Both the position numbers and the translations under genes were made by a program. From IMG/VR virus record IMGVR_UViG_3300044701_003951, positions 1-48,414 of that record: DNA of 48,414 nucleotides. One strand, 5' to 3'. Of the stretch, positions 1 to 48,414 are shown one piece after another. How positions within the stretch are numbered: the stretch's first letter is position 1; each line of letters begins with the position of its first letter. Under the pieces are notes generated by a model. It was not told where the DNA came from. It searched no databases and saw only the letters and a program-made list of their open reading frames with translations. This stretch comes from a virus.

Positions 1-39
1 CTCCCCTCCGCCGACCGTTTCGCTAATTTCCATCTCCAT
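1..39 (-). CDS. Start of a protein running off the left edge (partial)
   Basis: On the minus strand an ATG at 39 is preceded by a GAGGAA-like Shine-Dalgarno sequence about 5 nt away, and the frame stays open to the window edge. Only 13 codons (MEMEISETVGGGE) are visible, so no function can be given. It may be a chance frame. Confidence 0.3.
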   Translation of the reverse strand, partial: MEMEISETVGGGE

Positions 40-178
40 GAGTTCCTCACACGTAGAAGGGTGGGGGGGAGTGGGTGACCTAAAACCCATTGATTACGGG
101 GAACACACACTCACCCCCCCCCCCCCTTTCATACGCGAGAGAAGAGAAGGAGATTGTATTTAGTGGCGGGTCAGGGGG
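40..178. other. Short non-coding stretch with a C13 homopolymer
   Basis: No convincing gene lies here. The stretch holds a run of 13 C at 114-126 and G-rich runs near 61-69. On the minus strand it is downstream of the HicA-like gene and upstream of the partial gene at the left edge. Confidence 0.5.
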
Positions 179-427
179 TCACCTCCCCCCACCCACTTTC
201 GGTCCCGCCACGAACTCGTCGATGCTCACGCCGATCTTGCGGGCGGCTTGTGCCACCGACGAGAAGACGGGGTCGGTGCGCCGACCGGCGGCTGAGGTGA
301 CGATGATCTCGCCGGAGGGTGCTCGCCAGATGGCGTGCCCTCCCTTGGTGCGGACGAGGTCGCACCCCCACTTGCGGAGGAGGCGCTCCATCTCCCGAGC
401 GCTGATGCCTACTGTTGGTCGTGCCAT
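179..427 (-). CDS. HicA-like small RNA-binding/toxin-fold protein
   Basis: This 82-aa protein resembles the HicA/YcfA fold. An N-terminal helix (about residues 12-18) is followed by 'LVRTKGGHAIWRAPSG' (about 24-39), where HicA carries its catalytic His in a G-S/G-H context, and a C-terminal helix ends in 'GVSIDEF'. HicA proteins are mRNA interferases paired with HicB. No HicB is seen next to it, so a solitary phage effector or regulator is as likely as a toxin-antitoxin pair. It is the only minus-strand gene of the left arm and diverges from the plus-strand early genes. A G-rich sequence just upstream of the ATG may serve for ribosome binding. Confidence 0.55.
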   Translation of the reverse strand: MARPTVGISAREMERLLRKWGCDLVRTKGGHAIWRAPSGEIIVTSAAGRRTDPVFSSVAQAARKIGVSIDEFVAGPKVGGGR

Positions 428-507
428 GAGTCCCCCCTACGTACGGTGTGCTGGAACGTGTGACATCATGCGCCGAGCGCCTGCCCCACGTCAAGGATGG
501 GGGTGAC

Positions 508-537
508 TTGCGCCGACCCTTGCCCATGACCTATGAT
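508..537 (+). promoter_or_regulatory. Promoter, class II (TTGCGC-18-TATGAT)
   Basis: The -35 TTGCGC (508-513) and -10 TATGAT (532-537) are 18 bp apart. The -10 context TGACCTATGATC, followed by G-C-T and then GTCACT, recurs almost unchanged at 12101-12123. Unlike the leaderless promoters of this genome, this one has a leader of about 18 nt with a GAGGAG ribosome-binding site before the ATG at 561. It probably drives the array of small genes. Confidence 0.7.
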
Positions 538-560
538 CCGCTGTCACTGAGAGGAGACCC

Positions 561-797
561 ATGCCCACCACGACCACCCCCCGAGCGGACACGATGCGGT
601 TGCTCGCCGACTCGTTCGCCACGCTGATCTCGAACTGCATGATGCCGCCGGAGCATCTGGAGCGCATCGCCTCCCCCGACGGTCTGCGGTTGGGGACGGA
701 GTTCACGTGCTGGTACGTCCCTGCGATCGGCAAGGTGGTGGTGTGGGACATGGTGACCGACCCCGAGATGTCCGCCACGCTGGCGGTGACCCTGTGA
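561..797 (+). CDS. Hypothetical protein, first gene of the left operon
   Basis: 78 aa, not recognised. A GAGGAG Shine-Dalgarno sequence sits just before the ATG and a recognisable promoter precedes it. The C-terminal half is rich in beta-prone residues (FTCWYVPAIGKVVVWDMV). Its stop overlaps the GTG start of the next gene (GTGA), so the genes are translationally coupled. Confidence 0.65.
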   Translation: MPTTTTPRADTMRLLADSFATLISNCMMPPEHLERIASPDGLRLGTEFTCWYVPAIGKVVVWDMVTDPEMSATLAVTL

Positions 798-997
798 GCA
801 CGACGGACATCACGACCGCCCTGTGGCGGATCGCCGAGGAGGCGCAGTGCGACTGCTGGATATGCGAGACCGCTGTCGATGCCGCCACCGAGATCGAGCG
901 CCTGTGCGCTGCCGGTGACGCTCTGCTCGCTGCGATCCGCAACCACGACCTGAGGGAGGGGCACCTGCGTGCGTGGGAGGAGGCCCGCCGTGGCTGA
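794..997 (+). CDS. Small EIERLR-motif protein (array member 1)
   Basis: 67 aa with a GTG start overlapping the previous stop by 4 nt. The N-terminus has a Cys pair (CDCWICE). The middle carries the helical motif A-T-E-I-E-R-L shared with neighbours, and the C-terminus is WEEARRG. The last codons CGT GGC TGA overlap the next start (GTG GCT GAC) by 8 nt. Function unknown; likely a small coiled-coil accessory protein. Confidence 0.65.
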   Translation: MSTTDITTALWRIAEEAQCDCWICETAVDAATEIERLCAAGDALLAAIRNHDLREGHLRAWEEARRG

Positions 998-1193
998 CGA
1001 CATTCCGCTCATCATTCAGCAGTTGGATGCGTGCCCCGACTGCCGTCGGAAGGATGCCGAGATTGAACGGCTGCGCATCTACGGCGATGCCTTAGCCGCG
1101 TGGGTTGGCATTCACCTTCAGATGCCCCGTCGCAATGGCAAGAAGAGTATGCGCGAGGCATTGACAGCGTGGGAGGAGGTCCGCCGTGGCTGA
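990..1193 (+). CDS. Small EIERLR-motif protein (array member 2)
   Basis: 67 aa, GTG start inside the end of the previous gene. It has a CPDC pair near residue 16, then AEIERLR and GDALAAW, and ends WEEVRRG, clearly related to the preceding protein (EIERL, GDALLAA, WEEARRG). The shared ending and the identical stop/start junction suggest tandem duplication. Function unknown. Confidence 0.65.
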   Translation: MADDIPLIIQQLDACPDCRRKDAEIERLRIYGDALAAWVGIHLQMPRRNGKKSMREALTAWEEVRRG

Positions 1194-1362
1194 CGTTCAG
1201 GTACGCCACCGTGTCGTCAACATTGACGAGCGGCGAGGCGACTACGAGGTCGTGTTCATCGACGCAGGTGACCGCCATGTGCAGGTGACTGTCTCACCGA
1301 CGGGTCGCAGCATTCAGGTTCATGTCGATGGCGTGAAGTGGGGGGAGATCGACCGTGGCTGA
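1186..1362 (+). CDS. Small hypothetical beta-rich protein
   Basis: 58 aa, starting GTG GCT GAC like its neighbours and ending in CGT GGC TGA. It lacks the EIERLR helix. The alternating pattern RHRVVNIDERRGDYEVVF suggests a small beta-sheet protein. It lies between coupled genes with 8-nt overlaps on both sides, which supports translation. Confidence 0.55.
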   Translation: MADVQVRHRVVNIDERRGDYEVVFIDAGDRHVQVTVSPTGRSIQVHVDGVKWGEIDRG

Positions 1363-1570
1363 CGTGTTTGATGAGCAGTCCCTGCTCGCCGACATCGAGA
1401 GCACGTGGGGTGCGTACGGCGCTCATGCCGACGTGTGCCGCATGATGATCGCCGAAGTCGAACGGCTGCGCTTCGAACTGGAGAAACAGCGGACGGCGCA
1501 CGAGATGTGGTTCAAGCGTGCGTACGATCTGGAGGAGCAGTTGGAGGAGGCTCGCCGTGCATGGCGATAA
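1355..1570 (+). CDS. Small EIERLR-motif protein (array member 3)
   Basis: 71 aa, GTG start overlapping the previous stop. The sequence is helical with IAEVERLRFELEKQ and YDLEEQLEEARRAWR, so it is probably a coiled coil. The C-terminus LEEARRA resembles the WEEARRG ends of array members 1 and 2. Function unknown. Confidence 0.65.
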   Translation: MADVFDEQSLLADIESTWGAYGAHADVCRMMIAEVERLRFELEKQRTAHEMWFKRAYDLEEQLEEARRAWR

Positions 1571-1853
1571 GTCGACCAGTGTTCGAATCGTTCGTATGCG
1601 CTCGATCCCGAACGTGGACGACGAGCGCCTACAGGACTCGCTCGTGCGCATCCACACCCTCGTACACACCGCCGAGGGTCTAAAGGTATGGGATGCGCCG
1701 AGGCGTGGTCTGTTCGACTACGGCATGAAGGCGCTCGCTATCAATGCGGAACTGCGCCGTCGTGGCGTGGTGCCGAGCGTGGTGGGTTGCCGGTGGTGCA
1801 GCCGACACGTTGCAGACGAATCAGCCGACACGTTGCAGGAAGGGAACCGATGA
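1557..1853 (+). CDS. Hypothetical protein with C-terminal CxxC
   Basis: 98 aa from a GTG at 1557 that overlaps the previous gene and has a GGAGG-like site upstream. The middle is helical (DDERLQDSLVRIHTLVH) and the end carries a CRWCSRH pair that could bind metal. The 3' end contains a 17-bp direct repeat with a 23-bp period (1799-1838). Not recognised. Confidence 0.55.
   Translation: MHGDKSTSVRIVRMRSIPNVDDERLQDSLVRIHTLVHTAEGLKVWDAPRRGLFDYGMKALAINAELRRRGVVPSVVGCRWCSRHVADESADTLQEGNR
1799..1838 (+). repeat. 17-bp direct repeat, 23-bp period
   Basis: Two copies of CAGCCGACACGTTGCAG lie at 1799-1815 and 1822-1838. The 23-bp period is not a multiple of three, so this is a DNA-level repeat rather than a protein repeat, although it lies inside the end of a gene. 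A second repeat pair with the same period lies at 2487-2524. Confidence 0.7.
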
Positions 1854-1966
1854 CAGACTGGACACGCCGAGACTGGCGACGCACGGACACGTACCCTCAC
1901 CCCGTGTACCTCACCGACCGCACACCCCCCGACGATGACGAGGAGACCGGCGATGACGAGGGGTGA
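1850..1966 (+). CDS. Micro-protein, acidic tail
   Basis: 38 aa, ATG overlapping the previous stop (ATGA). A basic/aromatic N-terminus (TDWTRRDWRR) is followed by an acidic end (DDDEETGDDEG). No family recognised. It is supported only by coupling on both sides. Confidence 0.45.
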   Translation: MTDWTRRDWRRTDTYPHPVYLTDRTPPDDDEETGDDEG

Positions 1967-2237
1967 TGCGGTGATGCTGGAGCACTCTGACGTGATGCTC
2001 GTGAACGTCCACTACCCCGAGGCGTGTGCCGGTCGACCGTGCACGGTGCACAACCGTACCGACCACCACATGCGTTCGTTCCCTCAGCATTGGTGTGACG
2101 ATCGTGGGCTGATGGAGCGCATCTGTCCCCACGGTGTGGGGCACCCCGACCCTGACGGTCCGTACCTCCCTGAGTCGTCGATGTGGGTTCATGGGTGCGA
2201 TGGGTGCTGTATGGTGCCGAGCGGAGGTGCACGATGA
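1953..2237 (+). CDS. Cys/His-rich hypothetical protein (zinc-binding-like)
   Basis: 94 aa. A GAGGAG site lies 7 nt before the ATG at 1953. Many Cys and His residues (YPEACAGRPC, CDDRGLMERICPHGVGH, VHGCDGCC) suggest one or two zinc sites. This is a common type of small actinophage accessory protein, but no specific function can be assigned. Confidence 0.6.
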   Translation: MTRGDAVMLEHSDVMLVNVHYPEACAGRPCTVHNRTDHHMRSFPQHWCDDRGLMERICPHGVGHPDPDGPYLPESSMWVHGCDGCCMVPSGGAR

Positions 2238-2479
2238 ACGACGTGTCGAGACGGTTGCGTGACGGTGGGAGCGCCCTGATGCTGGAGGCGGCGGACGAGA
2301 TTGATCGCCTGTCCGACCTGCGGACGGGTGCGGCTCTGCTGGAGGTGGAGCGGTTGCTCGGGGAGGTGCGGTTCCTGCGCCAGACCCTCGTGGAGGTGGC
2401 GGGGATCATCGATCAGGGGTGGAGCAGCACTGCGGCTGCGGTCGCCCGAAAGATCGGGACAGGACCAATCCCCACATGA
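2234..2479 (+). CDS. Small EIERLR-motif protein (array member 4)
   Basis: 81 aa, ATG overlapping the previous stop. Its AADEIDRLSDLRTG and LLEVERLLGEVRFLRQTL segments predict a long amphipathic helix or coiled coil. It belongs to the same loose family as the 794, 990 and 1355 genes. Function unknown. Confidence 0.65.
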   Translation: MNDVSRRLRDGGSALMLEAADEIDRLSDLRTGAALLEVERLLGEVRFLRQTLVEVAGIIDQGWSSTAAAVARKIGTGPIPT

Positions 2480-2486
2480 GAAACGT

Positions 2487-2524
2487 GTGCCGAAACGGTA
2501 GCGTAGACGGTGCCGAAACGGTAG
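2487..2524 (+). repeat. 15-bp direct repeat, 23-bp period, in an intergenic gap
   Basis: GTGCCGAAACGGTAG occurs at 2487-2501 and again at 2510-2524 in the 66-bp gap before the gene at 2546. The placement is typical of a protein-binding site or duplicated promoter element. It has the same period as the repeat at 1799-1838, but the unit sequence differs. Confidence 0.7.
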
Positions 2525-2545
2525 TGCAGGACGAGGAGGTGCGCC

Positions 2546-2839
2546 GTGGCTGACAAGTACCGCAAGAGACCTGTCATCATCGAGGCGATGAGATTCGGCG
2601 CACACACGGAGGCTCTGCCGTTTGGTGACCTCCATGCATGGCTCTCTGAGGGCGGCTGTTCGTTTCGACTGGGGCAGGCAATGGACGGTCCCGTGTTCAT
2701 GTTGATCTCCTCGCTGGAAGGATGGATGCGTGCCGAGATCGGTGACTGGATCATCAGGGGCGTGGAGGGCGAGTTCTACCCGTGCAAGCCGAGCGTCTTC
2801 GCTGCGACTTATGAACCCGAGGAGACCACCCGTGGCTGA
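2546..2839 (+). CDS. Conserved phage protein of the KYRKRPVIIEA type
   Basis: 97 aa. The layout matches a small protein very widespread in phages: an N-terminal 'KYRKRPVIIEAMRF', a central 'GWMRAEIGDWIIRGV' and a C-terminal 'GEFYPCKPSVFAATYEP' (about residues 73-90). Its biochemical role is not known. The GTG start has GAGGAGG upstream and the same GTGGCTGAC start block as its neighbours. Confidence 0.8.
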   Translation: MADKYRKRPVIIEAMRFGAHTEALPFGDLHAWLSEGGCSFRLGQAMDGPVFMLISSLEGWMRAEIGDWIIRGVEGEFYPCKPSVFAATYEPEETTRG

Positions 2840-3086
2840 GCGACGGAAGCGCTCACCGCTCGGGACGACTGACATCGTCGCTCGGTTGCTGGACGTGACG
2901 GAGATGTCATGGGACGGCGACGAGGTTACCGATCCTCTCTGCGAGGAAGCAGCAGCCGAGATCGAGTGGCTCCGCCAGAGGGTGGACGCTCTGACGGAGT
3001 TGGTGGAGGCTGCGTCGCACCGTGTCGACCGAACCTCGTCGCTGTGGCTCGAACTGCGACACGCTGTGGAGGTTCATCGTGCCTGA
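2832..3086 (+). CDS. Small EIERLR-motif protein (array member 5)
   Basis: 84 aa, GTG start overlapping the previous stop by 8 nt. AAAEIEWLRQRVDALTELVE forms a probable coiled coil in the middle. It resembles array members 1-4. It overlaps the next GTG by 8 nt. Function unknown. Confidence 0.6.
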   Translation: MAERRKRSPLGTTDIVARLLDVTEMSWDGDEVTDPLCEEAAAEIEWLRQRVDALTELVEAASHRVDRTSSLWLELRHAVEVHRA

Positions 3087-3717
3087 GTTGAATGCGAACG
3101 TCCCTGCACTGGAGTGCTACGTCCGTGCGAACTACCTGCGCGACCAGCGTGACGGTTTCGGCGAGCGGTTCCCTTGCATGATCTTCGGGGTCGCTTCGGT
3201 CCCTGCTCGCAGTCCGCTGTTCCACTTCCTGATGGAGGACGGCGGTGTGTGGTGGCGTATGCCGATCAGTGCGTTTTGCACGAGACCCGACGCCCCCGAC
3301 GTGGACATCCACGAGTTGGTCCTGTGGAACTCGTTCAGCCCGAACGTGACGGTCACGGAGTTCACGGCGATGCGGAACATGCGCATGACCTACGTCTCTC
3401 GCTCCGGCAAGTTCGTGAACGGTCGCTACCTGTTCACGCTCGACTGGCATGCCCCCGAGGACAACGTCCTGAACACGGGCTTCTCGACGAACCCCGGTCA
3501 GCACAAGTGCGGTCACGTGATCGAGCGCGACGACGGCAACATTGCGATCCAGCCGAACAACCGTGTGCGCCTGTTCGATCCGTCGTTCACGACGAAGAGT
3601 GGGACGCTGATCCAGCGGCTGATCAACACCCGCAAGTGGGATGTCGAGGACGCTGCTAAGTGGCGCACGTCGGACGACGACCGGTACGAGTACGAGGTCG
3701 TCACCGATGACGAGTGA
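3079..3717 (+). CDS. Conserved hypothetical phage protein
   Basis: 212 aa from the GTG at 3079. A compact mixed alpha/beta sequence with many aromatics (GVWWRMPISAFC, LFTLDWHAPEDN). It has no recognised catalytic motif. The C-terminus is charged (SDDDRYEYEVVTDDE). It is the first full-size gene after the small-gene array and is coupled to genes on both sides. I do not recognise a function. Confidence 0.7.
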   Translation: MPELNANVPALECYVRANYLRDQRDGFGERFPCMIFGVASVPARSPLFHFLMEDGGVWWRMPISAFCTRPDAPDVDIHELVLWNSFSPNVTVTEFTAMRNMRMTYVSRSGKFVNGRYLFTLDWHAPEDNVLNTGFSTNPGQHKCGHVIERDDGNIAIQPNNRVRLFDPSFTTKSGTLIQRLINTRKWDVEDAAKWRTSDDDRYEYEVVTDDE

Positions 3718-3877
3718 ACTGTCGAGGCTGCTGCGTAAGGCACCGCTGTCGGAGTTGGGTCCGATCTCGTGGCGTGCTGCCGACGCTCTTGACGAGGCGC
3801 TCGCTGAGGTGGAGCGGCTCCGTGCGGAGGTGTCGAGGCTCTCCCCCAACGGCAGGACTATACCTAGAGTCGTGTGA
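3707..3877 (+). CDS. Small EIERLR-motif protein (array member 6)
   Basis: 56 aa, ATG overlapping the previous gene. RAADALDEALAEVERLRAEVSRL is almost entirely predicted coiled coil, as in the other array members. It is the last gene before the operator/promoter at 3889-3951. Confidence 0.6.
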   Translation: MTSELSRLLRKAPLSELGPISWRAADALDEALAEVERLRAEVSRLSPNGRTIPRVV

Positions 3878-3888
3878 CTGAATCCCGC

Positions 3889-3911
3889 AAACCCATGCGG
3901 GACAAGGGTTT
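3889..3911 (+). promoter_or_regulatory. 23-bp inverted-repeat operator, copy 1
   Basis: AAACCC, a 9-nt gap, then AAGGGTTT. The outer AAACCC/GGGTTT arms are inverted. The same 23-bp geometry occurs at 15425-15447, each time about 10 bp upstream of a TTGACA/T -35 box. A hairpin TCCCGC-N8-GCGGGA (3883-3902) overlaps the left part. Likely a regulator-binding site. Confidence 0.75.
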
Positions 3912-3921
3912 CCCGAATGTC

Positions 3922-3951
3922 TTGACACGCCGACACCCTCCGCCCCATACT
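3922..3951 (+). promoter_or_regulatory. Leaderless promoter TTGACA-18-CATACT
   Basis: The -35 TTGACA (3922-3927) and -10 CATACT (3946-3951) are 18 bp apart. Six nt (GTCCCT) separate the -10 from the ATG at 3958, so transcription should begin at the start codon. The layout is identical to 15457-15486. Confidence 0.85.
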
Positions 3952-3957
3952 GTCCCT

Positions 3958-4698
3958 ATGACACCGATCGAACACGACCAGCACCTCATCAACCTGTGGG
4001 ATCAGATCGCTAAGGCGCAGCGCACGGTTCAGCGTGCGGAGGCGACCGTTCAGCGGCTCAACCATCTGGAGCCGACGCATCCGACGGCGATGATGATCGC
4101 CACCGATCTGGCAACGGGTCGTGCCCTGCTGCGCACGACGCTGGAGGAGTTGAACCGTCACGAGGCGCAGTACACCGGCTGGTCCCGTTTCTGGCTCGTG
4201 GTCTCGTCGGCTCACGGTCACCTGCACCGCACGACCTCGTGCTCGACGTGCTTGCCGACGACTCGGTTCTCTCTGATCGCTGAACTGTCGGGGACGGGCG
4301 AGTCGGAGGCGGTGGAGTCGCAGGGTTCGATCCTGTGCAGCGTCTGCTTCCCCACTGCCCCTGTCGAGTGGACGACCGGTGAGGCGAAGGTGGCGATCGC
4401 TGCTCGTGCGGAGCGTGAGGCGAAGAGGGCAGAGCGTGAGGCGAAGCGGCTGGAGAAGGCGCTGCTCCCCGACGGCTCGCCGCTGAAGATCGACTTGGGC
4501 AACGGTCGACTGGAGCGCTTCGACACGCTTGCGTCGGCAAAGATGTGGCTGACGAGTTTCTACTCGTGGGCACCGCACTCTTCGTATCCAGAGAGCGCCC
4601 GTGATCTCGTCGCACAGGCGGTTGCTGCGAAGACCGGTGAGTCGGTCGCTGATGTGCTCGCTGCTGCGGAGAAGCGTGCCGGAAAGAGGGGATGGTGA
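3958..4698 (+). CDS. Conserved actinophage protein with paired Cys motifs
   Basis: 246 aa, with the start set by the leaderless promoter. The N-terminus is coiled coil (AKAQRTVQRAEATVQRL). The core 'SRFWLVVSSAHGHLH' is followed by CSTCLP and then 'LCSVCFPTAPVEWT', giving two Cys pairs plus nearby His that could bind zinc. After that come an Ala/Arg/Glu-rich helix and a C-terminal domain. This layout is widespread in actinobacteriophages, where it is still listed as function unknown. A nucleic-acid-binding role is a guess. Confidence 0.8.
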   Translation: MTPIEHDQHLINLWDQIAKAQRTVQRAEATVQRLNHLEPTHPTAMMIATDLATGRALLRTTLEELNRHEAQYTGWSRFWLVVSSAHGHLHRTTSCSTCLPTTRFSLIAELSGTGESEAVESQGSILCSVCFPTAPVEWTTGEAKVAIAARAEREAKRAEREAKRLEKALLPDGSPLKIDLGNGRLERFDTLASAKMWLTSFYSWAPHSSYPESARDLVAQAVAAKTGESVADVLAAAEKRAGKRGW

Positions 4699-4841
4699 CC
4701 ATGCTGTACAATCGACGATCCGATCACGCATGTGGCTACTACTGCTGCCGTGGGTTGCGCAAGCACCGCCGAGAGAACTGGCACCGCCTGCTCCGCTCGC
4801 GTGAGCGCCGAGCGTGGAAGGCTGACCTGTCTCAGGACTGA
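4695..4841 (+). CDS. Small basic Cys-rich protein
   Basis: 48 aa from a GTG at 4695 that overlaps the previous stop (GTGA); an ATG at 4701 is the alternative. The sequence is strongly basic with CGYYCCRGLRKHRR, so it could be a small zinc- or nucleic-acid-binding peptide. It ends 16 nt before the start codon of the Mom-like gene. Confidence 0.5.
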   Translation: MTMLYNRRSDHACGYYCCRGLRKHRRENWHRLLRSRERRAWKADLSQD

Positions 4842-4845
4842 CGGG

Positions 4846-4851
4846 TATGCT
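4846..4851 (+). promoter_or_regulatory. Leaderless -10 box TATGCT
   Basis: TATGCT followed by 6 nt (CTGCGC) and the ATG at 4858. No Shine-Dalgarno sequence is present. Confidence 0.7.
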
Positions 4852-4857
4852 CTGCGC

Positions 4858-5733
4858 ATGACTGCCGCAGAGTTGCGCACGTACGATGCCGAGCACTGCT
4901 GGCAGTACGACATCCGTCTGCGCAACCTCGCTGCCGACTTGGAGGAGGTCGGTCTGTCCGTGGAACGTGCCGCTGCGCTGACGGTTGCCGACTTCGAGTT
5001 CCGTCCGCTCGACACGCCCGACGAGCGTGCTGATGCCGCTGAGTTCATCCGCCGACACGAGTGGCTGGGGAACCTGTCGCAGTACACGACGCACTGGTTC
5101 GGTGCGTACCACGGACCGCACCTTGCGGGCGTGCTGCTGTTCAACATGCCGAACGCTTTCTCGCACCTGCTCGGTCCCGACACGCCGGAACTGGAGCGGC
5201 TGCTCTCTCGTGGTGCGTGCATCTCATGGTCACCTAAGAACCTTGCGTCGGCGTTCGTCTCGTGGGCGACACGGTGGATGGTCGACCACACGCAGTACCG
5301 CCTGTTCACTGCGTACTCCGACCCGATGGCTCGTGAACTGGGGACGATCTATCAGGCGTGCAACTGGTACTACCTCGGGCAGCGTGCGGGGGCGACGGTG
5401 CGCTACGTCTCGCCGTACACGGGCAAGGTGGTGTCCGACCGTTTCTTCCGCCAGCGGACGGCGTACCGCCACTACGCCCGTGAGTTGGGTCTCGACTGGG
5501 ATCGCTCGTGGGTGACCCCGACGGGGATGGCGTGGGCGAACGTCCCGCCGGATGTCGAGGCTGCGCTGCGCCAGAGGTCTCGTGACGTGCAGGCTGCGGC
5601 TACGCCGGTGACGGTGCCGCCGAAGCACAAGTATGCGCTCGTGCTCGGGCGTGACCGCTCCGAGACCCGCCGCCTGCGCCGACTGTTCGAGGAGCGCAAC
5701 AGGACGTTCCCCTACCCCAAGGTGCGCTGCTGA
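4858..5733 (+). CDS. Mom-like GNAT-fold acyltransferase (putative DNA-base modification)
   Basis: 291 aa. It resembles phage Mu Mom, a GNAT-fold enzyme that adds a carbamoylmethyl group to adenine in phage DNA. Features: H80-F-G-A-Y-H and 'LAGVLLFNMP' (89-98), 'GACISWSPKNLASAF' (119-133) in the place of the family's conserved N-x-x-S-x-F segment, 'LFTAYSDPMARELGTIYQ' (149-166) and NWYYLG (169-174). The C-terminal part is basic and probably contacts DNA. Mom protects phage DNA from host restriction. The neighbours (glycosyltransferases, methyltransferases, an ABC-GNAT fusion) fit a modification role. Substrate and base are unknown. Confidence 0.75.
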   Translation: MTAAELRTYDAEHCWQYDIRLRNLAADLEEVGLSVERAAALTVADFEFRPLDTPDERADAAEFIRRHEWLGNLSQYTTHWFGAYHGPHLAGVLLFNMPNAFSHLLGPDTPELERLLSRGACISWSPKNLASAFVSWATRWMVDHTQYRLFTAYSDPMARELGTIYQACNWYYLGQRAGATVRYVSPYTGKVVSDRFFRQRTAYRHYARELGLDWDRSWVTPTGMAWANVPPDVEAALRQRSRDVQAAATPVTVPPKHKYALVLGRDRSETRRLRRLFEERNRTFPYPKVRC

Positions 5734-5942
5734 TGATCTCGAAGGTGGTGACGAACCCCTGCCCTTTCTGCGGGATCATGGAGATGGTCGACGTGCCGAC
5801 GGAGGGGCTTCAGCGCTGGCAGGGCGGCGAGTTGATTCAGGTGGCGCTGCCCGACCTCTCGATCGAGTTGAGGGAGTTGCTGATCTCGGGGACGCACCTC
5901 GTGTGCTGGGACTTGCACATGGGTGAGGACGACGAGGATTGA
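5733..5942 (+). CDS. Small CPFCG-motif conserved protein
   Basis: 69 aa, ATG overlapping the previous TGA by 1 nt. The N-terminal CPFCG knuckle suggests zinc binding. The rest ('LPDLSIELRELLISGTH', CWDLHMGEDDED) resembles short conserved actinophage proteins of unknown function. Confidence 0.65.
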   Translation: MISKVVTNPCPFCGIMEMVDVPTEGLQRWQGGELIQVALPDLSIELRELLISGTHLVCWDLHMGEDDED

Positions 5943-5978
5943 TGTCACGTCCCCGACCGCATCGTGCGTAGTACCACC

Positions 5979-6425
5979 ATGACCAACACACTGACCCACC
6001 CCACCGACATCGAGCGCCCGAGCATCGAGCGCCTCACCCTGATGATCAACGAGGCGCTGCACTGCGTCTCGAAGGGCGAGGTGTTCCCGAACGACCGCCT
6101 GACGGACATGCTGCTCGACATGCGGACACTCGCTGAGTCGGCGCTCAAGAGCCAACTCTCGCTCGCTCGCCACTACAGCGACCTGCTGAAGTTGCACACG
6201 GTCCGACCGACGGAGCCGACGTTCGAGTTGGTCGCCAAGGGGATGGTGCTCGCCGAGACGGAGGACCATGACGTGATGGCTTGCTGCTTGAAGCGTGGGG
6301 AGTGGATGATCGTCATCTTCAAGGCGGGCACCGACACGGACGGCGTGGAGGTGGAGGGCGTGTTCGATCGCGACGGCGTGCGCCGCTTCGTCACCGACAT
6401 GTTCAACAGTGAGCGGAAGGGCTAG
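5979..6425 (+). CDS. Hypothetical protein
   Basis: 149 aa. The N-terminal half is helical (MLLDMRTLAESALKSQLSL), and the C-terminal half is beta-rich with CCLKRGEWMIVIFKAG. A possible -10 TAGTAC lies 4 nt before the ATG and no clear Shine-Dalgarno is present. Not recognised. Confidence 0.6.
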   Translation: MTNTLTHPTDIERPSIERLTLMINEALHCVSKGEVFPNDRLTDMLLDMRTLAESALKSQLSLARHYSDLLKLHTVRPTEPTFELVAKGMVLAETEDHDVMACCLKRGEWMIVIFKAGTDTDGVEVEGVFDRDGVRRFVTDMFNSERKG

Positions 6426-6428
6426 GAT
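6423..6428 (+). promoter_or_regulatory. Leaderless -10 box TAGGAT
   Basis: TAGGAT followed by 6 nt (CGCCGA) and the GTG at 6435. No ribosome-binding site lies between them. The box overlaps the stop codon of the previous gene. Confidence 0.7.
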
Positions 6429-6434
6429 CGCCGA

Positions 6435-7190
6435 GTGCCTGATCTTCCCGAACGTCTTGCCGACTACGCCCGCAACCCACAGGGGTGGGCGGTCGTCCCC
6501 ACCGAACTGCTGCACGAGGCATCGGTGAGGGTGTCACGTGTGCCGCTTGCCGACGTGGTGATCCCCACGAAGAGCAACCGTGAGGGCGTGCAGCGGCTGG
6601 TCGACGTGCTCACCACCGCCCCCTTCGTGGGGCGTGTTGTGATCGTCGGCGACGGCGAGAACGCCACCGACCTGTCGGCAGTGCACGTCCCTCTCGGGGC
6701 TGGCATCCACGTGATGTGGAACAAGGGGATGCGACTGTGCGCCCCCGACCGCCACGTCCTGTTCCTGAACGATGACGTGACGATCGACGAGCGGACGGTC
6801 TCCGGTCTCGTGCACACGCTGGAGGAGCATCCCGAGGTCGGTCTGGTCTGCCCCAACTACAGCGGCGAGTCGTTCGAGGGTGCGTACCGAACGGTGACCG
6901 ACACGTGCCGAGGTCGCTACGACGGGACGGGTGGCATGGCGGGGTTCGCCATGATGCTGCGCAACACGCTCGCCAGAGAGTGGCGCTTCGACGAGGCGAT
7001 GAAGTGGTGGTACGGCGACGACGACATCGTGATGTGGGTGACCCGCACGAAGGGCATGAAGGCTGCGATCTCTGCGTGGTCGACGTGCGCCGACAACGAG
7101 TCGTGGACGATCCTCCACGACCCTCCGCCGACGTTCACTGCGGACGTGGAGAACGACCGACGGCTCTTCGAGCAGAAATGGGGCAAGTGA
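6435..7190 (+). CDS. Family 2-like glycosyltransferase (GT-A fold)
   Basis: 251 aa, GTG start at the leaderless promoter. After about 38 residues the GT-A core begins with 'LADVVIPTKSNREGVQRLV' (38-56). The metal/nucleotide-sugar motif LFLNDDVTID (110-119) takes the place of the DxD motif. The acceptor-side segment has GTGGMAGFAMMLR and WWYGDDDIVMW, typical of GT2 enzymes. It probably transfers a sugar to a phage component or modified base. Two further glycosyltransferases and two methyltransferases follow within 5 kb. Confidence 0.85.
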   Translation: MPDLPERLADYARNPQGWAVVPTELLHEASVRVSRVPLADVVIPTKSNREGVQRLVDVLTTAPFVGRVVIVGDGENATDLSAVHVPLGAGIHVMWNKGMRLCAPDRHVLFLNDDVTIDERTVSGLVHTLEEHPEVGLVCPNYSGESFEGAYRTVTDTCRGRYDGTGGMAGFAMMLRNTLAREWRFDEAMKWWYGDDDIVMWVTRTKGMKAAISAWSTCADNESWTILHDPPPTFTADVENDRRLFEQKWGK

Positions 7191-7699
7191 TGCACGGTGA
7201 GGTGACGGAGTGGCTGCGCAACTCGACAGAGGTTCCGTGGGAGGGTGCGCACGTTGTCGAGGTGGGGAGCGCCGACTGGAACGGTCGTGCCTCCGACTAC
7301 GTCTCGGGGTGGGCATCGTGGATCGGGGTCGACATCGCACCCGCTGCGAACGTCGACATCGTCGGCGATGCGATCGAGGTGCTGCCGACGCTCGACCCCT
7401 GCGACATCGTGGTGACGACGGAGGTGTTCGAGCACACTGCGCAGTGGTGCGACATCGTCGCTGCGATTGCCGGTGTGCTGCGTCTCGGGGGCTGGATGGT
7501 CGCCACGTGTGCGGGCACCGGTCGACCGGTCCACAGTGCGGACGGTGCGCCGACGCTGAAGCCCGACGAGCACTACGCCAACGTCTCGCTGCACGAGTTG
7601 CGTGCGTGCGCAGAGGCGTATGGGATTGAGATGGTGAGGGGCGAGGAGGGTCCGCCCGGGGACACCCGCTACATCGGGAGGCGGACCAGTGCATTCTGA
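7190..7699 (+). CDS. SAM-dependent methyltransferase (small-molecule/sugar type)
   Basis: 169 aa, ATG overlapping the previous TGA. Motif I is VVEVGSADWNG (22-32), the acidic strand-2 end is IGVDIA, and motif IV is DIVVTTEVFEHT, typical of class I methyltransferases of the type-11 kind rather than DNA methylases. Being coupled to the GT2 gene suggests it methylates a sugar or related group. Confidence 0.8.
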   Translation: MHGEVTEWLRNSTEVPWEGAHVVEVGSADWNGRASDYVSGWASWIGVDIAPAANVDIVGDAIEVLPTLDPCDIVVTTEVFEHTAQWCDIVAAIAGVLRLGGWMVATCAGTGRPVHSADGAPTLKPDEHYANVSLHELRACAEAYGIEMVRGEEGPPGDTRYIGRRTSAF

Positions 7700-7853
7700 C
7701 TGCTGCTGCCACGTCGACCTGCCGAGAGCCTCGCGCCGGTGGAACCATCGGGTGTGGCTCTGCGACATATGCTTTGCTCAGTGGACGGTGATCCGTGCGG
7801 GGTTCTCCGGTGACTCGTGGTGGCAGTGGATCGAGGTGCCCGATGAGCGTTGA
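7689..7853 (+). CDS. Small zinc-finger-like protein
   Basis: 54 aa, GTG start inside the end of the methyltransferase gene (11-nt overlap). CCCH near the N-terminus and CDIC in the middle could form a single zinc site. The C-terminal half is Trp-rich (GDSWWQWIEV). Its end overlaps the next glycosyltransferase start. Function unknown. Confidence 0.55.
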   Translation: MHSDCCCHVDLPRASRRWNHRVWLCDICFAQWTVIRAGFSGDSWWQWIEVPDER

Positions 7854-8430
7854 CGTGACGGTGTGCATCCCGACGATCCCCCCGAGGCGGCAGATGCTCG
7901 CTCGTGCGATCGACTCGTGCTCCCGACAGACGGTGCCGGTGGCGGCGATTGCAATCGCACAGGACAGGGACGGTGACGGTGCGTGGGCGACGAGGAACAG
8001 GGCGCTCGCCATGTCGAGGTCGGAGTGGACGGTGTTCCTTGACGACGATGACGAGTTGCTGCCGCACTACGTGGAGAGCCTGTCTGCGTTCGCTCGTGAG
8101 CACGAGGCGGATGTCGTGTGGGGCTGGTTCGAGGTGAGGGGCGGCACCGACCCCTTCCCTCACTACAGGGGTCGGCAGTTCGACCCTCAGAACCCTCACA
8201 TCGTCCCGATCACGTACATGGCTCGTACGGCGGTGCTGCACGAGGCGCTCGCCACGATGGGAGGTTTCGCTGCCGACACGGGTGGCGGCTCGTGGGACGT
8301 GCAGGACTTCCCGATCATGCGGGCGATGTTCGAGACGGGTGCCCGCTTCTATGCGTCGGACGAGACGGTGTGGCGCTGGCACCACCACGCTGCGAACACG
8401 AGCGGTCTGCCGACGAGGTGGAAGCGGTGA
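7843..8430 (+). CDS. Family 2-like glycosyltransferase (GT-A fold)
   Basis: 195 aa. The start 'MSVDVTVCIPTIPPR' is the first strand and nucleotide-binding loop of a GT2 domain. 'RAIDSCSRQTVPVAAIAIAQD' follows, then the DxD-type motif TVFLDDDDELLP (63-74), and later GGGSWDVQDFPIMRAM with the putative catalytic acid. It is shorter than typical GT2 proteins but the core looks complete. It differs enough from the 6435 gene to suggest a different acceptor or sugar. Confidence 0.85.
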   Translation: MSVDVTVCIPTIPPRRQMLARAIDSCSRQTVPVAAIAIAQDRDGDGAWATRNRALAMSRSEWTVFLDDDDELLPHYVESLSAFAREHEADVVWGWFEVRGGTDPFPHYRGRQFDPQNPHIVPITYMARTAVLHEALATMGGFAADTGGGSWDVQDFPIMRAMFETGARFYASDETVWRWHHHAANTSGLPTRWKR

Positions 8431-8600
8431 CGACCCGTGAGACTGTCGAGCGACTGTGGGCGGTGCTGGAGGTCGGCAACCAGATGGCGAACCTGCTCCG
8501 CTACATGGTCGAGGTGCTGGGTGAGGACGACGAGATTGTGATAGAAGTGATCCGTCCGTTGCTGAGTGAGTGGGAGGCTACTAGTGGGATCATGGATTGA
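8427..8600 (+). CDS. Small hypothetical protein
   Basis: 57 aa, GTG start overlapping the previous stop (GTGA). All-helical with many hydrophobic residues (VGNQMANLLRYMVEVLG) and acidic segments. It overlaps the start of the membrane protein gene that follows. Not recognised. Confidence 0.55.
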   Translation: MTTRETVERLWAVLEVGNQMANLLRYMVEVLGEDDEIVIEVIRPLLSEWEATSGIMD

Positions 8601-8826
8601 GTGGCTGACGGTAGCGTTCGTGCTACCGCTGCCGATTGCAGTGTGGTGGCTGGACCGTCGCCGAGAGCGGCTGTTCTTCGAGGCGCTGTTCGCTGAGCGC
8701 CAGCGCTCTGAGCGGCTCGCCGGTGCGCTCCAGCGCCTGCTCGCTCACGAGACCCCCGAGTCCCGTGGTGCGGCGCTGGATGCGCTGTGGACGTACCGAG
8801 AGAGCGAGTTGATCAGTGAGCGCTGA
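8584..8826 (+). CDS. Small single-span membrane protein
   Basis: 80 aa. An N-terminal hydrophobic segment 'WLTVAFVLPLPIAVWWL' (about 7-23) is followed at once by RRRER, so the C-terminus is probably cytoplasmic. The rest is helical (RQRSERLAGALQRLLAHE). An inverted repeat CGGTAGC-N6-GCTACCG (8609-8628) lies in the coding part for the membrane segment. Function unknown. Confidence 0.6.
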   Translation: MGSWIEWLTVAFVLPLPIAVWWLDRRRERLFFEALFAERQRSERLAGALQRLLAHETPESRGAALDALWTYRESELISER

Positions 8827-8986
8827 CGATGCGATGACGATGGTGACGGAGTCGAGGCGCTCGTGGAGGTCGTGCGCTCTTGAGTTGGCGGACGTGCTCG
8901 GCGAGTGCACGTTCTCCGACCCCGAGCAGGCGATGAGGGCGTTCACCATCCTGTGCGAGGTGCGGGCGATGAGCGAGGTCGACTGA
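8816..8986 (+). CDS. Small hypothetical protein
   Basis: 56 aa, GTG start overlapping the previous gene by 11 nt and TGA overlapping the next ATG. Helical with three Cys (SCALEL, LGECTF, LCEVRAM). No family recognised. Confidence 0.5.
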   Translation: MSADDAMTMVTESRRSWRSCALELADVLGECTFSDPEQAMRAFTILCEVRAMSEVD

Positions 8987-9159
8987 TGACGTTCGACGAG
9001 TGGCTGACGCACGGCATCGTGGAGGGGTGGGTGAGCGTGCCGGTGTGCGCCATGCACGACGGTCTGCCGACGACCCCCGAGGAGGAGGGCGAACTGGACG
9101 AGGGCTTCGACCCCTGCCTGTCCGCTCTGCGCCTGTGGGGACCGGAGGGTATGCCGTGA
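8986..9159 (+). CDS. Small acidic hypothetical protein
   Basis: 57 aa, ATG overlapping the previous TGA by 1 nt. Begins MTFDEWLTHGI and is acidic later (EEEGELDEGFD). It is coupled to the DNA methyltransferase gene (GTGA overlap). Function unknown. Confidence 0.5.
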   Translation: MTFDEWLTHGIVEGWVSVPVCAMHDGLPTTPEEEGELDEGFDPCLSALRLWGPEGMP

Positions 9160-9800
9160 CCCCGACACATCCTGCGCGCTTCTCAGCGTCCCTGATGCCG
9201 GTGATTGCCGACATGCTCGCTGCCCACGGGCACGAGGGCATGTGGGTGCTGGACCCCTTTGCCGGTGTGGGCGGGGTGCACGCCCTGCACCCACGGTTCG
9301 AGACGGTGGGCGTGGAGATCGAGCCGGAGTGGGCGAGCGCCCACGAGCGGACGATCGTCGGCAACGCTCTTGACCTACCGTTCGCTGCGCACACGTTCGA
9401 TGCGGTGGTCACGTCGCCGACATACGGCAACCGCATGGCGGACCACCACGAGGCTCGTGACGGCTCGAAGCGGATCACGTACCGGCACCGCCTCGGGCGA
9501 CCGTTGAGCGCCGACAACACGGGGCAGTTGCAGTGGGGCGACAAGTACCGTGAGTTCCACGTGCGTGCGTGGTCGGAGGTGGCTCGTGTGCTCCGCTCTG
9601 GTGGGCTGTTCGTCCTGAACGTCTCCGACCACGTCCGCAAGGGGAGCGTGGTGCCGGTGATTGACTGGCACGTCTCTGCGATCGAGGCGCTGGGGATGAC
9701 GCTGCTCGAACACCGTACGGTGCCGACCCCTCGGATGCGGTTCGGTGCGAACGGTGCCGCTCGTGTCGACCACGAGTCGGTGGTGGTGTTTCGCCGATGA
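9156..9800 (+). CDS. DNA methyltransferase (N6-adenine/N4-cytosine type)
   Basis: 214 aa. Motif I is LDPFAGVGG (about 31-39), with the acidic residues VGVEIEPEW after it. The catalytic motif IV is TSPTYGNR in place of the usual T-S-P-P-Y of N4C/N6A methylases; the second Pro is Thr here. Motif I precedes motif IV. 'LRSGGLFVLNVSDHVRKG' is the strand-6 region. A target-recognition domain is not obvious at this size. It probably methylates phage DNA for protection or as part of the modification set. Confidence 0.8.
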   Translation: MTPTHPARFSASLMPVIADMLAAHGHEGMWVLDPFAGVGGVHALHPRFETVGVEIEPEWASAHERTIVGNALDLPFAAHTFDAVVTSPTYGNRMADHHEARDGSKRITYRHRLGRPLSADNTGQLQWGDKYREFHVRAWSEVARVLRSGGLFVLNVSDHVRKGSVVPVIDWHVSAIEALGMTLLEHRTVPTPRMRFGANGAARVDHESVVVFRR

Positions 9801-10861
9801 GTGAGGACTGGCTCCCTCTGGAGCGCTCGACAACGCCGATGACGTGCATGGTGGAACTGGACGATGTCACGAGGGCGCTCGTGGCACCGTTCGACTACGA
9901 GACCGACGGCACCGAACGGTTCTACCCGTTCACTGTCCCGAGCGACCTACCGTCCGACTTCGGGATCGGCGTGATCGTCGGTGCGTCCGGTACGGGGAAG
10001 AGCACGCTGCTGCGTTCGTTCGGTGACGTGTCGAGAGCGGAGTGGTCTCCCGACCTGTCGATCGCCGCTCACTTTGCTGATCCTGTCGAGGCGATGGAGC
10101 GGCTCTCTGCTGCCGGTCTGATGTCGGTGCCCGACTGGGTGAAGCCGTGGCATGTCCTGTCCACGGGTCAGCGGTTCCGTGCCGACCTCGCTAGGTGCCT
10201 GCACGACGGTGCGGTGGTCGACGAGTTCACGAGCGTGGTGAGTCGAGACGTTGCGAAGGCAGCGTCGGCTGCGATGGCTCGCTACGTCCGTAGTGAGGGC
10301 GTTCGGCGCATCGTGGTGGCGACCGTCCACCGTGACGTGCTGGAGTTTCTCGAACCGGACTTCGTGATCGACACCGACCGTGGTGAGTGGTCGTCGGGGA
10401 GGTGGCTTCGGCGACCCGAACTGGTTCTCGAAGTTCGTCCTGCCCACCACTCCCTTTGGCGCTACTTCGCTGAGCATCACTATCTCAGCGGGTCGATCAA
10501 CCGAGCGTCACACTGCTACGTGGCATTCTGGAACGGCATCGTCGTTGGGTTCGCCGCAGTGATCGCCTACCCGAGCGGGACATTGAAGAGCGCATACCGT
10601 GAGCACCGGCTCGTGATCCTCCCCGACTTCCAAGGTCTCGGGTTCGGTCCTCGCCTGTCCGAGGCGGTCGCTCGGCACTACACGGAGAGCGGCAAGCGGT
10701 TCTTCTCGAAGACCGCTCACCCTCGTCTCGGTGAGTACCGTGACGGATCGCCGAGATGGAAGGGTACGTCGAAGAATCACATCCGTCGTTCTGACATGAG
10801 GCTCGACGCACGGTGGACGAGTGTTGGTCGATGGTCCTACTCGCACGAGTTCATCGGATGA
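9797..10861 (+). CDS. ABC-type ATPase fused to a GNAT acetyltransferase domain
   Basis: 354 aa with two domains. The N-terminal ATPase has Walker A 'GASGTGKST' (62-70), an ABC signature-like LSTGQRFR (121-128, cf. LSGGQ), Walker B AVVDEF (139-144) and an H-loop His178 (TVHRD). It lacks membrane segments and is short, so it is a soluble ABC ATPase rather than a transporter. The C-terminal domain is a GNAT fold, with 'LVILPDFQGLGFGPRLSEAV' (272-291) as the acetyl-CoA loop. Such fusions occur in mobile elements; their substrate is not established. Start ATG overlaps the DNA methylase stop, suggesting joint action with it. Confidence 0.8.
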   Translation: MSEDWLPLERSTTPMTCMVELDDVTRALVAPFDYETDGTERFYPFTVPSDLPSDFGIGVIVGASGTGKSTLLRSFGDVSRAEWSPDLSIAAHFADPVEAMERLSAAGLMSVPDWVKPWHVLSTGQRFRADLARCLHDGAVVDEFTSVVSRDVAKAASAAMARYVRSEGVRRIVVATVHRDVLEFLEPDFVIDTDRGEWSSGRWLRRPELVLEVRPAHHSLWRYFAEHHYLSGSINRASHCYVAFWNGIVVGFAAVIAYPSGTLKSAYREHRLVILPDFQGLGFGPRLSEAVARHYTESGKRFFSKTAHPRLGEYRDGSPRWKGTSKNHIRRSDMRLDARWTSVGRWSYSHEFIG

Positions 10862-11904
10862 GGGTTTATGTCTTCCCTGCCGACGTTGCGGGGTGTGGGC
10901 ACCAGCGGTTGATCCGCCCTGCCGAGACGCTGCGTGCGCTCGGTCACGACGTGTCCGTCTTCAAGCCCGGGGAGCAGGACCACTTCCCGATCACCATCTT
11001 CGAGCGGGGCATGATGCGCTCGCTCACGCTCGACATCGACGAGTTCGATGCCGACGTGGTGGTGATTCAGCGACCACTCGACTGGAAGTGGCAGTACGTG
11101 ATCCCAAAATTGAAGGCAATGGGCGTGAAGGTGATCGCCGATCTGGACGACGACCTGACGGCGATTCGCGTGGGGCATGCGATGTGGGGGACGGTCGACC
11201 CCATCAACAATCGCGACCAGAACTGGAACCATTTGAAGAAGGCGATGCTGCAAGCCGACACGGTGACGGTCTCGACACCGGCGCTCGCTAAGCGGTTCGG
11301 GCGGAGCGGCTCGACGATCGTGATCCCGAACTGCGTCCCCGAGAGTTACCTGAACGTCACCGCTGATCGCTCCGACCGTCTCGTGGTGGGGTGGACGGGG
11401 TCGGTCGCTACGCACCCCCACGACCTGAACGTCCTCGGTCCCTCTCTCCCCGAGGTCGCACGCACTGTCCCGTTCGAGTGGAGGGTCGTGGGCAGTGGGT
11501 ACGGCATCCGTTCGGTGACGGGGATGGAGCCGAGCGTCGTCTCGTACGTTCCGATCGACGAGTACATCCACGAGGTCGCACGCTTCGACGTGGGCGTGGT
11601 GCCGCTGGCGCTGCACCCCTTCAATGAGGCAAAGAGTTGGCTGAAGGGTCTGGAGATGTCGTCGGTGGGCGTGCCGTTCGTTGCATCTGCAACGAGTCCG
11701 TATCTCGAACTCGTCGCCCACGGTGCGGGCATGATCGCCGACCGACCTAAGCACTGGTCGGCAATGCTGAGGCGGCTGCTCACCGACGAACCGTTCAGGG
11801 CGGACATGTCTGCGGCGGGGCGCGAGGTCGCCCGACTGTGGACGTTCGAGGCGAACGCATGGCGCTGGGAGGAGGCGTGGCTTGGCAATCGGCAGCGACC
11901 CTGA
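10858..11904 (+). CDS. GT-B fold glycosyltransferase (GT4-like)
   Basis: 348 aa, ATG overlapping the previous TGA (ATGA). The N-terminal Rossmann half begins 'MRVYVFPADVAGCGHQRLIR' and has 'PAETLRALGHDVSVF'. The C-terminal half has 'VGWTGSVATHPHDLNVL' and later FNEAKSWLKGLEMSSVGVPF, where the E-x-x-x-x-x-x-E region of GT4 enzymes usually binds the sugar nucleotide. It probably uses a nucleotide sugar; the acceptor is unknown. It closes the modification island. Confidence 0.8.
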   Translation: MRVYVFPADVAGCGHQRLIRPAETLRALGHDVSVFKPGEQDHFPITIFERGMMRSLTLDIDEFDADVVVIQRPLDWKWQYVIPKLKAMGVKVIADLDDDLTAIRVGHAMWGTVDPINNRDQNWNHLKKAMLQADTVTVSTPALAKRFGRSGSTIVIPNCVPESYLNVTADRSDRLVVGWTGSVATHPHDLNVLGPSLPEVARTVPFEWRVVGSGYGIRSVTGMEPSVVSYVPIDEYIHEVARFDVGVVPLALHPFNEAKSWLKGLEMSSVGVPFVASATSPYLELVAHGAGMIADRPKHWSAMLRRLLTDEPFRADMSAAGREVARLWTFEANAWRWEEAWLGNRQRP

Positions 11905-12085
11905 GATCGGGATGCGGTTCTCCCGTTGGGGGCAGATGTCCGACGTGGAGAGGGAGGCGTGGTTCGACCACATGCGTGCGACCTTCGAGCATCACGCTAT
12001 GGGGGGCTACGGAAAGTTGTGTGAACCCGACCCCGAGTTGCGGCGGTTCTTCACGGAGACGGCGTGGGCATCGGTGATGACTTGA
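11882..12085 (+). CDS. Small hypothetical protein
   Basis: 67 aa. A TTG start at 11882 is chosen because GGGAGGAGG sits a few nt upstream inside the previous gene; an ATG at 11912 is the alternative. Sequence includes MSDVEREAWFDHMRATFEHH and an acidic/aromatic end. Its stop is next to the class II promoter at 12082. Confidence 0.5.
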   Translation: MAIGSDPEIGMRFSRWGQMSDVEREAWFDHMRATFEHHAMGGYGKLCEPDPELRRFFTETAWASVMT

Positions 12086-12111
12086 CCCGACGGTTCGGGC
12101 TGACCTATGAT
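12082..12111 (+). promoter_or_regulatory. Promoter, class II (TTGACC-18-TATGAT)
   Basis: The -35 TTGACC (12082-12087) and -10 TATGAT (12106-12111) are 18 bp apart. TGACCTATGATC around the -10 and GTCACT downstream match the promoter at 508-537. A leader with CAGGAGG precedes the ATG at 12137. Confidence 0.8.
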
Positions 12112-12136
12112 CGGCTCTGTCACTCAGGAGGTGCAC

Positions 12137-12658
12137 ATGGGATTCGACAGGAACCGTGCGGGGGCGATCGTGCAGGACGCTCTCGTGAGGCTCGGGGCTA
12201 GGACGGGCAGCACGTACGCCGTCCCGACGATCAAGTGGGACTTGAAGGGCAAGTCGTGCCTCGGGCAGGCGGTGGGGGGCAGCGTGATCCGTCTCCACCC
12301 CGAGGCGGCTGACCTGCTCGGCGAGCAGTACGTGGAGACGATCCTCCACGAGGTGTGCCACATCGCTGCGGAGGCGGAGCGCCGCAAGCACGCCCCGACG
12401 GTGCGCACCGGCAAGTGGTCGGCACACGGTGCGGTGTGGCGCAACATGATGAGGTCGCTGGGGCAGTCGCCCGACCGCACGTGCTCGCTGCCGGAGGGCG
12501 TGAAGTTGACCCCCGCCCGAAAGGTGAAGCAGTTCAAGGTCCGTTGCGCCTGCAAGGAGCACGTGGTCTCGCAGGTTCGGGTGAACCGTGGGATCGAGCG
12601 CTACCACTGCCGCCGATGCGGTACGGGTCTGACCGTCGTGGGGGAGGTCGGGGCATGA
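12137..12658 (+). CDS. SprT-like zinc metalloprotease with zinc ribbon
   Basis: 173 aa, ATG with an AGGAGG site. The zinc protease motif HEVCH is at 71-75 (HExxH, Glu catalytic), with a third ligand probably H97 (SAHGAVW). The C-terminal zinc ribbon has C137/C139 and C158/C161. This is the SprT/Spartan layout; Spartan cleaves proteins crosslinked to DNA, and small SprT-like proteins are found in phages. The role here is unproven: DNA-protein crosslink repair or cleavage of a host DNA-bound protein are both possible. Confidence 0.85.
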   Translation: MGFDRNRAGAIVQDALVRLGARTGSTYAVPTIKWDLKGKSCLGQAVGGSVIRLHPEAADLLGEQYVETILHEVCHIAAEAERRKHAPTVRTGKWSAHGAVWRNMMRSLGQSPDRTCSLPEGVKLTPARKVKQFKVRCACKEHVVSQVRVNRGIERYHCRRCGTGLTVVGEVGA

Positions 12659-12849
12659 CGTGGTCCGACAGGGTCGCAGGGATGGTGTGGGTGCTGGCGA
12701 CGTTCTCCAGCATCCCGATCTATCTGAGGGCGAGCGCATGGAACCAGCGCCGCCGCTATCGGGCACGCTGCTACAGGGCGAGGGTCCGAGCGCAGCGTGG
12801 GCGGCGGGTACGATCGGGTCATGCGTGCCGTCGAGGTTCACTGGCGTGA
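12655..12849 (+). CDS. Small basic membrane-type protein
   Basis: 64 aa, ATG overlapping the SprT stop (ATGA). A hydrophobic N-terminal stretch 'MVWVLATFSSIPIYL' is followed by a strongly Arg-rich tail (RRRYRARCYRARVRAQRGRR). Its 3' end overlaps the next gene by 29 nt. No family recognised. Confidence 0.5.
   Translation: MTWSDRVAGMVWVLATFSSIPIYLRASAWNQRRRYRARCYRARVRAQRGRRVRSGHACRRGSLA
12809..12814 (+). promoter_or_regulatory. Leaderless -10 box TACGAT
   Basis: TACGAT followed by 6 nt (CGGGTC) and the ATG at 12821. It lies inside the end of the preceding gene. Confidence 0.65.
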
Positions 12850-13057
12850 CTGCCACGCTCTGACAGAGGGCTGGACCCACCTGTCCGATCTCGACACCCA
12901 CGAGCGTGTGATCCGCTCCGTGGGGTTCGTGCTCGAAGACCGCAAGCACGACCACCTCGTGCTCGCACAGTCGCTGGACGACGGTCTCGTCGACAACGTC
13001 ATTGCGATTCCTCTGGCGGTGATCATCTCAGTCTGCTCACTCTCGCCAGTCGACTGA
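12821..13057 (+). CDS. Hypothetical protein
   Basis: 78 aa from the ATG placed by the TACGAT box. Begins MRAVEVHWRDCHALTEGW; a Glu/Asp/His-rich middle is followed by hydrophobic strands (VIAIPLAVIISVCSL). Not recognised. Confidence 0.6.
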   Translation: MRAVEVHWRDCHALTEGWTHLSDLDTHERVIRSVGFVLEDRKHDHLVLAQSLDDGLVDNVIAIPLAVIISVCSLSPVD

Positions 13058-13070
13058 TACCCTCACCGGT

Positions 13071-13277
13071 ATGGGTCGACGAGAGTACCGCCGAGAGATC
13101 GCAGCAGAGCGCCGCCGAGCGAGCGCCCAGCGCCAGCGCATGATTCAGCACGACGGTGCGATGCTGCGCCGTCAGCGTGAGCGGCTGCGCCGACGGCACG
13201 GCAACCCATCCAATCGCCGACAGGCTCTGGTCGACTGGGTCGTCTCCGTCAACATGCGCCGAGGTGAGGTCGAGTGA
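13071..13277 (+). CDS. Very basic small helical protein
   Basis: 68 aa, about a third of them Arg (RREYRREIAAERRRASAQRQR). It probably binds nucleic acid or an acidic partner. A -10-like TACCCT (13058-13063) is 7 nt before the ATG, so a leaderless transcript is likely. Confidence 0.6.
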   Translation: MGRREYRREIAAERRRASAQRQRMIQHDGAMLRRQRERLRRRHGNPSNRRQALVDWVVSVNMRRGEVE

Positions 13278-13486
13278 CGGAGTGGACGATGAGGTCGGCA
13301 ACGGGCATCCGCACCCTGTCCGATGCTCGCGACACTGCGGAGAGTTTCGTGAGGATGTTCGGTGAGCCGTTCGCCATCATTCACTTCAAGTCGGAGGGTT
13401 CGTTCGACGTGGAGCCTGCTCGGCAGACCGACGTTCTCGGGCAGTGGGGCGTGGTCGACATCCTCGTACCAGAGGCGGTGTCCTGA
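13274..13486 (+). CDS. Small hypothetical protein
   Basis: 70 aa, GTG overlapping the previous stop (GTGA). 'LSDARDTAESFVRMFGEPF' predicts a helix, then beta strands (FAIIHF, WGVVDILVPEAV). Not recognised. Confidence 0.55.
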   Translation: MTEWTMRSATGIRTLSDARDTAESFVRMFGEPFAIIHFKSEGSFDVEPARQTDVLGQWGVVDILVPEAVS

Positions 13487-13755
13487 TGCGGACGATGAGG
13501 GCGATCGTCCCCGAGCGCACCGACCACACGGACTGGCGCACGCCACGCACGACCGACGCTATCGAGACGGCGCTCGCAAGGGTGCCCCGAAACGGTGAGT
13601 GGTGGGTGCTGCGCAAGGGTCTCGGCATGACCGTCTCTGAGCAGCAGGCTCGTGCACTCAACGCCACCGGTGGACCGTGGGTGTTTGGGTACAGGGTCTA
13701 CGCCGACGGCGGAGACCTGCGCAGCGATCTAGCGGTAAGGTGGACAGGACGATGA
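13486..13755 (+). CDS. Hypothetical protein
   Basis: 89 aa, ATG overlapping the previous TGA by 1 nt. A compact mixed sequence with 'GEWWVLRKGLGMTVSEQQA'. It overlaps the ClpP-like gene start by 4 nt. Not recognised. Confidence 0.55.
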   Translation: MRTMRAIVPERTDHTDWRTPRTTDAIETALARVPRNGEWWVLRKGLGMTVSEQQARALNATGGPWVFGYRVYADGGDLRSDLAVRWTGR

Positions 13756-14423
13756 CAACCGAACTCGACATGCAGGCACTGAAGGCGGAGCGCCTCTCCC
13801 ACGAGATTCGTGCGGCGAGAGCCGACGCTGATCTTGCGGAGACGCTGGCGAACGCTGCCCGACTCGCTCACGACAAGGACTTGAGGCGCTGGCGCTTCGA
13901 CACGGCAGGCGATGCCGACGCTCGTGTGTTCCGCTTCCCCACGAGCGTCAGTCAGGACAGTGTCTCGTCGGTGATCGACACGCTGTCGAGGTGGGACCGT
14001 CTCGATGCGGACAACGATCGCGAGTACCACTTCTACCTCACCAGCCCGGGTGGGATGATCATGCCCGGGGTTTCGCTGTTCAACTTCCTGAAGCGGCTCG
14101 CTGAGCGCCGACCCGTCGTGACGGTGGCATCGGGGTTTTGTGCGTCGATGGCGACGGTGATCCATCAGGCTGGCAGCGAGCGACTGATCGAGCGTGGCAC
14201 CTCGTACCTGATCCACGATGCGAGCGGCTCCGCTTACGGTGACGTGAGCAGCCTGCGCGATCAGGCTGACTGGATGGACCGGATCAACAGAGACCTGCAC
14301 CGCTTCCTCGCCGAGCGCTCGACACTGAGCGTTGACGAGATCGCAGAGAAGTCGAAGCGCCGAGACTGGACGCTCACCGCTGAGGAGACCGTTGAGTTCG
14401 GTTTCGCCGACAGGTTGGTGTGA
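13752..14423 (+). CDS. ClpP-like serine protease
   Basis: 223 aa. The ClpP fold signature is clear: LTSPGG (96-101) forms the oxyanion region, nucleophile S132 lies in 'GFCASMATVI', H155 in LIHDAS, and the acid is probably D205 in RRDWTLTAEE, followed by VEFGFADRLV. An N-terminal coiled coil of about 45 residues precedes the fold. In phages ClpP-like proteins often mature the head, but they then lie beside portal and capsid genes. This one sits in the early region, so it may instead modify host proteolysis. Confidence 0.85.
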   Translation: MTTELDMQALKAERLSHEIRAARADADLAETLANAARLAHDKDLRRWRFDTAGDADARVFRFPTSVSQDSVSSVIDTLSRWDRLDADNDREYHFYLTSPGGMIMPGVSLFNFLKRLAERRPVVTVASGFCASMATVIHQAGSERLIERGTSYLIHDASGSAYGDVSSLRDQADWMDRINRDLHRFLAERSTLSVDEIAEKSKRRDWTLTAEETVEFGFADRLV

Positions 14424-14848
14424 GAGCGATGAGCAACTACTACACGAGTGATCCGTACGCCGCACCGGTGGCAGCGTTCATGTCCGCATGCGGGCAGCAG
14501 ACCTGCGTACCTCTCGGTCGTGACACGCCGAGCGACCTGATCGACCTGCGTCTCCGGTTGATGGACGAGGAGTTGACGGAGGTGTTCGAGGCGATCAACC
14601 AGCGTGACGCTGTGATGACCGCACACGAGATCGCCGACCTGCTCTACGTCACGCTCGGGACGGCGGTTGCGTTCGGCATCCCGATCGACAGCGTGTTCGC
14701 AGCGGTAGCCAGAGCGAACATGTCGAAGATCGACCCGTCGACCGGCAAGCCGTTCGAGATGGTCGACGGCAAGGTGCGGAAGGGACCGGAGTACCACGAC
14801 CCCGCTGCCGACATCGCTGAGATCATGCGCACGAAGATGGTGCAATGA
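14420..14848 (+). CDS. MazG-like nucleotide pyrophosphohydrolase
   Basis: 142 aa. The MazG/PRA-PH helices show the metal-binding pattern: EEL and TEVFEAI around residue 50, then HEIADLLYV around 73-81. 'ANMSKIDPSTGKP' and DGKVRKGPEYHDP are typical of phage dNTP pyrophosphohydrolases. It probably hydrolyses (d)NTPs to shape nucleotide pools, or (p)ppGpp-type signals as proposed for other phage MazG. The GTG at 14420 gives GTGA coupling; the ATG at 14429 is the alternative. Confidence 0.85.
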   Translation: MRAMSNYYTSDPYAAPVAAFMSACGQQTCVPLGRDTPSDLIDLRLRLMDEELTEVFEAINQRDAVMTAHEIADLLYVTLGTAVAFGIPIDSVFAAVARANMSKIDPSTGKPFEMVDGKVRKGPEYHDPAADIAEIMRTKMVQ

Positions 14849-15048
14849 CCCCGTGGCAGTGGGAGGGTGGCGAGTACCACTCGTGGGACATGGTGCGGAC
14901 GTTCTCTGCAACGAAGGCGCTGCGCCGACGGAGGATGGGCGACCGCCGCACTGCGGTGCTCGACGATCTCGTCTCGCGCCACGCCCATGCGCAACTACTC
15001 TCCATTCTGAGCGAGATGGACGACGATGACGACTTCGAGGACTTCTAG
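14845..15048 (+). CDS. Small hypothetical protein, acidic end
   Basis: 67 aa, ATG overlapping the previous TGA (ATGA). A basic middle (KALRRRRMGDRR), a helix (LDDLVSRHAHAQLLSIL) and an acidic tail (EMDDDDDFEDF). Function unknown. Confidence 0.55.
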   Translation: MTPWQWEGGEYHSWDMVRTFSATKALRRRRMGDRRTAVLDDLVSRHAHAQLLSILSEMDDDDDFEDF

Positions 15049-15187
15049 GTTCGAGACACTGCTGCGCCAGCGTGCGGAGCGTGCGATGGACGAGGGCGTG
15101 CCCGTGTGCGTGCAGCCGACTCAACTGCTCACCGTTCTCGACATCCTTGCCGAGGAGCGCACCGACCGCTTCGAGGCTGAGCGGTGA
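15026..15187 (+). CDS. Small helical hypothetical protein
   Basis: 53 aa, ATG at 15026 inside the acidic tail of the previous gene, in another frame (23-nt overlap). RFETLLRQRAERAMDEG and LLTVLDILAEERT are helical. It ends in a GTGA overlap with the next gene, which supports translation. Confidence 0.5.
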   Translation: MTTSRTSRFETLLRQRAERAMDEGVPVCVQPTQLLTVLDILAEERTDRFEAER

Positions 15188-15396
15188 ACCTGCGGCTGAT
15201 GATGTCCCGTCTCGCTCGTGTGGCGGAGACCCCGACGGTGACCATCGAGTTCGATGCGGTGCAGTGCGTGTGGAGGGTGCGCATGGTGGTCGACGGTGAC
15301 CGATACGGAGCCTCTGGTGCCGATCTCGCAACGGTCGTCGACTCGATGGCGACCTGCATCCTGAGCGCCCGAAAGCAATCCTTCGCTTCGCAATAG
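15184..15396 (+). CDS. Small hypothetical protein
   Basis: 70 aa, GTG overlapping the previous stop. Starts VNLRLMMSRLARVAE, followed by two predicted strands (VTIEFDAV, VWRVRMVVDG) and a C-terminal helix. It is the last gene before the second operator/promoter region. Not recognised. Confidence 0.55.
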   Translation: MNLRLMMSRLARVAETPTVTIEFDAVQCVWRVRMVVDGDRYGASGADLATVVDSMATCILSARKQSFASQ

Positions 15397-15408
15397 TTGC
15401 GTACGCAA
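15397..15408. promoter_or_regulatory. Palindrome TTGCGTACGCAA
   Basis: A perfect 12-bp palindrome just after the stop of the 15184 gene and 17 bp upstream of the 23-bp operator. It may be an additional regulator site. A role is inferred only from position. Confidence 0.45.
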
Positions 15409-15424
15409 ACTTTCTCGAGCGCTG

Positions 15425-15447
15425 AAACCCTTGTGCCGTAAGGGTTT
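15425..15447 (+). promoter_or_regulatory. 23-bp inverted-repeat operator, copy 2
   Basis: AAACCCTT, a 7-nt gap, then AAGGGTTT: a perfect 8-bp inverted repeat. It shares length and arms with 3889-3911 and is followed by TGTCTTGAC in both places. Confidence 0.8.
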
Positions 15448-15456
15448 GCGGGTGTC

Positions 15457-15486
15457 TTGACTTGAGGGTGCCCCACGGCCGATACT
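15457..15486 (+). promoter_or_regulatory. Leaderless promoter TTGACT-18-GATACT
   Basis: The -35 TTGACT (15457-15462) and -10 GATACT (15481-15486) are 18 bp apart. Six nt (GTCTAC) precede the ATG at 15493. Same architecture as 3922-3951. Confidence 0.85.
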
Positions 15487-15492
15487 GTCTAC

Positions 15493-15978
15493 ATGACCGA
15501 GACCACCACCTCGAAGCCCGCCCGCACCACGCGTGTCCCGAACCGCTTTGTCGGTGAGGGCGCTGTCCGTCAGGACGGCACCCTCCCCATGTACGTGTGC
15601 AACACCTGCAACGGTGAGGTGGTGTGGGCTACGAGCGCCCGCACGGGTCGCAAGTACCTCGTGAACGTCCGCCGAGGTCACCTCGATCAGTCGTTCTACA
15701 TGAAGCACGACACTCACACGTGCACTCCCGAGACGACGGTCTTCGCCGTCCTCCTCACGGAGATGGGCACGACGACGGTGATGGCTCTCACCACCGACGA
15801 GACCGCCGCTCTCGCCGACTTCGGTCACTGCGTGCGGTTCGTCGAGAAGGTCGATCTCGCAGAGCGGGCGGTGCTCGTCAAGATCGCCACCCGCCACCCC
15901 GAGGGTTACCTCACTCGTGGCTTCATCAGCGCCGAGGGCTTCCTCGCTGAGGGCGAGATCGTTTGTGAGAAGGTCTGA
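15493..15978 (+). CDS. Hypothetical protein with zinc-binding-like motif
   Basis: 161 aa. After a basic, Thr-rich N-terminus, 'YVCNTCNGEVVW' gives a Cys pair and KHDTHTC a His/Cys pair about 40 residues later, a plausible zinc site. The C-terminal half is a mix of strands and helices. It is the first gene behind the second operator, ahead of rIIA/rIIB. Not recognised. Confidence 0.65.
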   Translation: MTETTTSKPARTTRVPNRFVGEGAVRQDGTLPMYVCNTCNGEVVWATSARTGRKYLVNVRRGHLDQSFYMKHDTHTCTPETTVFAVLLTEMGTTTVMALTTDETAALADFGHCVRFVEKVDLAERAVLVKIATRHPEGYLTRGFISAEGFLAEGEIVCEKV

Positions 15979-16033
15979 GCGGGGCACGTCACACTTCACC
16001 GAGCATCGTACGTATATGACTCAGGAGGTCATC

Positions 16034-16252
16034 ATGGAAACACTCAAGGTCAACAACAGAATCATCGAGGTCGGGACGGAGGTCTCAATCAAGGGCGAGA
16101 GCGGTCGGTTCATCTTCCGCTACCAGCACCGCAACGGTGACATCACCGTGTGGGGCGGTCGCACCGGTCACGAGTCGATGCGCTCGTTCCGTCTGAACCG
16201 TGTCGCCCGAGTCCACTACAAGAGCAAGACCCGCACCAACAAGGAAGGCTGA
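16034..16252 (+). CDS. Small beta-rich conserved phage protein
   Basis: 72 aa; ATG at 16034 preceded by CAGGAGG with ideal spacing. 'NNRIIEVGTEVSIKGESGRF' and GDITVWGG suggest a small SH3- or OB-like barrel. Similar short proteins exist in actinophages without known function. It directly precedes rIIA. Confidence 0.6.
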   Translation: METLKVNNRIIEVGTEVSIKGESGRFIFRYQHRNGDITVWGGRTGHESMRSFRLNRVARVHYKSKTRTNKEG

Positions 16253-16258
16253 GCAACC

Positions 16259-18139
16259 ATGATCATCACCGAGGATCGTTCGAAGGTCACCAACACGCTG
16301 AGCGGCGAGGTCTCGCAGTTCAGCATCGCAACGAACGCCAAGGCGTTCCGAGTGCTGGTCGACGGCATCTACGCCGACAAGATCGGCAGCATCACTCGTG
16401 AGTTGCTCAGCAACGCTTTCGATGCGCACACCCGCCGAGGCAATCTCGACACGCCGTTCGAGGTGCGCATCCCGAACCCTCTCAACCCGACGTTCAGCGT
16501 GCGCGACTACGGCTGCTCGATGGACCACGAGTTCGTGATGCGCTCGTACTCGACGCTGTTCGAGTCGAGCAAGGCGGACTCGAACACGGAGGTCGGTGCG
16601 TTCGGTCTCGGTGCAAAGGCGTTCCTCGCCTACACCGATGCGTGCACGCTGACGTGCTGGAGCGACGGCGAGGTGCGCAACTACTCGATCTCGATCGCCG
16701 ACAGCGGTGTGCCGGAGGTGCGGCTCGTGCACCGTGGACCGAGCACCGCTGAGCAGGGTGTCGAGGTGACGTTCGCTGTAGCGCACACCGACTTCGTCGA
16801 ATTCCGCCGTGCGGCGCTCCGCTGCGCTTACGGCTTCGACACGCTGCCGACGTTCATGGGCGACGATGTCTCGCCGGTCGAACCCGACTTCAATGGTGAG
16901 GGCTGGCGTTTCTGGCGGAACGGTCCGCTGACGGAGTCACGCATCGCAGTGCGGCAGGGCTGCGCCATCTACCCCACGAACGTCGGTGGGTGGCTGGTGC
17001 CGATGAATGCGCTGCTCATCGTCGACACGCCGATTGGTACGGCGAACGTCACCGCCTCTCGCGAGAGCCTCGCACTGACGAGCGCTCAGAGGGACGGCAT
17101 CGACGAGCGTGTGCGTGCGGCGCTCGAAGCGCTCGGCAAGCAGGTGGAGACGCTGTACCACGCTCAGCCGACGGAGATTCGCAAGGCGCACTTCGCCCAC
17201 GAGAACCGCCCCCTGCTCCCGAAGGACGGCGACTTCCCCACGACAGTGCAGTCGCCCCAGTCGCTGCACAAGTGGGACGCTGGCTCGCTGGCTCCGTACG
17301 ACCGGTGGTCGGTGCAGAACCTGACCAAGATCGTGCTCGTGCACGACGACGGCACGCCGGTGCTGCGCCGTCTGCTGCGCCTGCGTGCGCTCTGCAAGAC
17401 CCGCTCCGTCTACATCGAGACCGACCTCAATCGCCTGAAGGAGATGCACAAGTTCCTCGAACTCGACAGGTCGCAGTTGGTGCGGCTCGTCGACATCCCC
17501 GACGTGCAGGTGCGGCGCTCCCCGAGGGGCACCTCCTCGACCTCCACGCCGAAGGTGAAGAAGGAGGTCGCTCAGGACGTGGTGTGGGCGGTGTGCAACC
17601 GCAACAAGTGCGAGGCTGGTCCGCTGAAGTGGCACCGCACCGACGAGCACGTTGGGCAGCACTCGGGCGTGACGAGCCACGTCGCTCGCTGGATCGGCGA
17701 GGTGGTGGAGCGCACGAGCGGCAGCAAGCCGGTGCTGTTCCTCACCACCGCCGAGATGGAGAGGGCGCTCTCCAAGGGGACGATCGATCCAGAGTTGCGC
17801 ATCGACCGAGTGGTCGCTCGTGAACTCGACTCGCCGACGCTGCACGACCAGTTGCTGAACTGGCTCGTCCACCGCCAGATGAACGTCGAGTGCGCCCACC
17901 ACGCCCGCCGAGCGATGTTCGAGGTCGCCGGTGTCAGCGATCTCGGCACGCCGTTCTCCCTCGGTGCGCTGTTCGCCATGATGAAGTCCGACGTGTTCCG
18001 CCGCTGCGAGCAGGAAGCGATCGCTACCGTTCGAGCGCTCAAGCAGCGCTACCCTCTGTTGTTCAACAGCACCGCCGACGCTGTTGTCCAGCAGTACATC
18101 GCCATGTGCGATGCAGCATCCACGAGCAAGGTCGCTTGA
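16259..18139 (+). CDS. rIIA: rIIA-like protein with GHKL ATPase domain
   Basis: 626 aa. The N-terminal GHKL (Hsp90/gyrase/MutL-type) ATP site has the N-box 'TRELLSNAFDAH' (46-57; E48, N52, D55), a D83-Y-G-C-S loop in the G1 position and 'EVGAFGLGAKAFLAY' (111-125) in G2. The order and the adjacent rIIB match T4 rIIA. In T4, rIIA and rIIB are membrane-associated and protect infection against the RexAB exclusion system; the mechanism is not settled. The C-terminal 300 residues are less conserved. Confidence 0.85.
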   Translation: MIITEDRSKVTNTLSGEVSQFSIATNAKAFRVLVDGIYADKIGSITRELLSNAFDAHTRRGNLDTPFEVRIPNPLNPTFSVRDYGCSMDHEFVMRSYSTLFESSKADSNTEVGAFGLGAKAFLAYTDACTLTCWSDGEVRNYSISIADSGVPEVRLVHRGPSTAEQGVEVTFAVAHTDFVEFRRAALRCAYGFDTLPTFMGDDVSPVEPDFNGEGWRFWRNGPLTESRIAVRQGCAIYPTNVGGWLVPMNALLIVDTPIGTANVTASRESLALTSAQRDGIDERVRAALEALGKQVETLYHAQPTEIRKAHFAHENRPLLPKDGDFPTTVQSPQSLHKWDAGSLAPYDRWSVQNLTKIVLVHDDGTPVLRRLLRLRALCKTRSVYIETDLNRLKEMHKFLELDRSQLVRLVDIPDVQVRRSPRGTSSTSTPKVKKEVAQDVVWAVCNRNKCEAGPLKWHRTDEHVGQHSGVTSHVARWIGEVVERTSGSKPVLFLTTAEMERALSKGTIDPELRIDRVVARELDSPTLHDQLLNWLVHRQMNVECAHHARRAMFEVAGVSDLGTPFSLGALFAMMKSDVFRRCEQEAIATVRALKQRYPLLFNSTADAVVQQYIAMCDAASTSKVA

Positions 18140-18189
18140 TCGTGGTAGAGTCCCCCCAGCAAGTCCCGACCAATCAGGAGGTCACTGTC

Positions 18190-19068
18190 ATGTCCACCCC
18201 GTTCCCGTACATCCTGACGGACCAGTCGCTCACGTTCTACGTGGACGGCACCCCGCATCAGGTGCTCCGTGATCACCCTCAGTTCTCGCACATCGTCGAG
18301 GCTGTCGAGGCTGGTGATCCCATCGCTGTCGAGTTGACGAAGCCGATCGTGAAGGTGATCGAGGCGCTCGTCGACCTCACGCCCACCACCGACTCGGAGC
18401 GCTGGTCGCGCCGTGCGGCTGGCACGCTGGAGGTGACGGAGTGGGGCGTGACCCTCGACGGCAAGTCGATCAACGGTCACGTCATCGACCGTCTCATGGA
18501 CGTGCTGAAGGCGGGCATGGACCCGACCCCGTGGGCGAACTTCGTGCGCAAGTTGCACCAGAACCCGAGCAGCACGAGCCGCACCGAACTGTACGGCTGG
18601 CTGGAGAAGAGCGGGATGCCGATCACCCCCGACGGTGACTTCCTCGCCTACAAGCGCATCCGCTCCGACTACCGAGACATCCACTCCGGCACGTTCGACA
18701 ACAGCGTCGGTCAGGTCGTCGAGATGGCTCGCCTCGACGTGGACGACGACCGCAACCGCACGTGCTCGTCGGGTCTGCACTTCTGCTCGAAGGACTACCT
18801 GCCGCACTTCGGTCGCAACGGCAGCGAGGATCGGGTGGTGCTCGTGAAGATCAACCCCGCCGACGTGGTCTCGATCCCCGCTGACTACGACGACACGAAG
18901 GGTCGCACGTGGCGCTACGAGGTCGTCGGTGAGATGACGCTCGAAGAGGCGGGTGTCCGTGACTGGGAGCCGATCTCGTACGAGTTCGGTGACGACGACT
19001 TCGACGACGAGGACGACTTCGACATCTGGTCGGAGTTCGATGACGAGGACGAGGACGACCTCGTCTGA
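18190..19068 (+). CDS. rIIB: rIIB-like protein
   Basis: 292 aa, start preceded by CAGGAGG. The C-terminal half has the hallmark order of rIIB proteins: GDFLAYKRIRSDYRDIHSG, FDNSVGQVV, 'CSSGLHFCSKDYL' and 'VVSIPADYDDTKGR'. A very acidic tail ends the protein. It is expected to act with the rIIA product made 50 nt upstream. A hairpin right after the gene probably ends the transcript. Confidence 0.88.
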   Translation: MSTPFPYILTDQSLTFYVDGTPHQVLRDHPQFSHIVEAVEAGDPIAVELTKPIVKVIEALVDLTPTTDSERWSRRAAGTLEVTEWGVTLDGKSINGHVIDRLMDVLKAGMDPTPWANFVRKLHQNPSSTSRTELYGWLEKSGMPITPDGDFLAYKRIRSDYRDIHSGTFDNSVGQVVEMARLDVDDDRNRTCSSGLHFCSKDYLPHFGRNGSEDRVVLVKINPADVVSIPADYDDTKGRTWRYEVVGEMTLEEAGVRDWEPISYEFGDDDFDDEDDFDIWSEFDDEDEDDLV

Positions 19069-19073
19069 CGGTC

Positions 19074-19123
19074 GATCCGCCGCCCGCATCACGGTCGTGG
19101 TGGTCCGATGCGGGCGGCGGGTC
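19074..19123 (+). terminator. Hairpin after rIIB (13-bp perfect stem)
   Basis: CCGCCGCCCGCAT (19077-19089) pairs with ATGCGGGCGGCGG (19108-19120), with an 18-nt loop; flanking bases extend the stem with a G-T and two more pairs. No T-run follows, as is common for high-GC actinobacterial hairpins. Confidence 0.75.
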
Positions 19124-19182
19124 TAGCACATCGTCCCTCGATGCCCTGACCCTTAGAGGTCGGGTGCGTCAACTCACCTAGT

Positions 19183-19188
19183 TAGGAT
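19183..19188 (+). promoter_or_regulatory. Near-leaderless -10 box TAGGAT
   Basis: TAGGAT with 8 nt to the ATG at 19197 and no Shine-Dalgarno sequence. It follows the rIIB hairpin and restarts transcription. Confidence 0.65.
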
Positions 19189-19196
19189 CGACACCC

Positions 19197-19772
19197 ATGA
19201 ATCTTCGAACTGCCTTTACAGCGACCACGATTGCGATCGCAGCGTCCGCTCTCATCCCCCTCACCATGATCAACGCCGAGACGGTGTCCGCACCGACGAC
19301 AGTCGCCACCACGTCAACGACGAGCACGACGAGCACAACCACCAGCACCACGAGCACGACGACAACGACGATCGTGGCGACGAGCACGGTGGTGCCGCTC
19401 GGCTTCGATCCGGTGTGCGGCGAGCCTCTGATGAGGCTGGCGCTTGAGGTGGGGTGGGCACACGCCGATCTCCCCCGACTCGATGCCGTCGCACGGCGCG
19501 AGAGCGGTGGCGACTGCGGCAACACCGACGTGAACATGTCGAACAACCCTCACGACCCCCGCTACTGCGGCGGCGATCTCGGGAGCCTCGGCACCCTCCA
19601 GATCAACTCGTACTGGGCTGCGCCGACGAGGTGGAACGGTGGCGTGGGCGGATGGCTCGGCAAGCAGGGCATCCTCACCGACTGCACGCAACTCTTCGAC
19701 GTGCGCACGAACCTGATCGCCGGTCTCGCCATCTTCCGTCACAGCGGTGGGTGGGGACCGTGGGGCGGTTGA
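19197..19772 (+). CDS. Secreted lysozyme-fold peptidoglycan hydrolase
   Basis: 191 aa. An N-terminal signal peptide (hydrophobic segment about 7-26, possible cleavage near MINA-ETVSA) is followed by a Thr/Ser linker (about 33-66, repeats of T-S-T-T). The catalytic domain starts near 75: 'DAVARRESGGDCG', with the Glu of RRES as the likely catalytic acid, and 'LGSLGTLQINSYWA', typical of lytic transglycosylase/Rpf-like folds. Sec export would place it outside the membrane. It is separate from the lysis genes, so it may aid wall remodelling or early release. Confidence 0.75.
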   Translation: MNLRTAFTATTIAIAASALIPLTMINAETVSAPTTVATTSTTSTTSTTTSTTSTTTTTIVATSTVVPLGFDPVCGEPLMRLALEVGWAHADLPRLDAVARRESGGDCGNTDVNMSNNPHDPRYCGGDLGSLGTLQINSYWAAPTRWNGGVGGWLGKQGILTDCTQLFDVRTNLIAGLAIFRHSGGWGPWGG

Positions 19773-19773
19773 C

Positions 19774-20019
19774 GTGCGCCGCAGCGAGTACGAACCCGAC
19801 GAACTGGAGTTCCTGTCTTTCGAGGAGGGGAACGACTCGTGGGCTTCCGGCTTCGAGCAGGGGCGCACGGAGGTGCTCGACACGCTGCTCCCGAGCGTGA
19901 TCGAGAAGGTCGACGCAGTGCTCGCCGACGAGGACGCTGACCTGCCCGACTCAGTGCTCGACCTCTTGGAGATGCTCGACCGCTGGATCGACCTGTACCG
20001 CAAGACATCAACCGACTAG
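19774..20019 (+). CDS. Acidic hypothetical protein
   Basis: 81 aa from a GTG just after the previous stop; a GTG at 19747 would add 9 residues and overlap. Strongly acidic with 'ADEDADLPDSVLDLLEMLD'. Function unknown. Confidence 0.55.
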   Translation: MRRSEYEPDELEFLSFEEGNDSWASGFEQGRTEVLDTLLPSVIEKVDAVLADEDADLPDSVLDLLEMLDRWIDLYRKTSTD

Positions 20020-20031
20020 AGAGGCAACGAC

Positions 20032-20379
20032 ATGGCAACGAAGAGACGAGAGCCGTTCCCGAAGCACGGCACGTCAGCAAGGCGCTCGAACTTCCGCTGC
20101 AAGTGCGTTGCCTGCGTGCGCCGCATGGGGGCGGTCGACGACGAGTACGAGGTGCGGTGGACGCTGAACCCCCTGCTGCGGATGTTCGGTACGGAGCGCC
20201 TCACCGACTGGTTCGGGACGGAGCGCATGGCTCAGTGGGAGGCGACGGGTCTCGCCGACATGGAGGCTGATAAGGTCGCCATCACCCTCGGCTCGATGCC
20301 GTGGGAGGTATGGGGCGGCTGGCTCGAAGCCGGTCTCGACAAGCGAGAGGAACAGGACATTGCCAGCAGAGTGGAGTGA
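20032..20379 (+). CDS. Hypothetical protein with N-terminal Cys pair
   Basis: 115 aa, AGAGAGG site upstream. A basic N-terminus has FRCKCVACVRRM (three Cys, possible metal site). It then has Trp-rich helical repeats (ERLTDWFGTERMAQW; PWEVWGGWLEAG). Small actinophage proteins with this type of start are common and uncharacterised. Confidence 0.6.
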   Translation: MATKRREPFPKHGTSARRSNFRCKCVACVRRMGAVDDEYEVRWTLNPLLRMFGTERLTDWFGTERMAQWEATGLADMEADKVAITLGSMPWEVWGGWLEAGLDKREEQDIASRVE

Positions 20380-20686
20380 GCGGGACATCCTCGGGGAGTT
20401 GGAGAAAGACCTCGGCGGTGCCGAACTCTCTGCCGTCCTGTCGGAGTGGATCACGACGATCATCCACCGCATCATGGCGGTCACCCTCGCTCTCGGTTGG
20501 TGGCGGACGCAGATGATCGCTCAGGGCTACTCGCCGGAGGCGGTGGAGGCGAACCTCCCGATGATCATGGACCGACTGTGGTCGGTGCCTCGCCCCGACT
20601 TCCCTCTCGATCAGATCATCGAGATCATGTCGATGCGCTTCGATGAGGTGCAGGACATGAACGACGACGAGACCGACGGGGACTGA
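20360..20686 (+). CDS. Hypothetical helical protein
   Basis: 108 aa; a TTG start at 20360 is chosen since a GAGAGGAACAGGA stretch lies before it and the frame overlaps the previous gene by 20 nt. Contains 'WITTIIHRIMAVTLALGWW', a hydrophobic helix that could touch the membrane, and an acidic C-terminus. Not recognised. Confidence 0.5.
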   Translation: MPAEWSERDILGELEKDLGGAELSAVLSEWITTIIHRIMAVTLALGWWRTQMIAQGYSPEAVEANLPMIMDRLWSVPRPDFPLDQIIEIMSMRFDEVQDMNDDETDGD

Positions 20687-20687
20687 G

Positions 20688-20942
20688 GTGGCGAAGAAGA
20701 AGGTCACCGGTCTCCCCGAGACGCTTGAGGTGGGGATGCTCGTCCGCTTCAAGGACGGAGTGGACAGAGGCACCTACGCAGTGTTCTCTGTCGATCTCGC
20801 TCGCGATGGCAGCGTCACCCTGTACGGTGGCGACGCTGACCCGAGCGGTCACCGTTGCTTCAGAGCGGTGATGCCGGAGCGCCTACAACTGGAGGACCGC
20901 AAGGCGATCCTCGCTAAACGACATCGAGAGGATCAGCCGTGA
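20688..20942 (+). CDS. Hypothetical small protein
   Basis: 84 aa, GTG start just after the previous stop. AKKKVTGLPETLEVGMLVRF followed by a beta-rich middle and a helical basic end. It overlaps the polymerase start by 4 nt, so it may accompany replication. Not recognised. Confidence 0.55.
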   Translation: MAKKKVTGLPETLEVGMLVRFKDGVDRGTYAVFSVDLARDGSVTLYGGDADPSGHRCFRAVMPERLQLEDRKAILAKRHREDQP

Positions 20943-22744
20943 CATTCGACCCGACCGCAGTGCAGGTGCACCTTGTGCGCACGCTCGACGACGTGCACGA
21001 GTTCATGCAGTGGGTGCGCAGCGGTCACCGCATCATCGGCTTCGACATCGAGACCGACGGTCTCGACTGGTACGACGGCAAGGTGCGGCTCGTCCAGTTC
21101 GGCTCACTGACGGAGGGGTGGGCGGTTCCGTACGAGTGGTGGTCTCGTCTCGTGCTCGAAGCGCTGGAGCACTTCGATCGAACGGGTGCGCTCATCGTGG
21201 GGCACAACGTCGGAGGGTTCGACCTCACGTGGATTCGCAGGGCAACGGGGTTCGTCCCGAACTGGTCAAGGGTGCACGACACGATGCTGTGCGCTGCGCT
21301 GCTCGACTCTGCCGGTAGCAAGGCGCTGAAGGACTTGTCGGCGGTGTACGTCTCGCCGATAGCGAAGATGGGGCAGACGGCGCTGAAGGATGACATGAAG
21401 CGTGGCGGGTGGGACTGGGCAACGGTGCCCGTCGACCTCCCCTCGTACTGGATGTACGGCGTGCTCGACACGGTGCTGACGGTGAACCTGTTCCACACGC
21501 TGATGCCGATGCTCGACCGCTACGGGCTTCAGGATGCGTACGCAACGGAGCGGCACGTCGAGAAGGTGCTGCACAACGTCTCGTACAAGGGCATCCGCAC
21601 CGACCTCGACCACTGCCGCTCTGAGCGGGACCGCCTCACGTCACGGTGCGCCGAGATTCAAGAGCAGGTGCGCACGGAGTACGGGATCGAGAACATCGCC
21701 AGCGGTCCGCAACTCGCTTCCGCTTTCGAGAGCACGGGCGTGCGGCTGACGGAGAAGACCCCGAGCGGTCAGTGGGCGATGAACGCCGACGCACTGGAGA
21801 TCATCGCCGCCCTGAACGGCGACCACCCTCTCGTGAGGCTGGTGACGGAGTACCGCAAGGGCATGAAGTACTCGTCGACCTACTACGACAATGCGATCAA
21901 CTTCACCCGCTCCGACGGACGGGTGCACCCCTACTACCGACAGGTCGCTGCGCGCACGCTGCGCATGTCGGCGAACGACCCCCCGATCCAGACGTGGCCG
22001 AGGGTGAACGCCGACGGCTCGAACGCTGAGCCTCGCAACGCTTTCATCACGGAGGAGGGGCACTCGTTCGTGAGCGCCGACTTCTCGAACGTGGAGGCTC
22101 GTGTGTTCGCTGTCCTTGCCGGTGACGAGGGGATGCAGCAGGCGTTCCTGAACGGTGTCGACCTCCACTGCTGGACGGGTGGACAGATGTACGAGGGCGG
22201 TGTGCCGCTCGACAAGGGCGACCCCCGACGGCAGAGATCGAAGAACTCGCTGTTCACGACCCTGTTCGGTGGCGGTCCCGAGAAGTTGGCGGTGACGGCT
22301 GGGCTGACGGTCGACGAGGCGGTGCACACGCTGCGCCTGCTCAAGGCGACGTTCCCGAGCATCACGTCGTACTCGAAGCAGATGCAGCGTGAGGCGCAGG
22401 ACATGGAGACACAGACCGGTCGTGCGGGCATCCGTCTTGCCGACGGTCGCATCCTGCGCATGGGCGAGGACGACGACAGGTTCTATGCGTTCGTGAACTA
22501 CTCGATCCAAGGCACCGCCCGCATGATCCTCGGCGAGCGGCTGATCGCTCTCGACAACGCCGGTCTCGCTGAGCACGCTGTTGCCGTCATCCACGACGAG
22601 GTCGTGTTCGAGTTGCCCGACGAGATCGTGGACGAGGCTCGCATCGAGATCGGCGACTACATGGCTGACCACGACATGTTCAAGGTGCCGATTGTCGCAT
22701 CGGTGGGCAAGCCTGCGAAGCGTCTCGGCGAGGCTGACCACTGA
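20939..22744 (+). CDS. polA: DNA polymerase I (family A) with 3'-5' exonuclease
   Basis: 601 aa, no 5'-nuclease domain. Exonuclease: D36/E38 in GFDIETDG, D95 in GHNVGGFDL, and a later Y-x3-D (YGVLD). Polymerase: motif A D381 in SADFSNVEAR, motif B 'RQRSKNSLFTTLFGG' (R431, K435, F439), motif C H552-D553-E554. F439 at the sugar-discriminating position is the E. coli-type residue. It replicates the phage genome. It starts the replication/recombination cluster and overlaps the following RuvC-like gene. Confidence 0.95.
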   Translation: MTFDPTAVQVHLVRTLDDVHEFMQWVRSGHRIIGFDIETDGLDWYDGKVRLVQFGSLTEGWAVPYEWWSRLVLEALEHFDRTGALIVGHNVGGFDLTWIRRATGFVPNWSRVHDTMLCAALLDSAGSKALKDLSAVYVSPIAKMGQTALKDDMKRGGWDWATVPVDLPSYWMYGVLDTVLTVNLFHTLMPMLDRYGLQDAYATERHVEKVLHNVSYKGIRTDLDHCRSERDRLTSRCAEIQEQVRTEYGIENIASGPQLASAFESTGVRLTEKTPSGQWAMNADALEIIAALNGDHPLVRLVTEYRKGMKYSSTYYDNAINFTRSDGRVHPYYRQVAARTLRMSANDPPIQTWPRVNADGSNAEPRNAFITEEGHSFVSADFSNVEARVFAVLAGDEGMQQAFLNGVDLHCWTGGQMYEGGVPLDKGDPRRQRSKNSLFTTLFGGGPEKLAVTAGLTVDEAVHTLRLLKATFPSITSYSKQMQREAQDMETQTGRAGIRLADGRILRMGEDDDRFYAFVNYSIQGTARMILGERLIALDNAGLAEHAVAVIHDEVVFELPDEIVDEARIEIGDYMADHDMFKVPIVASVGKPAKRLGEADH

Positions 22745-23178
22745 TGCTCGTGGGCATCGACCCCGGCAAGGCGACGGGCATCGCAGTCTGGCGCGACGGT
22801 GCGCTCGACCTCGGGCTGACCGGCGAGTACACGCTGGAGCAGGCGTTCTCTTTCCTCGACCGTTTCTGCGGGGACGTGGAGCACCAACAGGTGGAGTGGT
22901 TCACGATCAGCGAGCGGACGATCAAGACCGACATCGACTACACGGCGATCCATCTCATCGGCGCTATCCAGTACGCCGCATGGCGGTGCGGGAACACTCT
23001 CTCGTACTCGTCGCCCGCTGAGGTGAAGAGGCAGTTCCCCGACGCTGCGCTGCGCAAGGCGGGGATGTGGCACCGCTCCGATCACGCTAGGGATGCGATC
23101 CGCCACCTCTGCCGCCACCTCGTGGGCGCTGGTATCCTCGACGCACGACGATTCCTTCTCGACGACGATGAGGACTGA
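22744..23178 (+). CDS. RuvC-like Holliday junction resolvase
   Basis: 144 aa with an RNase H-like fold: VGIDPGKATGIAVW (D6), the central acid E57 in ISERT, and the C-terminal acids in SDHARDAIRHL (D113, D117). These are the metal-binding positions of RuvC-type resolvases. It probably cuts branched DNA during replication or before packaging. ATG overlaps the polymerase stop by 1 nt. Confidence 0.85.
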   Translation: MLVGIDPGKATGIAVWRDGALDLGLTGEYTLEQAFSFLDRFCGDVEHQQVEWFTISERTIKTDIDYTAIHLIGAIQYAAWRCGNTLSYSSPAEVKRQFPDAALRKAGMWHRSDHARDAIRHLCRHLVGAGILDARRFLLDDDED

Positions 23179-24957
23179 ATGGACTTGGAGAGCCTGATGG
23201 CAACGCCGCCGCTCACGATCGACTACGACCCCGCTCTTGTGCCTGATCGGTTCATCATCCGTGGTGCTACGCAGGCGCACCAGATCGGGCTGCTCTCGAT
23301 CCCCTCGTGCCGTTTCGCTGCGAAGGGTGCCGACTACTGGACGATCCCTCTGCGCTACGCACAGGTGATCGCTCTGGCGAGTTCGTACCACCTCGAATGG
23401 ACTGCCGCTGCCGAGGAGCAGTTCGTCCCGCTCGCTGAGACGGTGCGTGCGTGCCAGCGCCTGCGGACGGAGGGGCTGACCGACGAGGAGAGCGCCGTCG
23501 TGACCGACATGCTCGCAGAGTACGGCGTGCACCCGAAGCAGGGGCAGGCAGCAGCGATCGTCCAGTTGGCGACTGCCGGTGGCGCTGCCCTGTTCTCTGA
23601 GATGGGTTCGGGCAAGAGCCTCGTGGTGGCGGGTGCGCTGAGGCTGTATGGCATCACGCCCGCCCTCATCGTCTGCCCCCCGAGCGTTCTCTACAACTGG
23701 CAGCGTGAGTTGCGGCGGTTCGGTGTCGAGTCGACGGTGCTCGATGGGACGCTCGCTCAGAAGCGCAAGACGATCGAGTCGCTCGACCTCGATGCCACGC
23801 CGGTGCTGGTCACGTCGTACGGTGCGGCGAAGAAACTCACACGGCTCGCACGCTACGGCTCGACTGCCCTGAAGCGGTGCAACCCCTGTGGTGGGCACCA
23901 CGACCTCCCCGAGGACAAGTGCGAGGTGCACGAGCGGTTCCTCAACACGGTGCAGTGGGGTGCCGTCGTGATCGACGAGGCGCACCGCATCCGTGACCCC
24001 CACACCATCAACACGAGGGCGGTGTGGCACCTCGCATCGTCCGCCCCGAACCGTTGGTTCCTGACGGGGACACCGATCGAGTCGAACGCCAAGGAGTTCT
24101 GGTCGATCCTCCATGCGATGGACCCCGAGGAGCACCCCTCTTCGAGCAAGTTCATCGACCGCTACCTCCTCACGTCGAAGACGTACTGGGGCGAGACGGA
24201 GGTGATCGGTCTGTCGCCGATCACTCGTGCAGAGTTCGAGGAGACCACGCAGTGGCGGTGGCGGCGTGACGTGAAGGTGGGGATGCCGGAGACGGCGTAC
24301 GAGACCCGCACGACCGCCCTGTCGCCGAAGGCGGCTAAGGCGTACAAGCAGATGGAGCGCCAGTTGATGGCAGAGGTCGGTCTCGAAGGGTCGGACGAGA
24401 TGGCGGTGCTGCTTGCCGACAACCACATGGTGAAGTACACGAGGCTGCTCCAGTTGGCGAACGCCACGTGCGAGATCACGCCGGAGGGCGAGGTCGTGAT
24501 GAGCGAGCCGAGCGACAAGTTGGACCTGTTCATGGACACGCTCGAAGATGTGGGCGAGCCGGTGATCGCATGGTTCGCATCGGTCAAGTTGCTGAAGTTG
24601 GCATCGGAGCGTCTCGACAAGGTGGGCATCAAGCACGTCGTGATCCACGGCGAGACTGCGCCGAAGAAACGGCAGGAGGCGGTCGACGCTTTCCAGAACG
24701 GTGATGTCGACCTGATCCTGTTGAACCCCGCTGCCGGTGGAGAGGGCATCACGCTCACTCGTGCACGTGTCAGCGTGTGGGTGATGCGCCCTGCGAGCAG
24801 CATCCAGAACTCGCAGGCTGACGACAGGAACAACCGCTACGGCGTGGAGCACGACGAGTTGCTGTGCATCGACCTCGTTGCCGAGGGCACCATCGAGGAG
24901 CAGGCGCTCGAACGGCTCATGCAGAAGCGGAGCGCTCTCGCTGAGGTGGTCGGATGA
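23179..24957 (+). CDS. SNF2-family DNA helicase/translocase
   Basis: 592 aa. Walker A 'FSEMGSGKSLVV' (139-150), motif II DEAH (266-269), motif III FLTGTP, motif V NPAAGGEGITL and motif VI QADDRNNR. A Cys/His group between motifs Ia and II (C234, C237, H240/H241, C248, H251) looks like a zinc insertion. Phage SNF2 proteins serve replication and recombination, probably unwinding or remodelling forks. It starts directly after the resolvase. Confidence 0.92.
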   Translation: MDLESLMATPPLTIDYDPALVPDRFIIRGATQAHQIGLLSIPSCRFAAKGADYWTIPLRYAQVIALASSYHLEWTAAAEEQFVPLAETVRACQRLRTEGLTDEESAVVTDMLAEYGVHPKQGQAAAIVQLATAGGAALFSEMGSGKSLVVAGALRLYGITPALIVCPPSVLYNWQRELRRFGVESTVLDGTLAQKRKTIESLDLDATPVLVTSYGAAKKLTRLARYGSTALKRCNPCGGHHDLPEDKCEVHERFLNTVQWGAVVIDEAHRIRDPHTINTRAVWHLASSAPNRWFLTGTPIESNAKEFWSILHAMDPEEHPSSSKFIDRYLLTSKTYWGETEVIGLSPITRAEFEETTQWRWRRDVKVGMPETAYETRTTALSPKAAKAYKQMERQLMAEVGLEGSDEMAVLLADNHMVKYTRLLQLANATCEITPEGEVVMSEPSDKLDLFMDTLEDVGEPVIAWFASVKLLKLASERLDKVGIKHVVIHGETAPKKRQEAVDAFQNGDVDLILLNPAAGGEGITLTRARVSVWVMRPASSIQNSQADDRNNRYGVEHDELLCIDLVAEGTIEEQALERLMQKRSALAEVVG

Positions 24958-25931
24958 GCCGCTACGCCGACGGTGTGCACCGCTACTCGAACACGGAGAT
25001 CAGCACGTGGAGGGACTGCCGACGCAAGTGGATGCTGACGTACTACCTCGGGCTGCGCAAGAAGGAGAGGGACGTTCGCTACCCGACGGCAGTGGGCAAC
25101 CTCGTGCACGGTGCGTTCGAGACGTTCTACCTTGCCGGTGGTCTCGACAACCCGAACGCACCGACGCTCGCACGTGAGTACCTCGTCGACCAGCGTGCCA
25201 CCGACCTAGCGGACTGCGCCAGCGAGCACCACGAGACGATCGTGAAAGCGCACAAGACCGCCGACGCATGCTTCACGTCGTACCTGCACTGGCTCGACGA
25301 GACGGGTGCCGACCTCGACCTGCGCATCATCGGGTCGGAGGACAAGTTGACGATGGACGGACCTGTCGAGGGGACGGAGATCAACGGTCGCATTGACCTG
25401 CTTGCCGAGGACACCCGCACCGGCGACATCGTGGTCATCGACCTGAAGTTGGTCTCGTCGATCAGCGACAAGATCAGGATGCTGCACCTCGACACGCAGT
25501 CGAAGCAGTACGCACTGCTCGCCCGACACAAGTACGAGCGCCCCGTGCGCGTGGCGTTCCGCATCGTCAAGATGAACCAGAGGTCGGCAAAGACGAAGGG
25601 CGTGCAGGAAGAGCAGTACGAGATCGTCCTGAACAACGGTCAGATCGAGACGTACATGCGCCAACTCGAAGGCATCACGAGCGACATCATCGCCGTCACG
25701 GAGCGGCTCGATCGTGGCGAGCACCACCAGTTGGTGGCGTACCCTTCGCCGAGCGACTCGTGCTCGTGGAAGTGCCCGTTCTTCGCCGTGTGCCCCATGC
25801 TCGACGACCCCGCCTCCGACGCTGAGTGGCTGCTGAACGATGCGTTCGAGCAGCGGCAAGATTCCGTGGCGAACCTCGAAACCGATGGTATGGTTCCTGA
25901 ATCGACAGAAGACCAAGGGGGTCGGCAGTGA
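24954..25931 (+). CDS. Cas4/RecB-like PD-(D/E)XK nuclease with probable Fe-S cluster
   Basis: 325 aa. The nuclease core has 'INGRIDLLAED' (D148), VVIDLK (D163, K165) and the Q-x3-Y motif Q182-S-K-Q-Y186. A lone N-terminal C22 plus a C-terminal triad C270/C274/C280 ('CSWKCPFFAVC') matches the 4Fe-4S arrangement of Cas4 and AddB nucleases. There is no CRISPR array in view, so it is most likely a phage recombination nuclease making 3' single strands for the next gene's product. Confidence 0.88.
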   Translation: MSRYADGVHRYSNTEISTWRDCRRKWMLTYYLGLRKKERDVRYPTAVGNLVHGAFETFYLAGGLDNPNAPTLAREYLVDQRATDLADCASEHHETIVKAHKTADACFTSYLHWLDETGADLDLRIIGSEDKLTMDGPVEGTEINGRIDLLAEDTRTGDIVVIDLKLVSSISDKIRMLHLDTQSKQYALLARHKYERPVRVAFRIVKMNQRSAKTKGVQEEQYEIVLNNGQIETYMRQLEGITSDIIAVTERLDRGEHHQLVAYPSPSDSCSWKCPFFAVCPMLDDPASDAEWLLNDAFEQRQDSVANLETDGMVPESTEDQGGRQ

Positions 25932-26656
25932 AAGTCAGTGTGAGTGCCATCGTGCACGGAGAACCGGGATCGGGGAAGAGTTGGGCAGGAGCGACCGCTC
26001 CAGCGCCCCGACTGCTCCTCGACGCTGAGGGCGGTGGGCGCTTCGCACCCCGCAACCACCCGATGGTGACGTGGAACCCTCTGACGGAAGCGCCGCCGGA
26101 GTGGGACGGCAAGTGGCAGTCGTGCTTCGTGGCGGTGCAGGACTGGACGACGTTCGACGCTGCGCACAAGTGGCTTGCATCGGGCGAGCACCCTTTCAGG
26201 TCGGTCGTGCTCGACTCGCTGACGGAGTTGCAGAAGCGCCTCGTCGATGCGATCTCCGGCATCAACCAGCCGACGATGCAGCAGTGGGGCGAGGTGCTGC
26301 GCCGCATGGAGGACAAGGCTCGTGCGTTCCGAGACCTCGCCGTTCGCGACGACAACCCTCTTGAGGCTGTGATCGCCATCTGCCTCTCGCACAAGCGTGA
26401 CGATCAGACCCGACCGTTCGTCAAGGGTTCGCTCGAACTGTCCCTGCCCGGGTTCTTCGACGTGGTCGCCTACATGTTCACGTCGCAGGACGAGGCGACC
26501 GGTACGATCTCGCACAACGCTCTGATCGCACCGCTCAACAACATCGTGGCGAAGGATCGCACGAACATGTTGATCCAGCACTTCGGTCCCGCAGTCCCCG
26601 AGGTGAACATCACCGAGTGGCTCAACCTCATCCGCCCCCTCTTCACCAGCAACTGA
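25928..26656 (+). CDS. Sak4-like RecA-fold recombination ATPase
   Basis: 242 aa, GTG overlapping the previous stop. Walker A 'GEPGSGKS' (11-18), 'RLLLDAEGGGRF' (28-39) after it, and Walker B RSVVLDSL (91-98). Size and layout match Sak4-type phage recombinases, which anneal single strands with an SSB partner. Overlap with the Cas4-like nuclease and the next gene supports a recombination unit. Confidence 0.82.
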   Translation: MKVSVSAIVHGEPGSGKSWAGATAPAPRLLLDAEGGGRFAPRNHPMVTWNPLTEAPPEWDGKWQSCFVAVQDWTTFDAAHKWLASGEHPFRSVVLDSLTELQKRLVDAISGINQPTMQQWGEVLRRMEDKARAFRDLAVRDDNPLEAVIAICLSHKRDDQTRPFVKGSLELSLPGFFDVVAYMFTSQDEATGTISHNALIAPLNNIVAKDRTNMLIQHFGPAVPEVNITEWLNLIRPLFTSN

Positions 26657-26672
26657 CAACAGGAGACAACCA

Positions 26673-27278
26673 ATGGCATCTTTGAGCAGCATCCCGGGTC
26701 TCGACGCAGCGCTCGCTGCGATCAAGCAGGGTTCCCGAGACGGAGCGGTCAACGACGACGGCACCGTCCGCAACACGTACCCCGACCTGCCCCACGACCG
26801 TGAGTACCGCGTCGAGGTCGTCGAGGCGACGTACAAGCACTCGCAGTCGGGTGCGGAGGGCATCGGCTACGTCATGGAGGTGACGGAGGGCGAGTTCAAG
26901 GGCGGCAAGGTGTGGGACAACGTGTACTTCACCGGTCACCCCTTTCAGGGTCAGCGCCTCGCTGTCCTGCTCGCCGCTGCGAGCGCCGAGGCTGACAGTG
27001 TCGAGGTCGCTGCGAAGGCGGTCGTCGGTGGCAAGTTGGTCATCGCCCTCAAGGAGGGCAACGACCCCCGCTACCCTCAGACCCGCTGGGTGAACCTCGA
27101 TCAGGGTCAGAAGTTGCGCGAGGGTCTCAAGCCGCCGAAGCAGAGCGGCAACGGCAGCACCGCTGCGCTGAGCGCCGACTCCGTCGATGACATGATCCAG
27201 CAGCGCAACACCGTCTCCCCGCCGACGGCGACGACCCCCCGTCCCGCTGGCGGGATCAAACTGCCGGGTTCCTCCTGA
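26673..27278 (+). CDS. Putative ssDNA-binding protein (DUF669-like)
   Basis: 201 aa, AGGAGA site before the ATG. The core 'EYRVEVVEATYKHSQSGAEG', GYVMEVTEGEFKGGKVWDN and 'LAVLLAAASAEAD' fits the OB-like DUF669 group that partners phage recombinases. The C-terminal 50 residues are low complexity (Ser/Thr/Pro/Gly) and probably disordered, as in many SSBs. It is the last gene of the left arm. Confidence 0.7.
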   Translation: MASLSSIPGLDAALAAIKQGSRDGAVNDDGTVRNTYPDLPHDREYRVEVVEATYKHSQSGAEGIGYVMEVTEGEFKGGKVWDNVYFTGHPFQGQRLAVLLAAASAEADSVEVAAKAVVGGKLVIALKEGNDPRYPQTRWVNLDQGQKLREGLKPPKQSGNGSTAALSADSVDDMIQQRNTVSPPTATTPRPAGGIKLPGSS

Positions 27279-27294
27279 CCGGCAGTTGGTGAAG

Positions 27295-27328
27295 AAGCCC
27301 GCCCCTTTCCTGCCGAGGGGGCGGGCTT
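27295..27328. terminator. Bidirectional terminator between the two arms
   Basis: AAGCCCGCCCC (27295-27305) pairs with GGGGCGGGCTT (27318-27328). TTCTTCT-like T-rich sequence follows on the plus strand and GAAGAAG precedes it (T-rich on the minus strand after the stem). It lies between converging genes. Confidence 0.9.
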
Positions 27329-27332
27329 TCTT

Positions 27333-27584
27333 CTATCCGACGACTACGTCTGCCTCTTCAGGGGTGAGCGGTTCGCCTGCGATGAGTTTCGCCTTTGCCG
27401 ACTGACGGAGCACACGCCTCTGCTCTGCCCACGCTGCGACGACGGCATCGCTCTCTCGCTGGCTCTGAGCAATGATCTGATTGAACTCCGGCTCCGTGAT
27501 CTCACGAAAGCCCTTGGGGATGACTTGACCGTGGAAGGGTGCGGCGGTCACGCCATTGAAGATGTAGCGACGCTCAGTGCTCAT
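27333..27584 (-). CDS. Small hypothetical protein, end of the virion arm
   Basis: 83 aa, ATG overlapping the stop of the upstream gene (ATGA). 'IPKGFREITEPEFNQII' and 'LIAGEPLTPEEADVVVG' resemble short C-terminal tail-fibre or chaperone-like proteins, but I cannot name a family. Probably tail-associated by position. Confidence 0.5.
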   Translation of the reverse strand: MSTERRYIFNGVTAAPFHGQVIPKGFREITEPEFNQIIAQSQRESDAVVAAWAEQRRVLRQSAKAKLIAGEPLTPEEADVVVG

Positions 27585-28201
27585 GCGTTGCCCGTGATCA
27601 CTCGGAGGGCGCTGCGGAAATCGTTCATTTTGTCGTTTGCACCATACGTGCCGAGAGTCTTTGTCCATGTGGTGCGAATCCTGAACACTGCGCTCGAAGC
27701 AGGTGCAATGCTCTTGAGGAAGTAGAAGTTGTCGTTGCGCATGTGCCTCCACGGAGACACTGCCGTACTGTCCACTCCGTACTCTGTCTGCGTCGAGGAG
27801 ACGATCAGGACAGGCGTTCCTGTCGTGACATCGTAGATGGATGTCACGAAGTTGACGACGGCATCGGACTCGATCGAGAGTGCTTGGATGCTGGACGACC
27901 AAAATCCGAACGCATGAAGGTCGTAGGCAGTGGTGTTCGAGATGGTGAGATCAGAGGATGTTGCACCGGCGAGGTTCGCTACAGCGTTCGTCGAACTTAG
28001 GAGTCGACCTGAGCCGAGGGAGTCCTGTCGCGCATCTGCGTAGTTTGCCTTGAACAGTCCCCGAGGAGGAACATACGGCGTACCGCTCAGACAATAGATC
28101 GGCTGAGCGCTGGACTTGGTCGTGGTCCCGAACGGCCATGATGTTTCGGGGAGCCAGCCGACGGAGTCGCTGCACCCTTCGTTGCACAGGGGAGTTGTCA
28201 T
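27581..28201 (-). CDS. Putative minor tail/structural protein
   Basis: 206 aa. Cys near the N-terminus (CNEGCSDS) is followed by a beta-rich body ('DLTISNTTAYDLHAFGFW', 'AVVNFVTSIYDVTTGTP'). It may decorate the tail tip. A -10-like TACACT lies 10 nt from the ATG with a GGGGAGA site between. Function unproven. Confidence 0.55.
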   Translation of the reverse strand: MTTPLCNEGCSDSVGWLPETSWPFGTTTKSSAQPIYCLSGTPYVPPRGLFKANYADARQDSLGSGRLLSSTNAVANLAGATSSDLTISNTTAYDLHAFGFWSSSIQALSIESDAVVNFVTSIYDVTTGTPVLIVSSTQTEYGVDSTAVSPWRHMRNDNFYFLKSIAPASSAVFRIRTTWTKTLGTYGANDKMNDFRSALRVITGNA

Positions 28202-28231
28202 TGGTCTCCCCAGTGTACCCGAGTCCGCAGA

Positions 28232-30079
28232 CTAGGGAGCGAAGCCCTCGTTGGTCGACCAGTCGAACTGTTGCCAGTATTCGAGATCGGTCTGGCTGGG
28301 GTATCCCCGAGCGAGCGCTACGCCCCTTACCGGTGACTGCCCGAGACCGTCCTGTATGTCGACCTCGATGGTGCGCCACTCAGCGGGGTACGTGGCGGGC
28401 GACTCCGATACCTCGCTGCACGTGTACACCCCGAGGGTGGTGCTCACCGTCGTGAATGACCCATTGACGTAGCAGGTCGAGTTGAGTACGTCAGAGAGGT
28501 CGAGGGTCAGGAGGATCATGTTGTCGAGAGTCTCCAGTGCCGAGGCGGCGCTGAGGTCGACGTAGACGCTGAACGCAGTCCAGAACGTGTTCGCTACTAG
28601 GTTCTCAAGTGACATGTACACGTAGCCGGTACTGGGATCGATGAGTCCGTACGTGGTGATGCGCCAGCCGTTGGTGGGCGAGAAGGGTGCACTGCTTGGT
28701 CCGTTGTAGAGAAGGAACGTAGCGTCGAACGATCCACCTACACCTGCGGAAACGAGCAGGGTAAGGGGTCCAGCACACCAGTCGCCGTCGAAGTCATCGA
28801 GCGATTCGAACAGGGTGCCGAGCGTCGGTCCCGTAACGGGGGGCGGTCCTTGGTCGTTTTCCCAATACTCGAACGGTACGGTGCCGTCGATCGCTGCGGA
28901 GAAGAGTGAACCCTTGGTGCCTCTTCCCTGAAGATCGACACCCTCGTCGAGCAGGAAGTTGTAGAGGACGAAGGGGATGCCGAGCGTCGGAGGGGCGGCA
29001 TCGGTGGCAGGCTCGCAACACGAGTAATCGGCGATCGAGTTGACGGTTGCGCGCAGCGATCGTGGACCGAACGGCGTGATCTTCGAGACGGCGATCGTGC
29101 TCGGACCGACCCCATAGATTGACTCCCACGGACCGACCTCGTCCGGCATGTTCGGCTCGAACACCGGCTCGACCGCATCGCCGAGGTAGTAGACGTTCAT
29201 GCCGTTCTCGCTCAGTGCATACGCACCGTTGCCCCACCAGATGAAGTCGCGCACCGCACCCGGGAAGTCACCGATGTCTGGTGCGGTGCCGACGGAGCAG
29301 GTCTGCCCGTTCGTCTTGTTGATGCAGATGCCGCCGGTTCCTCCACAGTGCGTCTGCTGGATCACGTCCGCCGACTGGAGCGTGTTGAACTGGTCGCCGC
29401 ACGAGGAGCATGGGCTGAGTTCCCATACGACCGACGACCAGACGGGGTTCGTGTCGCTGGCGCTGTTCTCTCCCGCCCCTTGCGGTGACGGCGAGATGCC
29501 GCCGCCGCTTGCCGTACCGTCGACACCGTTGCCGGTGGCGGAGGGTGCGAGCGTCTCGATGTAGGGGTTGGTGATGCTGCCCTTGGTGCCGCCGGTGAAC
29601 ACTGCCGACGAGGTGAGCAGCATGACGGCGTTCACGTCCTGATAGCGCCACTTGCCGCACTCGTCGGGGGTGATCTCGATGTGGAGGGCAGTGGTGTGGA
29701 GCGCTGTCTGCGGGGCGAGCGTCCACTGTTCCGGTGGGATCGGTGCCTCGCCGCTCGTCCAGATGCGACCCTCGAAGATCATGCGCTGGATGCCGAGCGT
29801 GCAGACGTTGGGCATGATGTAGGTCTTGATGAGGAACAGGGCGGCAGCGTTCTGCGGCGACCCCACTCGGTAGTTCGCCACGTTCACGTCGATCGCACGA
29901 CCCGTAGCGTGGATCGAGACCACGCCCGCCTGCGTCTTCTTCTGGTAGCCGAAGCAGCCCCCGAAGCGGAGCACCCCACCGGAGTGGATGCTCAGCCAGT
30001 CGCAGATCGACTGCGCCGTCTCGCAGCAGCCTGCGTAGTTGCCAGAGACGTAGTCCACGATGGGGTGTGAGCACGCCAT
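28232..30079 (-). CDS. Tail protein with N-terminal M15-like peptidase domain
   Basis: 615 aa from the ATG at 30079 set by a leaderless promoter. Near residue 55 'SIHATGRAIDVNVAN' fits the S-x-H-x-x-G-x-A-x-D zinc motif of M15 (VanY-like) peptidases, and 'HTTALHIEI' near 140 can give another His. The linker is Ser/Gly-rich, followed by a large beta-rich C-terminal half. A virion-bound wall peptidase that helps DNA entry is likely. The second half could bind receptor or tail tip. Confidence 0.7.
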   Translation of the reverse strand: MACSHPIVDYVSGNYAGCCETAQSICDWLSIHSGGVLRFGGCFGYQKKTQAGVVSIHATGRAIDVNVANYRVGSPQNAAALFLIKTYIMPNVCTLGIQRMIFEGRIWTSGEAPIPPEQWTLAPQTALHTTALHIEITPDECGKWRYQDVNAVMLLTSSAVFTGGTKGSITNPYIETLAPSATGNGVDGTASGGGISPSPQGAGENSASDTNPVWSSVVWELSPCSSCGDQFNTLQSADVIQQTHCGGTGGICINKTNGQTCSVGTAPDIGDFPGAVRDFIWWGNGAYALSENGMNVYYLGDAVEPVFEPNMPDEVGPWESIYGVGPSTIAVSKITPFGPRSLRATVNSIADYSCCEPATDAAPPTLGIPFVLYNFLLDEGVDLQGRGTKGSLFSAAIDGTVPFEYWENDQGPPPVTGPTLGTLFESLDDFDGDWCAGPLTLLVSAGVGGSFDATFLLYNGPSSAPFSPTNGWRITTYGLIDPSTGYVYMSLENLVANTFWTAFSVYVDLSAASALETLDNMILLTLDLSDVLNSTCYVNGSFTTVSTTLGVYTCSEVSESPATYPAEWRTIEVDIQDGLGQSPVRGVALARGYPSQTDLEYWQQFDWSTNEGFAP

Positions 30080-30086
30080 TCCATCC

Positions 30087-30106
30087 AGTCTACTCACGAG
30101 TAGACT
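30087..30106. promoter_or_regulatory. Palindromic back-to-back leaderless promoters
   Basis: AGTCTACTCACGAGTAGACT is a 9-bp inverted repeat with a 2-nt centre. Its two arms are -10 boxes facing away from each other: TAGACT (30101-30106) with 6 nt to the plus-strand ATG at 30113, and TAGACT on the minus strand (30092-30087) with 7 nt to the ATG at 30079. Only 8 bp separate the boxes, so both cannot be occupied at once. Confidence 0.85.
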
Positions 30107-30112
30107 TGGAGC

Positions 30113-30322
30113 ATGAGTGTCCGCAAGGGGGACGAGAACCTCCTGAGCCTGATCAAGAGCCTGTCAGCCAGAGTGGAGCGGCTGGAGAAGCACCGTGACC
30201 GCACCCGACGGAACGACGTGCGCATCGGCGACCTGATCATCTCGTGGGACGAGGACCAGAGCATGATGACTCTCACGAACCTCGCCACCGGTGGTCTGCC
30301 GGTGACGATCCACGTCCCCTAG
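30113..30322 (+). CDS. Small coiled-coil protein on the opposite strand
   Basis: 69 aa, leaderless ATG. 'LLSLIKSLSARVERLEKHRD' is coiled coil, and the C-terminal half is beta-rich (DLIISWDEDQSMMTLT). It lies alone on the plus strand between two tail genes on the minus strand and overlaps the end of the Gp37-like gene by 4 nt. It may be a small tail protein displaced by inversion. Confidence 0.65.
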   Translation: MSVRKGDENLLSLIKSLSARVERLEKHRDRTRRNDVRIGDLIISWDEDQSMMTLTNLATGGLPVTIHVP

Positions 30323-31485
30323 AGGAAGTTGGTGAGGGTGCTCGTCCCGAGGGGGGTGAGGACGATGTTGATCTCCTCGTCGTCAGCGGAGACCGTGACG
30401 TTCACCTCTTTCAGCCGAGCGTCGGTCTGCGTGAGAGGGCGGCACGTCGTAGTGAGCATGGTCGACATGATCGCACCCGGGATGAGGTCTTGATTGAAGT
30501 CGAGCGGTGCCGTGGGGTCGAGGGTGCCCTCCGGTACGTAGACGTACGGTGCCGACAGCAAGTCCCACCGAGAGCGTGCGTCCTGTGCGATGGGGTTCGG
30601 CGACGTGGTCGTGTCGACCTCGTCGTAGATGTCGGTGGTGTTGAACACCTCCAGCAGCCCATACTGCTGCTGCTCAGGGGTGAGCATGTCCGGCTTGATC
30701 GGTCCTGAGATCGGGGGGTAAATGTAGAGTTGGTCGTCGTAGAACCCGTAGTACCCTCCCGCACCGCCGCCGCTCACGAACCTGTTCGCCTGCTTCGATC
30801 CCGTCACCTTGATGGGGGGCGAGGTGCGGAAGTGCTGGTCGAGGAGGATGATGCCGGAGCCGACGGGGTTGATCACCTGCACGTCGCCGCCCCACAGGTG
30901 GCGGTTGACGACGGTGAAGTCGACACCCGCCTCGCTGAGTGCGCGCATCTCGTCGCCGATGATGACGTACCCACCGCCCCACCGCTCGCCGCCGGTCTTG
31001 TCGAAGGCAGGGTAGAACCGTCCCTGCACGGGGATGTTGATGGGGTCGATCGACCACGACATGCACCAAGGGTCTTTGCAGTACCCGTGGTTGAGGAGCC
31101 AGATGAAAGCGTCCGCCATGTCGGTCTCGTCAGCGTCGTAGTCGATGTCCGCCAACTCGACGGTGCGGTGGTTCGACCATTCGAGGAGGTCTTTGGCAAA
31201 GACGGTGATCGAGTCGTCGGCGGGCGAGAAGTCGATGTCGATGATCGGACCGACCCACACCTGCTGGTCGTTGCGGTAGATGGCGAGTTCGTGCTGCCAA
31301 GGGTTGACGGTGGCGAGCACGTCGCAGCAGCCGGTGTTGACGACCACCTCCGCCTCGCTGATCTCGTTGAGTCGACGACCGTACGTGATCGACGACGCAC
31401 CCTTGAGTTCGGCAACGTAGGCGGAGGCGCAGCGCTCCTGCACGAACACCCTGTACGTTCCGCAGCCGAGTTGGTAGGACAGCAT
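30319..31485 (-). CDS. Minor tail protein (ReqiPepy6 Gp37-like / gp27-like)
   Basis: 388 aa. 'LKGASSITYGRRLNEISEAEVVVN' opens a baseplate-hub-like beta domain, and 'ELAIYRNDQQVWVGPIIDIDF' is typical of siphovirus tail proteins of this family. The position directly after the tape measure gene supports it. Start ATG overlaps the tape-measure TGA by 1 nt. It would form part of the tail tip that clamps the tube end. Confidence 0.75.
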   Translation of the reverse strand: MLSYQLGCGTYRVFVQERCASAYVAELKGASSITYGRRLNEISEAEVVVNTGCCDVLATVNPWQHELAIYRNDQQVWVGPIIDIDFSPADDSITVFAKDLLEWSNHRTVELADIDYDADETDMADAFIWLLNHGYCKDPWCMSWSIDPINIPVQGRFYPAFDKTGGERWGGGYVIIGDEMRALSEAGVDFTVVNRHLWGGDVQVINPVGSGIILLDQHFRTSPPIKVTGSKQANRFVSGGGAGGYYGFYDDQLYIYPPISGPIKPDMLTPEQQQYGLLEVFNTTDIYDEVDTTTSPNPIAQDARSRWDLLSAPYVYVPEGTLDPTAPLDFNQDLIPGAIMSTMLTTTCRPLTQTDARLKEVNVTVSADDEEINIVLTPLGTSTLTNFL

Positions 31486-34400
31486 CAGACGCTCGTCATC
31501 GAGGAGGTGATCTTGCCGCCGGAGAGGAGCGAGAGAATCTGATCGAGCATCTTCTTAGCGTCGGTTTCCGTCGTGATGTTGAACTGGGCGCTGATCGCCT
31601 TCGCCTGTGTGTCCGTGAACTTGTAGCCAAGAATCTTGGCGGCTTCGAGGATCGCCTGCGTGATGGTCTTGCGGTTCTCTTCGCGCTGGCGGTCGGAGGC
31701 GAGGGTCGATGCCAACTTGTCTCGCTGGGCGACGGCGCTCGACAGGCGCTTCAACTCCTCGGGGCTTGCCGACATGAGGCGCTTCACCTGACGCACGTCG
31801 GTGATCGCATTGATGTCGAGCGCCTTGAGCGCCTCCTCGCTGAGTCCCCGAGCCTTGAGTTGGGCGATGCCGGTGGTGAGGGCGGTGATGTCGGCGCTCT
31901 GACGCTGGACGTTGCGCATGGCACGACCGGTGGAGACCGCTGCCTCGTACTGGACACGGTCCTTGATGGTGCTCTTCCACGCCTCGGCAGCGCCCTTGAC
32001 CGTCTCCATTGCCGACTTGATCGAGTTCTCCAGCATCTGCGCAGCCGACTTGACCTTGTCGGAGAAGGATTGCCCGCCGCCTCCGCCGCTCTTTGCTGGT
32101 GCTCCTGTCTGACGATCGATGAGGTCTTCAAGATACTTCTGAGTCTGTGCCTGTTCGACACCCACTGACTCCAGTTTCTTGAAACTCATAGCGAATGAAC
32201 CCGTTCCCCCAGTGCGGTACAGGGCGTACAAGTTGCGACCAATGACGCCGATCGCTTCATTGAGTTCGTTGAGTTTCTTCATGGCATCGTCAATAGCGAC
32301 GGTGACCGTGATCTTCATGTCCTTGTCAATCTTCCCTTGGAGACCGAGAAGTTTCGTCAACTCTTCATTCGAGTATCCATAGGCTTTCGCCATGTCGGGA
32401 AGGCTCTTTGTTGAGAGAACCGTCAACTCTCGCTGCGTCCGCTCAGCAGCCTTCATGGCGATCTCTTCGGCACGGATCGCAGCCTCACTGTCAAGCATTC
32501 CCTGCTTGCGCAGTTTGTCACGAGCCTTTGCGTACTCCAGTGCGTAGGTCGTCTGCTTGGCGTTGAGGATCGCCTGCTGCGCACCAAGTTGCGCCGCTTC
32601 ATCACCCTGATTCATGTATGCCTTGGTGACGGTGTCAGTTGCCGACTTCAGTTCGTTGATGCTCTTGATCTGATAGCCGAGCACCTTTGACTGGTTGCCC
32701 CACATGGCTTCGGCATCACGAGAACCTTCTTCATAGAATCCAACGAATGATGCGGCACTCTTTGCCGCTTCCTTCTCAACGTCCGAAAGACTGCTTTCGA
32801 GTGTCTGGATGATGCGAGTGATCTCTTCGGCTGTGGCATTAGCAGCCTGTTCAATTGTCAGTCCGTACTCAGCGAATCCCCTGCGCATCTCTTCAATGCC
32901 GATGTCCGCTGCCATTGCATAGCCCTGCCCACCAACGCCCATACCACCAACTTGAGACACCAGTCCACTGTTCCTAGCGAACGCCTGCTGCTGCTCAGGG
33001 GTGAGTTGTGAGACGGTTGTACCAATCTTGGAGATCAAGTCGCTGCGGACGGGAGCAAACTGGGAGTTGATGTAATCGATCTGTGCTTGAAGTTGAAGAA
33101 TCTGATCGTCGGTCCCGTACGCTTCGGGGGAGGTGCTGACGTACGTCTCAGCAGCAACTCGCCCCATCGCACCGATGGCACGGTATTGAGAGGCGCTCAG
33201 GGGCTGCTGGCTGTAGCCCTGCACGCCCCTAGCGATTGCAGAACCTGACAGTGACGACTGTGTGGCGAGGATGCTGCTCCGGCGAGTCGCAAGATCGGCT
33301 TCCAGTTCACCGATCTTCGTGTCCATTGCGGCGAGTTTCTTGTAGCCGACCCCCATTCCAAACTGTTTGTCGAGTGACTCAATGTAGCCCTCAGCGGTCT
33401 CCTTGCCGAGGTCTGACATTTCCTTGCGATGCTTATCAGCAGCGGCTTTCTGTGCCGAGAAGAAGGAGGTCATGCCACCGATGGCAGCGCCAGCAGCAGC
33501 GCCCCACGGACCACCGAACATCATGCCGAACGATGCTCCAGACAGTGCACCTCCTGCCATGCTTGCCAGTTGGCTGTCAGGTGCAGCGCTTGAGATCGCT
33601 TGTCCCGCAACCAGTCCGACACCGGATGCGAGCATCTGCACGCCGGGACGAGCGGCAAATCCTCTGATCCTTGACCCGATACCACCCGCCGGTGCGGCAC
33701 CAACACTCGGTGCCCCGCCCGCTGCGCCTCTGATCCCTCCCGCCGCCGCTTCCGCAGACTGGGCGACCGACATGTAACTGTTGGCAAGAATCTGATTCTC
33801 TCGCGCAAGCCTCTTCGTCGGGTCTTCCGCAGCAACGATATTGTCAACGGTTTTCTTGATGGCGACAGTAAATGACTGGGCGGAGAATATCTTCGACATC
33901 TCCTGAAACTGCTGCACGTACCGAATGAGCATCATCGGCGCTCTCAGCACTGCGATGGCAGCAAGGGTCTTTGCAAAGAGTTCAAGGACAGGTTGCGGAA
34001 TTGAGTTGACGACCTCTGAGAAGAACGACAGAGCCTCTGTGAACATCTTGAGGGTGGAGAGCGAGTTCTCTCCCACTCCTTCGATGAACGCATCGATGGC
34101 AGGCTTGATCGCTTCGTATGTCTTGCCCACGGCTTCAAAGGCACGAGCGATAGCACCGGACACTTCGTCGCTGCTCAGTACCGCAGCGACCTTCTGGATG
34201 CCCTCGACGATGTCCTCATAGATGGTCTTGAGCGCAGGAGCGTCCTGCATGAGGATGGTGATCGTGTCCGAGAGCACGGACCGAGCGCCCGCAATGTTGC
34301 GGACGGCGTTGTCCATAGCAGTGGGCACCTTTGCTCCCGCTGCTTGGATAGCACCGAACACTTCCTCTGCGGAGATGCGACCCTGCTCCTGCAACTTCTT

Positions 34401-35075
34401 GACCTCTTGCGTGGTCTTGCCGAGGTACGAGGAAAGCATCTTCGTGATCGGGATCAGCGATGCCTGCAACTGCATAGCGTCTTGACCGGTCAGACGACCG
34501 ATCGTCTGAATCTGAGTCATTGCGTAGAGCACGCGACCGAGATTGTTGGTGTCGCCACCGACGGAGGCAATGACGTTACCGGTGTCCTTCAGCAGGGGGA
34601 CGATCTTGTTCGCTGCCATGCCGACACCGAGCAACTGCTGGCTGTAGTTCACCAACTGCTGAGTGACGAATGGCGACTCTTTGGCGAACTGCCGAATGTC
34701 CTCAAGGAGTGCGTTGCCCTTCTGTGCACCGGCAATGGCGGTGAATCCTGCTTGCGCCTGCGCCAACTGGTCGAACAGCCCCGCCAGTTTGCCGACGAAT
34801 CCCTCGACCACCGCCTTCGTTCCCATGACAGCGCCCGTGAATGCCAGCGCCTTGCGGGCGGCAGTGTCGAACTGCATGTTCATGTCCATCATGGTCCGAC
34901 CGACAGCCTGAACCTGCGGACCGACGTTCTGGCTGATGCTCTGACCGATGGCGGTGCCCGCTGCCGAAGCCTTGCCCGCAGCCTGATCGAGGATGGCTTG
35001 GAGTTGTGGACCGAACTGGGAGCCGTCCGGTACGACGCGAACCTCCACCTGCCCCACTGCGTTCGACGTAGCCAT
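31485..35075 (-). CDS. Tape measure protein
   Basis: 1196 aa from the ATG at 35075, placed by a leaderless promoter; an earlier ATG at 35102 would add 9 residues and lies upstream of the -10. Long helical segments, the typical start 'VEVRVVPDGSQFGPQLQAIL', 'AQAGFTAIAGAQKGNALLED' and a hydrophobic Gly/Ala-rich stretch ('MLASGVGLVAGQAISSAA', 'FGGPWGAAAGAAIGGM') near the middle identify it. At about 0.15 nm per residue the tail would be about 180 nm. Unusually, the chaperone genes that normally precede it on the same strand lie on the other strand. Confidence 0.92.
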   Translation of the reverse strand: MATSNAVGQVEVRVVPDGSQFGPQLQAILDQAAGKASAAGTAIGQSISQNVGPQVQAVGRTMMDMNMQFDTAARKALAFTGAVMGTKAVVEGFVGKLAGLFDQLAQAQAGFTAIAGAQKGNALLEDIRQFAKESPFVTQQLVNYSQQLLGVGMAANKIVPLLKDTGNVIASVGGDTNNLGRVLYAMTQIQTIGRLTGQDAMQLQASLIPITKMLSSYLGKTTQEVKKLQEQGRISAEEVFGAIQAAGAKVPTAMDNAVRNIAGARSVLSDTITILMQDAPALKTIYEDIVEGIQKVAAVLSSDEVSGAIARAFEAVGKTYEAIKPAIDAFIEGVGENSLSTLKMFTEALSFFSEVVNSIPQPVLELFAKTLAAIAVLRAPMMLIRYVQQFQEMSKIFSAQSFTVAIKKTVDNIVAAEDPTKRLARENQILANSYMSVAQSAEAAAGGIRGAAGGAPSVGAAPAGGIGSRIRGFAARPGVQMLASGVGLVAGQAISSAAPDSQLASMAGGALSGASFGMMFGGPWGAAAGAAIGGMTSFFSAQKAAADKHRKEMSDLGKETAEGYIESLDKQFGMGVGYKKLAAMDTKIGELEADLATRRSSILATQSSLSGSAIARGVQGYSQQPLSASQYRAIGAMGRVAAETYVSTSPEAYGTDDQILQLQAQIDYINSQFAPVRSDLISKIGTTVSQLTPEQQQAFARNSGLVSQVGGMGVGGQGYAMAADIGIEEMRRGFAEYGLTIEQAANATAEEITRIIQTLESSLSDVEKEAAKSAASFVGFYEEGSRDAEAMWGNQSKVLGYQIKSINELKSATDTVTKAYMNQGDEAAQLGAQQAILNAKQTTYALEYAKARDKLRKQGMLDSEAAIRAEEIAMKAAERTQRELTVLSTKSLPDMAKAYGYSNEELTKLLGLQGKIDKDMKITVTVAIDDAMKKLNELNEAIGVIGRNLYALYRTGGTGSFAMSFKKLESVGVEQAQTQKYLEDLIDRQTGAPAKSGGGGGQSFSDKVKSAAQMLENSIKSAMETVKGAAEAWKSTIKDRVQYEAAVSTGRAMRNVQRQSADITALTTGIAQLKARGLSEEALKALDINAITDVRQVKRLMSASPEELKRLSSAVAQRDKLASTLASDRQREENRKTITQAILEAAKILGYKFTDTQAKAISAQFNITTETDAKKMLDQILSLLSGGKITSSMTSV

Positions 35076-35082
35076 CTGGAGC

Positions 35083-35088
35083 AGTCTA
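35083..35088 (-). promoter_or_regulatory. Leaderless -10 box TAGACT (tape measure)
   Basis: On the minus strand TAGACT is 7 nt (GCTCCAG) before the ATG at 35075. Confidence 0.75.
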
Positions 35089-35119
35089 CAACGCCCAGCC
35101 ATACGAGACTTATGGGTGG

Positions 35120-35125
35120 TAGGCT
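35120..35125 (+). promoter_or_regulatory. Leaderless -10 box TAGGCT (tail chaperone)
   Basis: TAGGCT with 6 nt (CGCCTC) to the ATG at 35132. It diverges from the tape-measure promoter; the two -10 boxes are 31 bp apart so -35 regions overlap. Confidence 0.75.
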
Positions 35126-35131
35126 CGCCTC

Positions 35132-35449
35132 ATGCGCGAGCCGATCAAGAACTTGAACCACATCCTCATCAGCAGGAAGGACGAAGACCTCGTTCCCGCC
35201 TTCACCCTCGGTGAGACGGACTACCTCGTGTACCCCCGAGTTCCCGCTGAGGCGATCGTCCGTCTCACCACGTCAGACAATCAGATCGTGGGCATGCGTG
35301 ACTACATCGCTGGGTGCCTCGGCAAGGAAGAGCAGCGGCAGGAGTTCCTCTCGCTGATGGATCAGATCAGCATCGAAGGGCTGGGCGAGATCGTCGAGGA
35401 GATCGTGGCAAAGACCACCCCTTTCGATGGGAAGAAGCCAAGCGCATAG
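35132..35449 (+). CDS. Tail assembly chaperone, short form (G-like)
   Basis: 105 aa. It is helical and acidic with 'GMRDYIAGCLGKEEQRQEFL' and 'LGEIVEEIVAKT', the usual content of G-type tail chaperones. It ends in the zero frame at TAG 35447-35449. Ribosomes that shift -1 at CCCTTTC (35419) make the longer form. Chaperones coat the tape measure before tube assembly. Confidence 0.82.
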   Translation: MREPIKNLNHILISRKDEDLVPAFTLGETDYLVYPRVPAEAIVRLTTSDNQIVGMRDYIAGCLGKEEQRQEFLSLMDQISIEGLGEIVEEIVAKTTPFDGKKPSA

Positions 35450-35871
35450 TCTTCAGTGCGATCTACTTCTGGCCCGAGATCGCAGGCGACTACAACAGAG
35501 CGAGCGGTCAGCACCTCCAGTGGCAGGACCAAGCGACGTTCCTGAACGCTGTCTATGCGTACTTTGTAACGAACCCGAGCGAGTTGAGGCACGATGTCCG
35601 TGACAACTTCGAGGAGTACGTCACCGGCATCACGGAGCAGACCGGCGATACTGGCGTAGCGGACACCCGCCCCATCACCGAGCAAGCGGCGGGCATGATG
35701 GATCAACTCGCTCTCATGGAGCAGATGATGCAGACGAGCACATTCACAGAGGCGCTCAAGCGAACAGAGGTCGAGGAGACGGTCGACGAAGACGAGACCG
35801 TCCCCGAGGTGTGGGTCGAGGCGCAGCAGCCGAGCGCCCCTCCAGCGTTCCCGACGTACCGACTAGACTGA
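35132..35871 (+). CDS. Tail assembly chaperone, frameshifted long form (GT-like)
   Basis: The zero frame to 35425 and then the -1 frame to the TGA at 35869-35871, about 246 aa. After the shift the protein reads F-R-W-E-E-A-K-R-I-V-F and contains 'IYFWPEIAGDYNRASG' and an acidic end. The -1 frame has no good start of its own near the junction and stays open for 149 codons, which supports a fusion. It is the usual partner of the tape measure protein. Confidence 0.82.
35419..35425 (+). other. -1 ribosomal frameshift site CCCTTTC
   Basis: The heptamer reads C CCT TTC in the zero frame (X XXY YYZ) and can re-pair as CCC TTT C after a one-base slip. It lies 22 nt before the zero-frame stop, at the boundary between the two chaperone forms. 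Confidence 0.85.
35864..35869 (+). promoter_or_regulatory. Leaderless -10 box TAGACT (minor tail)
   Basis: TAGACT overlaps the last codons of the long chaperone form and is 7 nt (GAGCGCC) before the ATG at 35877. Confidence 0.75.
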
Positions 35872-35876
35872 GCGCC

Positions 35877-37142
35877 ATGCCTGTCGGTGCTTGGGAACTT
35901 GAATACGGCTGCACGACGATCGTCGACCCGAACCGCCTCTCGCAGTACGTGACGAACTCGCAGAGCAACGATTACTGCGTACAGGGCGTGAACCTGCTCG
36001 CACCCGTGTCACCCTCGTGGACGGGTCTGAAGGTCGACTGTGGGTGCGAGGCGCTGAACTGGACGGCAGAGTACCCGGGAGCGACACCGACCCCGATCAC
36101 GCCGTACACGACCCCTGCCGACGACCCCGCACCGTGGTACTCACCGCTCGCACCAGAGAGCGCTCACTTCTATGGGTTCATGATCGAGTCGATCGAGGAG
36201 GGCAAGAATGCTCCTATCGGCAGGTCAGTGAACGACCGCATCACCGCCTTCGGTGGTGCCACCCTCGGTGCGCTCCGCAAGAAGGGTCGCGTGATGAAGG
36301 TGACCATTCTCGCCTTCGGTGCGTACGAGGCGGCTATGGACTACGGGTTCCGGTGGCTCACCGACGTGCTCGTGTTCCAAGACACCGAGTGCTCGACATG
36401 CGACCTGACGTTCCGCAGCGCCTGCCCCATCTTCGAGGGTGCACCAACCTACGACGAATGGGACGTGGGGAGGTGGACAATGAAGGAGGTCGGCATCATC
36501 GACGGACCACGCTACGAGGAGCCGCCGAACCCTAACGCCACGTGCAACCTCCGCCGCATCAGTTTCGTCGTCGCCTCAGCGATCCCTCACGCCTTCAAGT
36601 GCCCCGTGCAGGAACTTGACCACGTGACGTGGATCGAGGAACTGTGGAACCCTCTCGACCCAGAGTGCCCCCCGATCGACTGGATGTGCTCTCCGCAGGA
36701 GACGATCTGCCACAGCGTCTCGACCGACTACTCCATCGGTGACGACGCTCTCGTCTTCGAGATCACTGCGGCAGCGGAGTCGGCGATCTTCAATCTAGAG
36801 GTGAACATATATCCTGACCCATTCGGTTGGGTGTGCGACGAGAGCAGTCGACCGGCGGGGTTCACGATGCCAGAACCGTGCGACAGCATCTCCGTCCCCA
36901 CGCTGCCAGCGAGTTACGTCCTGCGCTACGACTCGACGATCCAAGACGTGACGGTCACCGCCCCGGGCGGTGTGACGGTCTCCGGCATCCCCTACCTCAA
37001 CCTGTCAGAGAACCGCCCGCCGACGTTCCCTGCGATCAGAGGCGGTCAGTATTGCGTCTGCATCTCCAGCGACCGATGCTCGTGGGAAGCAAACGGTGCG
37101 AACGTCTCGCTGTGGACGGTGCACCGAGAGTTGGCGATCTAG
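35877..37142 (+). CDS. Minor tail protein (distal tail-like)
   Basis: 421 aa; ATG at 35877 follows the leaderless box. 'APESAHFYGFMIESIEEGKN' and 'DRITAFGGATLGALRKKGRV', FGAYEAAMDYGFRWL, a Cys-rich centre (DTECSTCDLTF, SACPIF) and beta-rich remainder match minor tail proteins encoded next to tape measure genes in actinophages. It lies on the plus strand with the chaperones. Its TAG shares CTAG (37139-37142) with the opposite-strand gene's stop. Confidence 0.7.
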   Translation: MPVGAWELEYGCTTIVDPNRLSQYVTNSQSNDYCVQGVNLLAPVSPSWTGLKVDCGCEALNWTAEYPGATPTPITPYTTPADDPAPWYSPLAPESAHFYGFMIESIEEGKNAPIGRSVNDRITAFGGATLGALRKKGRVMKVTILAFGAYEAAMDYGFRWLTDVLVFQDTECSTCDLTFRSACPIFEGAPTYDEWDVGRWTMKEVGIIDGPRYEEPPNPNATCNLRRISFVVASAIPHAFKCPVQELDHVTWIEELWNPLDPECPPIDWMCSPQETICHSVSTDYSIGDDALVFEITAAAESAIFNLEVNIYPDPFGWVCDESSRPAGFTMPEPCDSISVPTLPASYVLRYDSTIQDVTVTAPGGVTVSGIPYLNLSENRPPTFPAIRGGQYCVCISSDRCSWEANGANVSLWTVHRELAI

Positions 37143-37630
37143 CGCATCCTGAAGATGGACAGTGCGGCATTGACGGCACGCCACAGGATGTAGTAGCCGG
37201 TCCTCTGACCCGGGTGATCAACGGCGAAGACAGCACGCCATTGCCCATCCTTGCGTGAACGGAAGCGGAGCAACTTGGCACCCTTGCCCTTTCCGCCGTA
37301 CACCCTCTTGGCGTAGATGTCATGGCGGCGTGAGCCGAACTCAAGCACTGCCGAGTACGGTGCACGGTTGCGGATTACGTACTGGAAGCCGATGTTGTCG
37401 GCAGGGTAGTTCTCAACCTTCACCTCGAACGAGCGGGCGTAGCGTCCAGAGCGTGGTGCGTCAGCGGGGTGGCGGTTGCCGAGTTCTCGCCGAGCGCTTG
37501 CCTCTGCGATGGCAGCAGCACCGAGAGCGAACCTGCGTATCTCTACGCCGACAGGACCACCGGGCATCTTGAGGATGCGGGTGATCTCCGTAGGGTAGAT
37601 CGCAGTGCGGACAACCTGAGTGCCCGCCAT
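37139..37630 (-). CDS. HK97 gp10-like neck/tail-completion protein
   Basis: 163 aa. 'RYARSFEVKVENYPADNIGF', then 'IRNRAPYSAVLEFGSRRHDI' near residue 93, the E-F-G-x-R/H region characteristic of gp10-like proteins. It joins the head completion complex to the tail. Order (adaptor, terminator, small protein, gp10-like) supports it. ATG overlaps the stop of the next upstream gene by 1 nt. Confidence 0.8.
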   Translation of the reverse strand: MAGTQVVRTAIYPTEITRILKMPGGPVGVEIRRFALGAAAIAEASARRELGNRHPADAPRSGRYARSFEVKVENYPADNIGFQYVIRNRAPYSAVLEFGSRRHDIYAKRVYGGKGKGAKLLRFRSRKDGQWRAVFAVDHPGQRTGYYILWRAVNAALSIFRMR

Positions 37631-37872
37631 CAGTCCTCGATCGGATCGTCCTCGACGAGCACCGTCTCAGGGGTCGGTGCGGGTGCTGGTGCGAGAGCCT
37701 TCGGTGCGAGGTCGCTCTTCGAGACGATGAGCACGAGCAGCCCACCGGCGATCAGGTCGCGCACCTGCTTCGTGTCGTCGATCTCTGCGATCTGACCCGG
37801 GTTGAGACCGAGGACGGTGACGGTGCTGCGCACCTTCACGGTCTTGTTCTTCTCAGGGATAGGGCGTGCCAT
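37630..37872 (-). CDS. Small protein in the neck gene cluster
   Basis: 80 aa, leaderless ATG. 'LNPGQIAEIDDTKQVRDLIA' (23-42) and a hydrophobic GGLLVLIV precede an Ala/Pro-rich acidic tail. Small proteins of this type sit between tail terminator and neck genes in several actinophages; function unknown. Confidence 0.6.
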   Translation of the reverse strand: MARPIPEKNKTVKVRSTVTVLGLNPGQIAEIDDTKQVRDLIAGGLLVLIVSKSDLAPKALAPAPAPTPETVLVEDDPIED

Positions 37873-37879
37873 GCCGAGC

Positions 37880-37885
37880 AGTCTA
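37880..37885 (-). promoter_or_regulatory. Leaderless -10 box TAGACT
   Basis: Minus strand, TAGACT followed by 7 nt (GCTCGGC) and ATG at 37872; it lies just inside the end of the upstream tail-terminator gene. Confidence 0.72.
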
Positions 37886-38398
37886 CCCGAGGCGGGTCGT
37901 GACGGTGAACTGGAACCCTGCGCAGCCGCCCTCTGCGTACTCGCTGGTGCTGAGGATGGTGAGCGGGGTGCACGCTTCGAGTTCGTCGATCTGTCCGTTC
38001 GCCCACCGGCACCAGAAGCCGAAGAACGAGTCGTGCATGAGGGCGTAGAGCGCCCGAGAGTAGTCGTTGAGGTACTCAGCGGAGAGTGGCTTACCGTTCT
38101 CATCCACGTCAACGAAGCACTCGCTCACACGGATCGTGATGTCGAACAGCCACGCCTGCGTGCACGTTGCGCGCATGCCGTCGAACATGGCGGTGGGGTC
38201 GGGGCGCAGGCTCCCTCCCCACACGGCGATCTCAGGGCAGCAGTCCGTCGGGGGGTCTGCCCAACCCACGATGCGCCGCCACGTGTAGACGCTCCGCCCC
38301 TCGCACGTTAGCGAGAGTGCGATGGCGTGCTCGACGCTCTCCAGCAGATTGAAGAGCGAGTCGGAGTCGTAGAGAGGGGTGGGAGGGGACGTGGTCAC
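37883..38398 (-). CDS. Tail terminator/completion-like protein
   Basis: 171 aa. 'DSLFNLLESVEHAIALSLTC', 'CCPEIAVWGGSLRPDPT', 'CTQAWLFDITIRVSECFVDV' and 'GGCAGFQFTVTTRLG' match the pattern of actinophage tail-terminator proteins (Cys-rich, ending in a Gly-rich beta strand). It would cap the tail tube where it joins the head. It follows the major tail protein and its terminator. Confidence 0.72.
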   Translation of the reverse strand: MTTSPPTPLYDSDSLFNLLESVEHAIALSLTCEGRSVYTWRRIVGWADPPTDCCPEIAVWGGSLRPDPTAMFDGMRATCTQAWLFDITIRVSECFVDVDENGKPLSAEYLNDYSRALYALMHDSFFGFWCRWANGQIDELEACTPLTILSTSEYAEGGCAGFQFTVTTRLG

Positions 38399-38410
38399 GA
38401 GGTCATTGTA

Positions 38411-38456
38411 AATGCAAAGTCCCTGCCCCGAGTGAGGCAGGGACTTGGCATTTCAC
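38411..38456 (-). terminator. Hairpin terminator after the major tail protein gene
   Basis: AAGTCCCTGCC and GGCAGGGACTT form an 11-bp stem with an 8-nt loop, and AAATGC/GCATTT add an outer 6-bp stem after one mismatch. Read on the minus strand it ends in TGCATTTACAA. It lies just downstream of the major tail gene. Confidence 0.88.
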
Positions 38457-38470
38457 GTGTGGAGTGAAGG

Positions 38471-39151
38471 TCAGGCAGGCACCGGAGCGGCGGTGTAGCC
38501 GCACGCCAGCGTCGGCGGACCGATCAGGTCGAGGAACATGTGCTCCGGCGACGAGGTGTCGAGGGTGACACCGGCAGGGACATCCTCGAACGGACCGGTC
38601 GTGAAGTTGGGGTTGTTCTCAGCGAACCCAGCGAGCGACAGCGTGGCGACCTCGTTGGCGAATGCCACGTCACCGAGGGTGAACGTCGCCTTCGGCCAAA
38701 TCACTCGCCACCACTTGGCATCGCCGTAGCCTTCGACGGCGGGGGCGCAGGTGTTGTTGATGGTCATCGCCTTCGTCCAAATCTCGACGGAGACGGGCGA
38801 GGGGCAGGCGCTGCCGATGCCGCGACGGCTGTAGCCGATGATGTCCGCACCGTCGGTGATGAGCGATGCACCGCTGAGCAGTTCGACGAGCGCTGGGTCA
38901 CGGGTGCAGAGTTCGAGACCGAGGTTCATGCGCTTCAACTGATCGCAGTTCTTCATCGAGACGCAAATCTGACCGCAGCCGTTCTTCATCTCGAAGTCCT
39001 CACCCGGGCTGTACTCGGGCGAGGAGGCGAGGCGGACGATCGCCGAGGTGGCGACACTGTTGTTCGCACCGGAGACGAACGTGCAGTCAGTGTTGAGCCG
39101 TGCGACTCTGATGGCGCAAACTTGTGCTGATCCGAAACAGTAAGAGGACAT
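38471..39151 (-). CDS. Major tail (tube) protein
   Basis: 226 aa. Features: 'CTFVSGANNSVATSAIVRLA', 'PGEDFEMKNGCGQICVS', 'RMNLGLELCTRDPALVELLS', 'GADIIGYSRRGIG' and 'WWRVIWPKATFTLGDVAFAN'. This is the typical order of siphoviral tube proteins of actinophages. A leaderless promoter and a dedicated terminator indicate strong single-gene expression, as expected for the tube subunit. Confidence 0.82.
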   Translation of the reverse strand: MSSYCFGSAQVCAIRVARLNTDCTFVSGANNSVATSAIVRLASSPEYSPGEDFEMKNGCGQICVSMKNCDQLKRMNLGLELCTRDPALVELLSGASLITDGADIIGYSRRGIGSACPSPVSVEIWTKAMTINNTCAPAVEGYGDAKWWRVIWPKATFTLGDVAFANEVATLSLAGFAENNPNFTTGPFEDVPAGVTLDTSSPEHMFLDLIGPPTLACGYTAAPVPA

Positions 39152-39157
39152 GCCGAC

Positions 39158-39163
39158 AGTTTA
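39158..39163 (-). promoter_or_regulatory. Leaderless -10 box TAAACT (major tail)
   Basis: Minus strand, TAAACT followed by 6 nt (GTCGGC) and ATG at 39151. No ribosome-binding site. Confidence 0.75.
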
Positions 39164-39190
39164 CGACGGCTCCGAAACCGCTCGTGACGG

Positions 39191-39445
39191 TCACTCCTCC
39201 GTGACGGGCTTCTTCTTCTTCGGAGCCTCTTCGACGACCGCCGCCTCTTCCTCGACCACGGCGACAGGCTCGGGGGCGGGAGCGGGGGCGGGCTTCTCCT
39301 CGACCTTCTTCGCCGACGGAGCGGGAGCGGGTGCGGGGGCGCTCACCTTTGCGTTCGCCTTGGCGATCGCAGCGTCGGCGTGCGCACGGGTCTGCTCTCG
39401 ACGGGCGAGGCGGGCGGACATGATCTCAGACCAGATGTCAGGCAT
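39191..39445 (-). CDS. Ala/Pro/Glu/Lys-rich small protein
   Basis: 84 aa. A helical start (IWSEIMSARLARREQTRAHA) is followed by low-complexity Ala-Pro repeats and an acidic/basic end. Probably disordered. Position between adaptor and major tail suggests a minor virion or assembly role. The -10-like TAGACT (39455-39460) lies 9 nt from the ATG. Confidence 0.55.
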   Translation of the reverse strand: MPDIWSEIMSARLARREQTRAHADAAIAKANAKVSAPAPAPAPSAKKVEEKPAPAPAPEPVAVVEEEAAVVEEAPKKKKPVTEE

Positions 39446-39454
39446 AGTCCGACC

Positions 39455-39460
39455 AGTCTA
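39455..39460 (-). promoter_or_regulatory. -10 box TAGACT, 9 nt from the ATG
   Basis: Minus strand; gap of 9 nt to the ATG at 39445, giving an expected leader of only 2-3 nt. Confidence 0.6.
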
Positions 39461-39462
39461 AC

Positions 39463-40221
39463 TCAGGTGTACGTCCGACGGTTCCTGTTGCGGCGCAACT
39501 GCGGTGTCCACACGAACGACGGCGACTGCATCTTCGTGGGGTTCAGCGTGCTGATGGCGAGGTCGACGACGTAGATGCCGGTCAACTTGTCGCCGAGCAG
39601 GTCTTGCGACGAGGCGACCTCGACCGACATCCCTCGCCGAGAGATGCTCGTGACACGCTCCGGCAACTTGCACTGCCCTGCGCAGGCATCGTTCAGCAGT
39701 TCACAGGCGAGCGTGCGCGCAGCACGCTCAAGGACGTGCGGCACCTCGACCCCATGCGTAACGGTCACCTCGAACACGTACCCGTAGGTGGTGCCGTCGT
39801 ACTCGCTGTCGGGCGCAGCCCACTGGTTCGAGCAGACCGGCCACGGTGTCTGTGGGGTCGACTTCACGAGGAGGTGGAACTCGTCGATGTGGAAGTCCTC
39901 CACGTCCTGATCCTCGCCGTCCATCCGAACAGCGTCGAGCGACGTGACCGGCCAGAGACCGAGGTCGATCGAGTCGACCCCGCAGCAGCACGCAGCGCCC
40001 TCGATGCAGTTGCAGCCACGGCAGATGCGCAGGGTCGTGGTGCACGTCCCGAACTGGCGACCCGTCCAGTAGTAGAGGAGCAGCGAAGCGTCAGCGATCG
40101 CATCGGTGAGGCGCACGTCCTCCTCCGTCAGCCCCAGTTGCTGTGCAATCTCGCAGCAGGCGAGCACCGCTTCTGGAGTCGTGTACGGACCGCACGGCAT
40201 GTAGTCGGTGAACGATGCCAT
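39463..40221 (-). CDS. Head-tail adaptor (connector) protein, Cys-rich
   Basis: 252 aa. The N-terminal helix 'RLTDAIADASLLLYYWTGRQ' (38-57) and the C-terminal 'LPERVTSISRRGMSVEVASS' with GIYVVDLAISTLNP are typical of actinophage head-to-tail adaptors that sit under the portal ring. It has about 14 Cys, including RICRGCNC and AACCCG, more than usual for a virion protein. The ATG has a GAGGAG site and is close to the holin stop. Confidence 0.85.
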   Translation of the reverse strand: MASFTDYMPCGPYTTPEAVLACCEIAQQLGLTEEDVRLTDAIADASLLLYYWTGRQFGTCTTTLRICRGCNCIEGAACCCGVDSIDLGLWPVTSLDAVRMDGEDQDVEDFHIDEFHLLVKSTPQTPWPVCSNQWAAPDSEYDGTTYGYVFEVTVTHGVEVPHVLERAARTLACELLNDACAGQCKLPERVTSISRRGMSVEVASSQDLLGDKLTGIYVVDLAISTLNPTKMQSPSFVWTPQLRRNRNRRTYT

Positions 40222-40222
40222 G

Positions 40223-40435
40223 TCACTCCTCAGTCAGTGCGGCGATCCAAGCCTGTGCGTAGCGGTGGACGGCAGTGAGGACGGGCACGACGAACGAGCC
40301 AGCGAGCGCCGAGAGGACGGTCTGCCGAGACGCATCCCCTGCGACGAGGAGACCCATGAGGATGATGCCGCAACCGGCAGCAGCCTGCACGGTCGTGGCG
40401 AGTACTCGACGAGCAGCGTCAGCGAAAGTGGGCAT
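40223..40435 (-). CDS. Holin-like small membrane protein
   Basis: 70 aa with two likely membrane spans: 'GCGIILMGLLVAG' (about 21-33) and LAGSFVVPVLTAV (about 44-56), charged ends, 21 bp after the endolysin gene. Size and neighbour fit a class II-type holin that lets the endolysin act on the wall. Lethality or pore formation is not visible from sequence. Confidence 0.75.
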   Translation of the reverse strand: MPTFADAARRVLATTVQAAAGCGIILMGLLVAGDASRQTVLSALAGSFVVPVLTAVHRYAQAWIAALTEE

Positions 40436-40441
40436 GCCCCG

Positions 40442-40447
40442 AGAATA
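40442..40447 (-). promoter_or_regulatory. Leaderless -10 box TATTCT (holin)
   Basis: Minus strand, 6 nt (CGGGGC) before the ATG at 40435, inside the endolysin-holin gap. A separate promoter would allow holin timing independent of endolysin. Confidence 0.7.
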
Positions 40448-40455
40448 CTCGCTCG

Positions 40456-41256
40456 TCAGAGGTTGGCGAGAGCGGTGAGGAACTTGCGGTACGCCTCAGC
40501 GGTGACGGGACCGTACACGCCGTCCTGCGTGATCTTGAGCGCCGCCTGCATCCGCTTCACGCCGTCAGCGGTGACGTTGCCGAAGTCGCCGTCGATCGTT
40601 GCGGTGTACCAGTTCCAGAACTTGAGGTGCGACTGGAGGTCTTTCACCTCGCTGCCGACCGAGCCGACCCTGAGCGTGGGGGTGGGAACGTCGACAGCGC
40701 CGCCGGAGGGGGTGGTGGGCAGCGGCAGCGCCCACGTCTTGAGGGTGTGCAACTTGGGGTCGTACGAGCCACGGCTCGTGGGGAACTCGACGGGCTGGAG
40801 GTGCCACGGCTCCTTCATGCTGCCCGAGAGCGAGGCGAACGAGCGCATCCCGTAAGCGGCGATGTGCTTCTCCATCCAACCGTTCTCCCATCCGACCATG
40901 TCGAGCGCTACGCCCCTGAGCACGCCGCCGACGTTGACGGTGCCCTCGTGGTACGAACGATACGGAGGGGCAGCGTGAGCCATCCCTGCGACGACGGCAT
41001 AACGCTTCCCGTTATACCCGCAGCAGCCACCGGAGGCGACTTGGTTGTGGCGCGAGAGGAACAGACTCAACTGCTCCTGCTCTGTGCGGAACGCACCGCC
41101 GACCCCGAGGTCGACCCCGACGCTGAGAGCGTGGTTCATCAGGGCGAGCACCCGCCGTTGAATCTCAGGGTGCAGCCCCGCCCACCGAGACCACGCCGCT
41201 AGTTCAGCGGCGGTGCGTCGTGTGGTTCCGTAGCCAGTGCGGTAGGTCGTTGTCAT
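40456..41256 (-). CDS. Endolysin: M15-type peptidase with peptidoglycan-binding domain
   Basis: 266 aa. Likely zinc ligands: H103 (SYHEG), D119 (GVALDM) and H152 (EPWHLQP), the His-Asp-His set of VanY/M15 peptidases. The C-terminal domain (about 195-262, 'VGSVGSEVKDLQSHLKFWN' and IDGDFGNVTADGVKRMQ) is a PG_binding_1 repeat. No signal peptide, so it needs the holin. It cuts peptide stems of peptidoglycan at the end of infection. Confidence 0.85.
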   Translation of the reverse strand: MTTTYRTGYGTTRRTAAELAAWSRWAGLHPEIQRRVLALMNHALSVGVDLGVGGAFRTEQEQLSLFLSRHNQVASGGCCGYNGKRYAVVAGMAHAAPPYRSYHEGTVNVGGVLRGVALDMVGWENGWMEKHIAAYGMRSFASLSGSMKEPWHLQPVEFPTSRGSYDPKLHTLKTWALPLPTTPSGGAVDVPTPTLRVGSVGSEVKDLQSHLKFWNWYTATIDGDFGNVTADGVKRMQAALKITQDGVYGPVTAEAYRKFLTALANL

Positions 41257-41265
41257 GCTGCCACC

Positions 41266-41271
41266 ACGGTA
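41266..41271 (-). promoter_or_regulatory. Possible -10 box TACCGT (endolysin)
   Basis: Minus strand, 9 nt before the ATG at 41256, in the 18-nt gap after the preceding gene. Weaker than the TAGACT boxes. Confidence 0.4.
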
Positions 41272-41274
41272 GCG

Positions 41275-42036
41275 CTACGGCGCAATCCAGTTTGCCCACA
41301 TGTTCGGACTTTGGAGTGCGACCGTTCCCGTGTTCGTTCCGTATTCTATGTAAGCGACGTAGAGGAAGATTGTCGCCCCTGCGGTGTTGAAGTAGTTCGA
41401 TGTCGTGCCCGTGGCGTAGAGAGTCTCTGCTGTCACGGCGTATGTCCCGAGATTGATGGTCGGTCCATAGAACGTACCCGGGAGAACTCCTCCGCTGATC
41501 GAGAAGTCCACCTTTCCGTGGTTCGTCGATGCGTCCTCCGTGTACGAATCGATCGACGCACTGAACCCGAACGTCCACCACCCAGCCCAAGGAAGGGTGA
41601 GTACCGTGGGGCTGAGGATGTCGAACATGGAGTAGGGGTCAGTGTCTGCGGTGCTGTACTCAACGAGATAGGGGACGTTAGAAACAAGAGGCTCGTAGAG
41701 CAATCCGTTCGAGACCATCGCATACGGTACTGTCGTCCACGCAAGGTCGCAGTCAGCGTCGGAGTTCTTCAGCAGCACCTGATGCGTGGTGCCGCCGAGG
41801 GGGATGCAGTCGGTAGGGATCGTCACCAACTGGCACGCACCTGCGCCGTCGATCACGACCGCCTTGTCGGTGTCGAGCACGTCACGGCTGGGGTCGTTGA
41901 TCGCAGCGAGACCGTTGCAGATGTTCGCACCGATCGTGTACGGCGAGGTTCCCGAGCCTGCACCGGTCACGCTGATCACACTGTCCCCCGAGACGACCGC
42001 ACACAGGCAGTCGGAAGCGCACGTCTTGCAAGCCAT
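41275..42036 (-). CDS. Cys-rich putative structural (head/fibre) protein
   Basis: 253 aa. It begins M-A-C-K-T-C-A-S-D-C-L-C, then 'VISVTGAGSGTSPYTIGANI', and a beta-rich C-terminal half ('PWAGWWTFGFSASIDSYTED') resembling C1q/jelly-roll trimer folds of phage fibres. A leaderless promoter (TAGACT) precedes it. Likely a head decoration or side-fibre protein; uncertain. Confidence 0.6.
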   Translation of the reverse strand: MACKTCASDCLCAVVSGDSVISVTGAGSGTSPYTIGANICNGLAAINDPSRDVLDTDKAVVIDGAGACQLVTIPTDCIPLGGTTHQVLLKNSDADCDLAWTTVPYAMVSNGLLYEPLVSNVPYLVEYSTADTDPYSMFDILSPTVLTLPWAGWWTFGFSASIDSYTEDASTNHGKVDFSISGGVLPGTFYGPTINLGTYAVTAETLYATGTTSNYFNTAGATIFLYVAYIEYGTNTGTVALQSPNMWANWIAP

Positions 42037-42042
42037 GCGCCG

Positions 42043-42048
42043 AGTCTA
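42043..42048 (-). promoter_or_regulatory. Leaderless -10 box TAGACT
   Basis: Minus strand, 6 nt (CGGCGC) before the ATG at 42036. Confidence 0.75.
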
Positions 42049-42053
42049 CCGCC

Positions 42054-42353
42054 TCAGAAGAGAGGCTCTTGAGTGACGGTAGCGCCCTCTAGTTTGTCGA
42101 GGCGGTGGTGGACGGTCTTCATGTCGTCGTTCATGTCCCGCACGAGCGACCTGATCTCCTTCACCTGCTCGATCATCGTCGGCTCGTTCGGACCGACGTG
42201 GTTCACCGCACGGTTCACCTGCCCGATCTCCAGCGCCATCCCCGGCAGGGTCGCCTTCACCGCCTTGGCAACGCGAGAGACCATGACGATGGCAGCGGCA
42301 AGCCCCGCAAGCACGAGGAAGATACCGAAGTCGACGATGGCGCTGGCGATCAC
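42054..42353 (-). CDS. Single-span membrane protein with coiled coil
   Basis: 99 aa, GTG start just after the capsid gene. 'GIFLVLAGLAAAIVMV' (about 10-25) is a membrane helix; the rest is a coiled coil ('MIEQVKEIRSLVRDMNDDMK'). Similar short membrane proteins lie in lysis regions of actinophages and may be holin- or antiholin-like. The role is inferred from position and shape only. Confidence 0.6.
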   Translation of the reverse strand: MIASAIVDFGIFLVLAGLAAAIVMVSRVAKAVKATLPGMALEIGQVNRAVNHVGPNEPTMIEQVKEIRSLVRDMNDDMKTVHHRLDKLEGATVTQEPLF

Positions 42354-42359
42354 TTTGGA

Positions 42360-43271
42360 TCAGAGGGTGAAGTCAACGCCTGCGTAAAGGACAGGGATGG
42401 AGGTGCCTGATCCGTCGCCGTAGGTGGTGAACGAGATGCCGTAGATGCGCTGCGTGTAGACCGTGACCGAGTTGGTCAGGCGATCGATCGCTGAGGAGGG
42501 GTAGCCGAAGGGGTTGTCAGGGGTAGCGGGGACGGGTTCGGGCAGCATGATCAACTCGCTGCGCCGAACCTGAATGCCACTCACTGCGTACATGAAAGTC
42601 TGGTCCGCTGTGGGCGGTGTCTCTCCTGCCGGTGTGGGGAGAACGCCGAGCGCCATCGGTGCGATGACGTTGTCGAGGGGTGAGAGGAAGACGTTTCCTT
42701 CTCGACGGATCACCTGATGGCGGAGGAGGTGGACGATCGTCCGCATGTCGGCGAGGATCGTGTAACGGACTCCAGTATTCGCACCGAGGAAATTGGACTC
42801 CAATTTAGCGAGGGCATCAAGTGGAGACACGAAGCCACCAGTAACAAAATCAAAATAGTTCGCTGGGTTGGTGACGTACGGCATGTCGATGCCGAGAGTT
42901 CCGCCGTACATGAGCATGTACTCGACGACCCATGACTCGTTGGCGAGGAGTGACTCGCGCGTGCGGGTGTACAAGTCCTCGCTGTTCTTGTTGAAGGCGG
43001 AGGTGGTCTGTGCAACGCTCGAAAGGAACGGCTGCACGGTCGTCACATGGCACTCGTTGAGACCGCTTGCGTTGGTTCCGTCACAGAAAGCGATCGGGAA
43101 ATTGCCCGTCCAGCCCGGGTTGATCCCCGAGGTATAGAAGTAGCCGCCCTCCCACCGAAGGTTGGGGTCGTTGATGACCTCGACGGCGTTGAGGATCGAG
43201 ACACGAGAGGGCAGGAACGGCGGGTACGGAACCTGCACATACCCGGGGGCGACGTTGTACTGAGTAGACAC
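42360..43271 (-). CDS. Major capsid protein candidate (HK97-like)
   Basis: 303 aa, GTG start. Layout matches a class of short actinophage capsid proteins: 'LNECHVTTVQPFLSSVAQTT' (where capsids of this type have V-x-P-F), 'ESLLANESWVVEYMLMYGG' as the helix before the spine, a helix followed by 'GVRYTILADMRTIVHLLRHQ', and 'RLTNSVTVYTQRIYGISF' near the end. A tail-fibre identity is possible but the helix pattern favours capsid. Scaffold, protease and portal genes are not in view. Confidence 0.65.
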   Translation of the reverse strand: MSTQYNVAPGYVQVPYPPFLPSRVSILNAVEVINDPNLRWEGGYFYTSGINPGWTGNFPIAFCDGTNASGLNECHVTTVQPFLSSVAQTTSAFNKNSEDLYTRTRESLLANESWVVEYMLMYGGTLGIDMPYVTNPANYFDFVTGGFVSPLDALAKLESNFLGANTGVRYTILADMRTIVHLLRHQVIRREGNVFLSPLDNVIAPMALGVLPTPAGETPPTADQTFMYAVSGIQVRRSELIMLPEPVPATPDNPFGYPSSAIDRLTNSVTVYTQRIYGISFTTYGDGSGTSIPVLYAGVDFTL

Positions 43272-43280
43272 GTTGCCGCC

Positions 43281-43286
43281 AGTCTA
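43281..43286 (-). promoter_or_regulatory. -10 box TAGACT before the capsid gene
   Basis: Minus strand, 9 nt from the GTG at 43271; expected leader of 2-3 nt. Confidence 0.65.
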
Positions 43287-43328
43287 CTGTCGGCGACACC
43301 GTTCAGCGGAACACGGTGACGCTCAGCG

Positions 43329-46022
<2,694 letters not shown>

Positions 46023-46060
46023 CTCTGATTGTGGTTGATGGTTCCGCTGGTCAGTTGGGG

Positions 46061-46228
46061 TCAGGAGGGCGTGGCACGATCGCAAGGTCTGCGGGTGAAC
46101 TGGTGCCGGTTGCGGAGCATGATGGTGAGGTCGTCGGCATGTTCGGGCATGGTGGTGAGGATGCGTTGGACGGCACAGGTTGGCCCTTGCAGTTTCGCTG
46201 CCGCTAAAGCGTCATCTAAGAGTCCCAC
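46061..46228 (-). CDS. Small hypothetical protein
   Basis: 55 aa, GTG start with AGGAGG just upstream. GLLDDALAAAKLQGPTCAV, then helical 'LTTMPEHADDLTIMLRNR'. It resembles the N-terminal part of small actinophage helix-turn-helix proteins, but is too short to contain the whole fold. It may be truncated. Confidence 0.45.
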   Translation of the reverse strand: MGLLDDALAAAKLQGPTCAVQRILTTMPEHADDLTIMLRNRHQFTRRPCDRATPS

Positions 46229-46277
46229 GGTGCCTCCTGTGGCGGTGGTTGGCGGCTCGGTCAGAGCGGCCCTTCCC

Positions 46278-46391
46278 TCATTCCGGTTGCGGGCCAGGCG
46301 GGAACTGCTGCTGGCTTACGTTGCCATCAGCATCGCTGGTAATGACAATCCAGCCGTCCGACTCGTTGCCGATGATAGTCGCCGTTGTCAT
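46278..46391 (-). CDS. Micro-protein after the tail-fibre gene
   Basis: 37 aa (starts MTTATIIGNESDG, ends FPPGPQPE), ATG overlapping the fibre gene stop by 4 nt (ATGA). The gene overlap is the main support. Function unknown. Confidence 0.45.
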   Translation of the reverse strand: MTTATIIGNESDGWIVITSDADGNVSQQQFPPGPQPE

Positions 46392-47770
46392 GCGCCCGTC
46401 CTTGTGAGTGCTAGGCGTGTAATGAGGCAACTGTAGGCAGACGACGAAGCATTCTTGCCAGTGATCTCAACACGAAGAGTCTTTCGCCCAGCGGTCGCAA
46501 TTGCAATGGAGGTGAGGCGGGACAACGTCGGAGTGGTCGAAGCGGCGTACATGTCAATCGTTCCAAGCGAACTGCCATCCAGTTTGATTGTGATGATCGC
46601 TCGGTTGTTGCCGAATGAAGTAATCGCCATGAGCGCATAGGTGCCAGAATCAACGGTGATCGGCCATTCCAGATAGCCGCCGGTCGTGGAACCACTCCCA
46701 GCGGAATACCACAGTTCGTTTGATGACGACACCATCGCCCATGTTCCCGAAGTGTTGTCAATTGCTGAAGGGTTGAACACCTCAACCGGAATATGCCTCG
46801 GATTCAGACTTGTGTCAGGCGCTGCCGCCCACTTGATGCCGTTAGGCGATGCTGCATCAGCCGTGAGAACAAATCCGTCCGTACCGACCGCCAACCGTGC
46901 GGCGGTGTCCGCAGCCGACGCCACGATCAGGTCGCCCTTCGCATCCAGCAACGTGGCAGGGATACCAGAAGCGGCAGGTGCAGCGTTAGCCCATACCGTC
47001 CCGTTGTAGGTCAGCACCTCACCCGCAGTCGGTGAGGTCAACGTCACCGACTCGTCGTTCGACAACTGGGAACCGAACGCCACCCGCACGAACAGTTCCC
47101 CAACCGTCGCCGAATCGGTGATCACCAACGCCACGATTGTTTTCCAGTTCGGTGCGGTCGGGGCGGTGGCAGTCAACCCGCCAGGGGTGGCAGGGTCGGC
47201 GTACAGGATGTCACCCTCCGACCAGACGGTGGTATCAATCTGGCGTACCTTGCCGAACGCCACCACCAACCCCTCCGCACCCTGCGCAATGTCAGCCGCC
47301 GCCAACCCCATCAGCCGCTGCGACGGGATGTTGGTGAGGGCACCGTACGAGGTGCGTGCCTTTGCCACCAGAATCTGCCCGCTGTTGCCGACGGTGCCAA
47401 CCGCCATACACAGGTCACCCTTGCTGATCGCCTCGTCGGCTTTGACACGGTAGAAACTGTGTTCCATGACACGGCCGGTGACGCCGCCGCCGTTCATGCC
47501 GAGTGCGAGGGTGCCTTCGTCCGCATCCCACGCCACCTGTCCAGCGACAGGCTCCTCGGCGGCAGTGACATCGAACTGAATCAAATCGACAGTGGGTTCG
47601 TCCGTCCACGCAGCGTCGTAGTTGGTGCCGCTGTTCTTGACGAGGAGGTCACCGGTAGCGCCGCCGACAGGGACACCCTGACCCGCTGGACCGGTCGGTC
47701 CTACCGGTCCTTGCTCACCGACAAGGATCGGGGTCCACACTCCACCGACGTACTGCTTGATGACGGTCAT
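46388..47770 (-). CDS. Tail fibre protein with short collagen-like start
   Basis: 460 aa. 'EQGPVGPTGPAGQG' (19-32) is a brief collagen segment, then 'DLLVKNSGTNYDAAWTDEP', a fibre-repeat style domain, and a C-terminal beta domain ('SFGNNRAIITIKLDGSSLG'). Such proteins sit on the tail tip or as side fibres. It overlaps the stop of the small gene before it. Confidence 0.75.
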   Translation of the reverse strand: MTVIKQYVGGVWTPILVGEQGPVGPTGPAGQGVPVGGATGDLLVKNSGTNYDAAWTDEPTVDLIQFDVTAAEEPVAGQVAWDADEGTLALGMNGGGVTGRVMEHSFYRVKADEAISKGDLCMAVGTVGNSGQILVAKARTSYGALTNIPSQRLMGLAAADIAQGAEGLVVAFGKVRQIDTTVWSEGDILYADPATPGGLTATAPTAPNWKTIVALVITDSATVGELFVRVAFGSQLSNDESVTLTSPTAGEVLTYNGTVWANAAPAASGIPATLLDAKGDLIVASAADTAARLAVGTDGFVLTADAASPNGIKWAAAPDTSLNPRHIPVEVFNPSAIDNTSGTWAMVSSSNELWYSAGSGSTTGGYLEWPITVDSGTYALMAITSFGNNRAIITIKLDGSSLGTIDMYAASTTPTLSRLTSIAIATAGRKTLRVEITGKNASSSAYSCLITRLALTRTGA

Positions 47771-48069
47771 AGCGGACCCTCCTGCTCAACGTAGTACCAC
47801 GCCTGCGCCTCGTCAATGAGCGCCTGCTCCGGCTGGTTGACGGCGTTAGCGGCGTCAGCGAGGCTGACCGTGCCGCTGATGACGAGCAGGGTGGCGAGTG
47901 CGCCGGTTTCGTCCAACGGTTGCGGGCCGTACTGGAGCCATTCCGCGTCTGTCATTGGGCGGGTGGCGATGACGACGCCGTATTCCTCACGGGTGTAGGT
48001 GCGCGTGGTGAGGTCGTAGCAGTCGGCAGCGATGCACACGCCGTTGCTGAAGGTTTCATTGCGGATCAT
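47767..48069 (-). CDS. Small protein next to the tail fibre genes
   Basis: 100 aa, overlapping neighbours on both sides (ATGA). 'REEYGVVIATRPMTDAEWLQ' and an Ala-rich C-terminal helix. Possibly a fibre assembly factor by position; no family recognised. Confidence 0.55.
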   Translation of the reverse strand: MIRNETFSNGVCIAADCYDLTTRTYTREEYGVVIATRPMTDAEWLQYGPQPLDETGALATLLVISGTVSLADAANAVNQPEQALIDEAQAWYYVEQEGPL

Positions 48070-48414
48070 GGTGCCGTCGATTCGTAGAGAATGATTGGCG
48101 ATTGAACCCCGACAAAGTTTGTCGGCGATGGAGACGCTGGAAGGCCTGCGCTGTAATCAACTGCAGTCAGACGCTTGCCCAATATCAAGTTCACGCTTGC
48201 CATTGATGACGCACCGAAAGACGACCACACTGCGTTCGCTCTGGCAAATCGAACAGTTGAATGATCTGAAAACCACGCGCAGACGAAGAAATAGCCTCCC
48301 ACGGTTGCGGAACCGGACGCTGTTTTTGCTCCTGTAGTGCTGGAATCAATGAGGCCGAAGTCTGAAATCAATGTTCCGACGGAAAGCGATGATAAGGCCT
48401 GATAGACGCCAAGG
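48066..48414 (-). CDS. Tail fibre-like protein, 3' part only (runs off the right edge)
   Basis: The minus-strand frame is open from the window edge to the TGA at 48066, about 115 residues. Beta-rich sequence ('SATVGGYFFVCAWFSD', 'ASMASVNLILGK') and its place upstream of the fibre genes suggest another fibre or tail-tip protein. The start lies outside the window. Confidence 0.6.
   Translation of the reverse strand, partial: LGVYQALSSLSVGTLISDFGLIDSSTTGAKTASGSATVGGYFFVCAWFSDHSTVRFARANAVWSSFGASSMASVNLILGKRLTAVDYSAGLPASPSPTNFVGVQSPIILYESTAP

Follow-up and report, generated by a model that had tools for sequence, protein, structure and literature searches.

ABC-ATPase–GNAT fusions (ABC-GNAT) are widespread in phages, and since 2013 they have been predicted to modify DNA; a review by the proposing group (Iyer et al. 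2013) presents the fusion as predicted to add an acyl group to a DNA base (PMC7824862), and the literature searched yielded no experimental test of an ABC-GNAT acylating a DNA base. A different kind of enzyme set is described in cluster O mycobacteriophages, which have an O-methyltransferase with three glycosyltransferases (GTs) and whose capsid and tail tube are reported as glycosylated (PMC11600133). The locus described here carries an ABC-GNAT alongside a methyltransferase and several GTs, and lies on a 48.4-kb viral contig (GC ~64%), hereafter the window. Its packed operon is probably composed of two interleaved modules, one (A) marking DNA and the other (B) building a glycan on the virion.

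The window phage is probably an uncultured actinobacterial siphophage, since the sequences nearest to its DNA polymerase I are those of actinobacterial phages. The plus strand carries rIIA/rIIB, a helicase, an exonuclease and Sak4, the minus strand carries the tail genes, and a MazG-like gene is also present. Of the window ORFs scanned, none could be recognised as a terminase, portal or major capsid gene, so the genome is likely incomplete. Single-protein scans of viral contigs with the polymerase and with GTA2 (listed below) returned zero relatives, so that the phage as a whole had no close relative to be compared with. Window genes were not taken from greedy longest-ORF calling, which misassigned frames in this GC-rich sequence. 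The genes from 4858 to 12085 all lie on the plus strand and are tightly spaced: the junctions between 4858 and 6435 measure −1, 21 and 9 nt, and from 6435 to 12085 each start codon overlaps the preceding stop by 1–23 nt. Several ORFs of 54–80 aa that lack informative matches are interleaved among the following genes.

4858..5733, plus strand: Mom-family acyl/carbamoyl transferase of a long subfamily, module A (PF25680, phrog_1384, 8bv8)
5733..5942, plus strand: small ORF of unknown function (phrog_20898, 5e-7), in TGATG overlap with the mom stop
5964..6425, plus strand: 153 aa protein with no match in Pfam or PHROG
6435..7190, plus strand: GT-A-type glycosyltransferase GTA1, module B (PF00535, 4e-4; homologue of Zuko gp108)
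7190..7699, plus strand: SAM methyltransferase MT1 of small-molecule type, module B (PF13489, 2e-7; phrog_32762, 6e-17)
7843..8430, plus strand: GT-A family 2 glycosyltransferase GTA2 with a DDDD motif, module B (PF00535, 1.5e-12; phrog_14775, 1e-35)
9156..9800, plus strand: PF01555 DNA amino-methyltransferase, module A (PF01555, 1e-11; motifs DPFAGVGG and SPTY)
9797..10861, plus strand: ABC-ATPase–GNAT fusion, module A (phrog_11143, 1.7e-93; Acetyltransf_1, 1e-7)
10858..11904, plus strand: GT-B glycosyltransferase, module B (PF13692, 2e-6; phrog_7162, 3e-43)

A sequence-only reading of this DNA had named seven enzymes at 4858-11904, on a single strand and largely coupled, and all seven are present as judged by family searches, motifs and two high-confidence models, with the strand and the coupling also borne out. 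The packing into a single operon, in which the GT-B start overlaps the ABC-GNAT stop, is a point against a division into two modules. The replication genes of the same phage are also tightly packed, so coupling alone does not show that the enzymes serve one pathway.

The gene at 4858..5733 encodes a member of the Mom family by sequence cut-off, fold and core serine. The protein matches PF25680 at 3e-15 with 56.8 bits, above the 27.1-bit cut-off, and phrog_1384 at 4e-18. When its AlphaFold2 model (pLDDT 90.7) is compared with the PDB, phage Mu Mom, 8bv8, ranks first (E 1e-8; TM-score by target length 0.62-0.72), and a profile of its family matches 8bv8 at E 4.5e-13. Specifically, the family-invariant serine S131 aligns with the alanine of the P-R-N-S-E-A motif in 8bv8, an alanine that appears to correspond to the S124A site in the title of that entry. 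While the family, the fold and the core motif with its invariant serine are shared with Mu Mom (methylcarbamoylase mom), the window protein belongs to a long subfamily (~290 aa) whose members have an HCWQYDIR region at the N-terminus and a C-terminal insertion, and identity across the structural match is only ~14-15%.

The ABC-GNAT joins an intact ABC ATPase to a GNAT domain in a single chain, in which the Walker A, LSxGQ, Walker B and H-loop residues are all conserved. Its model (pLDDT 90.5) has PDB matches to the nucleotide-binding domains of ABC proteins and to GNATs; TmcA (2zpa), a tRNA cytidine acetyltransferase of NTPase-GNAT type, also matches, though loosely, with a TM-score of 0.29 by query. 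The protein shares its full-length architecture with the phrog_11143 fusions at 26–67% identity; the phrog_11143 profile matches all 14 control genomes, so weak matches to it carry little weight, and only near-full-length matches were counted. The gene neighbourhoods differ. In Javan141, EastWest, Jace, LE3 and Pmp13 the ABC-GNAT gene overlaps a ParB_N gene, the ParB_N matches in Jace and LE3 falling under the Pfam cut-off, whereas no ParB_N partner overlaps the window fusion. The overlapping gene upstream of it encodes instead the PF01555 methyltransferase, whose relatives occur in Vibrio phages eugene and helene, and Mom lies in the same operon.

A scan of viral contigs for relatives of the window Mom gave 74 loci, within an overall comparison that took in more than 200 related loci; many of these are near-copies, so lineages rather than rows are to be counted. 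A PF01555 DNA methyltransferase lies near mom on the same strand in 25 of the 74, and a larger PF01555 enzyme, the N-terminus of which is ParB-like only by eye, lies near mom in 6. The ABC-GNAT gene overlaps the mom start codon in L018, L020, L022 and L023. At the DNA level, locus L025 is 79-80% identical to L018 and L023 as far as position ~7046 and again from ~8962, and between these points it carries two tandem PF01555 methyltransferases, the second overlapping mom. L025 is nested within the ABC-GNAT group of the Mom tree, and a PF01555 methyltransferase occupies the slot overlapping mom in L017 and L054 as well. Through this exchange in the slot overlapping the mom start, the ABC-GNAT is tied to the Mom/methylase pathway, and the window operon itself unites Mom, the ABC-GNAT and a methyltransferase overlapping the ABC-GNAT. 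The exchange is the most useful result of the analysis, being a specific and testable functional link, and it names the gene sets for expression.

Mom also lies close to an ABC-GNAT in L010/L011, L131, L157 and L174 (at 1-3 kb in the last two), and both genes occur in one genome in L012 and Aeromonas PX29. The lineages with an ABC-GNAT beside or near Mom number about three (the L018 group, L010/L011 and L131). Mom is present on just 7 of the 80 contigs with close ABC-GNAT relatives, so the pairing is recurrent and not obligatory; on these contigs the near-versus-far position of Mom gave no significant result (P 0.09). A strict division of the fusions into Mom-partnered and ParB-partnered clades was dropped on the same count.

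The repeated replacement of the ABC-GNAT by PF01555 DNA methyltransferases in the slot overlapping mom, its overlap with ParB_N genes elsewhere and the loose structural match to TmcA, an NTPase-GNAT that acetylates a base in nucleic acid, all count against a reading in which the fusion transfers the acyl group to a small molecule or to a protein of host or phage and its adjacency to mom and DNA methyltransferases reflects a mobile anti-defence slot. We regard that reading as unlikely. In its favour, the L023 slot also contains a cytidylyltransferase-like gene, most close ABC-GNAT relatives lack Mom on the same contig, and GNATs are versatile enzymes, and some of those from phages target host proteins (PMC7824862).

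Within module A, Mom would put a carbamoyl- or acyl-type group on the adenine N6 amino group of phage DNA, and the PF01555 enzyme would methylate exocyclic amino groups. The ABC domain of the fusion would engage DNA through an ATP-driven cycle and the GNAT domain would pass an acyl group from acyl-CoA, giving a third amino-directed base modifier. Jointly, the marks may make the phage genome resist host restriction. More tentatively, the ABC-GNAT could be a working DNA-base acyltransferase, interchangeable or cooperating with Mom and the DNA methyltransferase; the phage DNA would then carry up to three different marks on amino groups, including an acylated base that is chemically new. The modification of DNA bases proposed in the sequence-only reading is retained here for Mom, the DNA methyltransferase and the ABC-GNAT, and set aside as a scheme in which all the enzymes build one base.

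The remaining enzymes of the operon form a separable glycan cassette. GTA1 is weak taken alone, its PF00535 match of 20.7 bits lying under the 23.3-bit cut-off, but it is homologous to Zuko gp108 (27%, E 4e-10) and occupies the equivalent position; GTA2 compares with Zuko gp106 at 39%, and MT1 matches the Pfam families Methyltransf_23/11. A profile comparison of GTA1 with GTA2 gave a probability of just 8% and so does not support the two as mutual duplicates. The gene order GTA1-MT1-GTA2 is identical in the window and in Streptomyces phages Zuko and KimJongPhill, which likewise have a related GT-B at a separate place in their genomes. Zuko differs in that its cassette includes a 2OG-Fe(II) oxygenase and its GT-B is accompanied by a UDP-glucose dehydrogenase. 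In four further loci (L208, L219, L234 and L240) the GT-B, GTA1, MT and GTA2 genes occur together, with a PF13640 2OG-Fe(II) oxygenase, as in Zuko, between GT-B and GTA1; weak PDB matches of this oxygenase include prolyl 4-hydroxylases, and PF13640 has no match in the window. Mom and ABC-GNAT are absent from these four loci and from Zuko, and in other loci they occur without GTs of the window type. Mom was found on 1 of 50 methyltransferase contigs, too few for a contrast.

These separate occurrences argue against a single DNA hypermodification pathway, in which a base acylated or otherwise derivatised by Mom and the ABC-GNAT would receive a sugar from the GTs, and this sugar would then be methylated. 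Phages with DNA glycosyltransferases exist, the start/stop overlaps run unbroken from GTA1 to GT-B, the ABC-GNAT/GT-B junction included, and the Zuko-type relatives of the cassette carry a thymidylate-synthase-like gene. This divergent thymidylate synthase is accompanied in Zuko-type genomes by a dCMP deaminase and MazG, a set compatible with modified and perhaps glycosylated DNA there, and the window, too, has a MazG-like gene. In the window, however, no homologue of a thymidylate-synthase-type hydroxymethylase was found; the absence of a base hydroxymethylase covers the 48-kb fragment, in which the Tet_JBP search was run without a positive control. With MT1 relatives placed in capsid gene clusters, as described below, a single pathway is very unlikely, and the glycosylated or acylated base that the earlier reading had put forward as the joint product of the island is not upheld. 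Treating the glycan cassette and the DNA set as distinct keeps the locus from being misleadingly annotated as one hypermodification pathway.

The nearest MT1 relative, in L198 (57%), lies between a major capsid gene and a tail terminator; a GT flanks the methyltransferase toward the capsid gene, and a GT-B follows the terminator. Among the 23 contigs with both genes, which the test took without regard to kinship, MT1 relatives lie at most 5 kb from the major capsid gene in 17, where 12.0 were expected (P 0.011), and the contigs of at least 15 kb gave 9 of 15 (P 0.026). Moreover, GT and methyltransferase genes lie among the capsid genes of phiPsal1 and S-CBS4. In the window, whose head genes are unrecognised, and in Zuko, the GT-A and methyltransferase genes do not adjoin recognised head genes. 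The cluster O genes, exemplified by Firecracker gp33-36, similarly combine a methyltransferase with several GTs; the Firecracker genes lie between the portal and the capsid protease, whereas those of the window lie away from visible structural genes, and the pairwise similarity of GTA1 to Firecracker gp34-36 is not significant.

The acceptor of module B is more likely a protein of the virion than DNA or a host glycan, because MT1 relatives are often found in capsid clusters, like the genes of cluster O mycobacteriophages. The modification of virion proteins, offered as an alternative in the sequence-only reading, is accordingly the better account of the glycan half alone. One GT would start a short glycan on a virion protein, the other GTs would extend it, and MT1 may methyl-cap the sugar or a sugar precursor. 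Keeping module A as proposed, module B might instead act on the host surface during infection, glycosylating a glycan or a teichoic-acid-like polymer there, for receptor masking or serotype conversion. GTA2 has a PHROG match at 2e-5 to GtrB-like O-antigen conversion proteins, and phages are reported to employ GTs to alter host surface glycans (PMC7824862); in PHROG, however, GTA2 matches a plain glycosyltransferase family best, the genes scanned include no recognisable membrane-anchored flippase or protein that would modify the acceptor, and MT1 relatives lie in capsid clusters. A host-glycan target for module B is therefore quite unlikely, and the cassette points toward virion glycosylation in an uncultured actinophage.

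By analogy with cluster O, the capsid and tail tube would be acceptors with precedent. A further structural protein of the window comes into consideration.

43329..46007, minus strand: collagen-like tail fibre (phrog_5073, 3e-89)

O-glycosylation at Thr is described for the GPT repeats of C. difficile BclA3 (PMC7157674). The window fibre contains 126 Gly-X-Y triplets, with Thr at the Y position in 91, and this collagen-like, Thr-rich protein appears to be the best candidate glycan acceptor visible in the window.

A 2OG-Fe(II) oxygenase of family PF13640 lies within the glycan cassette of the Streptomyces phage Zuko (GT-A, methyltransferase and GT-A genes) and of the related viral loci L208, L219, L234 and L240 (the same genes plus GT-B). 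This placement, together with a weak likeness of the enzyme to prolyl 4-hydroxylases, suggests that an acceptor is hydroxylated first and glycosylated afterwards. Additionally, Zuko carries a nucleotide-metabolism cluster whose gene content is compatible with modified pyrimidines in this phage.

L094:3823-4467, Zuko gp109, PF13640 2OG-Fe(II) oxygenase
L196:5555-9479, Zuko thymidylate kinase, MazG, thymidylate synthase-like and dCMP deaminase genes, clustered ahead of DNA polymerase I

The DNA methyltransferase of the window has homologues in Vibrio phages eugene 12A10 (L098:5992-6628) and helene 12B3 (L099:3992-4627), each annotated as two ORFs in differing frames that break at the same site in both records, near motif IV. 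This break may reflect a frameshift, a sequencing error or decay.

Close relatives of the ABC-ATPase–GNAT fusion (ABC-GNAT) in L111, L116, L117, L119, L120, L121, L126 and L153 precede a gene that, on sequence inspection, resembles serine recombinases; most of these loci then have a convergent glycosyltransferase-like gene. This arrangement is possibly a mobile cassette. In L023, the mom-adjacent slot that holds ABC-GNAT also contains a cytidylyltransferase-like gene.

L023:7455-7889, cytidylyltransferase-like gene (PF01467), directly 5' to ABC-GNAT

Elsewhere in the window, four GGAGG-containing repeats possibly mark start regions of small genes, and this probable actinobacterial siphophage carries rIIA and rIIB homologues.

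971-1566, 29 nt repeat with GGAGG, four copies spaced 169-202 nt
16259-19068, rIIA and rIIB homologues
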